In this document: in pieces, positions 1 to 64,000 of the stretch
How positions within the stretch are numbered: the first letter of the stretch is position 1
How the letters are laid out: each line of letters opens with the position of its first letter
NCBI GenBank assembly: GCA_013388745.1
Contig: JACAER010000050.1
Coordinates: 62,001-126,000, forward strand
Length of the DNA stretch: 64,000 nt
Reading direction: 5' to 3'
Source of the DNA: Chloroflexota bacterium
Lineage (GTDB): Bacteria > Chloroflexota > Anaerolineae > Aggregatilineales > Phototrophicaceae
The notes under the pieces: generated by a model
Told to the model about the DNA's origin: nothing
Seen by the model: the letters and a program-made list of their open reading frames with translations, nothing else
Databases searched by the model: none
Translations under genes and position numbers: made by a program

Positions 1-10
1 CTGTCTCCCA

Positions 11-766
11 TCAGGCACTTGAGGGTTGAAACTGCTCAATCGAGTGTAGCGCGATTTGCAGCGCGCGGCTATCGGCCTGCAATTTATAGTGGTCGATATA
101 GTAGGCGTGGACGAGACGCCGCCACAACTCGCGGTCATAAATATCAAGCGCGGTATTGTTTTTGGGCGGGAACATGCCCAGATGCATGGCGTGATAACCG
201 AGCGCTTCGAGCGCGGCGATTTCGTCCGCTGTGCCGGAAAAGCCTTGCAGATCGTGCTGGCCGCTGACATCCGGCGGCTCATAGTAGGTGATGGGGATTT
301 CGACCATGCCGTAGGTCTGGAAGCGTTCCAGCAGACGATCCGAATGCACTTCGCCGCCCATGACGGTGTAGGGCACGCTGCCGAACTGGCGCGCGTCGTC
401 TTGCAGCGCTTCGACCATCGCGTCGAGGATGGCGTGCGCCAGCGGGCGGCCATCGGGCAGCACATAACGCCGCAGCGCAGGATACACGGCGATATCCATG
501 CCCAGCCCGATATTCCAGCGCCGCACATATTCAAAAGCGGCCATCGCAGCGGGTTCGCCTGCTTTTTCGATCAGCCAGACATGGTGGAGGTGGTCGGCGT
601 GCCTGGCGCCGGTCCGTTCGGTGGATTCTTCCAGCCGCGCCACATAATGGGCATACTGCGGCATAAGTTCGATAAAAATGTTGATCATCGCCTGCATACG
701 GCGTACATCATCGCGCGTCAATTCGTAAAATGTTAAATCGCCAAGCTGCTTTTTAATCACCGACAC
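11..766 (-). CDS. putative GNAT-like acetyltransferase
   Basis: About 251 residues. A central stretch (AAMAAFEYVRRWNIGLGMD, then YPALRRYVLPDGRPLAHAIL) resembles the beta4-alpha3 acetyl-CoA region of GNAT N-acetyltransferases: a basic RRYVLPDGRPLA turn followed by a helix. The match is loose and the substrate cannot be named. A GTG start at 766 is chosen because an AAAGGCGGG ribosome-binding site lies just upstream. The frame stays open to 871, but those extra residues look like leader sequence. The gene is divergent from gatB and has no operon partner inside the window. The coding call is good; the family call is an inference. Confidence 0.6.
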   Translation of the reverse strand: MSVIKKQLGDLTFYELTRDDVRRMQAMINIFIELMPQYAHYVARLEESTERTGARHADHLHHVWLIEKAGEPAAMAAFEYVRRWNIGLGMDIAVYPALRRYVLPDGRPLAHAILDAMVEALQDDARQFGSVPYTVMGGEVHSDRLLERFQTYGMVEIPITYYEPPDVSGQHDLQGFSGTADEIAALEALGYHAMHLGMFPPKNNTALDIYDRELWRRLVHAYYIDHYKLQADSRALQIALHSIEQFQPSSA

Positions 767-976
767 TTTTATCCCGCCTTTACTTATTTGCGGTATACGT
801 AACTCATTGTAAGGGAAAGTGCGCCGTTTTAGCAAGCGGGTTGAGCTTTTATTACTGCAAAGATTAGGCACGGCACAACTGAATTCAGACGAATTTCACG
901 AGAGCGATGCGCTGTGGTAAAATCGGCCTGGCAGCGATGGGTATTTTTTACCGTTTTTTAAGGGATAGACGGAGTC

Positions 977-2446
977 ATGACGAGCGTCTGGAAACCGATT
1001 ATCGGGCTGGAGATTCACGCCGAGCTGGAAACGCACAGCAAAATGTTCAGCGCGTGCCCTGTGGTGCTGGAAGGCGAACCCAACACAGCAGTGGACGCCG
1101 TGACGCTGGGGCTGCCGGGCACGCTGCCGGTGATTAACGCGCGCGCTATCGAGATGGCGACGATGGTGGGGCTGGCGCTGCACTGCGACATCCCGCCGCT
1201 GAATCAGTTCGCGCGCAAAAGCTATTTTTACCCCGACCTGCCGAAAGGTTATCAGATCAGCCAGTATGATCGCCCGCTGGCGATCAACGGCTATCTGGAT
1301 ATCGAGGTCACGCCGGAAAAGGGCGAACCGTACAGCAAGCGCATCCGTATCCGCCGCGCGCATCTGGAAGAAGACACCGGCAAGCTGACGCATGTGGACG
1401 CGGCGCACAGCCTGGTGGATTACAACCGCGCCGGCGTGCCGCTGCTGGAAATCGTCACCGAGCCAGACATCAACAGCGCCGAAGAAGCCGAAGCCTTTGT
1501 GCGCCAACTGCGCGCGATTCTGCAATATCTGGGCGTCAACAGCGGCGATATGTCCAAAGGCGTGCTGCGCGCCGAGCCGAATATCAGCGTCATGCGCAGC
1601 GACGACAGCGCTTTTCGCACACGCACGGAAGTGAAAAACCTGAACAGTATCCGCAGCGTGTTCCGCTCGATCAACTACGAAGTGCAGCGGCAGATCAAAC
1701 TGCACGAAAGCGGCGAAGGCGTCAAACAGGCCACCGTGGGTTGGGACGAAAACAAACAAAAAACGTTCATCCAGCGCTACAAAGAACGCGCCGACGAGTA
1801 TCGTTATTTCCCAGAGCCGGATCTGCCCATTGTGGAGATGAGCCGCGCGTATGTGGCTGATGTGCGCGCGCGCCTGCCCGAACTGCCGGACGCCAAACGC
1901 GAGCGTTTCGTCAGCGCGCTGGGGCTGAGCCGCTATGATGCCGGCGTGCTGGTGGCCGAACAGGCCGTAGCGCATTACTATGAGGATGTGCTGGCGGCGG
2001 GGGCAGACGCCAAAGCGGCGGCCAACTGGATTATCGGCAGTTTGTTCGCGCTGATGAACAAAGCAGGCTTTGAACGCGAGCAGATCGCGCAGACCAAAAT
2101 CACGCCGCAGCATTTGGCGGCGCTCATCAAACTGGTGGAGGCGGGCACGCTCAATAAAGGCACGGGCATGACCGTGCTGGAAACGATGTGGCAAAGCGGC
2201 GACGCACCGGAAAAAATTGTCGCCGAAAAAGGGCTGGCGCAGGTCAGCGACAAGAGCGCGATTGCCGCGACAGTGGCCCAGGTGCTCCGCGAAAATGAGG
2301 CGCTGGCGCGCGATTATCTCAACGGCAAAGACAAGCTGTTCATGGCGCTGGTGGGGGCATGCATGAAAGCGCTGCGCGGGCAGGGCAACGCCCAGATTGT
2401 GCGCGAGGTGCTGAGCGAACAGCTTGAAGCGCTGCGCGACGTGTAA
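977..2446 (+). CDS. gatB: Asp-tRNA(Asn)/Glu-tRNA(Gln) amidotransferase subunit B
   Basis: 489 residues, the normal length. GatB is the tRNA-binding kinase/transamidase subunit of GatCAB, which converts Glu-tRNA(Gln) and Asp-tRNA(Asn) to the amides with ammonia supplied by GatA. The N-terminus carries the family signature (IIGLEIHAELETHSKMFSA), followed by the catalytic cradle with EPDINSAEEAEAFVRQLR and NLNSIRSVFRSINYE. The C-terminal third is the helical YqeY-like tRNA-binding domain. An ACGGAG ribosome-binding site precedes the ATG. gatA and gatC are not nearby, so the complex is encoded at dispersed loci, which is common. tRNA-Gln, a probable substrate, is also encoded in this window. Confidence 0.97.
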   Translation: MTSVWKPIIGLEIHAELETHSKMFSACPVVLEGEPNTAVDAVTLGLPGTLPVINARAIEMATMVGLALHCDIPPLNQFARKSYFYPDLPKGYQISQYDRPLAINGYLDIEVTPEKGEPYSKRIRIRRAHLEEDTGKLTHVDAAHSLVDYNRAGVPLLEIVTEPDINSAEEAEAFVRQLRAILQYLGVNSGDMSKGVLRAEPNISVMRSDDSAFRTRTEVKNLNSIRSVFRSINYEVQRQIKLHESGEGVKQATVGWDENKQKTFIQRYKERADEYRYFPEPDLPIVEMSRAYVADVRARLPELPDAKRERFVSALGLSRYDAGVLVAEQAVAHYYEDVLAAGADAKAAANWIIGSLFALMNKAGFEREQIAQTKITPQHLAALIKLVEAGTLNKGTGMTVLETMWQSGDAPEKIVAEKGLAQVSDKSAIAATVAQVLRENEALARDYLNGKDKLFMALVGACMKALRGQGNAQIVREVLSEQLEALRDV

Positions 2447-2568
2447 AGACCCTTGAATCCGAACGGTTAGAGAGAATTCATATCTCCTCAAGGCAGTGGC
2501 TTTAACAGTACGTCATAAAATAAGGTGACATGCTGTGGTTTTAAGCAGCAGCGCTAGTGTGACCGGCT

Positions 2569-3870
2569 ATGAATCACGACATCGACACCTTACCTGCGCG
2601 CCCGGCGCCGGGCCGCGACATTCTGCGGCTGGAGGAATATACTCCGCTGATGTTGGGCGTCCACGCCACCTTGATTTTTGTCTATGGCTTAGAGCTTTCC
2701 CCCGACCTGCTGCGCCTGTGGTTAGGGGGCTGCGCGCTGATTGGTACGGTGTTGTGGGTGCTGAGCCGGCGCGACACGAAGCGGCGTTTTATGGCTTTCC
2801 GGGCGTTTTATCTGGCAGGTCTGGTCTGGGTGGTTACGCTGATGACGGGCGGGACAACCAGCTTTTTCTATATGTGGCACTTCACCATCATGACGATTTA
2901 TGTGCCGCTGCTGGCGGGGCGCTATGCAGCGGTGCTCATCGTGTTCGTGGCCGTCGGGTATATCATGGTATACCCGTTCTCACCGCCGATCGTGCCTTTC
3001 ATCGTGGTGGTTCTGCGCGCGCTGGTGCTGTTGGTGACCGGTTGGTTCGCGTTTCAGGTCACTTTACGCCAACTGCAAAAAAACCAGCAGCATCAGGCGC
3101 TGCGCCAGCAGTTGATCGAAGCGGAGATGGCGCGCCAGCAGTTGGAAAAAGAAAGGGAACTGCTGCGGCACAAAGAACGCTTCATCACGGTGGTTTCGCA
3201 CGAGTTCCGCACGCCGCTGGCGATTATCGAAACCAGCGCCTATCTGCTGGAAAAGCACTATCCGCGCCTGCCCGAAGAACGGCGGGTGAGCCATATCCGC
3301 GAGATACGCCGTCAGGGCGCGCATATGGCACGGCTGCTAAACAGTATTGTCACTGCTGAGCAGCTTATGGCGCACCGGGAGCCTACAGAAACCGCTGCGA
3401 TCGATGTACGGCAGCTTTGTGAGGAAATGATCGCCGAAATGCGCACCGCCGACGCTGAAGCGCATCCGCTTCATGTGACGTTTGAAGGGGCGCTTGAGGC
3501 GTTGGCGTTAAACGCGCAGCACTTGCGTGTGATCCTGTATCACCTGTTGTCGAACGCGCTGAAATATTCGCCAGCAGGCAGCGCGGTGCAGATCATGCTG
3601 CGCCGTGAACCAGCGGCGTTCTTCGTGCAGGTCAGCGACCAGGGCCTGGGCATTCCTGAGCGCGAACAGGTGCGCGTGTTCCAGCCGTTTTTCCGCGCGG
3701 AAAATGTTACCTATATCGGCGGCATTGGATTGGGGCTGGCGCTGGTGTACGCGAGTGTGCAGCAGCAGGGCGGGAGTATCGATTGGCAAAGCGCAGTAGG
3801 GCAGGGCACAGTTTTCACCGTGCGCCTGCCGCTGTCAGGGGGCAAAGTGGAGTCAGGCGTTAGCCGCTGA
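2569..3870 (+). CDS. membrane sensor histidine kinase
   Basis: 433 residues. The first ~165 are hydrophobic, probably six short membrane segments, with no recognisable extracellular sensor domain. A coiled segment rich in Gln, Arg and Glu leads into the HisKA domain, with H-box VVSHEFRTPLAIIETS (phosphoacceptor His). The HATPase_c domain follows: N-box LYHLLSNALKYSP, G1 VSDQGLGIPE and G2 GGIGLGLALVYASV. All catalytic boxes are intact, so it should be an active autokinase. No response regulator is adjacent, so it is an orphan kinase in this window. Its stop codon lies inside the 3' end of the convergent repeat-protein gene (11-nt overlap). Confidence 0.93.
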   Translation: MNHDIDTLPARPAPGRDILRLEEYTPLMLGVHATLIFVYGLELSPDLLRLWLGGCALIGTVLWVLSRRDTKRRFMAFRAFYLAGLVWVVTLMTGGTTSFFYMWHFTIMTIYVPLLAGRYAAVLIVFVAVGYIMVYPFSPPIVPFIVVVLRALVLLVTGWFAFQVTLRQLQKNQQHQALRQQLIEAEMARQQLEKERELLRHKERFITVVSHEFRTPLAIIETSAYLLEKHYPRLPEERRVSHIREIRRQGAHMARLLNSIVTAEQLMAHREPTETAAIDVRQLCEEMIAEMRTADAEAHPLHVTFEGALEALALNAQHLRVILYHLLSNALKYSPAGSAVQIMLRREPAAFFVQVSDQGLGIPEREQVRVFQPFFRAENVTYIGGIGLGLALVYASVQQQGGSIDWQSAVGQGTVFTVRLPLSGGKVESGVSR

Positions 3871-5224
3871 ATGGCCGGTTGACAATTGTATTGGCGGGCA
3901 GTTCCTCCACCGGCTCCGGCGTGATTACCGGTTCGGCGGGCACATCGGGCAGTGGGCCGCACAGGGGTTCATAAAAGAAGCGGAAAGCATAGCTGTTGTC
4001 GGCGGTGTTGGCCTGAAGCTCGCCGCTGGACAGGACATAGAAGGCGGCGCTGGTCGAAAGGCCGATGCGCACATTGCTGGTCGTGGCAAAAGCCTGTTCT
4101 AAACCGCCGCGAATCTGGCCGGGCGTGAGCCGCAGGCTCAAAAGGCCGCGATTCCCGACGACGATGTAAACATCAATACCGCCGCCCACCGCGCAGAACA
4201 CGGCCAGCGGCGCGCCGTAGCCGTTGCCCTGCAAGACCGTAAGAATCTGCGTCAACTGCTCGAAGTTCAGCCAGTTATAGGTGCTGCCGAAAATCGTGAT
4301 TGTGCCGCCAGCGGGGTTGGCCGCGGCGATCTGCTGCGCGATAGCCTGCAATTCCGCCGGGTTGGTCGAAGACAGATCAAACGTCAGGGTATCGAAGCCG
4401 TCGCCGCCATTGATGCCGTCGCCGACAACACTCAAGCCGCGAATGATGACGGTATCGTCGCCGCCGCCCGCGTCGATGTCGCCGACAACCACGCCATTGT
4501 TGGTAATGGTGTCGCTGCCGCTGCTGCTGCCGCCAGAAAGATTATCACCGTAGATGTTGGTGGTGGTGCCGTTGTTGGTGATGGTGTCATTGCCGCTGCT
4601 GTCACCGCTGATGCTGTCGCCGACAATCGTGGTGACAGAGCCGTTGTTGGTGATAGTGTCATTGCCGCTGCTGTCACCGCTGATGCTGTCGCCGTAAATG
4701 CCGAAGTTCACCGCGCCGTTGTTGGTAATGGTGTCGCTGCCGCTGCCGCTGCCGCCGCTGACCGTATCGCCATACATATTGCTGGTCTGGCCGTTGTTGA
4801 CCAGTGTGTCATTGCCGCTGCCGTCGCCGCTGAAGCTGTCGCCAATCAGGGCGCTGGTCTGGCCGTTGTTGACAATCGTATCATTGCCGCTGCCATCGGC
4901 AAAGCTGGCGTCGCCGTACAGGCCGCCGTTGACACTGCCATTGTTGACGATGGTGTCATTGCCGCTGGGGGTCGCGCCAGGGGCATCACCATAAACACTG
5001 TTGGACACCGTGACGCCGGTGTCGATCGTAATGCTGTCGTTGCCTGTTTCGCCGAACACTTCGGTAGCATCCGGGGCGCCAGAAGTCGTGCAGTTGATCA
5101 CATCATCGCCGGGCGTACCATAGTCGCCGGGCACACAGTCGGCCTGCACCGATAAGACCATCGTCAGGAAGGCCGCGCCGAGCAAAAGCAGCAGACTGAT
5201 AATTGCAATGGTTGAGGCGCGCAT
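3860..5224 (-). CDS. secreted GNDT-repeat protein (RTX-like)
   Basis: 454 residues. A Sec signal or anchor (MRASTIAIISLLLLLGAAFL) is followed by about seven tandem repeats of 25-28 residues of the form GNDTI(V/T)NNG-x(6)-(Y/I)GDSxSGDxS (roughly residues 60-245). The array ends in AGGGDDTVIIRG, the Gly-Asp pattern of calcium-binding beta-roll (RTX) repeats. The C-terminal ~200 residues look globular, are Gly/Ala-rich, and end in a Pro/Glu-rich tail. Inference: an exported, possibly Ca-binding structural protein. The DNA across 4500-4970 is correspondingly repetitive. Its TAA stop overlaps the end of the convergent sensor kinase gene. No dedicated secretion system is adjacent. Confidence 0.8.
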   Translation of the reverse strand: MRASTIAIISLLLLLGAAFLTMVLSVQADCVPGDYGTPGDDVINCTTSGAPDATEVFGETGNDSITIDTGVTVSNSVYGDAPGATPSGNDTIVNNGSVNGGLYGDASFADGSGNDTIVNNGQTSALIGDSFSGDGSGNDTLVNNGQTSNMYGDTVSGGSGSGSDTITNNGAVNFGIYGDSISGDSSGNDTITNNGSVTTIVGDSISGDSSGNDTITNNGTTTNIYGDNLSGGSSSGSDTITNNGVVVGDIDAGGGDDTVIIRGLSVVGDGINGGDGFDTLTFDLSSTNPAELQAIAQQIAAANPAGGTITIFGSTYNWLNFEQLTQILTVLQGNGYGAPLAVFCAVGGGIDVYIVVGNRGLLSLRLTPGQIRGGLEQAFATTSNVRIGLSTSAAFYVLSSGELQANTADNSYAFRFFYEPLCGPLPDVPAEPVITPEPVEELPANTIVNRPFSG

Positions 5225-5403
5225 AAAATTTCCAATTCATCCATAAAAACCCGTTAACTTAGTTATAGCGCAATTGGGGGCGCCTAGGCATGACAACAAA
5301 CATTACATACAATATTTTAACCAGTGCTGGCTTGTCGTTGGCAAAAGGTTGGAAAGGGATTGGGGGCAGCGCGCGAGGTGGCCGCCCCCGTTGGAGAAGA
5401 CGC

Positions 5404-5757
5404 CTAACGCGCAAAATCACGATTGGCAAAGATGCGGATGATGTAGACCAGCAGCACCGCGCCGATGATGCCGGTGATGATCGCGCCGATCAGCCCGCCC
5501 AGATTCACGCCGAACAGCCCCAGAATGAAGTTGCCGACGAAGCCGCCGAGCAGCCCCATCAGAATGTCGCCGAGCGTACCGAAACTGCGCCCGCGCACCA
5601 GTTTGCCGGCGGCAAAGCCGATCACCATCCAGATCGCTAACATAATCAGCAGGCCGAGCAGCCCGCCGGCCAGATTGAGCAGCGGCGGCACAACCACTAA
5701 TGCGCCGACCACCGCAAAGCCGATCAAGACCAGATTAGCGACACCCAATTTTCCCAT
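5404..5757 (-). CDS. GlsB/YeaQ/YmgE-type (transglycosylase-associated) membrane protein
   Basis: 117 residues, four or five very hydrophobic Gly-rich segments. The stretch GFAAGKLVRGRSFGTLGDIL followed by a GLLGGFVGNFILGLFGV segment is the hallmark of the small YeaQ/YmgE/GlsB family. In E. coli and enterococci these are stress-associated membrane proteins of unknown biochemical function. This version is about 30 residues longer than the usual ~85, with an extra N-terminal segment. GAGGAG ten bases before the ATG supports the start. Confidence 0.85.
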   Translation of the reverse strand: MGKLGVANLVLIGFAVVGALVVVPPLLNLAGGLLGLLIMLAIWMVIGFAAGKLVRGRSFGTLGDILMGLLGGFVGNFILGLFGVNLGGLIGAIITGIIGAVLLVYIIRIFANRDFAR

Positions 5758-5824
5758 GACTGTTGCTCCTCACTATGCCTGTCTATCAGAAAATACGCAG
5801 CGCAGGTGGCAAAGGTTGCGGGAC

Positions 5825-5857
5825 AAAAAACAAGCTGGAGGAAACCGCTCCAGCTTG
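5825..5857 (-). terminator. Rho-independent terminator after tRNA-Cys
   Basis: On the minus strand a perfect 10-bp stem (CAAGCTGGAG / CTCCAGCTTG) with a 7-nt loop is followed directly by TTTTTTG. It starts 11 nt beyond the 3' end of tRNA-Cys, so it most simply ends that transcript. Confidence 0.93.
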
Positions 5858-5867
5858 TTCAGCGGAT

Positions 5868-5938
5868 AGGCGACGACCAGACTCGAACTGGTGATCAGAC
5901 TTTTGCAGAGTCTTGCCTTGCCACTTGGCCACGTCGCC
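5868..5938 (-). tRNA. tRNA-Cys (anticodon GCA)
   Basis: A 71-nt cloverleaf with a 7-bp acceptor stem GGCGACG/CGTCGCC and an anticodon arm GACTC-TGCAAAA-GTC giving anticodon GCA. The T-loop is TTCGAGT, and the discriminator U73 is typical of bacterial tRNA-Cys. CCA is not encoded. This is the tRNA that the cysteine leader 3 kb away would sense when it is uncharged. Confidence 0.97.
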
Positions 5939-5948
5939 ATCTAAGCAA

Positions 5949-5977
5949 ATTATAAAGGCACAGGTGGGCGCTGGCAA
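5949..5977 (-). promoter_or_regulatory. sigma70-type promoter of tRNA-Cys
   Basis: On the minus strand TTGCCA, a 17-nt spacer and a perfect TATAAT. The predicted start of transcription falls only a few bases before the mature tRNA 5' end. Confidence 0.8.
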
Positions 5978-6146
5978 GTCTGAATGCGACCAGCACAGTC
6001 CGGCTTCCAACGCAGACCTCAGCGCTGCATGGGCACGCTCTTGTGATCGTTTTTTCAGATCATCCGATTAGGACGGCGCATGGCAAGACTTCCTGGCCTT
6101 GTTTCTCGCGTTCTTCTATTCTGTCTCTTTACCCTTGATCTGAAAT

Positions 6147-6788
6147 TCACCTGTTGGTCATCAACAACAGCACGGCGACAAAATGCAGCGCGCTGCCGCC
6201 CAACACGAACAGATGCCAGAGTTCATGAAATCCAAAGTGCCGGTGGAAATTGGGTTTTTTCAGGGCGAAAATCACTGCCCCCACGCTGTAGGTCACGCCG
6301 CCGCCAATAACCAGCCACAGAATAGGCGCGGGCAGCATATGCAGCGCCTGCGGGAACAGCACCACTGCCAGCCAGCCCATCGCTACATATGAGAGGGTGG
6401 ACAGGTGATGTTCTTTGTTATACAGGAACAGCTTATAGAGCACGCCGGCCAGCGCCAGCGCCCAGATCAGGCTGAGGATGCTCCAGCGCCAGGCTTCGCT
6501 GGTCAGCACGTTGTAACAGAAGGGTGTGTACGTGCCGGCGATCATAATATAAATCGAAGCGTGATCGGCGCGCGTCAACCACTTGCGCACCGGCAGCGAA
6601 CACTGTGTCAGGTGCAGCACAGTGCTGGCCGAAAAACACAGAATCATGCTGACACCGTAGACGATGACCGTCACCAGCTTGGCCGTGTTATCCCAGGTAA
6701 GTGTCATCAGCCAGACCAGACCGAGCGCCGCCAGCAGCGCGCCCGCCAGATGCGTGAACCCATTCACTGGCTCGTAAAAGCGTGACAT
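6147..6788 (-). CDS. hemolysin III / PAQR family membrane protein
   Basis: 213 residues, about seven transmembrane helices. It starts with the typical YEPVNGFTHLAGALLA. The zinc-site signature of the PAQR/CREST superfamily is complete: Ser and His in SASTVLHLT, Asp in RADHASIYIMIAGTYTPF, and the C-terminal HELWHLF/ALHF His pair. Bacterial members (YqfA/Hly-III) are inner-membrane proteins; the hemolytic activity of the founding member is not a safe guide to function here. A ribosome-binding site AGGAG precedes the ATG. Monocistronic, and followed on the same strand by the tRNA-Cys promoter. Confidence 0.93.
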   Translation of the reverse strand: MSRFYEPVNGFTHLAGALLAALGLVWLMTLTWDNTAKLVTVIVYGVSMILCFSASTVLHLTQCSLPVRKWLTRADHASIYIMIAGTYTPFCYNVLTSEAWRWSILSLIWALALAGVLYKLFLYNKEHHLSTLSYVAMGWLAVVLFPQALHMLPAPILWLVIGGGVTYSVGAVIFALKKPNFHRHFGFHELWHLFVLGGSALHFVAVLLLMTNR

Positions 6789-6935
6789 GGCCGTGACTCC
6801 TAATCTATACGAACGATTTTGCAGCGACAGGCAGACCAGTGCAGAAGGGAAAAGGATCGTCGGCTCGCATTTTTCATTGTAATGCCCATTTCAGCGCTGG
6901 CAAGCCATTGCTGCGAAAACGCTCATTTTTGACTG

Positions 6936-6963
6936 GGGGCGGTTTGGAGGGGGAAACTGCCCC
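6936..6963. repeat. 10-bp inverted repeat downstream of etfA
   Basis: GGGGCGGTTT and AAACTGCCCC form a 10-bp stem (one G-T) with an 8-nt purine loop in the 255-nt gap between etfA and the hemolysin III gene. There is no T-run on either strand, so it is not a standard intrinsic terminator. It could stabilise the 3' end of the etfBA mRNA. Confidence 0.45.
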
Positions 6964-7043
6964 TCTCCCGCGCACAAAAGGTCGCCGGAGAGGGCAGCGG
7001 TCGCGTGCAGTGGTTGCTTGCAGCGGTCACTTGCAGCGGGGTG

Positions 7044-8078
7044 TTATTTGCCCAATTTTTTCTTAAATTCGGCAGTCAGCGCCGGCACAATCTGGTAGAG
7101 ATCGCCCACCAGCCCGTAGCGCGCCATCTTGAAGATCGGCGATTCGGCGTCTTTGTTGATGGCCACGATCACCTTGCTGCCGCGCATCCCGGCCTGATGC
7201 TGGATCGCGCCGGAAATGCCACAGGCGATATACAGGTCAGGCGTGACGGTTTTGCCCGTCTGCCCCACCTGATGTGCGTAGGGAATATAGCCAGCGTCCA
7301 CAGCCGCGCGGCTGGCGCCCAGCGCCGCTCCCAGCACTTCGGTCAGGGGCTTGAGTACGGTGTCGAAGCCGTCTTTGGCTTTCCATACCGCGGCGGCATC
7401 CCCCGAAACGCCCGCTGGCGCGTCTTTCGGGTTGTTGGCCATGCCGCGCCCGCCGGAGACGATAATCGCCGCGTCGGTCAGGTTGACGACGCCGACTTCT
7501 TCTTCGAAGCTTTCGACTTTGCTGACAATCTGGTCTTCGCTCAGCGCCGGCGCAACGCTGCTGACCTGGGCGCTGCCGCCGCTCATGTTGGACTTAAAGG
7601 CGCGCCCGCGAATGGTGATGAACGTCGTGCCGCCGGCTATGCTGGCCGCTTCGCTCAACAGCTTGCCCGCGTACACCGGACGCACGACTTTCACCGTTTC
7701 GCCGTCCAGACTCAATTCCGTGACTTCCGAGAGCAGGCCAGAATCGGTATCTGCCGCCGACGCGGAGAGCAGTTCGCGGCCACGACTCGTACTCACCGCA
7801 AGCACGACCTTGGGCGCTTGTTCTTTCACGAGCTTGCTTAAGAGCGCGGCATAGGCTTCCAGCCGGAATTCCTTGAGTGTGGCATCATCGCACACCAGCG
7901 CCTGATTCGCGCCGTACTGCCCGGCTTCCTGCGCCACGGCGTTGGCGTTTTCGCCGAAGACCAGCGCCACCAGCGGCGTTTGCAGCCCATCGGCCAGCAT
8001 GCGCCCGGCGCCCAACGCTTCCCAACTGGTGGCGGCGGCTTTGCCTTTAAATGTTTCGACCCAGACAAACACACTCAT
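7044..8078 (-). CDS. etfA: electron transfer flavoprotein alpha subunit
   Basis: 344 residues. The alpha subunit of ETF binds the FAD that collects electrons from acyl-CoA and related dehydrogenases and passes them to ETF:quinone oxidoreductase. The C-terminal FAD domain is clear: VSGGRGM, then SRAAVDAGYIPYAHQVGQTG and PDLYIACGISGAIQHQAGM. ATGA overlap with etfB (8075-8078) indicates translational coupling and 1:1 synthesis. No dehydrogenase or bifurcation partner (fixC/fixX) is adjacent, which favours a housekeeping non-bifurcating ETF, though this is an inference. Confidence 0.97.
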   Translation of the reverse strand: MSVFVWVETFKGKAAATSWEALGAGRMLADGLQTPLVALVFGENANAVAQEAGQYGANQALVCDDATLKEFRLEAYAALLSKLVKEQAPKVVLAVSTSRGRELLSASAADTDSGLLSEVTELSLDGETVKVVRPVYAGKLLSEAASIAGGTTFITIRGRAFKSNMSGGSAQVSSVAPALSEDQIVSKVESFEEEVGVVNLTDAAIIVSGGRGMANNPKDAPAGVSGDAAAVWKAKDGFDTVLKPLTEVLGAALGASRAAVDAGYIPYAHQVGQTGKTVTPDLYIACGISGAIQHQAGMRGSKVIVAINKDAESPIFKMARYGLVGDLYQIVPALTAEFKKKLGK

Positions 8079-8854
8079 AGCACTTTTTCCTTCAACAGTT
8101 GTTCGACCAGGACGGCGGCTTGTTCTTCTGGCGTGCCGGTGATCATCATCGTCTGCACTTCACGTATGGGCAGATTCTTGTAGGCCAGCACTTTGCTGCG
8201 CGCGGCGGGAGCGCTCGCCCCCAGATCGGCCAGCGACCAGACGGGGATGACGGCCTTCGACGCCTTGCGAATCCCCATGAACGAGGGGTAGCGCGGTTCG
8301 TTGATGCCCTTCATGACGCTGATGACAGCGGGCAGTTTGCTGCTGACGATCTGCTTACCCTGTTCCAACATGCGCTCGACCTTGATGGTTTTCGCGCCAT
8401 AATCCACGGCGAGAATTTTGGAGACATAGCTGAGCATTGTCCAACCGAGTTTGCGCGCGATCTGATAGGTGTGCTGATCTGTGCCGACATCCACACTTTC
8501 TTTGCCACAGATGACCAGATCGACATCGCCCAATTTGTGGATGGCGGCGGCGGCGGCGCTGGCATAGGCTAGGCTGTCGCGTTCGTCGAGCGCCGCGTCT
8601 TCGATCCGGTAGGCCTGATCGAAACCGAGCGCCAGACTGTGCTTGAGCGCTTCGTTATGCATCTCTGGGCCGACCGCGATCACGCTGGTTTTGCCGCCCG
8701 CGTTTTTGGCCTGTAGCAGCGCTTCTTCCAGCGCGTATTCATCCCAGGGGTTGACCACCGTAGCGGCATCACCCCACGATACGCTGCCATCGCCTTTGAC
8801 TTCGACTTTGGCGGCGGTATCCGGTGTACTGCGAGTAAACACGACGACGTGCAA
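8075..8854 (-). CDS. etfB: electron transfer flavoprotein beta subunit
   Basis: 259 residues. ETF beta carries the AMP (or second FAD) site and the docking surface for dehydrogenases. Visible features are NPWDEYALEEALLQAK, the DLVICGKESVDVGTDQHTYQ segment near the nucleotide site, and the signature-like VISVMKGINEPRYPSFMGI. The start is a TTG at 8854 placed seven bases after a perfect AAGGAGG. The next ATG (residue 64) would remove conserved sequence. First gene of the etfBA operon. Confidence 0.96.
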   Translation of the reverse strand: MHVVVFTRSTPDTAAKVEVKGDGSVSWGDAATVVNPWDEYALEEALLQAKNAGGKTSVIAVGPEMHNEALKHSLALGFDQAYRIEDAALDERDSLAYASAAAAAIHKLGDVDLVICGKESVDVGTDQHTYQIARKLGWTMLSYVSKILAVDYGAKTIKVERMLEQGKQIVSSKLPAVISVMKGINEPRYPSFMGIRKASKAVIPVWSLADLGASAPAARSKVLAYKNLPIREVQTMMITGTPEEQAAVLVEQLLKEKVL

Positions 8855-9007
8855 GGGGTTTCCTCCTTAACCACATATTCTTTCGTCAGGTGACTGTTTT
8901 TATTTTAGCGTAAGCGCGGCGGAAAATCGAACCGATATTAAGTTACATTTGTCACAATCTCATGTCGCTTCTTCGCAACTTCTCATGTGTGCAGCCTGAC
9001 GCAGTGA

Positions 9008-9036
9008 TTGACAAACGGACGCGAGTACGCTACAGT
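9008..9036 (+). promoter_or_regulatory. sigma70-type promoter of the cysteine leader operon
   Basis: A perfect TTGACA at 9008-9013, a 17-nt spacer and TACAGT at 9031-9036. Transcription should start near 9043, giving a leader of about 220 nt before the cysteine synthase ATG at 9262. Confidence 0.8.
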
Positions 9037-9070
9037 ATGGACATCTGGTAGAGATGTGGTTTGTAAACCA

Positions 9071-9142
9071 ATGAACATTTTCGCCTGCTCCTGTTGTTGT
9101 TGTGACCTGAAAGTGGGGTGTCCACCGCGCTTCAGTTCGTGA
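9071..9142 (+). CDS. cysteine-rich leader peptide (attenuator ORF)
   Basis: A 23-codon ORF, MNIFACSCCCCDLKVGCPPR followed by FSS and TGA. Codon 6 is TGC, codons 8-11 are four consecutive TGT, and codon 17 is TGT: six cysteines in 23 residues, immediately upstream of a cysteine synthase gene. A small hairpin (TGGTTT-GT-AAACCA, 9057-9070) abuts the ATG, and a six-codon ORF from 9054 ends on the overlapping ATGA. There is no strong Shine-Dalgarno, only a GAGATG-like stretch. The peptide itself is probably not functional; its translation would sense charged tRNA-Cys. Polycysteine leader ORFs acting as cysteine-responsive attenuators are known in mycobacteria. Confidence 0.8.
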   Translation: MNIFACSCCCCDLKVGCPPRFSS

Positions 9143-9197
9143 CGGCTTTTAGCAGGCCAGAAGACGAGCATTTTCCAAAAGCGTGGGTACACCCCGC
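9113..9197 (+). promoter_or_regulatory. candidate antiterminator pairing of the cysteine attenuator
   Basis: GTGGGGTGT at 9113-9121 (codons 15-17 of the leader ORF) is complementary over nine positions, with one T-G wobble, to ACACCCCGC at 9189-9197. This overlaps the loop and 3' arm of the downstream terminator, so the two structures exclude each other. A ribosome stalled on the Cys codons at 9092-9103 would leave 9113-9121 free to pair. Normal passage masks it, or lets it fold locally (GTGG with CCAC at 9122-9125), and the terminator forms. The pairing was read by eye; folding energies were not computed. Confidence 0.65.
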
Positions 9198-9210
9198 GCT
9201 TTTTTGTTTT
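9179..9210 (+). terminator. intrinsic terminator inside the leader (attenuator)
   Basis: AAGCGTGGG / CCCGCGCTT form a 9-bp stem (one G-T) with a 5-nt loop, followed by TTTTTTGTTTT. It lies 37 nt after the leader-peptide stop codon and 51 nt before the cysteine synthase start. A terminator in that position only makes sense if it is conditional. Confidence 0.85.
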
Positions 9211-9261
9211 GTGGTGATTCATCAAAACGCGCGCAGGCGCGAGGACTGTAAAGAGGGACAC

Positions 9262-10245
9262 ATGGTTGCTGCGCTGAATAAGCCTGTAGAACCGCACATT
9301 TTTGAGACTTTCGAGACGGCGCACCATATCGACGCGACGACGCTCGAACGCCAGATCGGCAATACGCCGCTGCTGCGCTTCCGCAGTGTGACGGCGCATC
9401 TGCCGGAAAATGTGCGCGTGTATGCCAAAGCCGAATGGACGAATCCCGGCGGCAGCGTCAAAGACCGCGCGGCGTTGAATATCATCCGCCAGGCTGAGCG
9501 CAGCGGCGAATTAACGCCCGACAAAATCCTGGTGGACAGCACCAGCGGCAACACGGGCATCGCCTATGCCATGCTCGGCGCGGCCAAAGGCTACCGCGTG
9601 AAATTGTTCCTGCCGGCCAACGCCAGCCCGGAACGCCTTAGCATTCTGCGCGCCTATGGCACAGAACTCGTGCTGACGGATCCGTTGGAAGGCAGCGACG
9701 GCGCGATTCTGGCCGTGCGCGAACTGATAGAACGCGAGCCAGAAAGCTATTTTTACGCCAACCAGTACAACAACCCTGCTAACTGGCAGGCGCACTATGA
9801 AACGACAGGCGTCGAAATCTGGCAGCAGACGCGCGGGCAAGTGACGCATTTTGTCGCCGGGTTGGGCACCAGCGGCACGCTGATGGGCACCGGGCGGCGG
9901 CTGAAGGACTACAACGCCGCCACGCAAATCATCGCCTTGCAGCCCGATTCACCGTTTCATGGTCTGGAAGGGTTGAAGCATATGGCGACGGCCATCAAGC
10001 CTGGCATTTATGACGCCCTGCTGCCCGACGCACAGATCGCCATCAGCACGGAAGAGACGTATGGCATGGCGCGGCGGTTGGCGCGCGAAGAAGGCTATCT
10101 GGTGGGCATCAGCGCGGCCAGCGCGATGGTCGGCGCGTTAGGCGTAGCCGAAGGGCTGGCGGAACGCGGCGAGTCCGGTGTCGTCGTTACGCTGTTCCCG
10201 GACAACGCCTATAAGTATCTCAGCGAAGGCTTCTGGCGGGGATAA
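9262..10245 (+). CDS. cysteine synthase (O-acetylserine/O-phosphoserine sulfhydrylase)
   Basis: 327 residues, PLP fold type II. The PLP lysine is in EWTNPGGSVKDRAAL, the asparagine substrate loop is TSGNTGIA, and the glycine-rich phosphate loop is GLGTSGTLMGTG. The enzyme makes L-cysteine from an activated serine and sulfide. The long loop PDSPFHGLEGLKHM differs from classic CysK and recalls CysM-type enzymes, so acetylserine versus phosphoserine is unresolved. The ATG at 9262 is chosen over an open frame reaching 9118 because GAGGG precedes it and the upstream part overlaps the attenuator. The polycysteine leader independently supports a cysteine biosynthetic role. Confidence 0.94.
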   Translation: MVAALNKPVEPHIFETFETAHHIDATTLERQIGNTPLLRFRSVTAHLPENVRVYAKAEWTNPGGSVKDRAALNIIRQAERSGELTPDKILVDSTSGNTGIAYAMLGAAKGYRVKLFLPANASPERLSILRAYGTELVLTDPLEGSDGAILAVRELIEREPESYFYANQYNNPANWQAHYETTGVEIWQQTRGQVTHFVAGLGTSGTLMGTGRRLKDYNAATQIIALQPDSPFHGLEGLKHMATAIKPGIYDALLPDAQIAISTEETYGMARRLAREEGYLVGISAASAMVGALGVAEGLAERGESGVVVTLFPDNAYKYLSEGFWRG

Positions 10246-10313
10246 GTTGAAAGCAAAAGCGCGTCTCAAATTGGCAGGCGACGGATAAGTTGAGCACAGC
10301 ACTGGCTCTCTTC

Positions 10314-12290
10314 CTACTCTGCCACCCGTATTTCCCAAATATGGACAGGCGCGCGCAGCGGCAGACTGATGCCCTCGCGCAGCGCTTCGGCGCTGACGGC
10401 GACCGGCGGCGCGGCGGGAAGCACCGAGCGCAGTTGATACTGCTGTGCGCCAAAAAGCGGTATCTGCACCTCTGCGCTTTCTTCCACGCATGTGTTTTTG
10501 AACAGAGCAATCAACCCTTCGCCGCGCCGGCTCAACCGCGCGAAGCCATCCCAATGCAGCGCGTCCGGCTGATGCCAATTTCCCAGCGGGAAAAAGCCCT
10601 GATACAGCGGGATTTCGCGGCGCAGCTTTTTGTACCACTCAATATGCTGGCGATACCAGGCGATTTGTTCCGCGCTTAACAGGCGCAGATCGCCAAGCAG
10701 CACGGGCGTCGAACCGAGCGCTGTAGCGAACCGTTCGGCAATCGGCTCAATTGGTGCTTGCAAATTGCCGATCAGCATCGCTTCGGTGGGAATGGCGAGC
10801 GCGCGATGATAGAGCAGCGTGCGCGCCTGACGCGGGCCGCCGGCGTCCAGATCGTGGACGTTGCTCAGCCAGTCAAGATCCCCCGCCGCCAGCAGCCCAT
10901 AATCGATGATGTGCTTCTGTCCCCATAACTCGAATGTCAGGTCGATCAGCAGATCGGGGAAGCGCGCGTACAGGCCGTCGGTCACGTAACGGATACCTTC
11001 GTAAGTGCGCGTCAGCGATTCCGCCCAACCGCGATGCGCGTGTCCCGGCGCGAAACAGCCGGGGCCTTCGCCATAGGTGTTAAACACAGTTGTCAGATCG
11101 AGCTTGAGATAGGCCAGGCGGTAGCGCTCGACCAGCGCGGTGATCTGCTGGAGGGCATGATCGCGGTAGGGCGTCGCCAGGCACATCACCGGCTTCACCC
11201 CCGACATCGTGAAGGTGGTGCGCACGTTGTCCCTGCGATCTCGGCACAGCCATTCGGGGTGCTGGCGGCAGACGGCGGTCTGCGGCCCGACAGGCGCCAG
11301 CGACCACCACAGCCCCAGCCGCATCCCCTGCGCTTCGACCGCTTCACGGATGGCGTCCAACCCCTGCGGGAAATGCGCCAGATCGACAGCCGTTTCGCCC
11401 AGTTCAGCCTGCCAGCCGTCGTCCAGCGTAAAAATGTCGAAACCCATGCGTTGGGCGATCGGAATCAGGGTGTGAATCAGCGTGTCATGGATGTCGCGGA
11501 AAAAGGTTTCCCACGTGTTGTAAATCCACGGCGGCACATAAGCCGCGCCTTTTTTGAGCAGCACTTCGGCGCCGTATGTCGGCATAACCCAGCGCGGATC
11601 GGCGGCGCTGTCTTGCTGGAAAAAGGCGATGCCGCTGCGCGCGCTGCTGAAGCTTTCGCCGGGATCGAGCGTGCGCTCGAAGGGAAAAATGTCGGTGTCG
11701 TAGAGCACACTGACGCCGCCGCGCCATGTCCAGGCGGTGTCGATGCGCTTCAGAATGCCGGGGGCTTCGTTCAGCGCGATCCAGCCCTCGCCGCTGCGCA
11801 CGTTCTGCTGGATGACCGCCGGGTCTTCGGCGCGCCCCGTGAAAAACAATTCGCGCGGCAGCACGCCGTAAAAGGCAAAAAGGCGCTGTTCATCGGCGCG
11901 CCCGGCGTTGAGCGCCGCTGTTTCGATCGTCAAATGCGACAGGGTGATGGGCGCAGCGCCGCTGTTGGTAATGGCGAGGCCTTTGCGCAGCACATGTTCA
12001 TGCAGGCGGTAGGAGACAACGACGCGCAGCGCAGCGGTTTCCAGCGTCACGTCGAGCGTCTGATGGCCCACCTCCGCCCGCAGCAAACGCCAGTCGCCGG
12101 AAAGGCTGGTGAGCGGCGGCTGACCATCGACGGCGAAGGCAAATTCGGCGGCGGGACTGGGGGCATCGGCCAGAAAATCGGTTTGCGTCAGGCGGTGCAG
12201 CCAGCGGCGGGTATACAGGCCAACGCCGGCCTCAAAACAGATTTCGCGTTCGATAAAAGCGCTGCGCAGAGTCCAGCTTATGGAGGGCAT
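10314..12290 (-). CDS. alpha-galactosidase-like glycoside hydrolase (GH36-type)
   Basis: 658 residues. An N-terminal beta-supersandwich (~1-270) leads into a (beta/alpha)8 barrel with WIYNTWETFFRDIHD, MGFDIFTLDDGWQ (substrate-binding DD) and YLKLDLTTVFNTYGEG, where the Asp is the expected nucleophile. AAGDLDWLSNVHD probably supplies the general acid/base. The all-beta C-terminus completes the usual architecture. Clan GH-D enzymes release terminal alpha-galactose from melibiose, raffinose or galactomannan side chains. No signal peptide is seen, so it is probably cytoplasmic. No sugar transporter is adjacent, so the exact substrate is open. Confidence 0.9.
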   Translation of the reverse strand: MPSISWTLRSAFIEREICFEAGVGLYTRRWLHRLTQTDFLADAPSPAAEFAFAVDGQPPLTSLSGDWRLLRAEVGHQTLDVTLETAALRVVVSYRLHEHVLRKGLAITNSGAAPITLSHLTIETAALNAGRADEQRLFAFYGVLPRELFFTGRAEDPAVIQQNVRSGEGWIALNEAPGILKRIDTAWTWRGGVSVLYDTDIFPFERTLDPGESFSSARSGIAFFQQDSAADPRWVMPTYGAEVLLKKGAAYVPPWIYNTWETFFRDIHDTLIHTLIPIAQRMGFDIFTLDDGWQAELGETAVDLAHFPQGLDAIREAVEAQGMRLGLWWSLAPVGPQTAVCRQHPEWLCRDRRDNVRTTFTMSGVKPVMCLATPYRDHALQQITALVERYRLAYLKLDLTTVFNTYGEGPGCFAPGHAHRGWAESLTRTYEGIRYVTDGLYARFPDLLIDLTFELWGQKHIIDYGLLAAGDLDWLSNVHDLDAGGPRQARTLLYHRALAIPTEAMLIGNLQAPIEPIAERFATALGSTPVLLGDLRLLSAEQIAWYRQHIEWYKKLRREIPLYQGFFPLGNWHQPDALHWDGFARLSRRGEGLIALFKNTCVEESAEVQIPLFGAQQYQLRSVLPAAPPVAVSAEALREGISLPLRAPVHIWEIRVAE

Positions 12291-12321
12291 AAGACATCCA
12301 GGGTGTGAAAAGCGGCGCAGG

Positions 12322-13008
12322 TTAAGCTGTGTCTTGTGCTTCGACCCAGATACAAGCGGCGATATGGTAGCCGACCACGCGGCGTTCGCCGTTCACCAGC
12401 ACGCTGATCGGGCCGTCGAACGGGTCGCGTTCCAGCACTTCGACATCCGCTTCCAGCTTGAAGCCGCGATCCAAAATGTGTTGCAGCATCGGCCCGGTGT
12501 CGGCGGTCAGGCGCGAGACGCGCGCGGGCGTGTTTTCCGGGAGCTGTGCCAGCGGCAGCAGATGACGCTGCGCCATAACGCCCTGCTCGTCGGGAATCGG
12601 ATCGCCGTGCGGGTCGATCTGTGGGTCGCCCAATTTTTGCGCCAGCGCTTCGATAAAACGATCCGAAACCGCGTGTTCCAGTTTTTCGGCCTCGTCGTGA
12701 ACTTCGTAGAGCGCGTAGCCCAACTCCTGCATCAGGTACAGTTCGATCAGGCGGTGGCGGCGAATCACCTTCAGGGCGATATGCGCGCCGTTTTCGGTCA
12801 GGCGCACGCCCTTATAGCGCTCATAGTCCACCAGCCCGGCATCGACCATGCGCCGCGCCATATCGGTGATCGAAGGCGCTTTGACCCGCAGCATTTCGGC
12901 CAGCGCATTGGTCGAAACACGCTCGTCACTCTCCTGCTGCAAGGCATAAACCGCTTTCAGAAAATTCTGCACAGCGTCGAATTCGGCGACATCACGACGG
13001 TTAGGCAC
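12322..13008 (-). CDS. DtxR/IdeR/MntR-family metal-dependent repressor
   Basis: 228 residues. The N-terminal winged helix contains FLKAVYALQQESDERVSTNALAE split around a recognition helix (APSITDMARRMVDAGLVDYE). A dimerisation and metal-binding domain follows with HRLIELYLMQELGYALYEVHDEAE, whose His and Glu/Asp positions match the family metal sites. A C-terminal FeoA/SH3-like domain begins near residue 150. These proteins repress Fe or Mn uptake genes when metal is plentiful; Fe versus Mn cannot be decided here. The GTG at 13008 has GAAGGG upstream. The frame is open to 13053 but those residues are not family-like. No metal transporter is adjacent. Confidence 0.92.
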   Translation of the reverse strand: MPNRRDVAEFDAVQNFLKAVYALQQESDERVSTNALAEMLRVKAPSITDMARRMVDAGLVDYERYKGVRLTENGAHIALKVIRRHRLIELYLMQELGYALYEVHDEAEKLEHAVSDRFIEALAQKLGDPQIDPHGDPIPDEQGVMAQRHLLPLAQLPENTPARVSRLTADTGPMLQHILDRGFKLEADVEVLERDPFDGPISVLVNGERRVVGYHIAACIWVEAQDTA

Positions 13009-13085
13009 ACATCTTCCCTTCGTATGAAGCTGTCTAGGGTTATGATAGCACAAAACAGGCAGGTGACGACAAGATAAGCTGGCGC

Positions 13086-13865
13086 TCAGCGCTGGTTGAC
13101 CAGCTCCATGACGGCGTTAAACAGCAGCCCGTTGGTGGCGATACTTTCGCCGCCGTGAACGGTGGTTGTGCCCCGCCAATCCGTGAAGGTGCCGCCGGCT
13201 TCGTTCAAAATGACAGCCAGCGGCGCGCAGTCCCACAGTTCCATATAGGCATCGACCATGATCTCTGCGCGCCCAGTTGCCACCAGCGCATAACCGTAGG
13301 CATCGCCCCAGGTGCGCTGAATCAGCGTCGCATCGATCAAACGCTGCCAGGCGGCGGCTTTGCCTTTGCCCGCGAAATTATCCAGATCGCTCGCCAGCAG
13401 CGCCGCGTCTTTCAGAGCGCCTACAGACGAAACGCGCGCGCGCCGCCCGTTCCACCAGCAGCCCAGACCGCGCGCCGCATACACGGTCTCATTGAGCGCA
13501 GGAAAGTGCGCCACCCCCACCAGCGATTCGTCGCCATCCAGCAGCGCCAGCAGCACCGCATAAAAAGGCACGCCATGAATAAACGACTTCGTGCCGTCAA
13601 TGGGGTCGATCACCCAGGTGAGCGGCGACGCGCCGGTCTGCGCGCCGTATTCTTCGCCGATAATGCCATACTCCGGCCAATATTGAGCGATCAGACTGCG
13701 CAGTTGTTGCTCCGATTGGCGGTCAGCAATCGTGACCGGCGATTGGTCGCCTTTGCGTTCCACAGCGACAGCGGTTTGAAAATGGCCGAGCGTAATGCGT
13801 CCGGCCTGCCAGGTGGCGTCCAGCGCGAATTCTAACAGGGCGGCGAGCGGCAGGGCTGCGTTCAT
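13086..13865 (-). CDS. hisN: HisN-type histidinol-phosphatase (inositol monophosphatase family)
   Basis: 259 residues. Li-sensitive, Mg-dependent phosphatase fold with the three motifs GEEYG, WVIDPIDGTKSFIHG (metal-binding DPIDGT) and MELWDCAPLAVILNEAGG. The string RTWGDAYGYALVATGRAEIM is characteristic of the HisN subgroup, which dephosphorylates histidinol phosphate in histidine biosynthesis. Inositol-1-phosphatase activity remains possible. GGGGGAA precedes the ATG at 13865. No other his genes are adjacent. The gene is divergent from the FHA protein, with a shared 115-nt control region. Confidence 0.86.
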   Translation of the reverse strand: MNAALPLAALLEFALDATWQAGRITLGHFQTAVAVERKGDQSPVTIADRQSEQQLRSLIAQYWPEYGIIGEEYGAQTGASPLTWVIDPIDGTKSFIHGVPFYAVLLALLDGDESLVGVAHFPALNETVYAARGLGCWWNGRRARVSSVGALKDAALLASDLDNFAGKGKAAAWQRLIDATLIQRTWGDAYGYALVATGRAEIMVDAYMELWDCAPLAVILNEAGGTFTDWRGTTTVHGGESIATNGLLFNAVMELVNQR

Positions 13866-13914
13866 GAAAATTCCCCCAAAATTGACATTAGGCTCAAATT
13901 CTACCAAACTCAAC

Positions 13915-13942
13915 TTGCATTTGCGCTGGGATAGACTATAAC
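13915..13942 (+). promoter_or_regulatory. probable promoter of the FHA-protein gene
   Basis: TTGCAT, a 16-nt spacer and TATAAC, 38 nt upstream of the GTG start and inside the hisN/FHA divergent region. A moderate match to the sigma70 consensus. Confidence 0.5.
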
Positions 13943-13980
13943 TAATGTAGGATGAGGTGTTGGTATCAGGAGAGTAGCCT

Positions 13981-14736
13981 GTGACAGAACTACAGGACAT
14001 CTTCGCTGAATATACACGGATGCGTAAGAACGGGTTGGATTCGAAAGTTGCGCTGCACGCGCTGCGCGGTTATATCGAACCGCTGGTTAAATCGCAGCGT
14101 GAGCAGTTGGCGCAGCTTTTGCGCGCCTGGGAAGCGGGCGAGACCAATACGCCGCTGCCGCGCAGCCGACGTCCGACCGGCGAAGTGCCCAAACCCGGCG
14201 GGCCGATCAAGCCGCTGGCGCCGCCCGCCGGCGACTCGGCTTCCCCCGTCATTCGCTCTGTCAACATCCCCCACACCCCACCGGCCTCCGAAAATGTCGA
14301 TCTGGGCGAGCTGCAAGGGCGCTTTGATACGCACACACTGGTCGATGAAACAACGCGCGTCAGCGAAGACTTTTTTGGCGTGACATCCGTTATGGTGCTG
14401 CTGGTGCGCGGCACCAATCAGGCCTTCGAAGTGCGGCCACAACAGTATGACCACGAAATCATCATCGGGCGCAGTTCAGAGCAGAGTGCGATGCACCCGG
14501 ACATCGATCTGCAAGCGTTTCAGGGGGCCGAAATGGGCGTGTCGCGGCTGCATATGGCGCTGCGCTACGACAACGACCACAACGCGATTCATATTTACGA
14601 TTTGGGCAGTTCCAATGGTTCGTATCTCAATAACCAGCGCTTGAATCCCCACGAGGTGCGCTTCTTGCGCGATGGTGACCAACTGCGCTTAGGGCGGATG
14701 GTCATCGGAGTGCGCTTTAAACATCCTGGCCGCTAG
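13981..14736 (+). CDS. FHA-domain protein
   Basis: 251 residues. An N-terminal helical segment (~1-50) and a Pro-rich linker (~55-100) precede a C-terminal forkhead-associated domain (~135-250). The phosphothreonine-binding residues are visible as IIIGRSS, GVSRLHMAL and YDLGSSNGSYLNNQRL. FHA domains bind phosphothreonine peptides, so a Ser/Thr kinase partner elsewhere in the genome is expected; none is in the window. AGGAGAG seven bases before the GTG supports the start. The stop codon overlaps the convergent small gene by 4 nt. Confidence 0.92.
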   Translation: MTELQDIFAEYTRMRKNGLDSKVALHALRGYIEPLVKSQREQLAQLLRAWEAGETNTPLPRSRRPTGEVPKPGGPIKPLAPPAGDSASPVIRSVNIPHTPPASENVDLGELQGRFDTHTLVDETTRVSEDFFGVTSVMVLLVRGTNQAFEVRPQQYDHEIIIGRSSEQSAMHPDIDLQAFQGAEMGVSRLHMALRYDNDHNAIHIYDLGSSNGSYLNNQRLNPHEVRFLRDGDQLRLGRMVIGVRFKHPGR

Positions 14737-14945
14737 TGCAGGAACAATTCGCGTTCGTCCTCGTCGGTACGGCTAAGCATCTGGTGTTTTTGCGCCCAGT
14801 GCAGGCCTTCGACAAATTGCTCCGGAGTCAACCCAACCGCTTCGGCCAGTTCAACTTCTTCCCAATGGCGTCCGGGTTTACTGGAGGCGATCGCGACGAT
14901 CATCATGCCATAGAATTCGGCAAAAGTGGTGGATTGTGCGCTCAT
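14733..14945 (-). CDS. small hypothetical protein
   Basis: 70 residues starting MSAQSTTFAEFYGMMIVAIA. It has a helix-turn-helix-like stretch (HWEEVELAEAVGLTPEQFVE, then a short charged tail) that would suit a winged-helix or DprA-like fragment, but no family is recognised. GAGAGG lies ten bases before the ATG. The frame is open to 15011, but a start there lacks a ribosome-binding site. It ends 4 nt inside the convergent FHA gene. Confidence 0.6.
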   Translation of the reverse strand: MSAQSTTFAEFYGMMIVAIASSKPGRHWEEVELAEAVGLTPEQFVEGLHWAQKHQMLSRTDEDERELFLH

Positions 14946-15129
14946 GCGGCGGCGTCCTCTCGTGTAATAAAGTCCTCCATCAGCATCAATATTCATCACA
15001 GCGCAAAGCAATTTTCACAGTTGCCTAATCATACCATAGACCGGATTCAGCAAGAGCTAAATTTAACGTTAAAAAAGCGCAAATTCTATATACAGCGCCA
15101 AAAAACTATGCTATCCTGTGGAATGTCAC

Positions 15130-15159
15130 TTGACAATTGAATACGAAGGGCTTTAGAAT
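15130..15159 (+). promoter_or_regulatory. promoter of tRNA-Ala
   Basis: TTGACA at 15130-15135, an 18-nt spacer and TAGAAT at 15154-15159. Transcription would begin a few bases before the tRNA 5' end at 15173. Confidence 0.75.
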
Positions 15160-15281
15160 GTCCTTCACATCCGGGCCTATAGCTCAGTTGGGAGAGCGCT
15201 TCAATGGCATTGAAGAGGTCAAGAGTTCGAGTCTCTTTAGGTCCAACCGTGTGAAGCCGTAACACCCCTTCGTAATTCAAT
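15136..15281. repeat. inverted repeat flanking tRNA-Ala
   Basis: ATTGAATACGAAGGG (15136-15150) and CCCTTCGTAATTCAAT (15266-15281) are inverted copies differing by one inserted base, placed on either side of tRNA-Ala. The left copy lies inside the promoter spacer. The right copy forms part of the downstream terminator hairpin. Confidence 0.75.
15173..15245 (+). tRNA. tRNA-Ala (anticodon GGC)
   Basis: A 73-nt cloverleaf with acceptor stem GGGCCTA/TAGGTCC containing the G3-U70 wobble that identifies tRNA-Ala. The anticodon arm is CTTCA-ATGGCAT-TGAAG (anticodon GGC), the T-arm AAGAG-TTCGAGT-CTCTT, and the discriminator A73. CCA is not encoded. Confidence 0.97.
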
Positions 15282-15295
15282 GCGCAGGGGTTTTT
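15264..15295 (+). terminator. probable terminator after tRNA-Ala
   Basis: ACCCCT / AGGGGT, a 6-bp stem with a 16-nt loop, followed by TTTTT, 19 nt beyond the tRNA 3' end. The stem is short but the position and T-run fit. Confidence 0.65.
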
Positions 15296-15319
15296 CGTTA
15301 GCGGTGAAAGGCTTAAGCT

Positions 15320-15481
15320 GTGGCCAAGTCAAAGCGTGATGTACTGGGCGAGATTGCCGACGGTATGCGCGAACTGCTGCGCGATTTTGAACGCCTGCTC
15401 AACCCCCAACAAAAACCCGCGCGCGCTTTAGTGCCGGTGCCGGTACGCAAACCCCAGCAGCGCCCTCCGCGCTATCGTTAG
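15320..15481 (+). CDS. small hypothetical protein
   Basis: 53 residues with a GTG start (VAKSKRDVLGEIADGMRELL). The N-terminal half is a charged amphipathic helix, and the tail is Pro/Arg/Gln-rich (PVPVRKPQQRPPRYR). An AAAGG ribosome-binding site lies nine bases upstream. The basic Pro-rich tail could bind nucleic acid or an SH3-type partner; no family is recognised. The call rests on codon pattern and ribosome-binding site only. Confidence 0.5.
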   Translation: MAKSKRDVLGEIADGMRELLRDFERLLNPQQKPARALVPVPVRKPQQRPPRYR

Positions 15482-15507
15482 CCTGCTCTAGCAATAAAAC
15501 CCATCGG

Positions 15508-15561
15508 GGCGCAAAAAGTTGCGGGCGCAAAAAATATTTGTGCCTGTTTTGTTTTTGCGCC
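15508..15561 (+). promoter_or_regulatory. leader with two alternative hairpins before the threonine dehydratase gene
   Basis: GGCGCAAAAA occurs twice (15508-15517 and 15524-15533). A single TTTTTGCGCC (15552-15561) is a perfect 10-nt complement to either copy, so two mutually exclusive stems can form 48 nt before the ATG at 15609. No T-run follows, so it is not a terminator. It could be an mRNA switch or an operator. Confidence 0.45.
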
Positions 15562-15608
15562 TGGCCGCGCTATGCTCTGCCTGTTTTTTCACGAGCGATA
15601 GGCAGCCG

Positions 15609-16562
15609 ATGACCGTTAACCTCGATACCGTACAGGCGGCGGCGCAGCGTTTGCGCGGGCACGCCCGACGCACCCCGCTGATGACTTCGCGCACACTCGA
15701 CGCGCAGGCCGGCGCGCAGGTGTTCCTGAAGTGCGAAAACTTGCAGCGCATGGGGGCGTTCAAATTTCGCGGCGCGTACAATGCTATCAGCCAGCTTTCT
15801 GCGGCGCAAAAAGCCGCTGGCGTGCTGACCTTTTCCAGCGGCAATCACGCGCAGGCAGTGGCGCTGACCGGGCAGCTTCTCGGCGTGCAGACAACGATCG
15901 TCATGCCGGCGAACGCCCCCGTGACCAAACGCGCCGCCACCGAAGGCTATGGTGGCAAAGTGGTGCTCTACGATCCACAGACACAGGATCGCGAAGCGGT
16001 GGCGCGCGCCCTGGCAGCGGCGCACAGCTACACGATGATCCCGCCTTACGATCATGAGCAGGTGATCGCCGGGCAGGGCACGGCTGCGCTGGAAGTGTAC
16101 GAAGAACTGCAAACGCTGGATATGCTGCTGGTGCCGGTGGGTGGCGGCGGCCTCATCAGCGGCTCGGCTATCGCCAGCAAGGGGCTGTGCCCCGCCTGCA
16201 AAGTGATCGGCGTCGAGCCGGAGGTGGCGAACGACGCTTATCTGTCCCTGCGCAGCAAGACGCTGCACACCGTCAAAAATCCGCCGACGATTGCCGACGG
16301 CACACGCACGCCCTCGCTGGGGAACATCACCTTTCCGCTGGTGCTGCGCTATGTCGATGACATCTGCACGGTGAGCGAAGACGCCATCAAAGCGGCAGTG
16401 CGTTTCCTGTTCTACCGCCTGAAAATCGTGGTCGAACCATCGGGCGCGCTGGGGGTGGCGGCGCTGTTGAGCGGCGCGGTGGCGGCGCGTGGGCGTGTGG
16501 GCGTTATCTTGAGCGGGGGCAATATCGACGCGGCGACGATGACGGCGATTCTGGCCGAGTAG
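15609..16562 (+). CDS. threonine dehydratase / threo-3-hydroxyaspartate ammonia-lyase-type PLP enzyme
   Basis: 317 residues, PLP fold type II. The PLP lysine lies in MGAFKFRGAYNAI, the asparagine loop is SSGNHAQAVAL and the phosphate-binding loop is VGGGGLISG. There is no C-terminal ACT regulatory domain, so it is not the feedback-inhibited biosynthetic IlvA. This short class includes catabolic threonine dehydratase, serine racemase and threo-3-hydroxyaspartate ammonia-lyase, which sequence alone does not separate. The ATG at 15609 matches the family N-terminus. The longer frame from 15519 runs through the hairpin region and has no ribosome-binding site. Confidence 0.88.
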   Translation: MTVNLDTVQAAAQRLRGHARRTPLMTSRTLDAQAGAQVFLKCENLQRMGAFKFRGAYNAISQLSAAQKAAGVLTFSSGNHAQAVALTGQLLGVQTTIVMPANAPVTKRAATEGYGGKVVLYDPQTQDREAVARALAAAHSYTMIPPYDHEQVIAGQGTAALEVYEELQTLDMLLVPVGGGGLISGSAIASKGLCPACKVIGVEPEVANDAYLSLRSKTLHTVKNPPTIADGTRTPSLGNITFPLVLRYVDDICTVSEDAIKAAVRFLFYRLKIVVEPSGALGVAALLSGAVAARGRVGVILSGGNIDAATMTAILAE

Positions 16563-16565
16563 CCG

Positions 16566-16919
16566 TCATTCCTGGTCGTATTTGGCTTTGCGCGGCGTAT
16601 ACACGACTTCGTATTCGCCGTCCGCGTGCAGTTCTAAAGACGCGGCAGCAAGCTGCGCCCGCAGTTGTTCGCGTTCTTCGGCGTTGAGCGCAGCTAAGGC
16701 GCTCGCCACCCGGTCGCGGCGATACCAGCGCCACAGCGCCGCGCTGATGCCGGTCGCCAGCAGCGTAACCGCCATAACCAGCAGCGGATGCGGAAAGACG
16801 CGAATCCAGCCATATGCGCCAGGCGCATAAGTAACCGCGCCCATACTGTAGAACAGCGCCGCTATCCAGACCGCAGCGCTGAGACCAGTCGCAATCAGAA
16901 ATCGCTGTTTTTTCGTCAT
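16566..16919 (-). CDS. small two-helix membrane protein
   Basis: 117 residues. Two transmembrane helices (about residues 8-27 and 39-60) are followed by a cytoplasmic, charged, probably coiled tail with ALNAEEREQLRAQLAAASLE and ending in RKAKYDQE. No family is recognised. The start is set by AGGAGAAGG just before the ATG at 16919. It is convergent with the preceding dehydratase gene, with three bases between stop codons. Confidence 0.7.
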   Translation of the reverse strand: MTKKQRFLIATGLSAAVWIAALFYSMGAVTYAPGAYGWIRVFPHPLLVMAVTLLATGISAALWRWYRRDRVASALAALNAEEREQLRAQLAAASLELHADGEYEVVYTPRKAKYDQE

Positions 16920-17147
16920 TTTGGCCTTCTCCTTTTGCATATTATACGCGGCAAAAACGCGCGCTGTTGCGCTGAGAGGCGCTGTATTATCTTTTGGCGC
17001 TTTGCTGCGGGTGTGCGACAATTGCGCATAACTGATTTTGGAAATTACTATAAAACCTATCCATAAACCGGTTTCCAGATTTTGGGCGCGGCGCGCTGCG
17101 CCCTGCGGATGCGGTTTGCGGGCAGAGACTTATTGAGGGAGATTTTT

Positions 17148-18377
17148 ATGGCACAAACACTGATTTACAACGGCACACTGATCGACGGTAACGGTGGCCC
17201 GCCGCTGCAAGACGCCGCGCTGTTGATCGAAAATGAGCGCATCGTGACCGTGACCAGCGGCAATACGCTGCCGCGCTTTGACCTGGATATTCAACGCATT
17301 GATGCGCAAAAAGGCTGGATTCTGCCGGGCTTGATCGATACGCATGTCCATATCAGCATGGAGATCGAAGACCAGCGCAAGATGATGGCGACCCCGTTTT
17401 CGCTTAATTTCTACAAGGTGATCGGCTATATGCGGCGCACGCTGGACGCCGGAATCACCACGGTGCGCGACGCGGGCGGCGCGGATGTGGGGATGAAGCA
17501 GGCGGTAGAGCAGGGCTTGATGGTCGGGCCGCGCCTCCAACTGAGCATTAACGCGCTGACGATCACAGGCGGGCACGGCGACGGTTGGCTGCCTTCCGGG
17601 ATGAAATATCAAATCTGGGCAGATCATCCCGGCAGGCCCAGCGGGATTTGTGACGGCGTGGAGGGGGTGCGCCAGAAAGTGCGCGAGATGCTGCGCGCGG
17701 GCGCCGAGGTCATCAAGGTACACGCGACAGGCGGCGTGCTCAGTCCCACCGATCACCCGGAGTTCACGCAGTTCAGCCCGGAGGAACTGGCGGTGATCGT
17801 GCAGGAGGGACGCTTCCGGCGCGGAATCAAGGTGATGGCGCACGCGCAGGGCGCCGAGGGCATCAAAAACGCAGTGCGCGCCGGCATTCACTCGATTGAG
17901 CACGGGATTTATCTGGACGACGAGTGCATTGAACTGATGCTGAAGCATGGGACGTTCCTGGTGCCGACCCTGCTGGCGCCGCTTTCTGTGCTGGAAATCC
18001 CGAATATGCCGGAATGGGGCATCCGCAAGGCACACGAGGCGATCGAAGCGCACCGCGACAGCATCAGCCGGGCGTACCGGGCAGGTGTGAAGATCGCGAT
18101 GGGCACGGACGCGGGGGTGATGCCGCACGGGACGAACCTGCGCGAACTGGGGTTGATGTGCGAGTGTGGCATGACGCCGATGGAAGCGCTGGTAGCGACG
18201 ACGCGCACGGCGGCGGAATGTCTGGGCTGGCAGGAGCGCGTGGGCACGCTGGAGGCGGGCAAGCTGGCGGACGTGGTGATCGCGAAGACCAACCCGCTGG
18301 AGCAGATTCGTGCGCTGGAAAACGTGGACAATATCCGCCTGGTGATGAAGGGCGGGCAGGTGGTGAAGGGAAGTTGA
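17148..18377 (+). CDS. amidohydrolase (imidazolonepropionase/prolidase-like)
   Basis: 409 residues. A small beta-sandwich made from both termini encloses a TIM barrel with the full binuclear-metal signature: DTHVHISME (HxH), a bridging-lysine region VIKVHATGGVLSPTDH, KVMAHAQG and HSIEHGI (two His), and MGTDAGVMPHG (catalytic Asp). This subgroup contains Xaa-Pro and Xaa-Arg dipeptidases and carbamate hydrolases, so peptide or amide hydrolysis is likely but the substrate is unknown. The ATG at 17148 follows GAGGGAG. It could cooperate with the M42 peptidases downstream in peptide turnover; this is an inference. Confidence 0.9.
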   Translation: MAQTLIYNGTLIDGNGGPPLQDAALLIENERIVTVTSGNTLPRFDLDIQRIDAQKGWILPGLIDTHVHISMEIEDQRKMMATPFSLNFYKVIGYMRRTLDAGITTVRDAGGADVGMKQAVEQGLMVGPRLQLSINALTITGGHGDGWLPSGMKYQIWADHPGRPSGICDGVEGVRQKVREMLRAGAEVIKVHATGGVLSPTDHPEFTQFSPEELAVIVQEGRFRRGIKVMAHAQGAEGIKNAVRAGIHSIEHGIYLDDECIELMLKHGTFLVPTLLAPLSVLEIPNMPEWGIRKAHEAIEAHRDSISRAYRAGVKIAMGTDAGVMPHGTNLRELGLMCECGMTPMEALVATTRTAAECLGWQERVGTLEAGKLADVVIAKTNPLEQIRALENVDNIRLVMKGGQVVKGS

Positions 18378-18560
18378 GAGAGGTCAGGGTGAGCTTGCCC
18401 CATTTTGGTGAGTCTTCCGCACTTTATGTGCGCTCGAAGGACTGAAGCGCGGCGAGTTCACCCGCTTTTTGCCAGCAACTTGTAACCGGAAACTCGCCAC
18501 TCCCCGCAAGCCGCGCGCCTTGTGCTACAATGCAGGGCAAACAACAGCCGACAGAATTTT

Positions 18561-20375
18561 ATGAGCCACAAGATCACCTTCAACCTGGACGAACATCGCC
18601 AACCCCTGCTGACCCTGCTGCGCGCCGTCATCGCCCAGCCCGATCTCAGCGGCCAGCAGCTCGACAAGCTTCAGCGCAAACAGGGTCGGCTCTATGGACG
18701 CGACACCCTGATCCGTGCCTACCGCGCCTTTGCCGGCAGCGATCTGCCACCCTTCGATCCGGCCATTGTGGAACGGCTGCGCCTCAAGCCCGTGCGCACC
18801 GCCTCCGGGGTCACGCCCGTCACGGTGCTCACCAAGCCCTTTCCGTGCCCCGGCGAATGCATTTTCTGCCCTAACGACGTGCGTATGCCCAAAAGCTATC
18901 TTTCCGACGAGCCGGGCGCGCAGCGTGCCGAACAAAACAGCTTCGACCCTTACTTGCAGACTTATTCGCGCCTGCTCACTTACCATCACACCGGACATCC
19001 GACCGACAAAATCGAGGTCATCATCCTCGGCGGCACCTGGTCGTTTTACCCTGAAGCCTATCAAATCTGGTTCGTTAAGCGTATCTTCGACGCCCTGCAT
19101 GACTTCGGCAAAGGGATTGACCGCTGCGCAGAAGTCGAGTCCGCGCTGCGCAGCGCCTCGCAGCTTCACCCGGAGCGCAACACGGTTTTTCTCGACATTG
19201 ACGGCAGCAGCATGGCGCAAACCTACAACCAGGCCGTGCAGCAGGTCTATCAGGAAGAAATGCGCCGCTCGCGCGAGTACGCGCAGGACATCGCCAGCGG
19301 CCAACGCCCGCGTTCGCCCATTGACGAATACGCCGCCTGGGATGAACTCGAAGCCGCGCAGCGCGAAAACGAGGACGCCGCCTGTCGCTGCGTCGGCCTG
19401 GTGGTCGAAACGCGCCCTGACCACATCAGCGCCGCCGAGGTACTGCGTATCCGCCGCCTGGGCGCCACCAAAGTGCAGATCGGCTTCCAGAGCCTAAACG
19501 ATCATGTGCTGCGCCTGAACAAGCGCGGCCACAACGTCGCCGCCACGCGCCGCGCCGTCAAGCTGCTGCGTGCTGCCGGCTTCAAAATCCACGCTCACTG
19601 GATGCCCAACCTCTACGGCTCATCGCCGGAATTGGACATCATGGACTATATCAAGCTGTTCGCTGATCCCGATTTCCGCCCCGACGAACTCAAGCTGTAT
19701 CCCTGCTCGCTGATCGAAAGCGCGGAACTGATGAAGCATTATCAGGACGGCTCGTGGCAGCCCTACACACACGACGAACTGCTGAAGGTGCTGACCGCCT
19801 GCCTGCGCCTGACACCCGAATACTGCCGCCTGACGCGCATCGTCCGCGATATTCCCTCCACCGATATTGTTGTCGGCAATCAACTGACCAATTTCCGCCA
19901 GATCGCCGAAGACGCGCTGGCCAAAAAGGGCGAACGCAGCAGCGATATCCGCGCGCGCGAAGTGCGTTTTCGCGCTGTGGCCGCAGAGGAACTGTTCCTC
20001 GATACGCTGCGCTACAGCACCAGCGGCGGGCAGGAGATCTTTTTGCAGTACATCACGGCTGAGCGCAGTATCGCCGGCTTTTTGCGGCTGGCGCTGCCGG
20101 CGCCGGCTGGCGACCCGCTCAGCGAAGACCTGCGCGACGCGGCGATCGTGCGCGAAGTGCATGTCTACGGGCAGTCGTTGGGATTGGGCGAAGCGGCCAA
20201 TGGTCGCGCCCAGCACAGCGGACTCGGCACGCAGCTTTTGGAACACGCCGCCGAACTGGCGCGCGCGCATGGCTATTCGCGCCTCGCCGTGATTTCTGCG
20301 ATCGGCACACGCGCCTACTATCGCAAGCGTGGTTTTGTCGAAGGCACGTTGTACCAGGTGCGCCAACTGCGCTAA
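18561..20375 (+). CDS. elp3: Elp3-type tRNA U34 carboxymethyltransferase (radical SAM + GNAT)
   Basis: 604 residues. The radical SAM domain has the CPGECIFCP cluster motif near residue 95 and a partner TRPDHISAAEVLRIRRLGAT segment. The C-terminal GNAT domain has the acetyl-CoA loop SGLGTQLLEHAAELA and ends in AYYRKRGFVEGTLYQVRQL. Elp3 uses acetyl-CoA and SAM to start cm5U formation at wobble uridine 34. Elp3 is universal in eukaryotes and most archaea but rare in bacteria. A Dehalococcoides (Chloroflexota) Elp3 has been structurally studied, which fits the proposed phylum. It works without Elongator partners. The start is chosen by family N-terminus; the ribosome-binding site is weak. Confidence 0.95.
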   Translation: MSHKITFNLDEHRQPLLTLLRAVIAQPDLSGQQLDKLQRKQGRLYGRDTLIRAYRAFAGSDLPPFDPAIVERLRLKPVRTASGVTPVTVLTKPFPCPGECIFCPNDVRMPKSYLSDEPGAQRAEQNSFDPYLQTYSRLLTYHHTGHPTDKIEVIILGGTWSFYPEAYQIWFVKRIFDALHDFGKGIDRCAEVESALRSASQLHPERNTVFLDIDGSSMAQTYNQAVQQVYQEEMRRSREYAQDIASGQRPRSPIDEYAAWDELEAAQRENEDAACRCVGLVVETRPDHISAAEVLRIRRLGATKVQIGFQSLNDHVLRLNKRGHNVAATRRAVKLLRAAGFKIHAHWMPNLYGSSPELDIMDYIKLFADPDFRPDELKLYPCSLIESAELMKHYQDGSWQPYTHDELLKVLTACLRLTPEYCRLTRIVRDIPSTDIVVGNQLTNFRQIAEDALAKKGERSSDIRAREVRFRAVAAEELFLDTLRYSTSGGQEIFLQYITAERSIAGFLRLALPAPAGDPLSEDLRDAAIVREVHVYGQSLGLGEAANGRAQHSGLGTQLLEHAAELARAHGYSRLAVISAIGTRAYYRKRGFVEGTLYQVRQLR

Positions 20376-20409
20376 AATCAACTTGCACAGATTTTGAAGG
20401 TCAACCACC

Positions 20410-20976
20410 ATGTATTCAGAAATCGAAGCGGTAGAACGCCGGCGGCGCACGCTGCGCATCATCTTTATGGGCATTATCGTCATCACGCTGCCTTTTTACT
20501 GCGTGGGCTTTTTCCTGTGGGGCACGGCCCCGGCACAGCGCAGCGGCGCCGAACAGCGCACAACCCCCAGCATCACGCCCATAGATCAAACGCTGCGCCC
20601 GACGAACACGCTGATTCCCACGTCGCTGGTGCTGGCGACGCAAACTTCTTCCAGCCCGCTGCTGCCCACACCGGGACAGTTTAATCCGCCGCCGCGCATT
20701 CCCACCAACACGTTCGCACCTGTCTTTATCCCCAGCAGCACGCCCGCGCCGACGCTTACGCCCTTCCCGACCAACACGCAGTTTGTGCTGCCGTCGCCGA
20801 CCACGCCGCCGCTACTGCCGACCTTTACGCCGATCCCCAGCAACACGCCGCCGCCGCCACCGCCCACTGCGACTGATACACAACCACCCCCACCGCCGAC
20901 GAACACGGATGTGCCGCCGCTGCCCACCAACACCGAACCGCCGCTGCTGCCGCCAACCGATACGCCGGGGCCGTAG
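20410..20976 (+). CDS. membrane-anchored Pro/Thr-rich protein
   Basis: 188 residues. A short cytoplasmic N-terminus (EAVERRRRTLR), one transmembrane helix (~18-38, FMGIIVITLPFYCVGFFL), then about 140 residues of Pro, Thr, Ser and Asn (for example PTNTLIPTS, PPPPPPTATDTQPPPPPTNT). No folded domain is visible. Such tails are typical of extracytoplasmic linkers or O-glycosylated stalks in Chloroflexota. GAAGG precedes the ATG. It starts 34 nt after elp3, so it may be cotranscribed, and it ends before a strong terminator. Confidence 0.8.
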   Translation: MYSEIEAVERRRRTLRIIFMGIIVITLPFYCVGFFLWGTAPAQRSGAEQRTTPSITPIDQTLRPTNTLIPTSLVLATQTSSSPLLPTPGQFNPPPRIPTNTFAPVFIPSSTPAPTLTPFPTNTQFVLPSPTTPPLLPTFTPIPSNTPPPPPPTATDTQPPPPPTNTDVPPLPTNTEPPLLPPTDTPGP

Positions 20977-21021
20977 AAACCGGATACCAGGTAAGATTTA
21001 CAACCCGATTTGAAAATGCTT

Positions 21022-21054
21022 AAATGACAGGCCATAATAGTGCCTGTCATTTTT
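21022..21054 (+). terminator. Rho-independent terminator
   Basis: ATGACAGGC / GCCTGTCAT, a perfect 9-bp stem with a 9-nt loop, extended by AAA/TTT and followed by TTTTT. It ends the elp3 / Pro-Thr-rich gene unit before the M42 cluster. Confidence 0.92.
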
Positions 21055-21180
21055 GTCGCCCCAAAACTGGACTGCGCCAAATAGGCGATCCGCCACCATC
21101 GCCCGCGCTGCCGCGCACGCCGCGCCATCTGTTTGGGTGCCCCCAAAACCGCAAAACATGAACCAAAACGAGTTAAGGAA

Positions 21181-22269
21181 ATGCCTTTGTTTGACCTAAA
21201 AGCCCACTTAAAATCGCTGGTCGAGGCGCACGCCCCTTCCGGCCACGAAGCGCCCATTCGTGAGATCATCCGTGCCGCCTGGCAGCCGCTGTGCGACGAG
21301 ATGCAAGGGGATCGACTCGGCAGTCTGATCGGCATCAAAAACGGCCAGCCCGCCGCCGGCAGCCCGCGTCGCAAAATCATGCTGGCCGCGCATATGGACG
21401 AGATCGGGCTGATGGTGCGCGACATCGTGGACGGCTTCATTTATGTCCATCGTGTCAGCGGCATCGACAACCGCGTCATGCTGGCGCAGCCGGTGCTGGT
21501 GCATGGCAAGCGTCCGCTGCCCGGCGTGGTCGCCAGTGTCCCCCCGCACTTGCTTACCGCCGACATGCGCAGCAAGTACCCCACGCTGGAAGAACTGATC
21601 GTGGATGTCGGCCTGCCCGCCGCCGATGTTAACGCGCTGGTGCAAATTGGCGACCTGATCACACCTGATGTGCCGATGATCGACCTGCTTGGCAAGCGTG
21701 TCGCCGCTAAAGCGTTTGACAACCGCGCGTTGGTCGCTGCTGTCACTGCGTGCCTGAATCACCTGCAAAACCTTAAGCATCAGTGGGATGTCTACGCCGT
21801 CGCCACGGTGCAGGAAGAAACCGGCCTGCGCGGCGCGGCAGTGGCGGCGCACCAGATACAGCCCGATGTGGCGGTCGCGCTGGATGTCACGTTTGCGCCG
21901 CAGCCGGGCGTCAACGGCGACGTCACTAACGAAATGGGCGGCGGACCCGGCATCGGTGTCGGCCCCAATTTTCACCCGAAACTTTTCGACAAGATCAAAG
22001 AAGTGGCGCAGGCCAACGAGATCAAAACGCAAAACGACATCATCCCTGGCGCCAGCGGCACCGACGCCTGGATGATTCAGGTGGCGCTGGAAGGCATTCC
22101 CACCGCGCTGCTGGAAGTTCCGCTGCGCAACATGCACTCGCCGGTTGAAACCATTGATCTGCGCGATGTCGAGCGTGTCGGGCGGCTGCTGGCGCTGTTT
22201 ATCGCCAGTCTGGACAGCGACTTTTTGCAAGCCATCGAGTACAAGACCAATCAGAAGGCGCAATCATGA
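21181..22269 (+). CDS. M42 family metallopeptidase (first of three)
   Basis: 362 residues. M42 aminopeptidases form dodecameric tetrahedral shells that degrade peptides from the N-terminus using two Zn or Co ions. Metal and catalytic motifs are present: AAHMDEIGLMV (His, Asp), KAFDNRALVAA (Asp), TVQEETGLRGA (catalytic Glu pair), DVTF (Asp) and LRNMHSPVETID (His). An insertion after the PDZ-like domain carries DMRSKYPTLEELIVDVGL. The ATG at 21181 follows AAGGA. It overlaps the next M42 gene by 4 nt (ATGA), so the two are translationally coupled. Confidence 0.94.
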   Translation: MPLFDLKAHLKSLVEAHAPSGHEAPIREIIRAAWQPLCDEMQGDRLGSLIGIKNGQPAAGSPRRKIMLAAHMDEIGLMVRDIVDGFIYVHRVSGIDNRVMLAQPVLVHGKRPLPGVVASVPPHLLTADMRSKYPTLEELIVDVGLPAADVNALVQIGDLITPDVPMIDLLGKRVAAKAFDNRALVAAVTACLNHLQNLKHQWDVYAVATVQEETGLRGAAVAAHQIQPDVAVALDVTFAPQPGVNGDVTNEMGGGPGIGVGPNFHPKLFDKIKEVAQANEIKTQNDIIPGASGTDAWMIQVALEGIPTALLEVPLRNMHSPVETIDLRDVERVGRLLALFIASLDSDFLQAIEYKTNQKAQS

Positions 22270-23312
22270 TCCTCAAAGACCTTTCCGAAGCGGTGGGTGT
22301 CTCTGGCAAAGAAGACGCCGTGCGTGAGGTGGTGCTGAACGCCATCGAAAGCCACGCCGCAAGCATTCGTATCGACGCCCTGGGCAGCGTAACCGCGCTC
22401 AAAAAAGGCACTGGCGCCCAGCCGCTGCGCGTGATGGTCGCGGCGCACATGGACGAAATCGGCTTCATCGTCACGGGCGTTGATAGCGACGGCCTGATTC
22501 GCTTCAGCGCCATCGGCGGCGTCGATGACCGCATCCTGCCGGGACTGCGCCTGCGCGTAGGCGCTGACCTGCTGCCCGGTGTCGTCGTCTGGACACCGAT
22601 TCACCAGAACCGCGATCAAAATGTCGTCAAACTGAGCGCGCTGCGCATCGACATCGGCGCGTCGAGCAAAGACGAAGTCAACGGCAAAGTCAAACCCGGC
22701 GAACACATCGTTTTCGACAGCAAATATGCCGAACTCAGCCCCAAAATTGTGCGCGGCAAAGCCTTCGACGACCGCGCCGGGTGTTCGCTGCTGGTGGATG
22801 TGCTGCAAGCTGGCGCGTATGTCAACGACGTGCTGGCGGCCTTTACCGTGCAGGAGGAAATCGGTCTGCGCGGGGCACAGGTGGCGGCGCAGGCGCTCAA
22901 GCCCGATGTGGCCTTTGTGCTAGAAGGCACGACAGCGCACGATCTGCCTAACCCGCTGGCCGACCCGGACGAGGACGACGCGCCGAATCCGACGACCCGG
23001 CTTGGGCACGGTCCGGCGCTGACCTTTATGGACAGAAGCATGATTACCGACCCGCGTCTGGTGCGTTTTTTGCGGGCGCTGGCCGAAAAACACGGCATTC
23101 CCTACCAGTTTAAGACACAGTTGGGCGGCGGCACAGACGCCGGCTCGATCCACACGGCGTTAGGCGGCGTGCCTGCGGCAGTGATTTCGCTGCCCTGCCG
23201 CTACATTCACAGCCCGGCGGCGCTGCTCAATCTGGACGATTACCAGAACGCGCTCAAGCTGATTCAGGCCGCGCTCAACGAACTCACGGCGGGAACACTG
23301 GCGCGCGCCTGA
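22266..23312 (+). CDS. M42 family metallopeptidase (second of three)
   Basis: 348 residues. Same fold and motifs as its neighbours: AAHMDEIGFIV, KAFDDRAGCSLLVD, TVQEEIGLRGA and CRYIHSPAALLNLD. The ligand after the fourth strand is EGTTAHD rather than DVT, and an acidic insertion (LADPDEDDAPNPTTRLG, ~230-247) is not seen in the other two. This points to a different specificity or subunit role, possibly a mixed oligomer with the first paralogue given the 4-nt overlap. That is an inference. Confidence 0.94.
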   Translation: MILKDLSEAVGVSGKEDAVREVVLNAIESHAASIRIDALGSVTALKKGTGAQPLRVMVAAHMDEIGFIVTGVDSDGLIRFSAIGGVDDRILPGLRLRVGADLLPGVVVWTPIHQNRDQNVVKLSALRIDIGASSKDEVNGKVKPGEHIVFDSKYAELSPKIVRGKAFDDRAGCSLLVDVLQAGAYVNDVLAAFTVQEEIGLRGAQVAAQALKPDVAFVLEGTTAHDLPNPLADPDEDDAPNPTTRLGHGPALTFMDRSMITDPRLVRFLRALAEKHGIPYQFKTQLGGGTDAGSIHTALGGVPAAVISLPCRYIHSPAALLNLDDYQNALKLIQAALNELTAGTLARA

Positions 23313-23396
23313 AAGCCGGCACAGGAATGATGACTCGCTGCGCACAGCGCGCAGCCAATACTGACCAATGATCGCTATTTTTAGGAGCAACTGTTC

Positions 23397-24389
23397 ATGA
23401 TTGAATTGACGCGCAAACTCACGGAAGCCTGGGGGCCATCCGGCTATGAACATCATGTTCGCCAACTAATTCAGGAAGAAGTCGCCGAGCTGGCTGACGA
23501 GATGCAGGTAGACCCGCTGGGCAACCTGATCTGCAAGGTAGGGAAAGGCGACACGCGCATCATGATCGCCGCGCATATGGACGAAATCGGCCTGATGGCG
23601 ACGTATGTCGAACCGAAAAGCGGCTATCTGCGCTTCGCTAACATCGGCGGCCTGCTGCACACCTCGCTGCTGGGTAACCGCGTGCGCTTCGAAGATGGCA
23701 CGATCGGCGTAATCGGTGTGCATGATGCTTTTGGCGTCAGCCGCACCAGCGTGCCGGAACTCGACAGCTTTTATATCGACGTGAGTGACGGCGCAAATGG
23801 CAGCGTGCAGCCGGGCAGTCCCGGCGCGTTTGCCTATACAATGGAAGTGCGCGGCACGCGCCTGGTGGGCAAAGCAATGGATGACCGCATCGGTTGTGTC
23901 GTCGCTATCGAAACCATGCGCAAGCTGAAGAAAAAGGCCAAAAACGAGGTCTATTTTGTCTTCACTGTGCAGGAAGAAGTCGGGCTGCGCGGCGCGCGTC
24001 CGGCGGCTTATAACGTCAACCCCGACGTTGCGATTGCCCTGGATGTGACGGCGACGGGCGATGAGATCAAGAATGACAAAATGGCCGTCAAACTGGGCGG
24101 CGGCGCGGCCATCAAGCTGCATGACCCCGGATTGGTCGTGCCGCCGGCGGTGCGCGATTGGATGATCGAACGCGCGGAAAAAGACGGCATCGCCTACCAG
24201 CGCGAACTGCTGACCAAAGGCACAACCGACGCCTCCGGTATTCAGATGGCGCGCGCGGGTGTGCCGAGCGGCTGCATTTCGATTCCCTGCCGCTTCATCC
24301 ACACGACCAGCGAAACCGTCGATACGCGCGACGTGCAGGCCTGTATCGACCTGCTCACGGGACTGGTGAAAAATCCCGCCAAACTCTAA
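23397..24389 (+). CDS. M42 family metallopeptidase (third of three)
   Basis: 330 residues, the shortest and most standard of the three. Motifs: AAHMDEIGLMATYV, KAMDDRIGCVVAIE, TVQEEVGLRGA, LDVTATGD and CRFIHTTSETVDTRD. Its own strong ribosome-binding site (TTAGGAGCAA) lies upstream, after an 84-nt gap from the second gene. It may belong to the same transcript but is not translationally coupled. Confidence 0.95.
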   Translation: MIELTRKLTEAWGPSGYEHHVRQLIQEEVAELADEMQVDPLGNLICKVGKGDTRIMIAAHMDEIGLMATYVEPKSGYLRFANIGGLLHTSLLGNRVRFEDGTIGVIGVHDAFGVSRTSVPELDSFYIDVSDGANGSVQPGSPGAFAYTMEVRGTRLVGKAMDDRIGCVVAIETMRKLKKKAKNEVYFVFTVQEEVGLRGARPAAYNVNPDVAIALDVTATGDEIKNDKMAVKLGGGAAIKLHDPGLVVPPAVRDWMIERAEKDGIAYQRELLTKGTTDASGIQMARAGVPSGCISIPCRFIHTTSETVDTRDVQACIDLLTGLVKNPAKL

Positions 24390-24437
24390 GCCGGCGCGCG
24401 CAAACGCTGGAGCATAATCGCCATGCTCCAGCGGCCT

Positions 24438-25040
24438 TTAGCTTCTCTGAGCAAGCACATACACTTTGATGCCTGCCGCATCAGTAAAGAGGGCGCTCTG
24501 CGGATAGCGCAGGGTGCGCCGCGCCACCACCAGATCGCCGATGCTGGCTGCGGCGTTCAGCAGCAGCGCCAGCACCCACAACTGCCCCCAGCCGGGCGGC
24601 AAAAACGGCAGCACCAGCCCCCCGCCGCACGACATCAGCGCCAGCGGTGTCAGCGTCATCAGCAGGTAATGGTGGCGTGTTAAAAACTGTCCCGCTTCCA
24701 CCGTAGCGTACAAATAGCCGCTGTTGTAACTCAAACGCGCGCGGTAACCCAGCCGCCGCAGCGCCATACCGTGCAGCGCTTCATGCAGCAGCATGGACGC
24801 CGCCAGCAGCAGCGCCGCCGCCAGCCCCCAGACCCAGCCTGGCCACAGCGGTTCCGCGAACAAGGCCAGCGGCGCGCCTAAGGCCACATAGAACTGATAC
24901 GGCAGCCACAGCAGCGTAATCGCTGCGCCCAACGGCAGCAGCGCCAGCAGATTCCCACTCAGCAGCCAGAACCACAGCGGCTTGCCCTGCCAATCGTCGA
25001 ACAAATCGCCCGCCAGCACATAGCCTTCGGGAACGCGCAT
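24438..25040 (-). CDS. DUF3267-type putative zinc metalloprotease
   Basis: 200 residues with about four transmembrane helices. The second or third carries the zincin motif LLHEALHGMALRRLGYRARL (HExxH), and a late VARRTL segment is consistent with DUF3267 (putative integral membrane zincin) proteins, which resemble site-2 proteases without a PDZ domain. Function is unknown. AAAGGG precedes the ATG. Divergent from the EamA gene with 74 nt between the start codons. Confidence 0.82.
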   Translation of the reverse strand: MRVPEGYVLAGDLFDDWQGKPLWFWLLSGNLLALLPLGAAITLLWLPYQFYVALGAPLALFAEPLWPGWVWGLAAALLLAASMLLHEALHGMALRRLGYRARLSYNSGYLYATVEAGQFLTRHHYLLMTLTPLALMSCGGGLVLPFLPPGWGQLWVLALLLNAAASIGDLVVARRTLRYPQSALFTDAAGIKVYVLAQRS

Positions 25041-25114
25041 ATTAAACCCTTTGCGAGAATTTGTCGCTGTTGTCTAGAATAGCCCTGAATCGCTTGCTGT
25101 ACGCGGAGGGTTTT

Positions 25115-25540
25115 GTGAGAGAAAACATCTTGTTGATCGTGGCCACCATTCTGTGGGGCATCTGGGGCATCACCAACAAATTCGCCATCGAACGCGCCCA
25201 TCCCTTCACCGTGCAGTGGATGTATTCGCTGCCCATCGCGCTGGCGATTCCGCTCTGGTTGTGGCTGGGCGACCGCGCCGAACCCAGCAACGGGCAGCCG
25301 CTGCCGGCGCTCGGTTGGGCGGTGGCGTCGGGCGTGGTGGCGACACTGGCCGTGCTGTTGATGTTCTTCGCGCTGCAAAATACGCCCCCCTCGCTGGCAA
25401 CCGCTATCACCGCCGCTTATCCCGTCGTGACGCTGGCGCTCAGTGTGCTGCTGCGTCTCGAAGCACTGAGCCTGCAAAAGGTGCTGGGGCTGGCGCTGGT
25501 GATTGTCGGGCTGATCGTGCTGCTTGGTGAGACGTCGTGA
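25115..25540 (+). CDS. single-EamA-domain (DMT superfamily) transporter
   Basis: 141 residues, about five transmembrane helices, equal to one EamA repeat (ILWGIWGITNKFAIE at the start, ALVIVGLIVLLGE at the end). Most EamA permeases carry two repeats; the single-repeat forms are thought to act as dimers like small multidrug resistance proteins. The substrate is unknown. The GTG at 25115 follows GGAGGG. The frame is open from 25061 but lacks a site there. Confidence 0.85.
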   Translation: MRENILLIVATILWGIWGITNKFAIERAHPFTVQWMYSLPIALAIPLWLWLGDRAEPSNGQPLPALGWAVASGVVATLAVLLMFFALQNTPPSLATAITAAYPVVTLALSVLLRLEALSLQKVLGLALVIVGLIVLLGETS

Positions 25541-25578
25541 GTGCGCCTATAACACCACGACAATGATCGTCTGCCGCT

Positions 25579-28308
25579 TTAACCTGTCGTTTTCATGCCC
25601 GCCGCGATGCCGTTGACCGTCGCTAGCACCGCGTTGAGCAATGCTTCGTATTCGGCTGTGCCCGGTGTGGACTCGCGCAGTTCGCGCAGCAGCGCCACCT
25701 GGATGAAGTTTAAGGGGTCTACATACGGGTTGCGCCGCTCAATCGAACGCCGCAGCACGGGCATATTGCCGAGCAGTTCCTCCTGTTCCAGCACCTTGCA
25801 GATGTAATCGCGCGCGCGGGTGTGTTCGCGCTGCATTTCGCCAAAAATCGCGCCGCGCAGCCGTGTATCGCCGACCAGCGAAGCATACAGGCTGGCGATC
25901 CCCATATCGGCTTTCGCCAGATCAAGCTGCACGTTTTCCACCAGCGCCTCGAAGAAACGCCATTCGCGGTACATCTCTTGCAGCAGCGCCAGCCCGCCTT
26001 CTTCTTTGGCGCAGAAGCTTTCCAGCGCATAGCCCACACCGTACCAACTGGGGATAATCGCCCGGCTTTGCATCCATGAAAACACCCAGGGAATCGCGCG
26101 GATCGATTCGAAGCCGCCTTTGGTGCGTTTGGCCGGGCGGCTGCCGATGGGCATGCGCGCCAGTTCGTTGATTGGCGTGGCGTGCTGCCAGTATTCCAGG
26201 AAACCCGTTGTCTCGTAGACAAATTTGCGGTACGCCACGCGCCCATATTCCGAAAGCAAATCCATCGCCGCGCGCCATTCGGGACGCGCTTTGGTCTTGG
26301 GGGCGGTTTTGCCGCTGGCCGCCAGCAGCACGGCATGCATCACCTGATGCAAATGGCGGCGCGCGATGTCAGCGTTGCTGTAGCGGTAGGCGATCACTTC
26401 GCCCTGTTCGGTGATTTTGATCGGCCCCATCATTGTTGCCGGCGGCTGCGAAAGAATCGCGCGATTGGTCGGCCCGCCGCCGCGCCCGATACTGCCGCCG
26501 CGCCCATGAAACAATTCCAGCGTCACGCCCTGGTGTCCGTTAATTTCGACGTTGGCGCAGGTTTCGGCCAGCGTGGTCTGCGCCGTGTACAGATTCCAGT
26601 TCGACGCCAGATAGCCGCCGTCTTTGTTGCTATCGGAATAGCCGATCATGATCTGCTGGCGGTAACCACGCGCCGCCAGATGTTTGGCGTATTCCGGGTT
26701 AACGAACAGTGCTTGCATAATGTCCGGCGCGCCCTGCAAGTCGTCAATCGTCTCGAACAACGGCACGATGTCCACATGATCTTGAATGCCGACTTCGTGC
26801 GCCAACAGCAGCATCGTCAGCACATCGCTGGCGTTCTGGCTCATACTGGCGATCACGCTGTCGATCACTACCGTGCCGAAAGTCTTGTGCGCGGTGGCGA
26901 TCATGCGCCACGTTTGAATCACCAGATTCGTATCGTGCGAAAAACGGGGCTCGATAGGGAACAAGGGGCGCGGGTTGGCGATTTCGCGCGTGAGCAGCGC
27001 CTGTTTTTCGGTTTCGCCGAGCTTCAGATAATCCTCGCTCAGGCGGTAATGGCGGAAAATCTCGTCCAGCGCCGCCGCGTACTTGCGCGAATCTTCGCGG
27101 ATGTCCAGCGGCAGCAGATGCATCCCGAACAGCTTGACTTTGGCGCGCAGCCGCGCGAACGTGCCGCCGGTGGAATTCACGCCCTGATTCTGGCGCAGGC
27201 TCTCGGCGACCATGTTCAGATCGTCCAGCAGGTCTGTGCCCGATGTATACCCGTTGTCCAGCAGTTTTTTGTGGATGCTGTCCATCTTCTGGCGGTAGAG
27301 TTCGCCATGATATTGCTTATCGACAAAGCTGCCAGGCGTTAAATTGTGTTGCAGCGAACGCAGCAGTTGCGGCGAGACACCGGCTTCATCGACGGCCTGC
27401 GTCAGCCGGTCGCGCAGATAGGCCACTTCGCTGATATACACCTGGCGCACGGCTTCGCGCAGCGTTTGCAGCGTTTGCAGCGTCACCTCTGGCGTCACGT
27501 TGGGGTTGCCGTCGCGGTCGCCGCCGATCCACGAGGCGTAGCGCAGCAGCGGCGGCAGCGCCGACCAGTCTTCGCCCGGATAATGCTGTTCCAGCGACAT
27601 TTGCAGATCGTCGTAAATATCGACCACCACATCCATCACTACCGAGGTGATGAAATACACGCCGAAATCCACTTCGTCGGCCACCGTCGCCCGCGAGGCG
27701 CGTGTGGGGCGCGTCTGCCACAATTCTTCGACGCGCCGCATCAGCGTTTGTTCCAGCGTGCGCGCTTCACGCGGCAGCAAATCCAGTTGGTCGCGTTGCA
27801 GCATCAACTGCGCGATGTCGCGCAATTTGACCAGCACTTCTTTACGCTTGGCTTCAGAAGGGTGCGCCGTCAGCACCAGGCGCACAGAAATGCTGTTGAG
27901 CAGCGCGCGCACATCGTCTGCTGTCAGCCCGGCGCGCTTCAGGTCTTGAATCGCCGCTTCAATCGATTCGTCCAACCGGTGCGCGCGCTCACGCTGGCGC
28001 AGCACGCGGATACGCTGCTGGTCTTCGGCAATATTGATCAACTGGAAATAATTGGAGAAGGCTTTGGTCAGAATGCGTTTTTGGTTCAGGTCTAAATCCG
28101 CGATCAGGTCGCCCAAGGCCGACGCCGCGCGCGAGTCGTCTTTGCGCCGCGCTTTGGCTTCGGCGCGCACCCTTTCTACCAGCGCCAGCGCGTCGTCGCC
28201 GTGCTGCTGACGGATAATATCGCCCAGCAAATTGCCGAGCAGTCGAATATCTTCGCTGAGTTCACTAAAGCGCTCGTTGGTGCCTGTGTCTCGCATCATG
28301 GCCGCCAC
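25579..28308 (-). CDS. ppc: phosphoenolpyruvate carboxylase
   Basis: 909 residues, full length. It carboxylates PEP to oxaloacetate with bicarbonate, replenishing the TCA cycle. Active-site motifs: VLTAHPSEAKRKEV (essential His), GGDRDGNPNVTPEV (Arg), GYSDSNKDGGYLASNW (Lys), FHGRGGSIGRGGGP (glycine-rich loop) and the C-terminal NGIAAGMKTTG that binds allosteric inhibitors. The frame opens with GTG at 28308, but the two ATGs at 28299 and 28296 are equally plausible starts because no strong ribosome-binding site marks any of them. Divergent from the DinB gene. Confidence 0.97.
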   Translation of the reverse strand: MAAMMRDTGTNERFSELSEDIRLLGNLLGDIIRQQHGDDALALVERVRAEAKARRKDDSRAASALGDLIADLDLNQKRILTKAFSNYFQLINIAEDQQRIRVLRQRERAHRLDESIEAAIQDLKRAGLTADDVRALLNSISVRLVLTAHPSEAKRKEVLVKLRDIAQLMLQRDQLDLLPREARTLEQTLMRRVEELWQTRPTRASRATVADEVDFGVYFITSVVMDVVVDIYDDLQMSLEQHYPGEDWSALPPLLRYASWIGGDRDGNPNVTPEVTLQTLQTLREAVRQVYISEVAYLRDRLTQAVDEAGVSPQLLRSLQHNLTPGSFVDKQYHGELYRQKMDSIHKKLLDNGYTSGTDLLDDLNMVAESLRQNQGVNSTGGTFARLRAKVKLFGMHLLPLDIREDSRKYAAALDEIFRHYRLSEDYLKLGETEKQALLTREIANPRPLFPIEPRFSHDTNLVIQTWRMIATAHKTFGTVVIDSVIASMSQNASDVLTMLLLAHEVGIQDHVDIVPLFETIDDLQGAPDIMQALFVNPEYAKHLAARGYRQQIMIGYSDSNKDGGYLASNWNLYTAQTTLAETCANVEINGHQGVTLELFHGRGGSIGRGGGPTNRAILSQPPATMMGPIKITEQGEVIAYRYSNADIARRHLHQVMHAVLLAASGKTAPKTKARPEWRAAMDLLSEYGRVAYRKFVYETTGFLEYWQHATPINELARMPIGSRPAKRTKGGFESIRAIPWVFSWMQSRAIIPSWYGVGYALESFCAKEEGGLALLQEMYREWRFFEALVENVQLDLAKADMGIASLYASLVGDTRLRGAIFGEMQREHTRARDYICKVLEQEELLGNMPVLRRSIERRNPYVDPLNFIQVALLRELRESTPGTAEYEALLNAVLATVNGIAAGMKTTG

Positions 28309-28471
28309 TATCCGATTGTTTTATGAAGGTATACTGGGGGCGATTATAGCGGGTCTCGGCACAGGACAGAAAAATCTGGCGCGCGGCGGCGATTGGACTC
28401 AACTGGACGGCGCAGCGCAGGGTCATTCCTCGTATCTTGACGTATATGTCCTAGGAGCAGGAGATGAGCAT

Positions 28472-28942
28472 ATGCCGACCCCACAGCAGCAGACCTATAT
28501 CGACCAACTGCGCGCTTTCCCTGCGCAGCTCGAAGCGCTGGTGCGCCCGCTGAGCGACGCGCAGCTAGAGATGCGCGAATCGCCGCACGAATGGAGCGTG
28601 CGCCAGATTGTGCATCATTTGGCCGATTCGCATCTCAACACGATGGCGCGCTTTAAGCTGCCGCTGACCGAAGAACAGCCCACGATTCGCCCCTACGATC
28701 AGGACAAATGGGCGCAGTTAGCGGATTACGCCCTGCCGCTGGAAAGCTCGCTGCGCATTCTGCGCGGTCTGCATGAACGTTTCGTCGCCTTGCTCAACAG
28801 CCTGACGCCCGAACAATGGCAGCGCCCGCTGCGCCATCCCGACAGTGGCGAGCTGGTGGTCGAAGATGTGGCGCGCATCTATGCTGGGCATGGGCTGGAT
28901 CATATCGCCCAGATCAGACGCGCGTTGGGATTACGGGACTGA
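28472..28942 (+). CDS. DinB/YfiT-family putative metalloenzyme
   Basis: 156 residues, a four-helix bundle. The DinB metal triad is visible: His in SVRQIVHHLADSH (first ligand) and the two His in YAGHGLDHIAQIR near the C-terminus. Members include thiol transferases (bacillithiol- and mycothiol-dependent) and many proteins of unknown function. GCAGGAG eight bases before the ATG at 28472 sets the start, although the frame is open from 28232. Confidence 0.88.
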   Translation: MPTPQQQTYIDQLRAFPAQLEALVRPLSDAQLEMRESPHEWSVRQIVHHLADSHLNTMARFKLPLTEEQPTIRPYDQDKWAQLADYALPLESSLRILRGLHERFVALLNSLTPEQWQRPLRHPDSGELVVEDVARIYAGHGLDHIAQIRRALGLRD

Positions 28943-29256
28943 GACCGATGATTACGGCACGGCAATGGGTGATTACGCGCCTGTTGCCGTTTTATGGATA
29001 TAGTAAAGATGCCTTCCTAAATTCTGTCTCTGGCGGGTTGGGGCGCAGGCGTGCGCCCCCGCTGACCCGCGTTGCGAGTGTTTCGATAAGGGGCCTGCAA
29101 CCATACGCCTCTTTATTGTTTCTGGGTGCAGCACAGCCGCCGCTGCGCAATCCTCTACCCTGCGCTACAATTTAACCTGACTGCTTCGGTACATGCTGGT
29201 CGCTTGTACGCGCGCTCTGTAAAAAACAGGTTTCGGAAGACAGTAAACGCACTTTT
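28943..29256. other. gene-free interval with a palindrome
   Basis: No supportable ORF. It contains the palindrome listed at 29033-29070 and a TATGGATATAG-like AT-rich patch near 28993, which could be a promoter for the downstream holB. Confidence 0.5.
29033..29070. repeat. intergenic GGGGCG-type palindrome
   Basis: A perfect 8-bp core (GGGGCGCA / TGCGCCCC, 4-nt loop) inside an outer GCGGGT / ACCCGC pair. No T-run. Related hairpins occur at 31251, 32471 and 35572. Confidence 0.7.
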
Positions 29257-30255
29257 ATGACACATCATTGGCCTGTCTACGGGCACGATTGGGCGGTTGA
29301 ACATTTGCAGCGCGGCATTTTTCATGCCCGCGTGCGCCATGCCTATCTTATCACTGGCCCCTTATCGGTAGGCAAAAGCGCGCTGGCACGCGCTTTCGCG
29401 ATGGCGCTGCAATGCCAGCAGGCCGATGTGGGCGCGCGTCCGTGTGGCGAATGCCGCGCCTGCAAGCTGATGCGCAGCGGCAATCACCCCGATCTGATCG
29501 CCTCGCAGCTTGACGCTGCAACCGGCGCGCTCAAAATCGAAGAAGTGCGCGCTGTCACCGCCAAAATCGCGCTCAAGCCCTTTGAAGGCCGCTACCGCAT
29601 CGCTATCCTGAGCGACTTTGAACGCGCCCAGCCGCGCGCCCAGGATGCGCTGTTGAAGACACTGGAAGAACCGCCAGGCAACGCTGTTTTGCTGGTGCTT
29701 GCCAGTTCGACCGACGCCATTTTGCCGACCATTATCAGCCGCTGCCAGAGCATCGGGCTGACCCTGCTGCCCGCTAATCTGATCGCGACACTGCTGGTCG
29801 AACACTTCAACGCCGAAGCGGGGCAGGCGTCGCTGCTGGCGCGTCTGTCGGGCGGGCGGCTCGGCTGGGCGATTCAGGCGCTGCAAGACCCGGCGCGGCT
29901 CGAACAACGGCAGGGCGCGCTCGATTTGCTCGATCACGTGCTCGCAGAGAAGCGTGTCGGGCGTTTTGCGCTGGCCGAAGACCTCGCCAAAGACAAGCTG
30001 GCGCTGGCGCCGCTGCTGGAACTGTGGCAAACCTATTGGCGTGATGTGCTGTTATTGGTGGAAGAAACGGCGCTGCCGACGATCAACGCTGACCGCGCGC
30101 CGCAGTTGCAGCGCCTTGCGCAGGGGATGACGCCGCAGGCCGCGCTGACAGCCTTACGCGCGACGGGCGAAACGCTGGCGCATTTGTCGCGCAATGTCAA
30201 CATGCGTTTGGCGCTCGAAGTGTTGTTCCTCGATTACCCCGGACTCAATTCCTGA
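29257..30255 (+). CDS. holB: DNA polymerase III delta-prime subunit
   Basis: 332 residues. Clamp-loader AAA+ domain with Walker A GPLSVGKSALA, the zinc module CGECRACKLMRSGNHPD, a Walker B/sensor region with DALLKTLEEPPGNAVLLVLA, and the SRC motif ISRCQSI. Delta-prime is the rigid stator of the clamp loader that places the sliding clamp on primed DNA. The divergent Walker A and length favour HolB over DnaX. No ribosome-binding site is obvious. Convergent with the DnaJ-type gene, with four bases between stop codons. Confidence 0.93.
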   Translation: MTHHWPVYGHDWAVEHLQRGIFHARVRHAYLITGPLSVGKSALARAFAMALQCQQADVGARPCGECRACKLMRSGNHPDLIASQLDAATGALKIEEVRAVTAKIALKPFEGRYRIAILSDFERAQPRAQDALLKTLEEPPGNAVLLVLASSTDAILPTIISRCQSIGLTLLPANLIATLLVEHFNAEAGQASLLARLSGGRLGWAIQALQDPARLEQRQGALDLLDHVLAEKRVGRFALAEDLAKDKLALAPLLELWQTYWRDVLLLVEETALPTINADRAPQLQRLAQGMTPQAALTALRATGETLAHLSRNVNMRLALEVLFLDYPGLNS

Positions 30256-30259
30256 CAGG

Positions 30260-31129
30260 TTAATGCAGCGATTCGCGCAGCCGTTCCAGCAGTGCGCGTT
30301 GTTCGGCGTTCAAATGCTGTGGCACGGTGATCAGAATGCGCGCGTAGAGATCGCCGCTGCTTTCGCCGCGCATCCCTGGCATTCCTTTGCCGCTGATGCG
30401 AAATTTTTTGCCGGACTGCGTGCCCGCCGGAATCTTCAGCTTCACCGGGCGCGCCAGGGTGGGTACTTCGACTTCGCCGCCCAGGATGGCCGTAAACATA
30501 TCAACACGCACCTCGGTCGTTAAGTCATTGCCCTGGCGTTTGAAATGTTCGTCCGGTTCGATTTCGACGATTAAATACAGATCGCCCGCCGCCCCGCCGC
30601 CGAAGCCCGGCGCGCCCTCGCCGGCGACGCGCACTTTGGTATCCTCTGTCGCGCCCGCCGGGATATTCACTTTGATTTTGCGCTCGCCTTTGCTGATCAG
30701 GCGTGTCGTGCCTTCGTAAGCCTCGCGCAGGGTGATGCGCACCGGCTGTTCGATGTCTTCGCCTTTGATGCGCCCGCGCACCCCGCCCGCGCCGCGCCGT
30801 GTTTCGCCGCCGAAGCCGCCGAAGCCGCCGAACAAGGTTTCGAACAGGCTGCCGAAATCGCCTCCCATATCGTTCTGGGTATAGGTATAGGTGTTGGGCA
30901 TATCCTGCATGCGCGCGAAATCCGGCCCGAAGCGGTCATATTTGGCGCGTTTATCGGTATCGCTCAACACTTCATAGGCTTCGTTGATTTCTTTGAAGCG
31001 CGCTTCGGCCTGTGGATTGGGGTTGGCGTCCGGGTGATATTTTTTTGCCAGGCGGCGGAAGGCCTGTTTGATCTCTTTTTCGCTGGCGTCACGCCTGACG
31101 CCCAATATCTCATAGTAGTCCCTGGGCAT
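30260..31129 (-). CDS. DnaJ/CbpA-type Hsp40 co-chaperone
   Basis: 289 residues. An N-terminal J domain (1-70) has the HPD motif in [12 protein letters not shown] and is followed by a Gly/Phe-rich linker (GGFGGFGGE). Two C-terminal beta domains start with [12 protein letters not shown] and [13 protein letters not shown]. The central zinc-finger of DnaJ is missing, making this a type II (CbpA-like) J protein that stimulates DnaK ATPase. No dnaK or grpE is nearby. Confidence 0.95.
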
Positions 31130-31250
31130 GGTGTGTTCCTCTGTGGACAGTAAAACGTGTACTCCATAAAGATTCTATGACGCCTTAAAAACAGGTGTCA
31201 ACGCGCCGACAACTTTTCTAAGACAGATTTTACACTTGCGGGCGAATCAA

Positions 31251-31279
31251 CAGGGGCGAGCCTAGAAGGTTCGCCCCTG
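31251..31279. repeat. intergenic GGGGCG-type palindrome
   Basis: CAGGGGCGAGCCT / AGGTTCGCCCCTG form a 13-bp stem (one G-T) with a 3-nt loop, between the DnaJ and SPFH genes. On the minus strand it sits upstream of the DnaJ stop-to-SPFH region, with no T-run. Confidence 0.75.
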
Positions 31280-31310
31280 CTCAGGTTGTTTTTGCGTTTC
31301 TGTGGCGCGC

Positions 31311-32393
31311 TTAAGGCGTCGGGGTCGGCGTCGGTACAAGCGGCGCATTGCTGGTCGGCACAGGCGGCGCGGTAAAATCGGTGTTGGGCAGCAAGCCGCT
31401 GACGTCGAACAGGAAAGGCGTGTTGGACGGCACGAGCGCCAACTGCACATTGTCGGTCAGGTTTTGCACATACAGGTATTGGATGAGCAGCGGGTTGGCG
31501 GCGATCTGTTCGCTGACCAGCCGCAGCGCTTCGGCTTCGGCCTGTGCGCGCAGCACGATGGCCTGCGCTTCACCTTCGGCGGCCAGAATCGCAGCGTCAC
31601 GGCGGCCTTGCGCTTCGGCGCGGCGCTGTTCGGCTTCCTGGCGCACCTGTTCGACGCGCAGTTCCGCTTGCTGCGCGTCCTGTGAGGCGATCTGCGCGCG
31701 TTCAATCGAGGCGGTGAACTCGTCGGAGAAGGTGATGTCGCGCACCAGCAGGTCGCTCAGGATAATCCCTTCTTCGGCAAAGCGCGTGGTGAGAGCCGTT
31801 TCCATATCCTCTTCCATCGTAGTGCGGCCCGTGCCATAAATATCTTCCGCGCGGAAGTCGGAGACAATATCACGAGTAACGCCGCGCACAGTGGGGCGGA
31901 TAAAATCGTTCACATAGCGGTCTTGCCAGCGGCGGTGAAGTTCGTTGATGGTATCCGGGTTCAGCGCGAAAATCACTGTGATGTCCAGACGCACCACCTG
32001 CCCGTCCACCGAACGCGCGTCTACGGCGTCATCGCCCGCAAGTGAACCTTCCCGCGACTGCCGCGACATGGTGTACTGCTGCTGCTGCAAAGGATAAATG
32101 GTGGGCACCTGGATGCCGGGGATGATGATGCTTGTACCGGAAACACGCGGGGTTTCCAGATCGCCGGTCAACTGATTAAAAATGACGGCGATCTGCGCCG
32201 GTTGCAGCACCAGGATACCCTGACTGACGACCGTGAACAGAATGCCGACGACCAGCCCGATGACGGCCAGCAAAATGCCGCCGCGCACGGGACGGCCTTG
32301 CGAGGCCGATACGACCACGAGGCCGATGCCGCCCAGAAAGGCCAGAAAGCCAATCAGCGACAGCGCGCCCAAAAGTGCAGTAATTCCAGACAT
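31311..32393 (-). CDS. SPFH/prohibitin-family membrane protein
   Basis: 360 residues. Two N-terminal transmembrane helices (LSLIGFLAFLGGIGLVVVSA and GILLAVIGLVVGILFTVVSQ), an SPFH domain (~60-240; TISEDE-type features such as RPTVRGVTRDIVSDF), then a long Ala/Glu/Gln/Arg coiled coil (SIERAQIASQDAQQAELRVE onward) and a Pro/Thr tail. SPFH proteins form ring-like membrane microdomain scaffolds and often regulate membrane proteases. The ATG at 32393 with AAGGAG upstream is preferred; the open frame extends to 32825 but without family similarity. No NfeD partner is adjacent. Confidence 0.9.
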   Translation of the reverse strand: MSGITALLGALSLIGFLAFLGGIGLVVVSASQGRPVRGGILLAVIGLVVGILFTVVSQGILVLQPAQIAVIFNQLTGDLETPRVSGTSIIIPGIQVPTIYPLQQQQYTMSRQSREGSLAGDDAVDARSVDGQVVRLDITVIFALNPDTINELHRRWQDRYVNDFIRPTVRGVTRDIVSDFRAEDIYGTGRTTMEEDMETALTTRFAEEGIILSDLLVRDITFSDEFTASIERAQIASQDAQQAELRVEQVRQEAEQRRAEAQGRRDAAILAAEGEAQAIVLRAQAEAEALRLVSEQIAANPLLIQYLYVQNLTDNVQLALVPSNTPFLFDVSGLLPNTDFTAPPVPTSNAPLVPTPTPTP

Positions 32394-32470
32394 AGATGTG
32401 CAACTCCTTGAGTTGGTGATTTGTCTATTGTTTGTACGGATTATAGCATGTGCAAGTTGCGCCGATATGA

Positions 32471-32490
32471 GCGCGACATGAGTGTCGCGC
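32471..32490. repeat. intergenic hairpin
   Basis: GCGCGACA / TGTCGCGC, a perfect 8-bp stem with loop TGAG, followed by CCCCCC, in the divergent gap between the SPFH and Lgt-like genes. Confidence 0.65.
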
Positions 32491-32558
32491 CCCCCAATTT
32501 TGTGGGTGTTTGGCGCTGAAATCCTGCTGTACAAAGAAAAACAAAGGGGATTTTGCCC

Positions 32559-33311
32559 ATGAGTCTGCCCTTTTTTGTCGAGATTTTCGGCTTTACGCTG
32601 CCGACTTATACACTTTTTCTGGCGCTGGCTGTGCTTTTGAGTGGCGCGTGGTTGTGCTGGCAGAAGCGCGCTGTTTCGTTGGGAGCGCTGTTGAACGTCC
32701 AGCTTGGCGCGCTGCTGGGGGCGCTGCTGCTGGCGCGTATCGTGCATGTTGTGCTCAACGCGCCTTATTTTGTCGATCATGTGGAAGAAGCGCTGCGGCT
32801 GGACGCGGGCGGGTTGGATTGGCACGGCGCGCTGCTGGGCGGGTTAGCGGGGGCAGCGCTGGTGGCGCGCTGGTATACGCCGCGTATCGACCTGCGCCCA
32901 GTGCTCGATGCTTTCGCGCCGTGCGTCGGCCTGCTGGCGCTGCTGACGTGGGGCGGCTGCCTGGCGGCCAACTGCGCTTACGGCCTGGAAGTGCTTTCGG
33001 CGCTGGGTTATCCGCCGCTGGCGATTGTCGAAACGGCGGACGAAGTGGGCACGCTGGCGCCGCGTTTGAATACTTACGGCGCAGGCATGGCTTTCGGGGG
33101 GACGCTGGTGCTGCTGGCGCTGCTGCTGCAATGGCGCGCATGGCTTCTTTACCGCCGCTTCTGGCTTATGATAGCATTGCTCAGTATGGGGCTGTTGCTG
33201 ATCGGCTGCGCGCGCGGCGATGATGCGCTGCGTCTGCTGGGACTGCGCGCAGACCAATGGCTGGATGCGCTCTGTTGGCTATTCAGCCTGTGGCGGCTGC
33301 ACGCGCGCTGA
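32559..33311 (+). CDS. Lgt-like membrane protein (divergent prolipoprotein diacylglyceryl transferase homologue)
   Basis: 250 residues, about seven transmembrane helices. The segment GGLDWHGALLGGLAGA matches the conserved GGxxxHGxLxGG region of Lgt, and RGDDALRLLGLRADQWLDAL matches its C-terminal periplasmic Arg-Asp helix. However, the Lgt signature (GRxGNFxNxExxG) is replaced by WGGCLAANCAYG, losing the Arg and Glu that bind phosphatidylglycerol. It may be a degenerate paralogue, or an enzyme with another lipid substrate. AAAGGGGA sets the ATG. A true Lgt is expected elsewhere. Confidence 0.78.
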   Translation: MSLPFFVEIFGFTLPTYTLFLALAVLLSGAWLCWQKRAVSLGALLNVQLGALLGALLLARIVHVVLNAPYFVDHVEEALRLDAGGLDWHGALLGGLAGAALVARWYTPRIDLRPVLDAFAPCVGLLALLTWGGCLAANCAYGLEVLSALGYPPLAIVETADEVGTLAPRLNTYGAGMAFGGTLVLLALLLQWRAWLLYRRFWLMIALLSMGLLLIGCARGDDALRLLGLRADQWLDALCWLFSLWRLHAR

Positions 33312-33379
33312 CCTGCTGTTCAGCGCCGGGCTTTAGGGTTATCATTAAGCCGTTTCGCAGACAGTATCAAGGAATTTTC

Positions 33380-34237
33380 ATGAAAATCACCGTGGGGCTG
33401 GCGCAGATTTATCCCAAAATCGGCGATGTCAAAGCCAATTTAGCCAAACATCTGGATTTTATCGCCCAGGCCGACAGTGTGGGCGTCGATCTGCTGATTT
33501 TTCCCGAACTTTCGCTGACAGGCTATCAAGTCCAGGATTTGCTGTCCGAAGTGGCGATCCGTCCGACGCGCGACGACGACACGTTCCGCGCGCTGCTCGA
33601 TGCCAGCCAGAATATGGACATCATGTTCGGCTTCGTCCATGAGGACACGCGCCAGCGTTATTACATCGGCGCCGCCTATGTCTCGCGCGGGGAAGTCCTG
33701 CATATCCACCACAAAGTTTACCTGTGTACCTATACGATGTTCGACGAAGCGCGCTTTTTTGATCCCGGCGAAAGTATCCGCGCCTTCGATACGCGCTTCG
33801 GGCGCGTGGGCATGTTGATCTGCGAGGATTTCTGGCATGTGTCACCGCCCTACCTGCTGTGGATGGACGGCGCTGATCTGATTCTGATGCACAGCGCCAG
33901 CCCCAGCCGTGGATTGAGCGCAGAGAGCGCTTTTTCGGCTTCGCACTGGGTCGAACTGGTGAATCAGGCCTATGGCAGCATTTTTACATCGTATATCATT
34001 CACTGTAACCGGGTGGGCTACGAGGACGGCAAGAACTTCTGGGGCGGCTCGTCGGTGGTGAATCCTGACGGCGATTTTTTGACGCACGGGCATTATCTGG
34101 ACGAAACGCTGATTAGGCAGCAGATTGATCTGAACCAACTGCATCGCACGCGCAGCCGTTTACCGCTGCTGCGCGACGAACGCCCCGATCTGGTACAGCG
34201 CGAATTGCTGCGCATTCTGACGAAAAATGAAGTGTGA
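33380..34237 (+). CDS. nitrilase-family amidohydrolase (probable glutaminase half of NAD synthetase)
   Basis: 285 residues. Carbon-nitrogen hydrolase fold with the Glu-Lys-Cys triad: FPELSLTGYQ, HHKVYLC and MLICEDFWH. The GLAQIYPKIGDVKANLAKHL start and CEDFWH match the glutaminase domain of glutamine-dependent NAD synthetases, which delivers ammonia to NadE. Its position two genes before nadE supports that job. In most two-domain enzymes the parts are fused; here they are separate. AAGGA precedes the ATG at 33380. Confidence 0.88.
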   Translation: MKITVGLAQIYPKIGDVKANLAKHLDFIAQADSVGVDLLIFPELSLTGYQVQDLLSEVAIRPTRDDDTFRALLDASQNMDIMFGFVHEDTRQRYYIGAAYVSRGEVLHIHHKVYLCTYTMFDEARFFDPGESIRAFDTRFGRVGMLICEDFWHVSPPYLLWMDGADLILMHSASPSRGLSAESAFSASHWVELVNQAYGSIFTSYIIHCNRVGYEDGKNFWGGSSVVNPDGDFLTHGHYLDETLIRQQIDLNQLHRTRSRLPLLRDERPDLVQRELLRILTKNEV

Positions 34238-34318
34238 CGGGACGTTAATGCCCGACAGGGGCAAGTGTGTTTTAAGATGGAGTAATGCACTCTTTGCAGC
34301 AACAGGGGAGGTTTGGCG

Positions 34319-34657
34319 ATGTCTACCCAGACGATTCCGCAGTTTACACCTGCTGGGCGCCTGTTTATCACTTTTTTGGGGACGTTTAACAGCGGTGATC
34401 GCAGGGCCATGAGCGGCTTCATCAGCGAAAACTATTCCCCGTTCGCGATCTTGCAGCAGTCGCCCGACGCGCGCGCTGCCGAACACGTTGCGCTGTTCCA
34501 ACAGCTTGGCCGGCTGGCCGTGCGCAGCATTCAACAGCTTTCGCCGCTGGAGATCGATGTACAGGCGGAAAGCCGCACCAACGGCCAGAGCGTATCGATT
34601 TACATGCGCGTCGCCGCCGAACCGCCCCATCAAATTCTTGAACTGGTGCTGAGCTAA
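34319..34657 (+). CDS. small hypothetical protein between the NAD synthetase halves
   Basis: 112 residues. FITFLGTFNSGDRRAMSGFI resembles the start of NTF2/SnoaL-like alpha+beta folds, as does the strand-rich C-terminus (SVSIYMRVAAEPPHQILELV). The family is not certain. A strong GGGGAGG site precedes the ATG at 34319, and only 13 nt separate it from nadE, so it is almost surely cotranslated with nadE. It could be a coupling factor for the split enzyme or unrelated. Confidence 0.75.
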   Translation: MSTQTIPQFTPAGRLFITFLGTFNSGDRRAMSGFISENYSPFAILQQSPDARAAEHVALFQQLGRLAVRSIQQLSPLEIDVQAESRTNGQSVSIYMRVAAEPPHQILELVLS

Positions 34658-34670
34658 TTGAGGTAAAGCG

Positions 34671-35522
34671 ATGACTGTCGCCACCCACACCGACATCCGT
34701 CCCAAACTGCGTATCCACACTGATCTGGCGCGCCGTGTGCTGACCGGCTTTATCCGCGACCAGATTCACAAAGCGGGGATGACGCGGGCGGTGATCGGCC
34801 TTTCGGGCGGCATCGACTCGGCGCTTTCGGCCTATCTGGCGGCAGAAGCCCTGGGGCCGGCCAACGTGCTGGCGGTGCGTATGCCCTACAAAACGTCTTC
34901 GACAGACAGTTTGACTGATGCCGACGCCGTGATTCAGACTCTGGGCTTACAGGCGCTCACTGTCAATATCAGCGGCATGGCCGACGCGCTCATCGACCAA
35001 TTTCCCGATATGAGCAACCTGCGTAAAGGCAATATCATGGCGCGGCTGCGGATGACGGTGCTCTACGATCAGTCGGCCAGTTGGGGCGGGCTGGTGGTGG
35101 GCACGAGCAACAAGACCGAATTTTTACTCGGTTATTCCACGATTTACGGCGACAGCGGCGTTGCGCTGCAACCCATCGGCGACCTGTACAAAACGCAGGT
35201 GCGCGAACTGGCGCGCGCCTTACAAGTCCCCGACCCGATTATCGCCAAACCCCCCAGCGCCGATCTGTGGGTCGGCCAGACGGATGAAGGCGAACTGGGC
35301 TTTACTTATGAAGAAGTCGATCAGGCCTTGTATCTGCTGGTCGATGAACGTTATACCGCCGCTGAAGTGGTGGCCGAAGGCTTTGACCGCCGCTTTGTCG
35401 AAGATGTCTGGCGGCGGGTGAAGATCAACCACTACAAACGCACCATGCCCAATATCGCCAAACTCAGTGCCCGCACTATCGGCCATGATTTCCTGTATCT
35501 GCGGGATTATACCGGGCGCTGA
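34671..35522 (+). CDS. nadE: NAD(+) synthetase
   Basis: 283 residues, a stand-alone ammonia-type NadE. The ATP pyrophosphatase PP-loop is GLSGGIDSALSAYLAAEA. The deamido-NAD and ATP sites include GTSNKTEFLLGYSTIYGDSG, GDLYKTQVRELAR and PPSADLWVGQTDEGELGF. It adenylates and amidates nicotinate adenine dinucleotide, the last step of NAD synthesis. The preceding nitrilase-family protein probably supplies ammonia from glutamine. AGGTAAAG precedes the ATG. Confidence 0.96.
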   Translation: MTVATHTDIRPKLRIHTDLARRVLTGFIRDQIHKAGMTRAVIGLSGGIDSALSAYLAAEALGPANVLAVRMPYKTSSTDSLTDADAVIQTLGLQALTVNISGMADALIDQFPDMSNLRKGNIMARLRMTVLYDQSASWGGLVVGTSNKTEFLLGYSTIYGDSGVALQPIGDLYKTQVRELARALQVPDPIIAKPPSADLWVGQTDEGELGFTYEEVDQALYLLVDERYTAAEVVAEGFDRRFVEDVWRRVKINHYKRTMPNIAKLSARTIGHDFLYLRDYTGR

Positions 35523-35571
35523 GAGCCGATTTCGCCCCGCTGCCAAAAACAATCAGGCTGTGGCAATAGGC

Positions 35572-35594
35572 GGGGACGAGCCATGGCTCGCCCC
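35572..35594. repeat. intergenic GGGGCG-type palindrome
   Basis: GGGGACGAGCC / GGCTCGCCCC, about 10 bp with one bulged A around a 2-nt centre, in the convergent gap between nadE and aroF. Similar in core sequence to those at 29033 and 31251. Confidence 0.65.
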
Positions 35595-35610
35595 TGCGAT
35601 GATGTCTTGG

Positions 35611-36687
35611 CTAGAAGGCGGTTTCGCGATCGGTGATTTCGTCCATCAGGGCGTGAAATTCCGGGATGGTTAACTGCTGCTTGGCGTCGCTGAGCGCGAC
35701 GGGCGGATTGGGATGCACTTCGACCATCAGGCCGTCGGCGCCGCTGGCCTTCGCTACGCGCGCTAGTGGTTTGGCGATGTCGCGCCGCCCAGCGGAGTGC
35801 GAAATATCCACAACGACCGGCAGATGCGATTCGAGCTTAAGCACGGCGACACCGCCGATGTCGAGCGTGTTGCGAGTCCATTTTTCGAAGGTGCGGATGC
35901 CACGCTCGATCAGGATCACGTTGGGGTTGCCGCTGCTGACGATGTATTCCGCCGCGTACAAAAATTCTTCCAGCGTGGCCGATAAGCCGCGTTTGAGAAT
36001 CACGGGCTTGTTGATCTTGCCGAGCGCGCGCAGCAGGAAGCTGTTTTGCATGTTGCGCGCGCCGATCCAGAAGATGTCCACGTAGTCCATGAACATGGGA
36101 ATCTGGCTTTGATCCATGATCTCGCTGGTGATGAACATGCCATGTTTGTTGGCGACCTGGCGCGCGATTTGCAGCCCCTGCTCGCCCATGCCCTGAAAGT
36201 CGTAGGGCGAGGTGCGCGGTTTATAGGCCATGCCGCGCAGGATTTTGACGCCGCGTGTCGCCAGCGCCGCCGCCGTCTCTTCCATCTGCTCGATGCTTTC
36301 CACGGCGCAGGGGCCAGTGATGATGGTGAAATCGCCCGCGCCGATCTGCGTGCCGTCGGGCAGGGTAATCACCGTGCGCTGGTCGGGCGATTTGCGCTGG
36401 ACGAGAATCTTGGCTTTGGCCTGCTGTTCCTCCAGCGCCATCGAAGCGCGGAAGATTTCGCGGAAGAGGGCTTTGATGGTTTCGTTGCTAAACGGGCCTT
36501 TGTTGTGTTTTTCCAATTGGTGCAGCATAAAGGCTTCGCGCGCGGGGTCGTAAAAAGAGACGCCCATCTGCATCTGCACCTTGCCGATTTCGGCGGCAAT
36601 CGCCGCGCGTTTGTTCAACAGTTCCAGAATTTGCAGATTCACCGCGTCGATCTGCGCGCGTAGTTCCTGAACACGATCGTCAGACAT
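35611..36687 (-). CDS. aroF: chorismate mutase-DAHP synthase fusion
   Basis: 358 residues. An AroQ-type chorismate mutase (~1-85; RAQIDAVNLQILELLNKRAA) is fused to a type I-beta DAHP synthase with TGPCAVES, MAYKPRTSPYDFQGMGEQG, IGARNMQNSFLL, DISHSAGRRD and VEVHPNPPVALSDAKQQL. It makes the first shikimate-pathway intermediate. In Bacillus-type fusions the mutase domain confers feedback inhibition by chorismate and prephenate, which is the likely role here. The ATG at 36687 follows GAGGGTGGAG; the ATG at 36726 is excluded because it overlaps the promoter -10. Confidence 0.95.
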   Translation of the reverse strand: MSDDRVQELRAQIDAVNLQILELLNKRAAIAAEIGKVQMQMGVSFYDPAREAFMLHQLEKHNKGPFSNETIKALFREIFRASMALEEQQAKAKILVQRKSPDQRTVITLPDGTQIGAGDFTIITGPCAVESIEQMEETAAALATRGVKILRGMAYKPRTSPYDFQGMGEQGLQIARQVANKHGMFITSEIMDQSQIPMFMDYVDIFWIGARNMQNSFLLRALGKINKPVILKRGLSATLEEFLYAAEYIVSSGNPNVILIERGIRTFEKWTRNTLDIGGVAVLKLESHLPVVVDISHSAGRRDIAKPLARVAKASGADGLMVEVHPNPPVALSDAKQQLTIPEFHALMDEITDRETAF

Positions 36688-36724
36688 AAACTCCACCCTC
36701 TTCACGTTGTCGATTGGCGCGCTC

Positions 36725-36730
36725 ATTATA
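36725..36730 (-). promoter_or_regulatory. -10 element of aroF
   Basis: A perfect TATAAT on the minus strand, 38 nt before the chosen ATG. The -35 is not convincing. It lies in the divergent gap with the threonine aldolase gene. Confidence 0.55.
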
Positions 36731-36836
36731 CCGCTGCTGTGCCAATTTCGCGCCCGTTAGACGCTCCCTTGCGATTTTTCTGTGCAAAGACTACTATCGG
36801 CACAGGCATTATGAACAAATGTGGACAAAAACAACC

Positions 36837-37895
36837 ATGGAAGCGATTGATTTACGCAGCGATACGGTGAGTTGGCCGACGCCGGCTATGCGCGAGGCGA
36901 TGGCCAACGCGCTGGTGGGCGACGATGTGTATGGCGAAGACCCGACAGTCAATTTGCTGGAGGCAGAGGCAGCGGCGCTGCTGGGCAAAGAGGCGGCGCT
37001 GTTTGTGACGAGCGGCACACAGGGCAATCTGGTGTCGATCTTCACGCACTGCGGGCGCGGCGACGAGATGATTCTGGGGCGCGAGGCGCATACTTTCAGG
37101 TATGAGGCAGGCAGCGCGTCGGGTATGGGCAGCGTGCATCCACATATTCTCGACGTGCAGCCCGATGGCACGCTGCGACTCGACCAGATCGAAAACGCGA
37201 TTCGCGGGCAGAATATTCATTATCCGCGCACGAAATTGATCTGTCTGGAAAACACGCAGGGTACGGTAGGCGGGATGGCGCTGAGCGTGGAATACACCGC
37301 GCAGGTAGGGGCGCTGGCGCGGCGCTACGGTGTCAAACTGCATATCGACGGCGCGCGCTTGTTCAACGCTGCCGCGGCGCTGGCGCCCGACGACATCCCC
37401 GGCACGGCGCGCGCGCTGGCCGCCGACGCCGACAGCGTGACATTCTGCCTGTCGAAAGGGCTGTGTGCGCCGGCGGGGTCGCTGGTCGTGGGCACACGCG
37501 CGTTTATCGACGAAGCGCGGCGCACGCGCAAAATGTTGGGCGGCGGCATGCGCCAGGCGGGCATTCTAGCGGCGGCGGGACTGATTTCGATCCGCGAGAT
37601 GATCTACCGGCTGCCGCAAGACCATGCTAATGCGCGGCGGCTGGCGGAAGGGCTGGCGGATATTCCCGGTGTGCGCATTGACGCGGCGCGCGTGCAAACC
37701 AATATGATGTTCTTCGATCTGACGCCGGATGCGCCGATCAACGCCGACACGCTGGCCGAACGCCTGAAGACCGAGTACAACATTTATCTGCGCCCGCTGT
37801 ACGGCGGCACCTTCCGCGCGGTGACTCACTACTGGATTACGCGCGAACGGGTGGACTGCGTGCTGCAAGCTATACGCGCGCTGCTGGCGCAGTAG
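36837..37895 (+). CDS. ltaE: low-specificity L-threonine aldolase
   Basis: 352 residues, PLP fold type I. The start EAIDLRSDTVSWPTPAMREA is diagnostic. LYSGTQ-type anchoring is seen as ALFVTSGTQGN, the aspartate in LHIDGARLFNAAAAL, and the PLP lysine in FCLSKGLCAPAGSLVVGT. It cleaves L-threonine or allo-threonine to glycine and acetaldehyde. An in-frame ATG at 36819 is possible; neither start has a strong ribosome-binding site, and family length favours 36837. It is followed after three bases by the CPBP gene, so the two form an operon. Confidence 0.94.
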   Translation: MEAIDLRSDTVSWPTPAMREAMANALVGDDVYGEDPTVNLLEAEAAALLGKEAALFVTSGTQGNLVSIFTHCGRGDEMILGREAHTFRYEAGSASGMGSVHPHILDVQPDGTLRLDQIENAIRGQNIHYPRTKLICLENTQGTVGGMALSVEYTAQVGALARRYGVKLHIDGARLFNAAAALAPDDIPGTARALAADADSVTFCLSKGLCAPAGSLVVGTRAFIDEARRTRKMLGGGMRQAGILAAAGLISIREMIYRLPQDHANARRLAEGLADIPGVRIDAARVQTNMMFFDLTPDAPINADTLAERLKTEYNIYLRPLYGGTFRAVTHYWITRERVDCVLQAIRALLAQ

Positions 37896-37898
37896 ACG

Positions 37899-38615
37899 AT
37901 GTATCCACCGGAAGAGCCTCAACCCCCCGCCAACGGCGATGTCAGCGACGCCGAGTATACGCCGTATGTGCCGCGCCAACGGGCGGCCAAACAGGAGCGC
38001 ACGCCGTATCGCAGCGAAAGCGCCGACCCGCTGTTCGGGCTGTTGATCGCTATCGCACTGAGTATCGGGCTGACACCGCTGCTGCCGCAGCAGGCGGATC
38101 TGCGCTATACGCTGGTGTGGGCGGCGATGGCGGGGTTTGGCGTGCTGGCGTGGCTGCTGGGCAGCGGCACGCGCATCGCGCAGGAAAAACCGGAAAATCT
38201 GGTGTGGGGTGTCGTTTTTGGGCTGATTCTGGGCGCGCCGCTTTTGCTGTTGGGCAGCAGCGCGCTGGCCTCCACCGTGCGTCGGTTGTTCGCCGATATG
38301 AGTGTGGGTACGCTGCTGGCCTATGTAGTGTTCGTGATGCCGCTGGCGGAAACGCTGTTTTTGCGCGGCGTGCTGCAAGAAAAACGCCGCTTCTGGATGG
38401 CGGCGCTGTTGAGCAGCGTGTGGTCGGGGGTGCTGTATCTGCCGCTGCTGGATGTCGGGCGCTTCCCCGGCCCGGCGCTGGTGATCGGCGTGACGCTGCT
38501 GATGATGAACGTGATGTACAGCTATGTGCGCCAGCGCAACGGCCTGGCTGCTGCGTGGTTGTGCCAGATCACGGCGAATCTGGTGCTGCTGGCGCTGCCG
38601 TTTTTGGGCGGTTAA
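37899..38615 (+). CDS. CPBP-like membrane protein (degenerate CAAX protease)
   Basis: 238 residues. A polar N-terminal ~45 residues and about six transmembrane helices. MPLAETLFLRGVLQEKRR aligns with the EExxxR motif of CPBP (Abi/CAAX) proteases, but the second Glu is Thr and no later HxxxN or FxxxH motif is evident in VWSGVLYLPLLDVGR. It is therefore probably not a canonical protease and may be a scaffold or pseudo-enzyme. It follows threonine aldolase after three bases and ends directly against the convergent recombinase gene. Confidence 0.8.
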   Translation: MYPPEEPQPPANGDVSDAEYTPYVPRQRAAKQERTPYRSESADPLFGLLIAIALSIGLTPLLPQQADLRYTLVWAAMAGFGVLAWLLGSGTRIAQEKPENLVWGVVFGLILGAPLLLLGSSALASTVRRLFADMSVGTLLAYVVFVMPLAETLFLRGVLQEKRRFWMAALLSSVWSGVLYLPLLDVGRFPGPALVIGVTLLMMNVMYSYVRQRNGLAAAWLCQITANLVLLALPFLGG

Positions 38616-39695
38616 CTATTCCTCAAAGCCTGGCCAGTCGTCGTCTTCGCTTTCCAGGCCCAGTACGCCGCTCATCAGCACCGCGCCTTCGTTGCGCTGC
38701 GGCAGGCGGCTCAGATAACGTTCGGTGACGGCGACATTGCTGTGGCGCAGCAGGCGGCTGATGGTGTCGATAGCGGTGCCGGCCTCTTGCAGCGCGCCGG
38801 CCACTGAACGGCGCAGGTCATGCGGCGCGACATGGCCGATCTGGGCGTAGGCGGCGGCTTCTTTGACGATAAACCAGATACCATCGGCGGAAAGCGGTTG
38901 ATCGCTGATACGCCCGATTTTGCCTTTGTAGATGCGGCGGACGATGGGCGTTTCCGGCGGCGGCTGCGCCATACCGGGGGCGACAATCCGTCGCCACTCG
39001 TCGAGCGTGCGCAGCACCGGGCGCGGCACGTCGATCTGCGCGTATTTGCGGCCTTTGCCATGCACACGCAGCACGAAGCGATTGTTCTGAATGCTCAGAT
39101 CGCCCCAGGCGGCGTTAGCCAGTTCTTCGCGGCGCAGCGCCATCGTACACAGGGTCGTGAGCACAACTTTGTTGCGCAGCGCGCCGCTGCGCGAGGTCGA
39201 AATCAACGGCGCGGCTTCCATCAGCATTTTGATCTGTTCCGTCGCCAGCCAGCGACCAGGACGCTGGCCTTCTTCGGCGCGCGGCGGGCGCACGTTGCTC
39301 ATGCCGGCGCTGATGTGATCAGGCAGCCAACCGGCCTCTGAAAGCAGGCTCGCCAGCGTCAGAATGGCGGAACGCGCCTGGCCGATGCCCTGCTTACCGT
39401 TGCCCTGCGCCGAAAGCTTGCCCAACCAGGCGCGTAGTTGGATCGGCCCCAGCCCATCAACAACACGCTTGAGCGGCAGCGCTTCCATACGTCGCAGCCG
39501 TTTCGCGCCGCTGGTCGGCTCGAAACCGATCATTTCAACCAGATATTGATCAATCCAGCGAAAATAAGCGCGGTGGGTGTGGCGGCTGCTGGCGCGCCCC
39601 GGCAGCGATTCGAGCAGATTGAAGGTCAAATCGCTGGTCGGGTCGGGAATGATGATTTCGGTGGGAGCGCGCTCCAGTTGTACTTTTTTCTTCAT
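38616..39695 (-). CDS. tyrosine recombinase (phage-integrase family)
   Basis: 359 residues. The N-terminal SAM-like core-binding domain (~35-150) begins SSRHTHRAYFRWIDQYLVEM. The catalytic domain has all six residues: Arg in ALRREELANA, Lys in HGKGRKYAQIDV, His-x-x-Arg in PHDLRRSVAGAL, His in LLRHSNVAVTERYL and the nucleophile Tyr. It is longer than XerC/XerD (~300), with extra N-terminal residues and an acidic tail. It probably drives site-specific integration or excision. It lies 2.3 kb outside the tRNA-Gln island, next to a decayed SDR gene, so its link to the island is unproven. Confidence 0.93.
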   Translation of the reverse strand: MKKKVQLERAPTEIIIPDPTSDLTFNLLESLPGRASSRHTHRAYFRWIDQYLVEMIGFEPTSGAKRLRRMEALPLKRVVDGLGPIQLRAWLGKLSAQGNGKQGIGQARSAILTLASLLSEAGWLPDHISAGMSNVRPPRAEEGQRPGRWLATEQIKMLMEAAPLISTSRSGALRNKVVLTTLCTMALRREELANAAWGDLSIQNNRFVLRVHGKGRKYAQIDVPRPVLRTLDEWRRIVAPGMAQPPPETPIVRRIYKGKIGRISDQPLSADGIWFIVKEAAAYAQIGHVAPHDLRRSVAGALQEAGTAIDTISRLLRHSNVAVTERYLSRLPQRNEGAVLMSGVLGLESEDDDWPGFEE

Positions 39696-39801
39696 AGCCT
39701 TTGTCCGGCAACAGTTATTCCTGCTGATTATAGCCGGAATCGCGGCCGGAACGAAGAGAGAGGCGCGCCGTATGTTAGCGCACGACGGTCAGGCGGCCTG
39801 A

Positions 39802-40087
39802 GTCACGGGTTCGGGCAGCGGTAGCGGGCGGGAATGTGCGTGGATTTTCGCGCGCGAAGGGGCGAAAATCGTCGTTTCAGATGTGAACGCGACGGAGGCC
39901 GGCCAGGAGACGGTGGCGCGGATTTAGCGTCAGCAAAGCGGCAGAAGTGGAAGCGGTGCGCATCTGATCGGGCGTATGGGCAAACCGGAAGAAGTCGGGG
40001 AACTGGCGGTGTGGCTGTGCTCCAGCCGCGCCTCGTTCTGTTCTGGCGCGTATTTCCCGGTAGACGGCGGTTATCTGGCGCGTGAAA
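39802..40087 (+). pseudogene. short-chain dehydrogenase/reductase remnant
   Basis: Three out-of-frame pieces of one SDR gene survive in order. First, the nucleotide-binding start VTGSGSGSGRECAWIFAREG and AKIVVSDVNATEAGQETVAR, ending in TAG. Second, VSKAAEVEAVRI, which normally follows within ~15 residues. Third, the C-terminus RMGKPEEVGELAVWLCSSRA ending PVDGGYLARE. The catalytic middle (Ser-Tyr-Lys, roughly 150 codons) is deleted. The gene cannot be functional. Probably debris from rearrangement beside the recombinase. Confidence 0.85.
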
Positions 40088-40114
40088 ACACGAACGCCCC
40101 CATCCTGTTCTATG

Positions 40115-40155
40115 AAAAAATAATCCCCGTGACTGCATATGTCACGGGGATTTTT
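40115..40155. terminator. bidirectional Rho-independent terminator
   Basis: ATCCCCGTGAC / GTCACGGGGAT, a perfect 11-bp stem with a 7-nt loop. It is flanked by TTTTT on the plus side and TATTTTTT on the minus side. It ends the 585-residue repeat-protein gene on the minus strand. Confidence 0.92.
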
Positions 40156-40167
40156 GATGCGCGGGCG

Positions 40168-41925
40168 TTAACGAATAGTCGGGTCGCTGATCCAGATGTC
40201 TGGCGAGAAATAGGTTTCGCCCTGAATCACTACGTTGGTCGTGTAGCCGTAGGCGAACTCATAGACGTTCAGGCCGTTAAACTGTGAAATAGCGGTGACT
40301 TCCACGCCGGTATTGTTGTTAAAGACGCGCGTCACCGGCTCGCAGGCGATCTGTGCCGGCTCGGCGCAGATTTCAAGCGCGACCTGCGCCGTGTTGGTGG
40401 TGGGGTTATCGAGCAGATAGGTCACGCGGATGTAATTCCACGAGACGCGCGTGAGTTGGCTGCTGATGTCCGCTTCGCTGGGGATGGTTGCCAGCGGCGT
40501 GCTGGCGAACACCAGTTGTTCCAGCGGGCCAGAGCCGGTAGGCGTCGGTGTCGGGCCGGGGCCGTTGCACCAGGCGGCGTCGCAGAAGGTCAGCGGGCGC
40601 ACGCCTTCCAGCGACGGAAGCTGTTCGAACGTTTCCTGTGTCATGCTTGTCCAGCGGCGGTCAATGTAGACGGCGAAATCCTCGCCGCTGACGAACATCA
40701 TGGTCGATTCGCCGAAATTGCGATACCAGGCACGGAAGATTGTGCCGAAGGGCATCACACCCATATACTGCAAGGCCGCCGCGTCGAGATAGGCAAACGC
40801 ATACTGCGATTCGGCCAGAAAGCGCGATTCGCCTTCTGCCGTTGCGCTGGCTACATCCAGCACGGGCGGGTTTTCGACGACGTTGTTGGCGGCAGCGGCG
40901 GCCTGCCGGCAGAAATCGGGCGACGCGCCCGGCAGCACGATGTTGCTGTACTGAATCTGGGCAACGCGAATCAGATTTTGCTGGTCAGGCGTACACTGCA
41001 TGAGCGGGTCGGTGCCCTGCCAGCCGTTGGGGCGTGTGCCGCCGGGCTGGGTGGCATTGGCGAGCAGTTCGATGTCGTGGCGCAGATTACGATTGGCGAT
41101 GTAGAGCGAATTATTGATGAAGCCAATCCAGTTTTCGGGGCGCTCATCCAGCCCCAGCAGCGCATCGGCCAGCGTTTCGAGGTCAAAATAGATGTCGCTG
41201 GCGAGTGTCGGCGATTCGATGTCGCGATTGCCGATCCACGAGGAAGGCCGGTTGTTCAGGCCGAGCCGCTCATCGGCCAGGCGTTCCAGATCGCCGCGAA
41301 TCGCCCAGATGAGATCGCGGAACGCGGGCTGAGGCTCGTCGGCGCCGAAAATGGCGTTGGCGACAGCAGCGTCGGCTTCCTGTTCCAGCGCGCGGCAGTA
41401 ATCGAGCGCCGATTCGGGCGTCGCGGGGCGCGTGTTGTAGAACTGGCCGAGCATGAGCCATAGATTTTGCAGGGAACGCGAGCAGCGGATAATCAGCGCC
41501 GAACCGCGCCATTCCTGCGGGCGGCTGTCGCCTTCCTGATAAAAAGCGCTGGCCGTGAGTTCGAGGTCGTGGCGGATATTGCGCAGCAGAAGCTGTGGGT
41601 TGCGGGTGGTCGCGCCGATCCAGTCTTCGGGTCGTGTGCCGGCGCCGAACTGCGCGTCGGCCAGCAGTTCGTTATCGAACCATAAATCGACCAGGGCAGT
41701 AGGCGAGGCGAGATCGCTGTTGCTCGTCCAGTTGGGCGGGCGCTGGCCGACGCCGAGAATCTGGCTGGCGAGAAATTCCAGATCGTTGCGCGTGTCGAGC
41801 AGATCGCGCTCGAACAGCGAGGCCTGCTGCGCGGGCGCCGCCCACGAGGCATAGCTCGCCAGCACGAACAGCGCCAGCAGCGCGGCCAGCAGCCAGGTTT
41901 GCGGGGATGAAAGAAAACGCCGCAT
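40168..41925 (-). CDS. secreted repeat protein with duplicated RP-W-G module
   Basis: 585 residues. A signal or anchor helix (~10-30) is followed by two copies of a ~150-residue module. Each has three motifs of the form (D/H)(L/I)E-x-LA-x(3)-LG-x(3)-RP-x(2)-W-x-G, for example LERLADERLGLNNRPSSWIG and LETLADALLGLDERPENWIG. Each module then ends in a segment with two cysteines (LIIRCSRSLQNL ... LDYCRALEQ; LMQCTPDQQNL ... PDFCRQAAA). The C-terminal ~200 residues look globular, with a short Pro/Thr linker (GPGPTPTPTGSGP). No known family is recognised. AAGGA precedes the ATG. Monocistronic, between its own terminator and the tRNA-Gln promoter. Confidence 0.8.
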   Translation of the reverse strand: MRRFLSSPQTWLLAALLALFVLASYASWAAPAQQASLFERDLLDTRNDLEFLASQILGVGQRPPNWTSNSDLASPTALVDLWFDNELLADAQFGAGTRPEDWIGATTRNPQLLLRNIRHDLELTASAFYQEGDSRPQEWRGSALIIRCSRSLQNLWLMLGQFYNTRPATPESALDYCRALEQEADAAVANAIFGADEPQPAFRDLIWAIRGDLERLADERLGLNNRPSSWIGNRDIESPTLASDIYFDLETLADALLGLDERPENWIGFINNSLYIANRNLRHDIELLANATQPGGTRPNGWQGTDPLMQCTPDQQNLIRVAQIQYSNIVLPGASPDFCRQAAAAANNVVENPPVLDVASATAEGESRFLAESQYAFAYLDAAALQYMGVMPFGTIFRAWYRNFGESTMMFVSGEDFAVYIDRRWTSMTQETFEQLPSLEGVRPLTFCDAAWCNGPGPTPTPTGSGPLEQLVFASTPLATIPSEADISSQLTRVSWNYIRVTYLLDNPTTNTAQVALEICAEPAQIACEPVTRVFNNNTGVEVTAISQFNGLNVYEFAYGYTTNVVIQGETYFSPDIWISDPTIR

Positions 41926-42015
41926 AGGGGAGTCCTTTTCCGCCTAAACATAATTTCGTTCTCGATTATACTCGAAATGGCGACAACGGGCTTTACGATT
42001 CCCCGCCGATTTTGG

Positions 42016-42021
42016 TATAAT
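42016..42021 (+). promoter_or_regulatory. -10 element of tRNA-Gln
   Basis: A perfect TATAAT, 14 nt before the tRNA. The candidate -35 TTACGA (41993-41998, 17-nt spacing) is weak. Confidence 0.65.
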
Positions 42022-42034
42022 CTACTGCGCACAG

Positions 42035-42106
42035 TGGGGAGTCGCCAAGTGGTAAGGCAGTGGACTTTGGATCCACCATTCGTTGGTTCGAATCCAGCCT
42101 CCCCAG
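42035..42106 (+). tRNA. tRNA-Gln (anticodon TTG)
   Basis: 72 nt. Acceptor stem TGGGGAG/CTCCCCA, anticodon arm GTGGA-CTTTGGA-TCCAC (anticodon TTG), T-loop TTCGAAT, discriminator G73. The U1-A72 pair and G73 fit bacterial tRNA-Gln. CCA is not encoded. Its last two bases begin the 49-bp direct repeat that reappears 14.8 kb downstream. Confidence 0.97.
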
Positions 42107-42153
42107 CTTACTGGCAGCCAATGCGAACATATGGGTTAAGGAGCGGCGGAGAT
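42105..42153 (+). repeat. 49-bp direct repeat, left copy
   Basis: Begins at the 3' end of tRNA-Gln (AGCTTACTGGCAGCCAATGC onward) and abuts the IS3 end at 42154. It matches 56941-56989 at 47 of 49 positions in the same orientation. Confidence 0.9.
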
Positions 42154-42181
42154 TGTAGTGCGGTCGGAAAACCGGACAGAT

Positions 42182-43024
42182 TTAGCCGTTGTATAAGAGA
42201 GGCTGCCACTGCGCCAGCGCAGCCGTCTCGAATTCCGCTGGCGTGAGATAGTCCAGCGCCGAATGCACCCGCTCCGTCATATATTCCACCTCCAACCAGC
42301 GTTCCAACTGCCGAAAGGCATCGTCGAACTCGCGATAGTCAGCATAATCGACGTGTTCTTCCTTCACCGTACGCATGAAGCGCTCGACCAGCCCGTTCTG
42401 GGTCGGTTCGCCCGTGTCACTCATGCTGATGTGGATGCCCGCGTTCAGCAGCACTTCGGTGTGCAGCCAGCAGGCATACTGTGACCCCTGATCGGAATGG
42501 AAGATGAAGGGTGTGCCGTGTTCGAGCGCGTTGTGCAGTGCCGTCACGGTCAAATCCTGCGCCAGGCTGCGGCTCAGATGCCAGCCGCGCATCGCGCGCG
42601 TATACGCATCGAGAATAACGGCCAGATACATGAAGCGGGTGACCAGTCGGATGTAGGTGATGTCGGCCACCCAGACCTGATCCGGGCGGGTGATGTCCAA
42701 CCCTTTGATGCGGTTGGGATAGCGCAGATGGGCGTGGTTGCTGTCGGTGGTGCGCACCCGCACTTTGCCCACGCTGTGGCTCACGCCCAATTCACGCAAG
42801 ATGCGCCGCACGACCCGTTCGCCGACGGTGATGCCTTCCCGTCGTAGCTGCGCGAGCAGCCGCCGATAGCCGTAAAACGGCCATTTCATCAGAATGGTCT
42901 CAATCGCTGCCAGCAGGATCTGCTCGTCATGCGCCTGCGGGCGGTCATAGTCGCTGCTGCGTGGGCAGTCCAGGACGCGGCAGAGTTGGGTTACCGGATA
43001 CTCAGCCTTCAACTGATCGATCAT
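42182..43024 (-). CDS. IS3-family transposase OrfB (DDE integrase core)
   Basis: 280 residues. HTH_21-type region (RRLLAQLRREGITVGERVVR) followed by an rve domain with the DDE triad in VWVADITYIRL, FIFHSDQGSQYA and NGLVERFMRTVKEEH. Normally expressed as OrfAB by -1 frameshifting on AAAAAAG (43066-43072). The -1 frame stays open across the orfA/orfB junction here (KGRALAEYQPEAKQTMIDQL). With orfA truncated, autonomous transposition is unlikely. Confidence 0.95.
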   Translation of the reverse strand: MIDQLKAEYPVTQLCRVLDCPRSSDYDRPQAHDEQILLAAIETILMKWPFYGYRRLLAQLRREGITVGERVVRRILRELGVSHSVGKVRVRTTDSNHAHLRYPNRIKGLDITRPDQVWVADITYIRLVTRFMYLAVILDAYTRAMRGWHLSRSLAQDLTVTALHNALEHGTPFIFHSDQGSQYACWLHTEVLLNAGIHISMSDTGEPTQNGLVERFMRTVKEEHVDYADYREFDDAFRQLERWLEVEYMTERVHSALDYLTPAEFETAALAQWQPLLYNG

Positions 43025-43185
43025 TGTCTGCTTCGCTTCCGGTTGGTACTCAGCCAGTGCTCGGCCTTTTTTAAGATCTCGTTCTCCATCGTCAATCGCC
43101 CCACCATCCGCTCCAGTTCAGCGCTGCGCTGCTCGCTGTCGCTGTTGCCTGGCTCGCTCTGGCGGCGTTTGTGGGCGAACACTAA
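43021..43185 (-). pseudogene. truncated IS3 OrfA (C-terminal part)
   Basis: Encodes VFAHKRRQSEPGNSDSEQRS, then a leucine-zipper-like ELERMVGRLTMENEILKKA segment and a stop (TGA) overlapping the orfB ATG. The N-terminal helix-turn-helix and start codon are absent. The slippery heptamer AAAAAAG lies in the NEILKKA codons. Confidence 0.8.
43066..43072 (-). promoter_or_regulatory. programmed -1 frameshift site of the IS3 element
   Basis: A AAA AAG in the orfA frame, the classic IS3-family slippery heptamer. The -1 frame downstream is open into orfB. Confidence 0.75.
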
Positions 43186-43192
43186 ATCTTAA

Positions 43193-43556
43193 TTTTTGGT
43201 GTCTCAAAACACAGGTTATAATTCAGTTTATAAGTTGTGTTTTTGCTCACTTTATGTCTTGGGTGTTTTGATCGCCTGTTGTTTGCAAAGCAGCACGCTT
43301 GTGTGTGCCTACATGTGATGAGATGTGGGGTCTTATCGGCATTGTGTGACAGAGTCACTGCTCGTTTATCTTTTCGAGTAACGCACACCATGAACAAAAC
43401 TGAAGGCTGTTCGACGAAGTTGGAATCTTCCAAAGCGAGTGCTGAACCCGCTCACAGGTTTCAAAAGGCACAGTCTGGGGTTTAATGTGAAATTGGCTGC
43501 CGCATTGAGTAGCTATAGGCAATAGGAGGTCGGGGGACGGTAAGCACGCAGGCATA
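43193..43556. other. leader region of the giant surface-protein gene
   Basis: 364 nt, AT-richer than the surroundings, without a convincing gene. It has TATAAT at 43217-43222 (weak -35) and a 31-codon ORF at 43390-43485 of unknown status. A perfect AGGAGG at 43524-43529 lies 27 nt before the first in-frame ATG, too far for a standard start unless RNA folding shortens the distance. Confidence 0.45.
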
Positions 43557-46500
43557 ATGTGTAGCGTCATGAGGCTGACAGCTATGCTTTTATTACGATC
43601 CTTTTCAATTGCCTCGCGTTTGCGCACGCTGTGGATTTTGTCTAGCGTTGTGGTACTTTTGCTGGCGCTCAGTACTCCTGTTTATGCCCAGTTAAGCCCG
43701 ATTCAGCTTACTAAGACAATTGACGGCAACCCGACCAACGTTCAAACCGGTGAAGTACTCTTTTACCGCATCAACTTTGAATGCAGCAGCCTGACTGGAC
43801 CGTGCGGTGCGCTGGAGCTTCGAGATGTGCTGCCAGCGGGCTTAACTTATCTGCCCCCGCCACAATCTGCTGTTCCGAGTGGCTTCACGATTGTGGAAGG
43901 TCCCACTGGCACCGTCACCATCACGAAGAATGATAATAACTTCCTTGATGGCACGCAGTTTGACGCGGTGATCGCGGTACGTGTCAATTATGACCTGCGT
44001 CCGCTGCCGACAGTGTTGAACAATACGATTAGTGGGCGTGTTGATCCACCCGGACCGGGGGGGTTCCTGCTGCCGGTGACTGCCAATGCGCCCCCTGTAA
44101 CCGTTGACCCTGCCACAGAACAGTGGAACATGGTCAAAACGCTCTTTCGCCCGTCGATCAACCCTACCGTCGATACGGATGTCACGTATCAAGTGTCGCT
44201 GTGCCCAATATCGCCTATCGGCAATGTCAGCCTCACAGGCGTGGTGATGACCGACACGCTGCCCGCTGGGGCAGTCTTTGTCTCGGCAAGCGATGGCGGG
44301 ACGCAAGCGGGCGGTGTCGTGACATGGAATATTGGTAATGTGACGCTTGACCCTGTTACAGCGGCAACATGCATCAACCGTTATGTCACGGTGCGCTATC
44401 CATCGACAACCTTTACCGCTGGGGTTAGCACCGTCACCAACACCGCCGCCGCGAACGGCAGTTATATCGATTCAAATAATAACCTGGTCGGTCCGATTGG
44501 CATTGGCACGACGCCAATCAATCACCCGATTGACCCCATCAGCGAAACACCCAACTACAGCAAAGACGATGTGGGCGACCCGATAGCCATCACAGGCACA
44601 GGACGCTTTACACTTAACCTCAGCACAGCAAACACCAACTTTCCATCGAACAACTTGATCTTGATCGATAACATGCCGCCGCAGCTCCAGATTACAGAAG
44701 TGACGAGCGGTACATGGGGCGCAGCGTTCAACAATGTGCGCGCGTTCGTGGAATATTCGACCAACAACGGCAGCACATGGACGGCGTTTCCCGGTCAGCC
44801 GGTGAGCTTCGACACGAACGCGACCTATACCGCGCCTGTCACCAACGTCACCAATGTGCGCTGGCGCTTTGAATATGATGATCCGATTGGTGCGCCGTTC
44901 TTTGAAAATGTAGGGCTGCCTTATACGTGGGCATTCGCCAATGCGCCGCAAATCCGCTTCATCCCGCGCGCCACGCCTGCCGTCGCGGACCCACCCTCAG
45001 GCGCAGTGCTGCCCGCCGCCGTCGCAGGCACAACCTACAACAACTGCTTGCAGGTGACACGCACCAACAGCAGCGGCACACCCACCACGGACCCGTGCAA
45101 TATTGAAGGGGTGACTATTCAGGGTAATTTTGTCAGTTTGCGCACCTCAAAAGGGGAGACGCCCGGCGCAGGCTATGAGCCATTGGACGACCCTAGCATT
45201 TTAACCTTCGTTCCCGATGCGACGATTCTCGCGGGCGACACAGTGCGCTACACCATCACTGTAGAGATAACTGAGCGCTCCTCTGCGCCGCTGATTAACC
45301 CCACAATCCGCGATATTCTGCCTGCTGGACTCATCTTTGTGCGTAACGGCACGGCACAGTTAGACGGCGCAAACTTGCCCGCCGCCCAACAACCAACCTT
45401 CACCCAATCAGGCGCTAATCTGACATGGGAGTGGAACAACCCCACGCCCGCGCTCACTATCAACTCGCTTGTGCTGGGCAGCCGTTTCTTGACGGTGGAG
45501 TTCTTCGCGCGTGTGCCTGCTGGGCAAAGCGAAGGGACATATACCAATGATTTGCAGGTGGCGACCGACTCGATTGACGTAGTGTGCGAGGTGGGCTCGA
45601 CACTGACCGATGGCGCAGACCTTGATGGCGATGGCAACACCACGGAGCCGGTATGTCGAAATCCCGATAACTACGTGGTTGAGCGTTCGGCGGCGCTGCG
45701 TGGCGAAAAGTGGATCCGCAGCACCGATGCCAGCCAGCCGATCTTCTTGAACAGCACTACCTTCCTACCCGACCCGACGTGTCCGAATGGCGGTATCACG
45801 GGCTTGGCGGGCAGCGTCAATCCGTTCACCCGCTTCCCCTGTATCTCGCAAGCCTTTCCCGAAGGGGCGTTAAGCAGTGGGCAGCTTACCCCGCCGCCAC
45901 TCTCGACCACCCTCGACGACTTTGAGTATAACTTGCGCATCTTTAATGATGGCAACGTGCCGCTTAGCCAATACGTGCTGTATGACATTCTACCCTTCTC
46001 TGGCGACAACGGCTCAGGCGGCACGCTCTCGACCACCGCGCGGCTATCGGAGTTTCAACCCGCTTTGCGTGGACCCGTGCAATTCATCAGTGGTCCCGCC
46101 GGGTTAACGGCAGCCAACTTCACAATTGAATACAACGCCAGCAACAACCCGTGTCGTCCAGAAGTCTTTAACCAACCGACTGGTTCACTGTTCCCGGGCG
46201 GCTGTAGCAATGCGTGGACAACGGTATTTTCTACAACAGCGCGCGCTTTCCGCATCCGCCTGAACTCATCTTCCATTCCCCCCACCGCTGGCATCAACGA
46301 AGTTCGCTTCGGCGTGCCAATGTACATCCCTGCCGATGTGCCCGCGCTGGGTACACTAACTGCCAACGATCCGCAGTCGCTAGAGATCGCGTGGAATTCC
46401 TTCTCGCATACTGGTTCTTACCTTGACTTGATCGGCGCGACACGCAACCTTGTTGCCTCTGAGCCACGTAAAGTCGGCATCACCATTCCTGAGCGCTTGA

Positions 46501-49500
46501 GCGTGGGCAACCGCGTCTGGCGCGATGCCGACAACAGCGGCACGATTAACCCTCCTGACGATGTGAACCCCGGTATCGCCAACGTAGTGGTCAACCTGTA
46601 TCAGGACTATGACAACAACAGCATTCCCGATGGCGCGGCGATTGCCACAACGGTAACGGACGCTAACGGCTTCTACCTCTTTAGTAACATCATCCCCGAC
46701 GGGATAAACCGCTACGTCATTGGCATTCCCGCCAGCAATTTTGGCGCGGGACAGCCGCTGTTTAACTTACGCAGCAGCACCGGTCCCGTCCCTGCCCTAG
46801 CATATGTCAACCCGCCTGCGGGCACGACAGACAGTGACGACAACGGCATTGACCCGGCGATAGCTGGGCAAGAAGTGTTTAGCGCTTCGTTTACACTGGT
46901 GGCGAACACTGAAGTCACCAATGAGACGAACCTCTCGACGATTGTGCCCCCGCCCGCTGTGCCCGCTACACGTGACGGTCCGTTTGGGCGCGGCGTAAAT
47001 GGTGAGCAGGACAATGACAGCGATTTAACGTTCGACTTTGGCTTCTTCAGTCAAGTTGATCTGTTTAGCATTGGCAACCGTGTCTGGTTTGACAACGGCG
47101 CGGGCGGCGGCGGCCTCAACAACGGCATCATGGACGGCACAGAACCGCCTGTTGCGGGCGTCACCGTTGAGCTGTACCGCGATGGCAATGCCAATAATCA
47201 GCCCGACCCTGTCGAACTCATGCGCACCGACATCACCGATGTGGGGGGCTACTATCTTTTCGACCAGCTTGATCCCGGTAACTACTTCGTGGTCATTCCT
47301 GCAAGCAACTTTGATGTGACCACAGGTGTCCTGCGCGGCTTGCACAGCAGCCAACCCACTGGCACGGAAACAACGGGTGTAGTAGGCAACCCTGCCACCC
47401 CAAGTATGGACAGGGACGACAACGGCATCAATGTCCCCAATCCCGCTGCGACAGGCGTGCGCAGCGGTGTGATCGTGCTGACGCTTGGCACGCCTGAGCC
47501 AACAGGGGAAACCGACCTCAGCGGTCAAGTCGATCCGGGCGCGCCCGCAAATGCTACCAACAACCCGACTGGCTGGGATGGGCCTGCCTCGATTGGGCGT
47601 TTTGGCGAAGATGACGACAACAGCAACATTACGGTAGACTTTGGCTTCATCCCGCCGTTGAGCATCGGCAATCGCGTCTGGTTAGATAATGGCGCGGTGG
47701 TGGCAGGCACAGACCTCGACAACTACAACGACGGCATCCAGAACGGCATCGAAGCGGGTATCGCTAATGTTGCGCTTAGTCTGTTCTTTGACAGCAACGA
47801 CGATGGCGACTTCCTCGACGCGGGTGAAAATGCGGCGATCCGTACCACCACCACCGACGCTAACGGTTATTACCTGTTCGACGGCTTAGAACCGGGCAAC
47901 TATCAGGTGGGTATCAACGCGGGCAACTTTGGCGCAGGGCAGCCGCTCAATGGTTTAGAGAGCAGCACAGGCAATACCGCCGACATCACTACGGATGTCA
48001 ACGACAATGGTATTGACGATGTGAATTTCGCCACCAACGGCATACGCGGCAACACCCTTAGTCTGCGCTATGGCACGCAGCCGTTGACACCCGCCGCCGA
48101 AAGCGACATCCCCACGAACACGCCCCCTAACACTACAGCTTATGGCGCGAACTTGCGTGGGCGCTTTGGCGAAGCCGACGCCGACAGCAACCTGACGATG
48201 GACTTTGGTTTTGTCGCGCCGCCGTATAATCTCGGTAATCGCGTTTGGCTCGACACCGATAACAGCGGCACGATCAACGGGGCAGACGGCGGCACACCGG
48301 GTATCGCAGGCGTGACTGTGCGCTTACTGGATACGCTGGGCAATCCGATCAATGACCCCAACACAGCGGGCGTTCAACCTTATGTAGTGACTACGGACGC
48401 GACAGGTTACTATCGCTTCGATGGGCTGCCCGCCGGCAGTTATGTGGTCGAAATCGAAGCCACAAACTTTAACGTGGGCAATCCGCTAAACGGGCGCGCC
48501 AGCAGCACGGGCGCCGGGCAAGAAGCCAACCCCAATACGGACGGCGATAGCAATGACAACGGCATCGATACCCCTGTGGCGGGCGCGATCCGCTCCGGCA
48601 CAGTTACGCTGGGTCCCGGCGGCTCTGAGCCAGTGACCGAAACTGATTTGTCTGCCAGCGGGCAGGGTCCTGGCGCGAACAACCGCGCCAACATGACGGT
48701 GGATTTCGGCTTCTACGATGGCTACAGTTTGGGCAACATCGTCTGGTTTGATGACAATAACTCCGGACACAAAGATGGCGCAGAAATAGGCGCACCGGGC
48801 ATTGCCAACGTCGTGGTCAACCTGCTGACGACAGCAGGCGCAGCAGTCGATAACCCCAATTTGACAGGCACGCAAGCCTATACCGCCACGACAGACGTCA
48901 ACGGTTACTACCGCTTTGACAATCTGCCCGCGGGCGATTATATGGTAGAGATCGCCGCCGCAAACTTCAATGTGGGCAACCCCCTATTCGGCTTTGCCAA
49001 CAGCACCGGCGCAAACCAACTTGCAGACCCCAACGCCATCGCACCCGGCACAGACAGCGACGACAACGGCTTAGACACACCCGTGGCAGGTGCTATTCGT
49101 TCGGGCACGGTCACGCTTGGCACAGGCAACAGTGAACCCACTGGTGAGACGGATTTGTCTGCCAGCGGGCAGGGACCCAACCCCGATGCGCGCGCCAACA
49201 TGACCACCGATTTCGGCTTCTACCCCGCTTACACATTGGGCAATCGTGTGTGGATTGATGTTGATAATAGTGGCAACATCAACGGCGCAGACGGGGGTGC
49301 CCCCGGCGTAGCAGGCGTCATCGTCAACCTGCTTGACACCGCCGGCAACCCGATTGATAACCCGAACTTAACAGGCACACAAGCCTACACCGCTACGACC
49401 GATGCCACAGGCTATTACCGCTTCGACAACCTGCCAGCGGGCGATTATGTCGTGGAAATCGCTGCATCAAACTTTGCGGCAGGGGGCACATTATTTGCCG

Positions 49501-52500
49501 CTGTCAGCAGCACAGGCGCGGCGCAAGAAACCGATCCGAACCTCAACGTAGACAGCAATGACAATGGCTTGGATACCCCTGTGTTGGGGGCGATTCGCTC
49601 CAGCACAGTCACATTGGGTACGGGCAATGTTGAACCTGCGAGCGAGACAGATCTCTCTGCGACGGGGCAAGGTCCAACCATTGACACCCGCGCCAATATG
49701 ACGGTGGATTTCGGCTTCGTGCCGCGCTTCAGTCTTGGCAACCGTGTGTGGCTGGACGATGGCACAGGCGGCGGCATATCCAACGATGGGCTGATTAACG
49801 GCGGCGAGCTTGGTATCACGGGTGTGCAGGTGCAGCTCTTTGACAGCGCCAACAATCCTGTTGATAACCCCAGCATTCCCGGCGTACAGCCTTATATCGT
49901 CACCACTGACGCCAATGGTTACTATCGCTTTGACAGCTTGCCCGCAGGGGACTACATCGTTGAAATCATTGCGGCGAACTTCAATGTTGGGCAGCCGCTC
50001 AACAGCTTCGGCAGCAGCGCGGGCGCAGAACCCGACCCCGATGCCAACGTGGACAATAACGACAACGGCATTGACGCCTTGCCCGCTGCCGCTGTGCGTT
50101 CCGGCGTGGTCACGCTTGGTCCAAACTTCAACGAGCCGTTAGCACCCGCCACTGAGACGGATGTTCCCACAACAGGTGGCTTCCCCGGACAGGGTGCGCT
50201 GGATGCGTGGGCAAACATGACCGTCGATTTTGGCTTCGTGCGCCTCTACAGCCTCGGCAATCGCGTCTGGCGTGATGATGCGACAGGCGGCGGCATCTTC
50301 AATGACGGTATCCAAAACGGTGGCGAGGCAGGTATCAATGCCGTCGTCGTGCGCCTGCTGACGGGCGCAGGCACGCCAGCCGACAACCCCAATATCGCGG
50401 GCACCCAGGATTACATCGTTACCACCACGCCACAGGGTTACTACCGCTTCGATAATCTGCTGCCCGGCAACTATATTGTCGAAATCGTCGCCAGCAACTT
50501 TACAGCGGGCGGCACGTTGGCAAACTTCACCAGCAGCACGGGCGCGGGACAAGAAGCCAACCCCAACACCGACGGCGACAGCAACGACAACGGTTTGGAT
50601 ACACCTGTCGCGGGTGCCATCCAGTCCGGCGTTGTCACATTGGGTCCGCTGCCCGGTGAGCCGCTGGGCGAGAATGCCCCCACTGGGCAAGGCGCGCCAG
50701 ACGCACAAGCCAACATGACGGTGGACTTCGGTTTTGTGCCGGGCGCATACAGTCTCGGCAACCGTGTGTGGATTGACACCGATAACAGCGGCACGATCAA
50801 CGGTATTGAAGCGGGTGTTGATGGCGTCACGGTGCGCCTGCTGGACAACACAGGCACAACGATCCTGTTCACGACCACCACCGCCAATGGCGGCTACTAC
50901 CGCTTTGACAATCTGCCCGCGGGCAATTACATCGTGGAAGTAGCGGCGTCCAGTTTCGGTGTTGGGCAGCCGCTCAATGGCTTAGCAAGCAGCACAGGCG
51001 TGGGGCAAGAAGCCAACCCCAACACCGATGGCGACAGCAACGACAACGGCTTGGATGCGCCGTTTGCAGGTTCAATCCGCTCCGGCACGGTCACACTCGG
51101 TCCCGGTGACAGCGAACCCACTACCGAAACTGACCTCGCGCCAAGTGGGCAGGGAGCGGTCAATATTCGTGCCAACATGACGGTGGACTTTGGCTTTAAC
51201 ACGCCGACGACAACGTACAGCTTGGGCAATCGGGTATGGTTTGACGCCGATAACGACGGCACAATCAACGCATTTGACGGACCTATACCGGGCATAAACG
51301 CCGTTACGGTGAACCTGTTGAACGCAGGTGGCGCTATCATTGCGACAACGACCACTGATGCCAGCGGCTACTACCGCTTTGACAACTTGCCCGCGGGCGA
51401 TTATGTGGTGGAGGTTGCCGCCAGCAACTTCATCGCCACCGCGCCGCTGTTCAACCTGATTAGCAGCAGCGGGCTTGGACAGGAAACCAACCCCAACAGC
51501 AACATTGATCGCAACGATAATGGGTTAGATTTGCCTGTGGCGGGCACGATTCGTTCTGGCACAGTCACCTTGGGTCCAGGCGGATCTGAGCCAACAGGTG
51601 AGACAGATTTGTCTGCTACAGGGCAAGGCGCGGTCGATAATCAAGCTAACATGACGGTAGACTTTGGCTTTACGACCCCTGTCAATGTTTATAGTCTGGG
51701 TAACCGCGTGTGGCGTGACAACGGCACGGGCGCTAACACGAACAACGGGCGTATGGACGCGGGGGAACTCGGCATTGCCAACGTCACCTTGAACCTGCTC
51801 AACGGCGCGGGTACAAGCATTGTCGGCACGACCACGACCGACGCCAACGGCTACTATCGCTTTGACAATCTGCCCGCCGGTACATATCGTGTAGAAGTCG
51901 CGGCGAGCAACTTCACTGCTGGGCAACCGCTGGCAGGCACCACCACCAGCACAGGCGCATTCCAAGAAGCCACGCCTGACAGTGATGTGGATATGAACGA
52001 CAACGGCTTGGACACTCCCGTCGCGGGCGCGATCCGTTCCGGTGTGGTGACGCTTGGTCCCGGCACATCTGAACCGATCAACGAAACAGATCTGTCTGCC
52101 ACAGGGCAAGGCGCACCCGACAACCGCGCCAACATGACGGTGGACTTTGGCTTTGTGGACTCGTTCAGTTTGGGCAATCGTGTCTGGCGCGATGACGGCG
52201 TTGGCGGCGGCACCCCCAACGACGGCATCCAGAATGGGGGCGAGCTAGGGCTTGGCAATGTGACGGTGCGCCTGCTCGACAGCACAGGCACAACCGTGCT
52301 GGCAACCACCACCACCGACGCCAATGGCTACTATCGTTTTGACAACCTTGTCCCCGCCACCTACATTGTCGAAATCGCCGCGAGCAACTTTGGTGTGGGC
52401 GGCGCGCTCAACGGCTTGGTGAGCAGCCCCGTGACAAACGCCAACCCGAACAGCGACGTTGATCGTGATGACAACGGTATCGACGTACCCGTCGCGGGCG

Positions 52501-55500
52501 CGATTCGTTCGGGTCAGGTCACACTGGGTCCGACACCCAGCGAGCCTACAGGCGAAACCGACCTCGCCGCCAGCGGACAAGGCGCGCCCGACAACCGCGC
52601 CAATATGACCGTAGACTTTGGCTTTAACACGCCCACCAACACCTACAGTCTGGGCAACCGTGTATGGTTGGATGATGGCACAGGTGGCGGCGTGGCGAAC
52701 AACGGCATTCAAGACGGCGGCGAATTTGGTATGGTTGGCGTGATCGTCAACCTGCTCGATAACAGCGGCACGCTCGTGCTGGCAACCACCACGACCGACG
52801 CCAACGGTTACTACCGCTTCGATAACTTGACAGCCGCCAATTACATCGTCGAAATCCCTGCGGGCAACTTCGCGGTCAGCCAGCCGTTAAACGGCTTGTT
52901 AAGCAGCGCGGTGACAAACGCGGACCCGAACAGCGATGTTGACCGCGACGACAACGGCATCGACGCTCCACCCGGCAGTGCGGTACGCAGCGGTTTGGTG
53001 GCGCTTGGTCCGGGCAACAGTGAGCCGACGGGTGAAACAGATTTGTCTGCATCCGGGCAAGGCACTGTCGATGACCGCGCCAATATGACGGTGGACTTTG
53101 GCTTTGCCGCGCCTACTGCTGTGTTTAGCTTGGGTAACCGTGTGTGGTTCGACACTGATAACAGCGGGACGATCAATGGCGCAGACGGCGGCACACCCGG
53201 CATTGCCAATGTCACCGTGCGTTTGCTTGATGGCACAGGCACGACGATTGTGGGCAGCACGACCACGGATGCGCAGGGGTACTACCGTTTTGACAACCTC
53301 GCGGCAGGCAATTACATCATCGAAATCGCCGCCACGAACTTCACCGCAGGGCAACCGCTGGTTGGGCTGGCAAGCAGCAGCGGCGCAGGGCAAGAGGCGA
53401 ACCCCAACAACGATGGAGACAGCAATGATAATGGGCTGGATACATTTGTGGCGGGCGCGATCCGCTCCGGCATAGTCACGCTCGGTCCGACACCCACTGA
53501 ACCCACTGGCGAAACTGACCTTGCTGCCAGCGGACAGGGCGCAGCCGATGATCGCGCCAACATGACGGTTGATTTTGGCTTCACGACCTCGTACAGTGTC
53601 GGCAATCGTGTCTGGTTCGATACCAATAACAACAGCACCCTTGATGGCGGTGAAACGGGTATCGCCAGCGTGCGCGTTGAACTATATCGAGACAGTGATA
53701 CGAACGGTGTCTATACAGCGGGCACAGACACGCTTATCAATTTCGTGACAACCGATGCAGCAGGCTATTACTTGTTCACGGGCTTGGCGGCTGCCGATTA
53801 CATTGTGGTTATCCCCGGCAGCAATTTTGACAATGCGGGCGACCCGCTCTTTGGCTACTACAGCAGTGCGACCACACGAAACCCCGCCAACGGCACGCTG
53901 ACCGAAACCGCCGCACCTGACCCGGACAACGATATTGATAGCGAAGACAACGGCACAACCACCGGCACGCTTGGCACGGCGAGTGCTTTTGTCGCCAGCA
54001 GCGCGATCACGCTTGGTCCCGGCACGGTTGAGCCAACAACGGAAAGCGACCCGACTTCAGCGACATTCGCGGACAGCACCCCTAACAACCGCTCGAACAC
54101 GACAGTCGATTTCGGCTTCTATACGATGGCGCTTGGCAATCTCGTGTGGTTCGACGCGGACAACAATGGCGTGGTGAGCGGCACGGAAGCGGGCTTGGAC
54201 GGCGTGTTGGTCGAGTTGTTCCCCGTGGGTGGCAACCTGAATGGCGCGCCACTGGCAACGACACTCACTATTAATGGTGGTCTGTACAGCTTTCCTGGTC
54301 TGGCAGCAGGCGAGTACATCGTGCGTATCCCCGCCAGCAACTTCACAGGCGTGCTAACGGGCTTCACCAGCAGCACAGGCGGCGCGGGCAACCCGTTTGA
54401 AACCCCGCCGGGCGTTGATCCCAACAATGGCACAGACAGCGACGATAACGGTGTGCATGTCTCTGGACCGGCGTCGAACATCATCAGTCCGCCGATCACG
54501 CTCACACCATCTGGTCCGAACACTGTCGTTGACAACGCCACCGGACGTACAACCAACAACACGCTCGACTTCGGCTTGATCTCGTCCGCTCCGCAGGTGT
54601 TCAGCTTGGGCAACCGCGTGTTCCTTGACCTTAACAACAGCGGTACACAAGACCTGACCGAACCCGGTATCAGCGGCGTGCAAGTGCGCTTACTCAGCAG
54701 CGCAGGTGTGCCTGTTGATGACCCGAACCAAGCAGGCGTGCAAGATTACATCATTACGACGGATGCCAGCGGCTATTATCGTTTTGACAACTTGCCCGCC
54801 GGCGATTACATCGTGCAAATTATGGAGGTCAACTTCCAAGCAGGCGGTGTCTTGTTGAACTACAACAGCAGCACCCCTGACGAGCTGCTGCCCAACAACG
54901 ATGCAGACCGCAACGACAACGGCATCGGCACAACCTTTATACCTGGGACGGGCATCATCAGCGGTGTGGTCACGCTCGGTACGGCTGAACCCACTGGCGA
55001 AACGGACATCGGCACAGGTGGGCAAGGCACAGTCGATATCCGCGCGAACATGACGGTGGACTTTGGCTTCACGCCACCGACCGGCTTAATCATCACCAAA
55101 GATGATGGCTTGAACGCGATACTCGTGGGCAGCACGACAACCTACACGGTCAATATCTTTAACAACACGGGTGTGGTGCAAAACAATGTCCAGTTCCTTG
55201 ACGATGTGCCCACACTCAACCCCGAAGGCTTTGATCCTGCCACGATTAGCTGGACGTGTTCGTCTGCACCAGCAGGGCTATGCCCGAATGCAGCAGGCAC
55301 AAACGCCAACATCAACGAGACGATTGCCACTATTCCGGTGGGCGGGCGCGTGATCTACACCATCACGGGGCAAGTGCGTCCATGTCAAACAGCGTGCGGC
55401 GTCTCGATCACCAACACGGCACGCTTGGGCACAGGAGAGCAGGCAACTGATGTGGACGGCATCATCTCCGACCCACCGCAAGGTTCTAAGACTGGCACAG

Positions 55501-56324
55501 TAATTGACGGTACGCGCATCCGTTGGGAAATGGTGTGGTTTAGCACCACCGCGCCCAACATCGGGCAAGCCGTCGTGATTAGCGACACGCTGCAAGCCAA
55601 CCAAACCTTTGCCGGCAACCTGTCATGTGTCGCACAGGGCAGTTCTATTCAGTTGTCCTGCAGTTTTGCTAACAACACCATCACTTGGCAAGGCACGATC
55701 TTTGGCGGGGCGGCGAATCAAATCGTGATCGGCTTTGATGTCACAGTGCCCGGCGGCGGCAGTTACCTTAACAATGCTGTCTTGACGCGACCCGGCACGA
55801 ACGTGCGCATTGACGCCAACGCGAGCGTGAATATCACACAAGGACAGCCTGCCCAAAACCCAACCATCAGCATTACACCAAACCCACCCTTTGTCGCGCC
55901 GGGGGCGAATGTGGATTGGACAGTCATTGTCACAAATCCCAACGGCAATTCGTTGAATAATGTAGTGGTCACGGTGGTTATCCCTGATGGGTTAGTGATT
56001 TTGGGGGTGGATGTTCCTGCGGGCGCAACCTTCACGATCAACGGCAATGTTGTCACCATCAATATTCTGTCGCTGCCGCCCGGCGCTTATCCACCGATCA
56101 TCATCCATACGCGCATCCAAAACGGTGTGAGGACACCCTTTGCGCTCACGGCAACCGCCAGCCTGAACGTGTGCCCATGCACCGCCAGCGGAACGGTGGT
56201 CAGCGCGACACAACTGCCATCGACAGGCGAGCCACGCTGGATATCCTTCAGGGAACTGCTGCTGGTGTTGGCAGTGGGGATTGGCTTGCTGGCGCTGCGT
56301 TCGCGGCGGCGTCAGCTCCGATAA
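43557..56324 (+). CDS. giant SdrD_B-repeat surface protein with LPSTG sorting signal
   Basis: 4255 residues. Signal peptide (~18-45, ending STPVYAQ). The N-terminal ~930 residues consist of DUF11-like beta domains (for example LRDVLPAGLTYLPPP and IRDILPAGLIFV). From ~980 to 3840 there are 17 SdrD_B-type repeats of ~160 residues, each starting with a variant of SLGNRVWxDxDNSGTING and containing GYYRFDNLPAG and NxDGDSNDNGLDTPVAG with Ca-binding-like Asp/Asn loops. Three further DUF11-like domains follow. The C-terminus is LPSTGEPRW (4220-4224 LPSTG), a hydrophobic helix and RSRRRQLR, a textbook sortase signal. Probably a wall-anchored adhesin or surface-layer fibre. The start (43557 or 43569) is uncertain. 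Confidence 0.93.
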   Translation: MCSVMRLTAMLLLRSFSIASRLRTLWILSSVVVLLLALSTPVYAQLSPIQLTKTIDGNPTNVQTGEVLFYRINFECSSLTGPCGALELRDVLPAGLTYLPPPQSAVPSGFTIVEGPTGTVTITKNDNNFLDGTQFDAVIAVRVNYDLRPLPTVLNNTISGRVDPPGPGGFLLPVTANAPPVTVDPATEQWNMVKTLFRPSINPTVDTDVTYQVSLCPISPIGNVSLTGVVMTDTLPAGAVFVSASDGGTQAGGVVTWNIGNVTLDPVTAATCINRYVTVRYPSTTFTAGVSTVTNTAAANGSYIDSNNNLVGPIGIGTTPINHPIDPISETPNYSKDDVGDPIAITGTGRFTLNLSTANTNFPSNNLILIDNMPPQLQITEVTSGTWGAAFNNVRAFVEYSTNNGSTWTAFPGQPVSFDTNATYTAPVTNVTNVRWRFEYDDPIGAPFFENVGLPYTWAFANAPQIRFIPRATPAVADPPSGAVLPAAVAGTTYNNCLQVTRTNSSGTPTTDPCNIEGVTIQGNFVSLRTSKGETPGAGYEPLDDPSILTFVPDATILAGDTVRYTITVEITERSSAPLINPTIRDILPAGLIFVRNGTAQLDGANLPAAQQPTFTQSGANLTWEWNNPTPALTINSLVLGSRFLTVEFFARVPAGQSEGTYTNDLQVATDSIDVVCEVGSTLTDGADLDGDGNTTEPVCRNPDNYVVERSAALRGEKWIRSTDASQPIFLNSTTFLPDPTCPNGGITGLAGSVNPFTRFPCISQAFPEGALSSGQLTPPPLSTTLDDFEYNLRIFNDGNVPLSQYVLYDILPFSGDNGSGGTLSTTARLSEFQPALRGPVQFISGPAGLTAANFTIEYNASNNPCRPEVFNQPTGSLFPGGCSNAWTTVFSTTARAFRIRLNSSSIPPTAGINEVRFGVPMYIPADVPALGTLTANDPQSLEIAWNSFSHTGSYLDLIGATRNLVASEPRKVGITIPERLSVGNRVWRDADNSGTINPPDDVNPGIANVVVNLYQDYDNNSIPDGAAIATTVTDANGFYLFSNIIPDGINRYVIGIPASNFGAGQPLFNLRSSTGPVPALAYVNPPAGTTDSDDNGIDPAIAGQEVFSASFTLVANTEVTNETNLSTIVPPPAVPATRDGPFGRGVNGEQDNDSDLTFDFGFFSQVDLFSIGNRVWFDNGAGGGGLNNGIMDGTEPPVAGVTVELYRDGNANNQPDPVELMRTDITDVGGYYLFDQLDPGNYFVVIPASNFDVTTGVLRGLHSSQPTGTETTGVVGNPATPSMDRDDNGINVPNPAATGVRSGVIVLTLGTPEPTGETDLSGQVDPGAPANATNNPTGWDGPASIGRFGEDDDNSNITVDFGFIPPLSIGNRVWLDNGAVVAGTDLDNYNDGIQNGIEAGIANVALSLFFDSNDDGDFLDAGENAAIRTTTTDANGYYLFDGLEPGNYQVGINAGNFGAGQPLNGLESSTGNTADITTDVNDNGIDDVNFATNGIRGNTLSLRYGTQPLTPAAESDIPTNTPPNTTAYGANLRGRFGEADADSNLTMDFGFVAPPYNLGNRVWLDTDNSGTINGADGGTPGIAGVTVRLLDTLGNPINDPNTAGVQPYVVTTDATGYYRFDGLPAGSYVVEIEATNFNVGNPLNGRASSTGAGQEANPNTDGDSNDNGIDTPVAGAIRSGTVTLGPGGSEPVTETDLSASGQGPGANNRANMTVDFGFYDGYSLGNIVWFDDNNSGHKDGAEIGAPGIANVVVNLLTTAGAAVDNPNLTGTQAYTATTDVNGYYRFDNLPAGDYMVEIAAANFNVGNPLFGFANSTGANQLADPNAIAPGTDSDDNGLDTPVAGAIRSGTVTLGTGNSEPTGETDLSASGQGPNPDARANMTTDFGFYPAYTLGNRVWIDVDNSGNINGADGGAPGVAGVIVNLLDTAGNPIDNPNLTGTQAYTATTDATGYYRFDNLPAGDYVVEIAASNFAAGGTLFAAVSSTGAAQETDPNLNVDSNDNGLDTPVLGAIRSSTVTLGTGNVEPASETDLSATGQGPTIDTRANMTVDFGFVPRFSLGNRVWLDDGTGGGISNDGLINGGELGITGVQVQLFDSANNPVDNPSIPGVQPYIVTTDANGYYRFDSLPAGDYIVEIIAANFNVGQPLNSFGSSAGAEPDPDANVDNNDNGIDALPAAAVRSGVVTLGPNFNEPLAPATETDVPTTGGFPGQGALDAWANMTVDFGFVRLYSLGNRVWRDDATGGGIFNDGIQNGGEAGINAVVVRLLTGAGTPADNPNIAGTQDYIVTTTPQGYYRFDNLLPGNYIVEIVASNFTAGGTLANFTSSTGAGQEANPNTDGDSNDNGLDTPVAGAIQSGVVTLGPLPGEPLGENAPTGQGAPDAQANMTVDFGFVPGAYSLGNRVWIDTDNSGTINGIEAGVDGVTVRLLDNTGTTILFTTTTANGGYYRFDNLPAGNYIVEVAASSFGVGQPLNGLASSTGVGQEANPNTDGDSNDNGLDAPFAGSIRSGTVTLGPGDSEPTTETDLAPSGQGAVNIRANMTVDFGFNTPTTTYSLGNRVWFDADNDGTINAFDGPIPGINAVTVNLLNAGGAIIATTTTDASGYYRFDNLPAGDYVVEVAASNFIATAPLFNLISSSGLGQETNPNSNIDRNDNGLDLPVAGTIRSGTVTLGPGGSEPTGETDLSATGQGAVDNQANMTVDFGFTTPVNVYSLGNRVWRDNGTGANTNNGRMDAGELGIANVTLNLLNGAGTSIVGTTTTDANGYYRFDNLPAGTYRVEVAASNFTAGQPLAGTTTSTGAFQEATPDSDVDMNDNGLDTPVAGAIRSGVVTLGPGTSEPINETDLSATGQGAPDNRANMTVDFGFVDSFSLGNRVWRDDGVGGGTPNDGIQNGGELGLGNVTVRLLDSTGTTVLATTTTDANGYYRFDNLVPATYIVEIAASNFGVGGALNGLVSSPVTNANPNSDVDRDDNGIDVPVAGAIRSGQVTLGPTPSEPTGETDLAASGQGAPDNRANMTVDFGFNTPTNTYSLGNRVWLDDGTGGGVANNGIQDGGEFGMVGVIVNLLDNSGTLVLATTTTDANGYYRFDNLTAANYIVEIPAGNFAVSQPLNGLLSSAVTNADPNSDVDRDDNGIDAPPGSAVRSGLVALGPGNSEPTGETDLSASGQGTVDDRANMTVDFGFAAPTAVFSLGNRVWFDTDNSGTINGADGGTPGIANVTVRLLDGTGTTIVGSTTTDAQGYYRFDNLAAGNYIIEIAATNFTAGQPLVGLASSSGAGQEANPNNDGDSNDNGLDTFVAGAIRSGIVTLGPTPTEPTGETDLAASGQGAADDRANMTVDFGFTTSYSVGNRVWFDTNNNSTLDGGETGIASVRVELYRDSDTNGVYTAGTDTLINFVTTDAAGYYLFTGLAAADYIVVIPGSNFDNAGDPLFGYYSSATTRNPANGTLTETAAPDPDNDIDSEDNGTTTGTLGTASAFVASSAITLGPGTVEPTTESDPTSATFADSTPNNRSNTTVDFGFYTMALGNLVWFDADNNGVVSGTEAGLDGVLVELFPVGGNLNGAPLATTLTINGGLYSFPGLAAGEYIVRIPASNFTGVLTGFTSSTGGAGNPFETPPGVDPNNGTDSDDNGVHVSGPASNIISPPITLTPSGPNTVVDNATGRTTNNTLDFGLISSAPQVFSLGNRVFLDLNNSGTQDLTEPGISGVQVRLLSSAGVPVDDPNQAGVQDYIITTDASGYYRFDNLPAGDYIVQIMEVNFQAGGVLLNYNSSTPDELLPNNDADRNDNGIGTTFIPGTGIISGVVTLGTAEPTGETDIGTGGQGTVDIRANMTVDFGFTPPTGLIITKDDGLNAILVGSTTTYTVNIFNNTGVVQNNVQFLDDVPTLNPEGFDPATISWTCSSAPAGLCPNAAGTNANINETIATIPVGGRVIYTITGQVRPCQTACGVSITNTARLGTGEQATDVDGIISDPPQGSKTGTVIDGTRIRWEMVWFSTTAPNIGQAVVISDTLQANQTFAGNLSCVAQGSSIQLSCSFANNTITWQGTIFGGAANQIVIGFDVTVPGGGSYLNNAVLTRPGTNVRIDANASVNITQGQPAQNPTISITPNPPFVAPGANVDWTVIVTNPNGNSLNNVVVTVVIPDGLVILGVDVPAGATFTINGNVVTINILSLPPGAYPPIIIHTRIQNGVRTPFALTATASLNVCPCTASGTVVSATQLPSTGEPRWISFRELLLVLAVGIGLLALRSRRRQLR
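46501..55080 (+). repeat. tandem ~480-bp coding repeats (17 units)
   Basis: Each unit encodes one SdrD_B-like domain, and many neighbouring units share long near-identical DNA stretches (for example around GGGCAACCGTGTGTGG and GACGGTGGACTTTGGCTT). Such arrays expand and contract by recombination and are easily collapsed in short-read assemblies. Confidence 0.85.
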
Positions 56325-56645
56325 CGTGATAGTCCGCAGCCGCTAAAAACGGCTGCTGTCTGCCACATGGCGCACATCGCCGCAGCCCGCCTGGGCGCGG
56401 CATGTTGTGTTTTCCATTACCCGTCGTGAGGGAGTAGAATTTTGTTGGGTTTGGGGTGAAGCATGAGCGGTCACCTTTTCATGACGAGACCCCTGTCAGA
56501 TAGCTGATAAGGGGCAAATGGCGAGAGTATAAAACAGATTGTGTAAATGGAGTGCCCCTATAGGGACCAAAATCGGTCTATAATCCGCCGCTGATTCGGC
56601 GGCAGAAAGGCACTCACCATGAGCGATGAAAAGAAACGCAACAGT

Positions 56646-56899
56646 CCGACCCAAAACGGCTGAGTTGAGCGTTTCATGCGGACGGTGAAGGAAGAACAAC
56701 GTCGATTATGCCGACTATCGCGACTTCGACGATGCCTTTGGGCAGTTGGAACGCTGGTTGGAGGTGGAATACATGACGGAGCGGGTGCATTCGGCGCTGG
56801 ACTATCTCACGCCAGCGGAATTCGAGGCGGCTGCGCTGGCGCAGTGGCAGCCTCTCTTATACAACGGCTAAATCTGTCCGGTTTTCCGGCCGCACTACA
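56646..56899 (+). pseudogene. decayed IS3 transposase end, inverted relative to the first copy
   Basis: Homologous to the last ~75 codons of orfB and the terminal repeat of the element at 42154. It is broken by an in-frame TGA (NG*VERFMRTVKEE) and an extra A after the EE codons that shifts frame. It resumes as VDYADYRDFDDAFGQLERWL and ends in the same QWQPLLYNG and terminal CACTACA. Upstream, TATAATCC (56579) and ATGAGCGATGAAAAG (56619) may be the promoter and first codons of orfA, in which case the copy has a large internal deletion. Confidence 0.85.
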
Positions 56900-56940
56900 A
56901 TTCAGACCATTGCGATGTTCGAGTTGGCTACAAGTCCCCT

Positions 56941-56989
56941 AGCTTACTTGCAGCCAATGCGAACATATGGGTTAAGGATCGGCGGAGAT
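56941..56989 (+). repeat. 49-bp direct repeat, right copy
   Basis: AGCTTACTTGCAGCCAATGC onward; two mismatches to the copy at the tRNA-Gln 3' end. The 41 bp before it (56900-56940) contain ACCATT and GTTCGAG spaced as in the tRNA-Gln anticodon-T-arm region, so it may be a decayed tRNA 3' fragment; that part is tentative. Confidence 0.88.
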
Positions 56990-57179
56990 GTCTCCGCGGA
57001 TTTTCATTCGCGGTCTGAACCCTTCGCGGCGGTGCACACTGCGTATCTCGTCGAAGCCTTTTGATCTATCATCAAACGTTTAGTAAGCCGAAACGCATAA
57101 GCGCCGGTTTCTCGTGGTATGATACGGCGAGATTGTGCCCGTTTTCTCAAAGTCAGGACTGCACGCGCAAAGAGGAATC

Positions 57180-58001
57180 ATGGCAACCAGAATTCTAGCA
57201 GCGGCGGCGGGCGGGGTGCTGTTCGCTGCGCTTTACATCATCATTGCCTTTATTCGCACGCTGGCACGCAGCGCCAAAATCGGTTTTCTGGATACGCTGC
57301 TGGTCTTTCTGGCAACGCTCGTCACGCTTGCCGCGCTGGTGCTAGACAGCATGGAAGCCGCTGCCAGCGGGCTGGTGCAGCGGGCGGCATTAGTGAGCGC
57401 CGGCGTCTTGATCGTGCCATCGCTGCTGCTGCTGCTTTTTGAAGCGCGCCGCGCACAACGTCTGAAGGCTTCGCGCGCGCTTTTCGGGATCGGCGCTGGG
57501 CTGCTGCTGCTTTTGGCCACGTTCGTGGTCGTGCCTTTCAGTGCCTTGTATTTTTTCCCGCCGCCCACAGCCACCGTAACCAGCACGCCGCTGGGTACGC
57601 CGCCCCCGCCCAGCGCCACGCCGACGGCGACCTTCAGCCCGACACCCACACCGACGCTGACGCGCACGCCAACGCCGACCGTTACGCGCACGCCGCGCCC
57701 CAGCGACACCGCGACCGTCACACGCCGCCCGCTGGTCGCTTCGCGCACACCGCAGCCCACCGACACACCCGTGAATCCCTGTGTGGGTGTCGTCACAAAC
57801 AACCTGAATCTGCGCGCCGCTCCCAGCACCGACGCCGAACTGCTGGCGACGATTCCGTTTGACAGCGCGCTGGCGATTTTCGGGCGCAACGCGGACTCGA
57901 CATGGTGGTATGTGGTGTACGACAATTTAGCGGGTTGGGTGCTGGGGGAATTTTTGAATGTCACGCCGGCCTGTCTTGAACTCCCTGTGCGTGACCGCTA
58001 G
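57180..58001 (+). CDS. membrane protein with extracytoplasmic SH3 domain
   Basis: 273 residues. Four transmembrane helices in the first ~125 residues, a Pro/Thr linker (~130-195; PTPTPTLTRTPTPTVTRTP), then a bacterial SH3 (SH3b) domain with NNLNLRAAPSTDAELLATIP and STWWYVVYDNLAGWVLGEFL. SH3b domains bind cell-wall peptides or ligands. It is probably an envelope sensor or wall-associated protein. AGAGGA precedes the ATG at 57180. Confidence 0.88.
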   Translation: MATRILAAAAGGVLFAALYIIIAFIRTLARSAKIGFLDTLLVFLATLVTLAALVLDSMEAAASGLVQRAALVSAGVLIVPSLLLLLFEARRAQRLKASRALFGIGAGLLLLLATFVVVPFSALYFFPPPTATVTSTPLGTPPPPSATPTATFSPTPTPTLTRTPTPTVTRTPRPSDTATVTRRPLVASRTPQPTDTPVNPCVGVVTNNLNLRAAPSTDAELLATIPFDSALAIFGRNADSTWWYVVYDNLAGWVLGEFLNVTPACLELPVRDR

Positions 58002-58017
58002 ACAACATGAGGACAGC

Positions 58018-58929
58018 ATGACACTCACCAACGCACACACACATCTTGAAGGTGGCTGGATGACGGAAATCTGCCCGGATAACAATGGGCAGGATTTTTT
58101 GCCCTGGATCGGCAGCCTGATTCAGCGCCGCAATGCCAAACGTGACGCGGGTCGTTTAGAAGCGCTCGAACGCGCCGCCATCGAAACAGGCATCCAGACG
58201 CTCATTGACAGCGGCCACACGCACATCGGCGACATCACGCTCGGCGGTTACAGCGTCGAACCGCTGCTGGCTTCGGGGCTGGCAGGTGTGGTCTATGTCG
58301 AGGCGATCGGCTCTGGCACGCCGGATGCACAGACCCATTTTGAGCACGCGCGCGCCATTATTGAGCGCTGGCGTCCCTACGAGCGTAACGGAATGCGCGT
58401 CGGCCTGACGATTCACACGCCCTACAGCGTCAGCCCGCGTTTGTGGCAGCTTTCGCTGGAATATGCCCGCAAAGAAGCGCTGGAATTGTGCATTCATGTA
58501 GCCGAAAGTCCCGCCGAATACGCCTTCTTACGCTACAACAGCGGCCCGATGACCGATCCGCCGTGGCGCAGCGCGCGCGATTGGTCGCCGCCGCTCAAAT
58601 CACCTGTCGCCTATCTGGAAGACTTGGGCGCGCTGGAACTCAAGCCCCTGCTGGTTCACGCTGTGCAAGTGGACGATGAGGACATCGCGCGCATCAAAAA
58701 ATACGGCTGCGCTGTGGCGCACTGCCCACGCAGCAACCGCCTGCTGCGCTGCGGACGGATGCCCTTGGAAAAATTCCTCGCGGCGGGCGTGCAGGTCTAT
58801 CTGGGCACGGATAGTCTGGGCAGCAGCCCCTCGATCGACGTGCGCGACGAGATCGCCGCCGCCGTACAGACGCACGCTGGGATTGTGGACGCCGCGACGG
58901 TTGAGGCGCTGGCATGGCAGGCCCTATAA
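58018..58929 (+). CDS. short amidohydrolase (deaminase-like, core domain only)
   Basis: 303 residues. It starts directly at the metal site NAHTHLEGGW (HxH) and contains LCIHVAESPAEYAFL, a His in LLVHAVQVDDEDI, AHCPRSNRLL and the Asp in GTDSLGSSPSIDVRDE. All metal ligands of a mononuclear AtzB/TrzN/MtaD-type deaminase or chlorohydrolase barrel are therefore present. The beta-sandwich halves normally found before and after the barrel are missing, so it is about 100 residues short. It is either a compact variant or C-terminally truncated after LAWQAL. GAGGA precedes the ATG. Sixteen nt separate it from the SH3 gene. Confidence 0.8.
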   Translation: MTLTNAHTHLEGGWMTEICPDNNGQDFLPWIGSLIQRRNAKRDAGRLEALERAAIETGIQTLIDSGHTHIGDITLGGYSVEPLLASGLAGVVYVEAIGSGTPDAQTHFEHARAIIERWRPYERNGMRVGLTIHTPYSVSPRLWQLSLEYARKEALELCIHVAESPAEYAFLRYNSGPMTDPPWRSARDWSPPLKSPVAYLEDLGALELKPLLVHAVQVDDEDIARIKKYGCAVAHCPRSNRLLRCGRMPLEKFLAAGVQVYLGTDSLGSSPSIDVRDEIAAAVQTHAGIVDAATVEALAWQAL

Positions 58930-58955
58930 GGATAGTCGCTTTTACGGCGCGTAAG

Positions 58956-58992
58956 AAAAGACCCCGCATGACACACGGCGGGGTCTTTTTTT
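58956..58992. terminator. bidirectional Rho-independent terminator
   Basis: AAAAGACCCCGC / GCGGGGTCTTTT, a perfect 12-bp stem with a 10-nt loop, then TTT. It lies between the convergent amidohydrolase and htrA genes and can serve both. Confidence 0.92.
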
Positions 58993-59004
58993 CATCGCTG
59001 CCGT

Positions 59005-60129
59005 TTAGCGCGCGGGGCGCGTGCCCAGCGTCACACTCACAGTGCGCGCCTCGCCGCCGCGCAGCACTGTCAGCGTGACCGTGTCGCCGGGGCGCGTGTT
59101 GGTCGCCAGGTAGGCCACCAGCGACGAGAAGCCCAGCACCGGCGTACCGTTGATCGCTGTGATGATTTCCAGCGTGTCATCGGTCGAACCGCGCAGGCCA
59201 GCCTGCTGCGCCGGGCCGCCTTCGAACACACTCGTCACCACCACGCCGCGCAAGTTGGCCGGTACATTAAACTGTTCGACAAAATCCAGCGTCAGATCGG
59301 TCAGTTCGCGGCCTTCAATACCCAAAAAGCTGTAGCTGACACGCCCATTTTCGATCAACTCCGTCACCACGCGCCGCACCAGGTTGCTGGGCACGGCGAA
59401 ACCGATGCCGAAGCTGTCGTTGACGATCTGCGAATTCACGCCGATCACCTCGCCTTGCAGGTTAAAGAGCGGGCCGCCGCTGTTGCCGGGATTGATCGCC
59501 GCGTCGGTTTGGATCACCGCGCCCACGGAATAGTTGCTCAGCCCCTGAATGCGGCGGTCAACCGCGCTGACAATGCCGGTAGTCATCGTCCAGCGCTGGC
59601 CGAAAGGACTGCCGATGGCGATCGTCATTTGCCCGATGACCAGCGCGTCCGAATCACCCAATATCACAGGTTGCAGCAGCCCGGCCTGCACATCGACTTG
59701 CAGTACCGCCAGGTCGCTGTCGGGATCAGTGCCGACAACTTCGCCACGCGCGCGTGTGCCATCCACGAAATTAACCTCGATCGTGTCGGCGTTATCGACC
59801 ACATGGAAATTGGTCACGATATGGCCGTCGGTATCGAGCACAAAGCCCGACCCGGAAGCGCCGCCGATCAGCCCTTCGCGATCGCTGAACGTGACGTAAA
59901 TCGCCACGACGGAGGGGCTGACGCGGTTGTAGATGTCCGCGTAAAGCTGTTCCAGTTCCGTCGTCAGCACAGGAGTCTCTCGTGACGTGGTCTGCTGCGC
60001 GACCACCGGAAGCGTTTGCGCCGCCCTGCGTGTGCTGTCTGCCAATCCCGACATGACCGCCGTACCGAGCGCAAACCCAACCACCAGCAGCGCTACTGCT
60101 GCCAGCGCCAACATCAGCCGTTTAATCAT
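59005..60129 (-). CDS. HtrA/Deg-family serine protease
   Basis: 374 residues. Membrane anchor or signal helix (~5-25), then a trypsin-like domain with the catalytic triad: His in IVTNFHVVDNADTIEV, Asp in TDPDSDLAVLQVD, Ser in NPGNSGGPLFNLQG. One C-terminal PDZ domain (~275-370; RGVVVTSVFEGGPAQQAG) follows. Envelope quality-control protease of the DegS/HhoA type. The ATG at 60129 with AAGAAGG upstream is preferred to those at 60147 and 60162. Confidence 0.95.
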   Translation of the reverse strand: MIKRLMLALAAVALLVVGFALGTAVMSGLADSTRRAAQTLPVVAQQTTSRETPVLTTELEQLYADIYNRVSPSVVAIYVTFSDREGLIGGASGSGFVLDTDGHIVTNFHVVDNADTIEVNFVDGTRARGEVVGTDPDSDLAVLQVDVQAGLLQPVILGDSDALVIGQMTIAIGSPFGQRWTMTTGIVSAVDRRIQGLSNYSVGAVIQTDAAINPGNSGGPLFNLQGEVIGVNSQIVNDSFGIGFAVPSNLVRRVVTELIENGRVSYSFLGIEGRELTDLTLDFVEQFNVPANLRGVVVTSVFEGGPAQQAGLRGSTDDTLEIITAINGTPVLGFSSLVAYLATNTRPGDTVTLTVLRGGEARTVSVTLGTRPAR

Positions 60130-60268
60130 AACAACCTTCTTGAACATCCCATTGCTCAACATCTAAATTATAGAACGCTCTGCTATTAGAACGCCGTGAG
60201 AAGAGTAAAATGGATGTAAATTCTCGCCATTTGCTCATATACAATAGAACGGTTCAAAGGAGGGTTTT

Positions 60269-60721
60269 GTGCCCGAATCGCTGCGCACGCGCCTGACCCG
60301 CTATTATTTTAACCTGGCGCCGACCTACTGGTGTACGGGCGCGACTATTGAATACATCGCCGCCGACTGGCGCGAGGTGCGGGTGCGCCTGCCGCTCTCG
60401 CTGCGCACGCGCAATTATGTCGGCACGCTGTACGGCGGCAGCATGTACGCGGCGGTTGACCCGATCTATATGCTGATGCTGATTCAGGTGCTTGGCAGCG
60501 ATTACGTCGTTTGGGACAAAGCCGCCAGCATCCAGTTCAAAAAGCCCGGACGCAGCACGCTCTACGCACACTTCTGCCTCGATCAAGCAGAAATCGACAC
60601 CATCCGCACCGCGCTGACCAACGCGCCCTCGATTGATCGCCTCTATACGGTAGAATTAGTCGATCGCGGCGGCGTTGTTCACGCCCGCGTCGAAAAAACC
60701 ATCTACGTGCGCCGCAAGTGA
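60269..60721 (+). CDS. DUF4442 hotdog-fold protein (putative thioesterase)
   Basis: 150 residues. Hotdog fold with the hydrophobic helix NYVGTLYGGSMYAAVDPIYM and an N-terminal LAPTYWCTGATIEYIAADWR, matching DUF4442/YiiD-C-like proteins related to acyl-CoA thioesterases. The catalytic residue is not obvious, and the substrate is unknown. The GTG start follows AAAGGAGGG. It ends in TGAGGAG, which supplies the ribosome-binding site of the rhodanese gene, so the pair is coupled. Confidence 0.85.
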   Translation: MPESLRTRLTRYYFNLAPTYWCTGATIEYIAADWREVRVRLPLSLRTRNYVGTLYGGSMYAAVDPIYMLMLIQVLGSDYVVWDKAASIQFKKPGRSTLYAHFCLDQAEIDTIRTALTNAPSIDRLYTVELVDRGGVVHARVEKTIYVRRK

Positions 60722-60729
60722 GGAGTCCC

Positions 60730-61071
60730 ATGCCACCCAACCCCAACGACTTCAAAAATCTCGACATCGCCGCCTACCGCACGCAGTTTTTCCAAAAAAG
60801 CGCACATACGCTGGTTGATGTGCGCACGCTGGAAGAATATCAGGACGGCCACATCCCTGGCGCGCTGCACATCCCGCTCGACGAGCTGAGCGCACGCCTG
60901 AGGGAAATTCCCGCCGAAAAACCGATCGTCGTCGTGTGCGGGCACGGAATCCGCAGTGTCTACGGCGCGCAAATCGTGCGCTACGCCGGATTCACGCCGG
61001 TTTATAATCTGGCGGGGGGCACGGCGGCCTGGGAAAACGCGCGTCTGCCGCTGGAAAAACCCGGCACTTAG
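60730..61071 (+). CDS. single-domain rhodanese
   Basis: 113 residues. LVDVRTLEEYQDGHIPGALH, then the active-site loop VVCGHGIRSVYGA (catalytic Cys, six-residue loop) and YNLAGGTAAWENA. Single rhodanese domains carry sulfane sulfur as a Cys persulfide. GAGGAG precedes the ATG at 60730; the frame opens at 60718. Cotranscribed with the thioesterase-like gene. Confidence 0.94.
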   Translation: MPPNPNDFKNLDIAAYRTQFFQKSAHTLVDVRTLEEYQDGHIPGALHIPLDELSARLREIPAEKPIVVVCGHGIRSVYGAQIVRYAGFTPVYNLAGGTAAWENARLPLEKPGT

Positions 61072-61141
61072 CGACTCTTTAAAAACGAGCTAAAATCTAT
61101 ACTATCTTTTCATCCACCGAATCATTCGGGGAGTCATTATT

Positions 61142-62278
61142 TTGGACAAAAAATTGGACTCACAAGTATTGATCGACGGGCTGGGGCAGGCGGTGCTGGT
61201 CTTCGACAGCGCCGGCAAGCTCCTCCAGGAAAATCAGGCCGCGCGCATTATGCTCGGCAAAGATATGGATGTCGTCCGCGCCGAAGGCTGGACAGCAACA
61301 CAGGTCATGCTCAATACGCGCGTCGCCAACCCTTATGATCGTGTGGAAAACGCGCTGGATCGCGCGCGCGAAAGCGGCAAGCCTGCCCGCTTCCACACCT
61401 ATCGTTCCGGCGAGTATTTGCCGTGCTGGGCCTCGTTCATCAAGGGCGAAAAAGAGGAAACGCTCACGCTGATTACCGTCGAAATTCCCGATTGGGCGGC
61501 GCTTTCTGAGCTGATGGAAAAATTCATCGGCGAAGTAAAGGATGCGATCGAAAACACCCAGGGGCATATTGACCTGATTATGCAGACCATCAAAACGCAC
61601 AAGGCCAGCGACACGGTGGAAACGGTCGGCAAGCGCATCGGCGGCTTTGTGCGCCTGATCGACATCCACATGCATCGCGTGGGGCGGTTGGTAACGATGA
61701 TGCAGCGGCTGGAAAGAATCCGCACCGGCACACTGCAAAGCGACCTGCGCGACCGCCGCCGCCGCATCAATGTCGAGGAATTTATGGAAGACTTGCTCGA
61801 AGGACTGGACGAGGTGCAACTCCTCGACCCGGAAACCGACGAGCAGGATTACCGCGCGCGCATCAAGCTTCAGGTCGAAGGCCAGCCCCTGGCTGGCGTG
61901 TCTACGGCAGAACTGACCGTCGTCTTGCAAGACATTTTGCGCAATGCTATCATGTACAGCATGAAGGCCACGCCGGTTAAAATCGAAGTGCGCAGCGTTA
62001 ATAATAACGAGGCTGTGCAGTTCGACATCACCGACGAGGGCTATGGGGTGCGCGACAAAGAACGCGAACGGGTGTTTTTGCCCTTCCAGCGCGCGCGCCA
62101 GCCGCAGATTATCGGCGAATTCGGTTATGGCCTCAGCCTGTATTTGTGTAAGCACGAAGTAGAAGCGATGAACGGGCGCATGTGGTACAAGAGCGAAGAA
62201 GGCGTCGGCAGTACTTTCAGCCTGACTGTCCCCGCGTGGCGCGACGAGTCCGCCGCGTCGTCTTCGTCCAAATCATAA
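61142..62278 (+). CDS. histidine-kinase-like protein lacking a canonical H-box
   Basis: 378 residues, soluble. An N-terminal PAS-like domain (~1-115; LIDGLGQAVLVFDSAGKLLQ) leads into a helical region (~120-235) and a HATPase_c domain (~245-370) with N-box VLQDILRNAIMYS, G1 ITDEGYGVRD and G2 GEFGYGLSLYLCKHEVEAM. The helical region contains IDLIMQTIKTHK and IDIHMHRVGRLV but no HExxxP-type phosphoacceptor motif. It may be a kinase with an unusual dimerisation domain or a pseudokinase. TTG start with GGGGAG upstream. No regulator is adjacent. Confidence 0.85.
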   Translation: MDKKLDSQVLIDGLGQAVLVFDSAGKLLQENQAARIMLGKDMDVVRAEGWTATQVMLNTRVANPYDRVENALDRARESGKPARFHTYRSGEYLPCWASFIKGEKEETLTLITVEIPDWAALSELMEKFIGEVKDAIENTQGHIDLIMQTIKTHKASDTVETVGKRIGGFVRLIDIHMHRVGRLVTMMQRLERIRTGTLQSDLRDRRRRINVEEFMEDLLEGLDEVQLLDPETDEQDYRARIKLQVEGQPLAGVSTAELTVVLQDILRNAIMYSMKATPVKIEVRSVNNNEAVQFDITDEGYGVRDKERERVFLPFQRARQPQIIGEFGYGLSLYLCKHEVEAMNGRMWYKSEEGVGSTFSLTVPAWRDESAASSSSKS

Positions 62279-62369
62279 GCTGCGCCCGGCTGTCCCGCGA
62301 GACTCGATCTGGTAACGCCTCTCTGTGGTTCAGCACAGGGCAGGCGTTTTTGTTTGAAAGAAGGCGTTC

Positions 62370-62504
62370 ATGACGCGCGAATTATTTGACACGTTGATTA
62401 TCATCGTTATCGTTATCGGGTTAGCGCTGGCGGCGCTGCGCCTGTATCAGGACTTCACGCGCCCGCTGCCGCCGGATGAAAACGAGCAGCCACCCCAAAA
62501 GTGA
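62370..62504 (+). CDS. small single-helix membrane protein
   Basis: 44 residues (MTRELFDTLIIIVIVIGLAL onward). One transmembrane helix (~8-26) is followed by a Pro/Glu-rich tail, PLPPDENEQPPQK. AAGG precedes the ATG. It sits between the kinase-like gene and serS, 48 nt before serS. Function unknown. Confidence 0.65.
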   Translation: MTRELFDTLIIIVIVIGLALAALRLYQDFTRPLPPDENEQPPQK

Positions 62505-62552
62505 GCCACTCAGCCGCCGCGCGGCTTAATCCCTATCAAGGAGTCATGTTTT

Positions 62553-63965
62553 ATGCTGGATATTGCACTGATTCGCGAAAAACCCGACTGGGTGAAGGAA
62601 CGGCTCGCCCGCCTGAACGACGCGGAGGCTGTGGCGCGCATCGACACGATTGTCGCGCTGGATAAACAGCGGCGCGCGCTGCTGACCGAAGCCGAAGCGC
62701 TGCAAGCCGCGCGCAACAAGCTCAACAAGAACGTGGGCGCGCTGCGCGGCAGCAAAAAACTGGACGAGGCGGGCAAAGCCGTCCAGGCCGCCGCTGCTGT
62801 GCAGGCCATCGACGCGGGCGATTATGACGCTGCCGCGCGTTATATGACGGGCGAAACTGTCGCCAGCGGCACGGGCGCTGCCGACTCGCTCGATACGCTG
62901 ATGGCCGCGCTGCGTGCGCTGGGCGAGCGGGTAGAAACGCTCAATGATGAGGTGAAGGGCGTCGAAGCGCAGTTGGACGAAGCCATGTTCTGGCTGCCCA
63001 ACATGCCGCACGACAGCGTGCCCGTGTTCCCCAGCGACGAACACAACAAACCCTGGCCCGCCGAAGGCCAGATGCCGGAATTCGACTTTCAGCCCAGGCC
63101 GCACTGGGAACTCGGCCCGGCGCTGGGCATTATCGACTTTGAGCGCGGCGTTAAGCTGGCGGGGTCGCGCGGTTATGTGCTCAAAGGCTGGGGCGCGCGT
63201 TTGCAGCGGGCGCTCATCAGCTTTTTCCTCGATATGGCGCGCGAAAAGGGCTTCGAAGAACTGTATGTGCCCTATTTCGTCAAAGAGGACATGATGTTCG
63301 GCGCAGGGCAGTTCCCTAAGTTCCGCGATGTTGTGTACTTCGACGCCGACGCCGACGTGTACATGCTGCCCACCGCCGAGGTCGCCATCACCAATTTACA
63401 CCGCGACGAAATTCTGGACGAGGCGCAGCTTCCGCTGTACTACGTGGCGCATACGCCCTGCTTCCGCCGCGAAAAAATGAGCGCCGGACGCGACGTGCGC
63501 GGCATTAAGCGCCTGCACCAGTTCGAAAAAGTCGAGATGTACAAGTTCACCACGCCCGAAACCAGCTACGCCGAACTCGAAGCGCTGGTGGAAGCGGCCA
63601 GCGACATCTGCCGCGCGCTGAAAATCCCTTTCCGCCGTCTGGAAATCGTCACGGGCGATCTGGGCTTTAGCGCCAGCAAAAAATATGATGTCGAGATGTA
63701 TGCGCCCGGCTGCAACGAATGGCTGGAAGTAAGTTCATGCAGCAACACCGAAGACTTTCAGGCGCGGCGTTCCAACATCAAATATCGCGGCGGCGAGAGC
63801 AAACGCCCGCAGTTCGTGCATACGCTCAACGGCAGCGGGCTGGCGACGCCGCGTGTCATCATTGCCATTCTGGAAAATTACCAGCAGGCCGACGGCAGCG
63901 TGCGTATCCCTGACGTGCTGCGCCCGTATTTAGGTGGGGCAGAAGTCATCAGCGCGCGCGGTTAG
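62553..63965 (+). CDS. serS: seryl-tRNA synthetase
   Basis: 470 residues, about 40 longer than usual. The N-terminal tRNA-binding coiled coil starts LDIALIREKPDWVKERL and carries an insertion (~80-115; AIDAGDYDAAARYMTGETVA) before FWLPNMPHDSVPV. The class II core has motif 2 FRREKMSAGRDVRGIKRLHQ and motif 3 HTLNGSGLATPRVIIAILEN. It charges tRNA-Ser. GGAG precedes the ATG. Confidence 0.97.
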   Translation: MLDIALIREKPDWVKERLARLNDAEAVARIDTIVALDKQRRALLTEAEALQAARNKLNKNVGALRGSKKLDEAGKAVQAAAAVQAIDAGDYDAAARYMTGETVASGTGAADSLDTLMAALRALGERVETLNDEVKGVEAQLDEAMFWLPNMPHDSVPVFPSDEHNKPWPAEGQMPEFDFQPRPHWELGPALGIIDFERGVKLAGSRGYVLKGWGARLQRALISFFLDMAREKGFEELYVPYFVKEDMMFGAGQFPKFRDVVYFDADADVYMLPTAEVAITNLHRDEILDEAQLPLYYVAHTPCFRREKMSAGRDVRGIKRLHQFEKVEMYKFTTPETSYAELEALVEAASDICRALKIPFRRLEIVTGDLGFSASKKYDVEMYAPGCNEWLEVSSCSNTEDFQARRSNIKYRGGESKRPQFVHTLNGSGLATPRVIIAILENYQQADGSVRIPDVLRPYLGGAEVISARG

Positions 63966-64000
63966 AACAGCCGCGAAGGGGTACAGCGTGCGGCTGTGCC

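Follow-up and report, generated by a model that had tools for sequence, protein, structure and literature searches.

A predicted cysteine attenuator built on an intrinsic terminator upstream of cysM-like genes in Anaerolineae

Introduction

Why does an intrinsic terminator lie in front of a cysteine synthase gene, and why is it preceded by a short open reading frame rich in cysteine codons? The question is raised by one locus of the window, by which we mean the whole 64,000-nucleotide stretch of Chloroflexota DNA analysed here. A preliminary description of the locus, made from the letters of the DNA, proposed a transcription attenuator in which ribosome stalling reports on charged tRNA-Cys. 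Classical ribosome-mediated transcription attenuators control the trp, his, leu and ilv operons, and in T-box leaders a shortage of charged tRNA disarms the intrinsic terminator that precedes an amino acid gene.

The classical attenuators are covered in PMC2965389, in the excerpts of which cysteine is named only in a reference and Chloroflexi are absent; in excerpts of PMC4833913, Chloroflexi appear only as one of the groups with few genomes. According to excerpts of PMC1262725, leaders with runs of Cys are predicted in Mycobacterium, Propionibacterium and Bifidobacterium, those of Mycobacterium without a conserved terminator hairpin. Mycobacterial cysteine-responsive leaders also appear in excerpts of PMC9094748, PMC9031893 and PMC13236596, which cite Canestrari et al. 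2020. The preliminary description knew of no such element in Chloroflexota, and likewise we found no description of a cysteine attenuator in this phylum among the records listed by open-access searches, most subscription papers lying outside them.

Results

Anatomy of the locus

The promoter, the 23-codon ORF with its six cysteine codons and the intrinsic terminator ahead of the gene are all present as first described (Table 1), and the terminator sits between the leader ORF and the cysM-like gene. Since the promoter ends at 9036 and the ATG stands at 9071, a 5′ UTR is predicted. The gene had been called a cysteine synthase. Its product is indeed a PLP-dependent enzyme (Pfam PALP) with cysM (TIGR01138) as its top NCBIfam model; because its 355 bits fall below the 394-bit cut-off of that curated equivalog, however, we narrow the name to CysM-like. 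The top PDB matches are cysteine synthase B, which we take to be E. coli CysM. An Rfam search of 8900-9400 returned no family at E <= 1, and the gathering-level Rfam matches in the whole window are three tRNAs only.

Table 1. Positions of the features in the window and, in the last row, in three other loci
Feature	Position	Strand	Basis or remark
Promoter TTGACA-17-TACAGT	9008..9036	+	Sole promoter-like site in 8860-9300; shuffles expect 0.2
Leader ORF, 23 codons plus TGA, MNIFACSCCCCDLKVGCPPRFSS	9071..9142	+	ORF translation; Cys-rich leaders in relatives
Cys codons 8-11 (TGT x4), proposed sensing codons	9092..9103	+	ORF translation
Extra leader Cys codons 6 and 17	9086-9088; 9119-9121	+	ORF translation
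Protector hairpin, 9096-9119 with 9124-9146, 21 bp	9096..9146	+	Predicted fold and swap test
Strand 2, antiterminator 5′ side, within ORF	9113..9132	+	18 bp with 9179-9197
Strand 3, antiterminator 3′ side; overlaps terminator 5′ arm, loop and part of 3′ arm	9179..9197	+
Intrinsic terminator, stem 9177-9187/9193-9203, then T-rich tail	9177..9207	+	-15.9 kcal/mol
cysM-like cysteine synthase gene, ATG at 9262	9262..10245	+	NCBIfam, PDB and Pfam PALP matches
etfB-like gene, divergent from cysM-like gene	8075-8854	-
DUF4395-associated attenuators in three genomes without close CysM	L154 1501-1657; L159 1501-1663; L167 474-634	+; -; +

At the cysteine frequency of the 29 long ORFs of the window (0.8%), at least six Cys in 23 codons would arise by chance with a probability of 1.7e-8. 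The bare run TGYTGYTGYTGY, a (TGY)4 pattern, nevertheless matches 256 sites in the genome (reversed control, 50), as would be expected if the ORF were a random frame across a repetitive TGT run and the terminator had no regulatory meaning. Because such runs are common, the weight rests on frame, position and conservation. With the promoter, the conservation and the coevolution described below all contradicting it, we regard a chance origin as practically negligible.

Conservation of the leader in relatives

The close set consisted of 61 genomes, the window's own and 60 relatives, and 50 of them (L001, L008-L056) have a CysM match with an identity of at least about 63%; L024 and L042, at contig ends, were left out. 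The regions upstream of the remaining 48 cysM orthologs were scanned automatically for a terminator preceded by a short ORF containing CC or C.C; 44 have both elements, compared with 7 of 48 in the antisense control. The scan missed L018, L019, L025 and L043, and L018 nonetheless has a leader, with one Cys (MYKMMLAGVCLKLGR).

In the class set, 111 of 298 genomes have a CysM match at E <= 1e-100. Of the 94 further matches, in 93 new genomes, 92 were scanned (G167 and G242 were left out); a leader and terminator were detected in 35 of these regions (antisense, 5/92) and no leader was detected in the other 57. G167, outside this count, shows a leader. Positives are concentrated in f18 (7/8, CICPGRGR), f28 (4/4), f34 (9/9, mostly CLCLxRGS or close) and f42 (10/10, e.g. 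YCRCMRRGR, L285 being doubtful), with one of one in both f60 and f1 and doubtful cases in f22 (1/8) and f24 (2/4). The class scan gave no leaders in f11, f12, f23, f27, f30, f33, f38, f40, f45, f46, f47, f48, f50, f52, f54 and f57. The small ORF and its Cys codons, for whose conservation in relatives the preliminary description had called, therefore recur in both sets well above the antisense background.

Forty-seven leaders were picked by hand after viewing the upstream regions. A strong intrinsic terminator follows 46 of them, L043 being the one without, and L043 and five near-duplicates were removed to leave 41 leaders for the tests below. A promoter match (at least 9/12) lies upstream of 40 of the 41, where 1.0 is expected. 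The pairing tests left out L009, L019 and L025, which have other leader types, and the alignment A2, of 18 sequences, left out L038 and L044. The leaders of L009, L019 and L025 upstream of cysM (MLWLRSCCTYKP, MLWLRVCRPYKR and MFSLRSCTACQHRG) have one to two Cys at the row position and a terminator downstream.

Competing helices and the position of the ribosome

In the ribosome-free fold, the window RNA is predicted to form the 21-bp protector hairpin and the terminator. With a ribosome stalled at Cys codon 10, the RNA downstream of it forms the 18-bp antiterminator and no terminator, and with the ribosome at the leader stop codon the terminator is present. The preliminary description had noted a 9-nt complement that would abolish the terminator. 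This complement is real, as GTGGGGTGT (9113-9121) pairs with ACACCCCGC (9189-9197) through eight Watson-Crick pairs and one G.U (read by eye), but it is only half of the 18-bp helix, the other half being formed by 9123 and 9125-9132 with 9179-9187; the antiterminator has twice the length first noted, and a protector hairpin is present as well. The antiterminator duplex has an energy of -32.1 kcal/mol, which none of 500 dinucleotide shuffles equals.

Folding with and without an occupying ribosome, the check suggested at the outset, was performed with an explicit footprint and the upstream RNA kept. The terminator probability was then 0.85 ribosome-free and 0.91 with the ribosome at the stop codon. 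Placing Cys codon 6, 8, 9, 10 or 11 in the A site gave 0.84, 0.81, 0.61, 0.16 and 0.29, respectively, the drop at codons 6, 8 and 9 being small under this treatment. In a second variant, which omitted all RNA 5′ of the ribosome front, the probability was 0.92 at the stop codon and 0.77, 0.14, 0.10, 0.01 and 0.11 at the same five codons. For a longer piece of the window, the minimum-energy fold is the antiterminator and the centroid is the terminator. According to the folding, the antiterminator, protector and terminator helices of the window are mutually exclusive, and the position of the ribosome decides among them.

Across the 41 leaders at equilibrium, the terminator probability averages 0.86 with the ribosome at the stop codon and 0.57 with it stalled; the effect has the expected direction in 36 and crosses 0.5 in 21. 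Folds with the upstream RNA removed show no switch in L012, L014, L020, L034, L038, L039 and L044. Before strand 4 exists, the antiterminator has a probability of 0.98 with the ribosome stalled, 0.61 with strand 2 shuffled and 0.30 with the ribosome at the stop codon, and 23 of the 41 leaders satisfy a strict rule for a switch at this stage.

Coevolution of the pairings

The antiterminator strands are out of register in A2, and for this reason a between-species swap test was used. Among the 41 non-redundant leaders, strand 2 pairs with its own strand 3 at a mean of -26.0 kcal/mol and with foreign ones at -18.9, and none of 50,000 permutations reached the own mean; the own partner has a median rank of 4 of 41 and, in the window, a rank of 2. 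The strand 3 cut had been lengthened after a first run was seen, in which strand 3 was clipped at short terminators. In that run the window ranked 41 of 41, and still 0/20,000 permutations reached the mean. The same test of the protector (strand 1 with strand 2) gave -11.5 kcal/mol for own versus -9.1 for foreign partners (0/50,000). When strand 2 was shuffled, five or fewer of 500 shuffles were as good in 24 of the 41 leaders, with none in the window, 156 in L045 and 110 in L012.

In A2, pairing over the protector, outer stem and terminator amounts to 89.9% (85.3 in shuffles), and 10 of their 21 pairs changed on both sides compared with 4.1 after shuffling (0/500). The antiterminator columns of A2 showed no clear excess, with 4 of 14 such pairs versus 3.5 and 249 of 500 shuffles as high. 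Judged from these sequence comparisons, the antiterminator and protector pairings coevolve between species. Anatomy, conservation, coevolution of the pairings and the predicted effect of ribosome position are established computationally.

These results bear on two further readings. The element might control translation or Rho-dependent termination, as has been proposed for mycobacteria (excerpts of PMC1262725 and PMC13236596), but the strong intrinsic terminators behind 46 of the 47 picked leaders, with a stem that coevolves, make this very improbable here. Equally improbable, in our opinion, is that the peptide is a working microprotein, for example a metal-binding one, and the terminator a separate matter: a short peptide with as many as seven Cys invites the idea, yet many leaders are down to one or two, and the terminator arm is complementary to the end of the ORF.

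An outer covarying stem around the terminator, with a second T run, was observed in relatives such as L015 2505-2644 (-), L021 1257-1398 (+) and L026 2656-2794 (-); none was seen in the window. In A2, the outer half of this stem is paired in all cells and the inner half in 63%, and five of its six pairs have changes on both sides. Because the antiterminator would cross the outer stem, it should block both terminators.

The end of the leader

The motif C...G[RSA] is held by 31 of the 47 leaders, 21 of which end there. A recurrent C-terminal motif is what would be expected of an arrest peptide, a nascent chain that would stall the ribosome in response to free cysteine, the redox state or a metal and so flip the same RNA switch. 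The codons of the motif, however, are part of the protector and antiterminator strands, and their changes go together with those of the terminator. The usual codons at the leader end are UGU CUG AAG NNG GGR CGY, where CUGAAG can pair with CUUCAG just 3′ of the stop codon to form the protector, and GGRCGY and the next bases pair with the 5′ arm of the terminator. The motif is absent from 16 of the 47 leaders, the window's included, and peptide length and N-terminus vary widely. In L011, L020, L022, L028 and L035 the ORF is longer and ends CUU UAG, with its stop codon within strand 2; in a third shape, that of the window and its congener L008, a longer ORF contains all of strand 2. We infer that the C-terminal end of the peptide is dictated by RNA pairing, and we consider an arrest peptide improbable, though less so than the two readings above.

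Other genes behind the element

Two covariance models of the leader, R1 and R2, were built in this analysis. R1 recovered the element of the window (E 0.084) as its sole match at E <= 0.1 in the window's genome. With strict filters and E <= 1e-4, R2 matched 17 of the 298 class genomes, the window's genome not among them, and the gene-centred scan found more leaders than R2. The R2 match in G093 (L211) was rejected for want of a Cys ORF, and the weak R1 matches in G006, G008, G017, G030 and G037 contained nothing resembling the leader. R1 matches on the opposite strand at several loci are expected because the stems are palindromic.

In the f3 genomes G038, G045 and G051, which lack a close CysM, the element precedes a gene of DUF4395, a domain of unknown function (leaders MLTIRLCTCLRRGR, MRTYRNCMCLERGR and MLTHFRCICLKRGR, respectively). 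A thioredoxin-like gene follows in G038 and G045, the two that were checked, and a fourth f3 genome, G056, has neither a close CysM nor the element. Within 400 nt upstream of 30 DUF4395 loci, a leader was found at two (G038 and G051), that of G045 having been found through R1; the 27 loci without a leader include that of the window's genome (L195). One rejected candidate upstream of DUF4395, L200, has a CC ORF unlike the leader.

In G059 (f8), the genes that come after cysM are Prok-JAB, ThiS-like, DUF4395, thioredoxin-like and ThiF/MoeB-like; by eye, G060 (f2) is similar and G047 (f6) is similar up to thioredoxin. This gene set resembles the mycobacterial Mec-CysO-CysM-MoeZ pathway. In the window's genome, a different contig, C29, carries ThiS-like, DUF4395, thioredoxin-like and ThiF-like genes, and the 400 nt preceding DUF4395 contain no Cys leader. 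In G252 and G217 (L210 and L213), the leader precedes cysK-like and cysE-like genes, identities backed by family models for G252. Folding of these additional loci gave a switch at one of two Cys codons in L159, a partial switch in L214, and none in L154, L167, L210 and L213. The genes behind the element are predicted to make cysteine or to share operons with such genes, and DUF4395 may have a role in transferring sulfur for cysteine.

Discussion

We consider it very probable that the element in the window is a ribosome-mediated transcription attenuator that would sense cysteine through the speed of translation over UGU codons. Conservation, the swap test and the ribosome folds of the window and of 36 of 41 leaders all support this reading, which is the one first proposed. 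Stalling, tRNA charging as the signal and read-through are what we infer. When cysteine is plentiful, the ribosome would reach the leader stop codon and mask strand 2, the terminator would form, and transcription would stop before cysM. When charged tRNA-Cys is scarce, the ribosome would stall in codons 8-11 and block the protector hairpin, so that strand 2 (9113-9132) would pair with strand 3 (9179-9197), the terminator would be prevented and cysM would be made. Without translation, the protector hairpin would form and the terminator would prevail.

As in the trp, his, leu and ilv attenuators, the codons of the leader ORF correspond to the amino acid made by the downstream biosynthetic gene, and protector, antiterminator and terminator helices are mutually exclusive. 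Unlike in those operons, cysteine is the amino acid concerned, strand 2 is contained in the ORF or spans its end, and many relatives have an outer stem and a second T run around the terminator. A T-box would have the same output, relief of a terminator before an amino acid gene, but the reader of the codons here would be a translating ribosome, and the Rfam T-box covariance model had no match in the window or in 16 loci.

The preliminary description also pointed to mycobacteria. The parallel holds for Cys-rich ORFs upstream of cysteine genes, cysteine-responsive in mycobacteria and predicted in other actinobacteria according to the excerpts, and for the run of Cys codons, here 8-11. It fails for the terminator, which is not conserved in the mycobacterial leaders (excerpts of PMC1262725), whereas an intrinsic terminator and a matching antiterminator are found here; we therefore regard the element as a variant and not the same device. 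The mycobacterial ORFs are, moreover, described in excerpts as leaderless, whereas here the promoter is 35 nt upstream of the ATG and a 5′ UTR is predicted. The kind of device, ribosome-mediated attenuation, is known; the cysteine version with an intrinsic terminator and antiterminator is a new variant. As modelled, it would be a classical-type attenuator for cysteine, conserved and relying on intrinsic terminators, with predicted regulation, in a phylum for which we found no record.

We narrowly favour a broader reading, in which a class-wide Anaerolineae cysteine-attenuation regulon outside Rfam would cover cysM, cysM-JAB-ThiS-DUF4395-thioredoxin, DUF4395-thioredoxin without a close CysM, and cysK-cysE. 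As part of the same reading, DUF4395 would be tied to sulfur transfer for cysteine, and in the window's family many copies would carry two nested terminators, both disarmed by a single antiterminator. Members of the Chloroflexota are largely uncultured. Because of this, and because open-access searches listed no such element there, sequence alone can name a cysteine-controlled regulon. The result is a complete, testable cysteine attenuator built on intrinsic terminators, a link of DUF4395 to cysteine synthesis by operon and leader, and covariance models that could annotate further genomes.

Outside the phylum, a poly-Cys leader followed by a terminator was observed before cysM at three of five Bacteroidota loci (L112, L123 and L129). 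An antiterminator complement is present in these three, but the terminator probability is 0.70-0.95 at every ribosome position, and because these folds do not switch we slightly lowered our confidence in the class-wide regulon. On the same broader reading, the Bacteroidota leaders, together with those known in Actinobacteria, would point to more than one origin of cysteine attenuation, overlooked until now.

A tRNA-Cys(gca) gene lies at 5868-5938 (-), 3.1 kb from the Cys leader. A conserved neighbourhood of this kind was rejected, as tRNA-Cys occurs in none of 20 stretches (7.8-9.7 kb) around cysM in relatives, and the proximity in the window is therefore probably due to chance or lineage-specific. 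The anticodon of the window tRNA-Cys is GCA. The Cys codons of the 41 leaders are TGT and TGC in a ratio of 116:18, compared with 37:87 in the 29 long ORFs of the window, and our guess is that this preference for UGU might sharpen the sensor.
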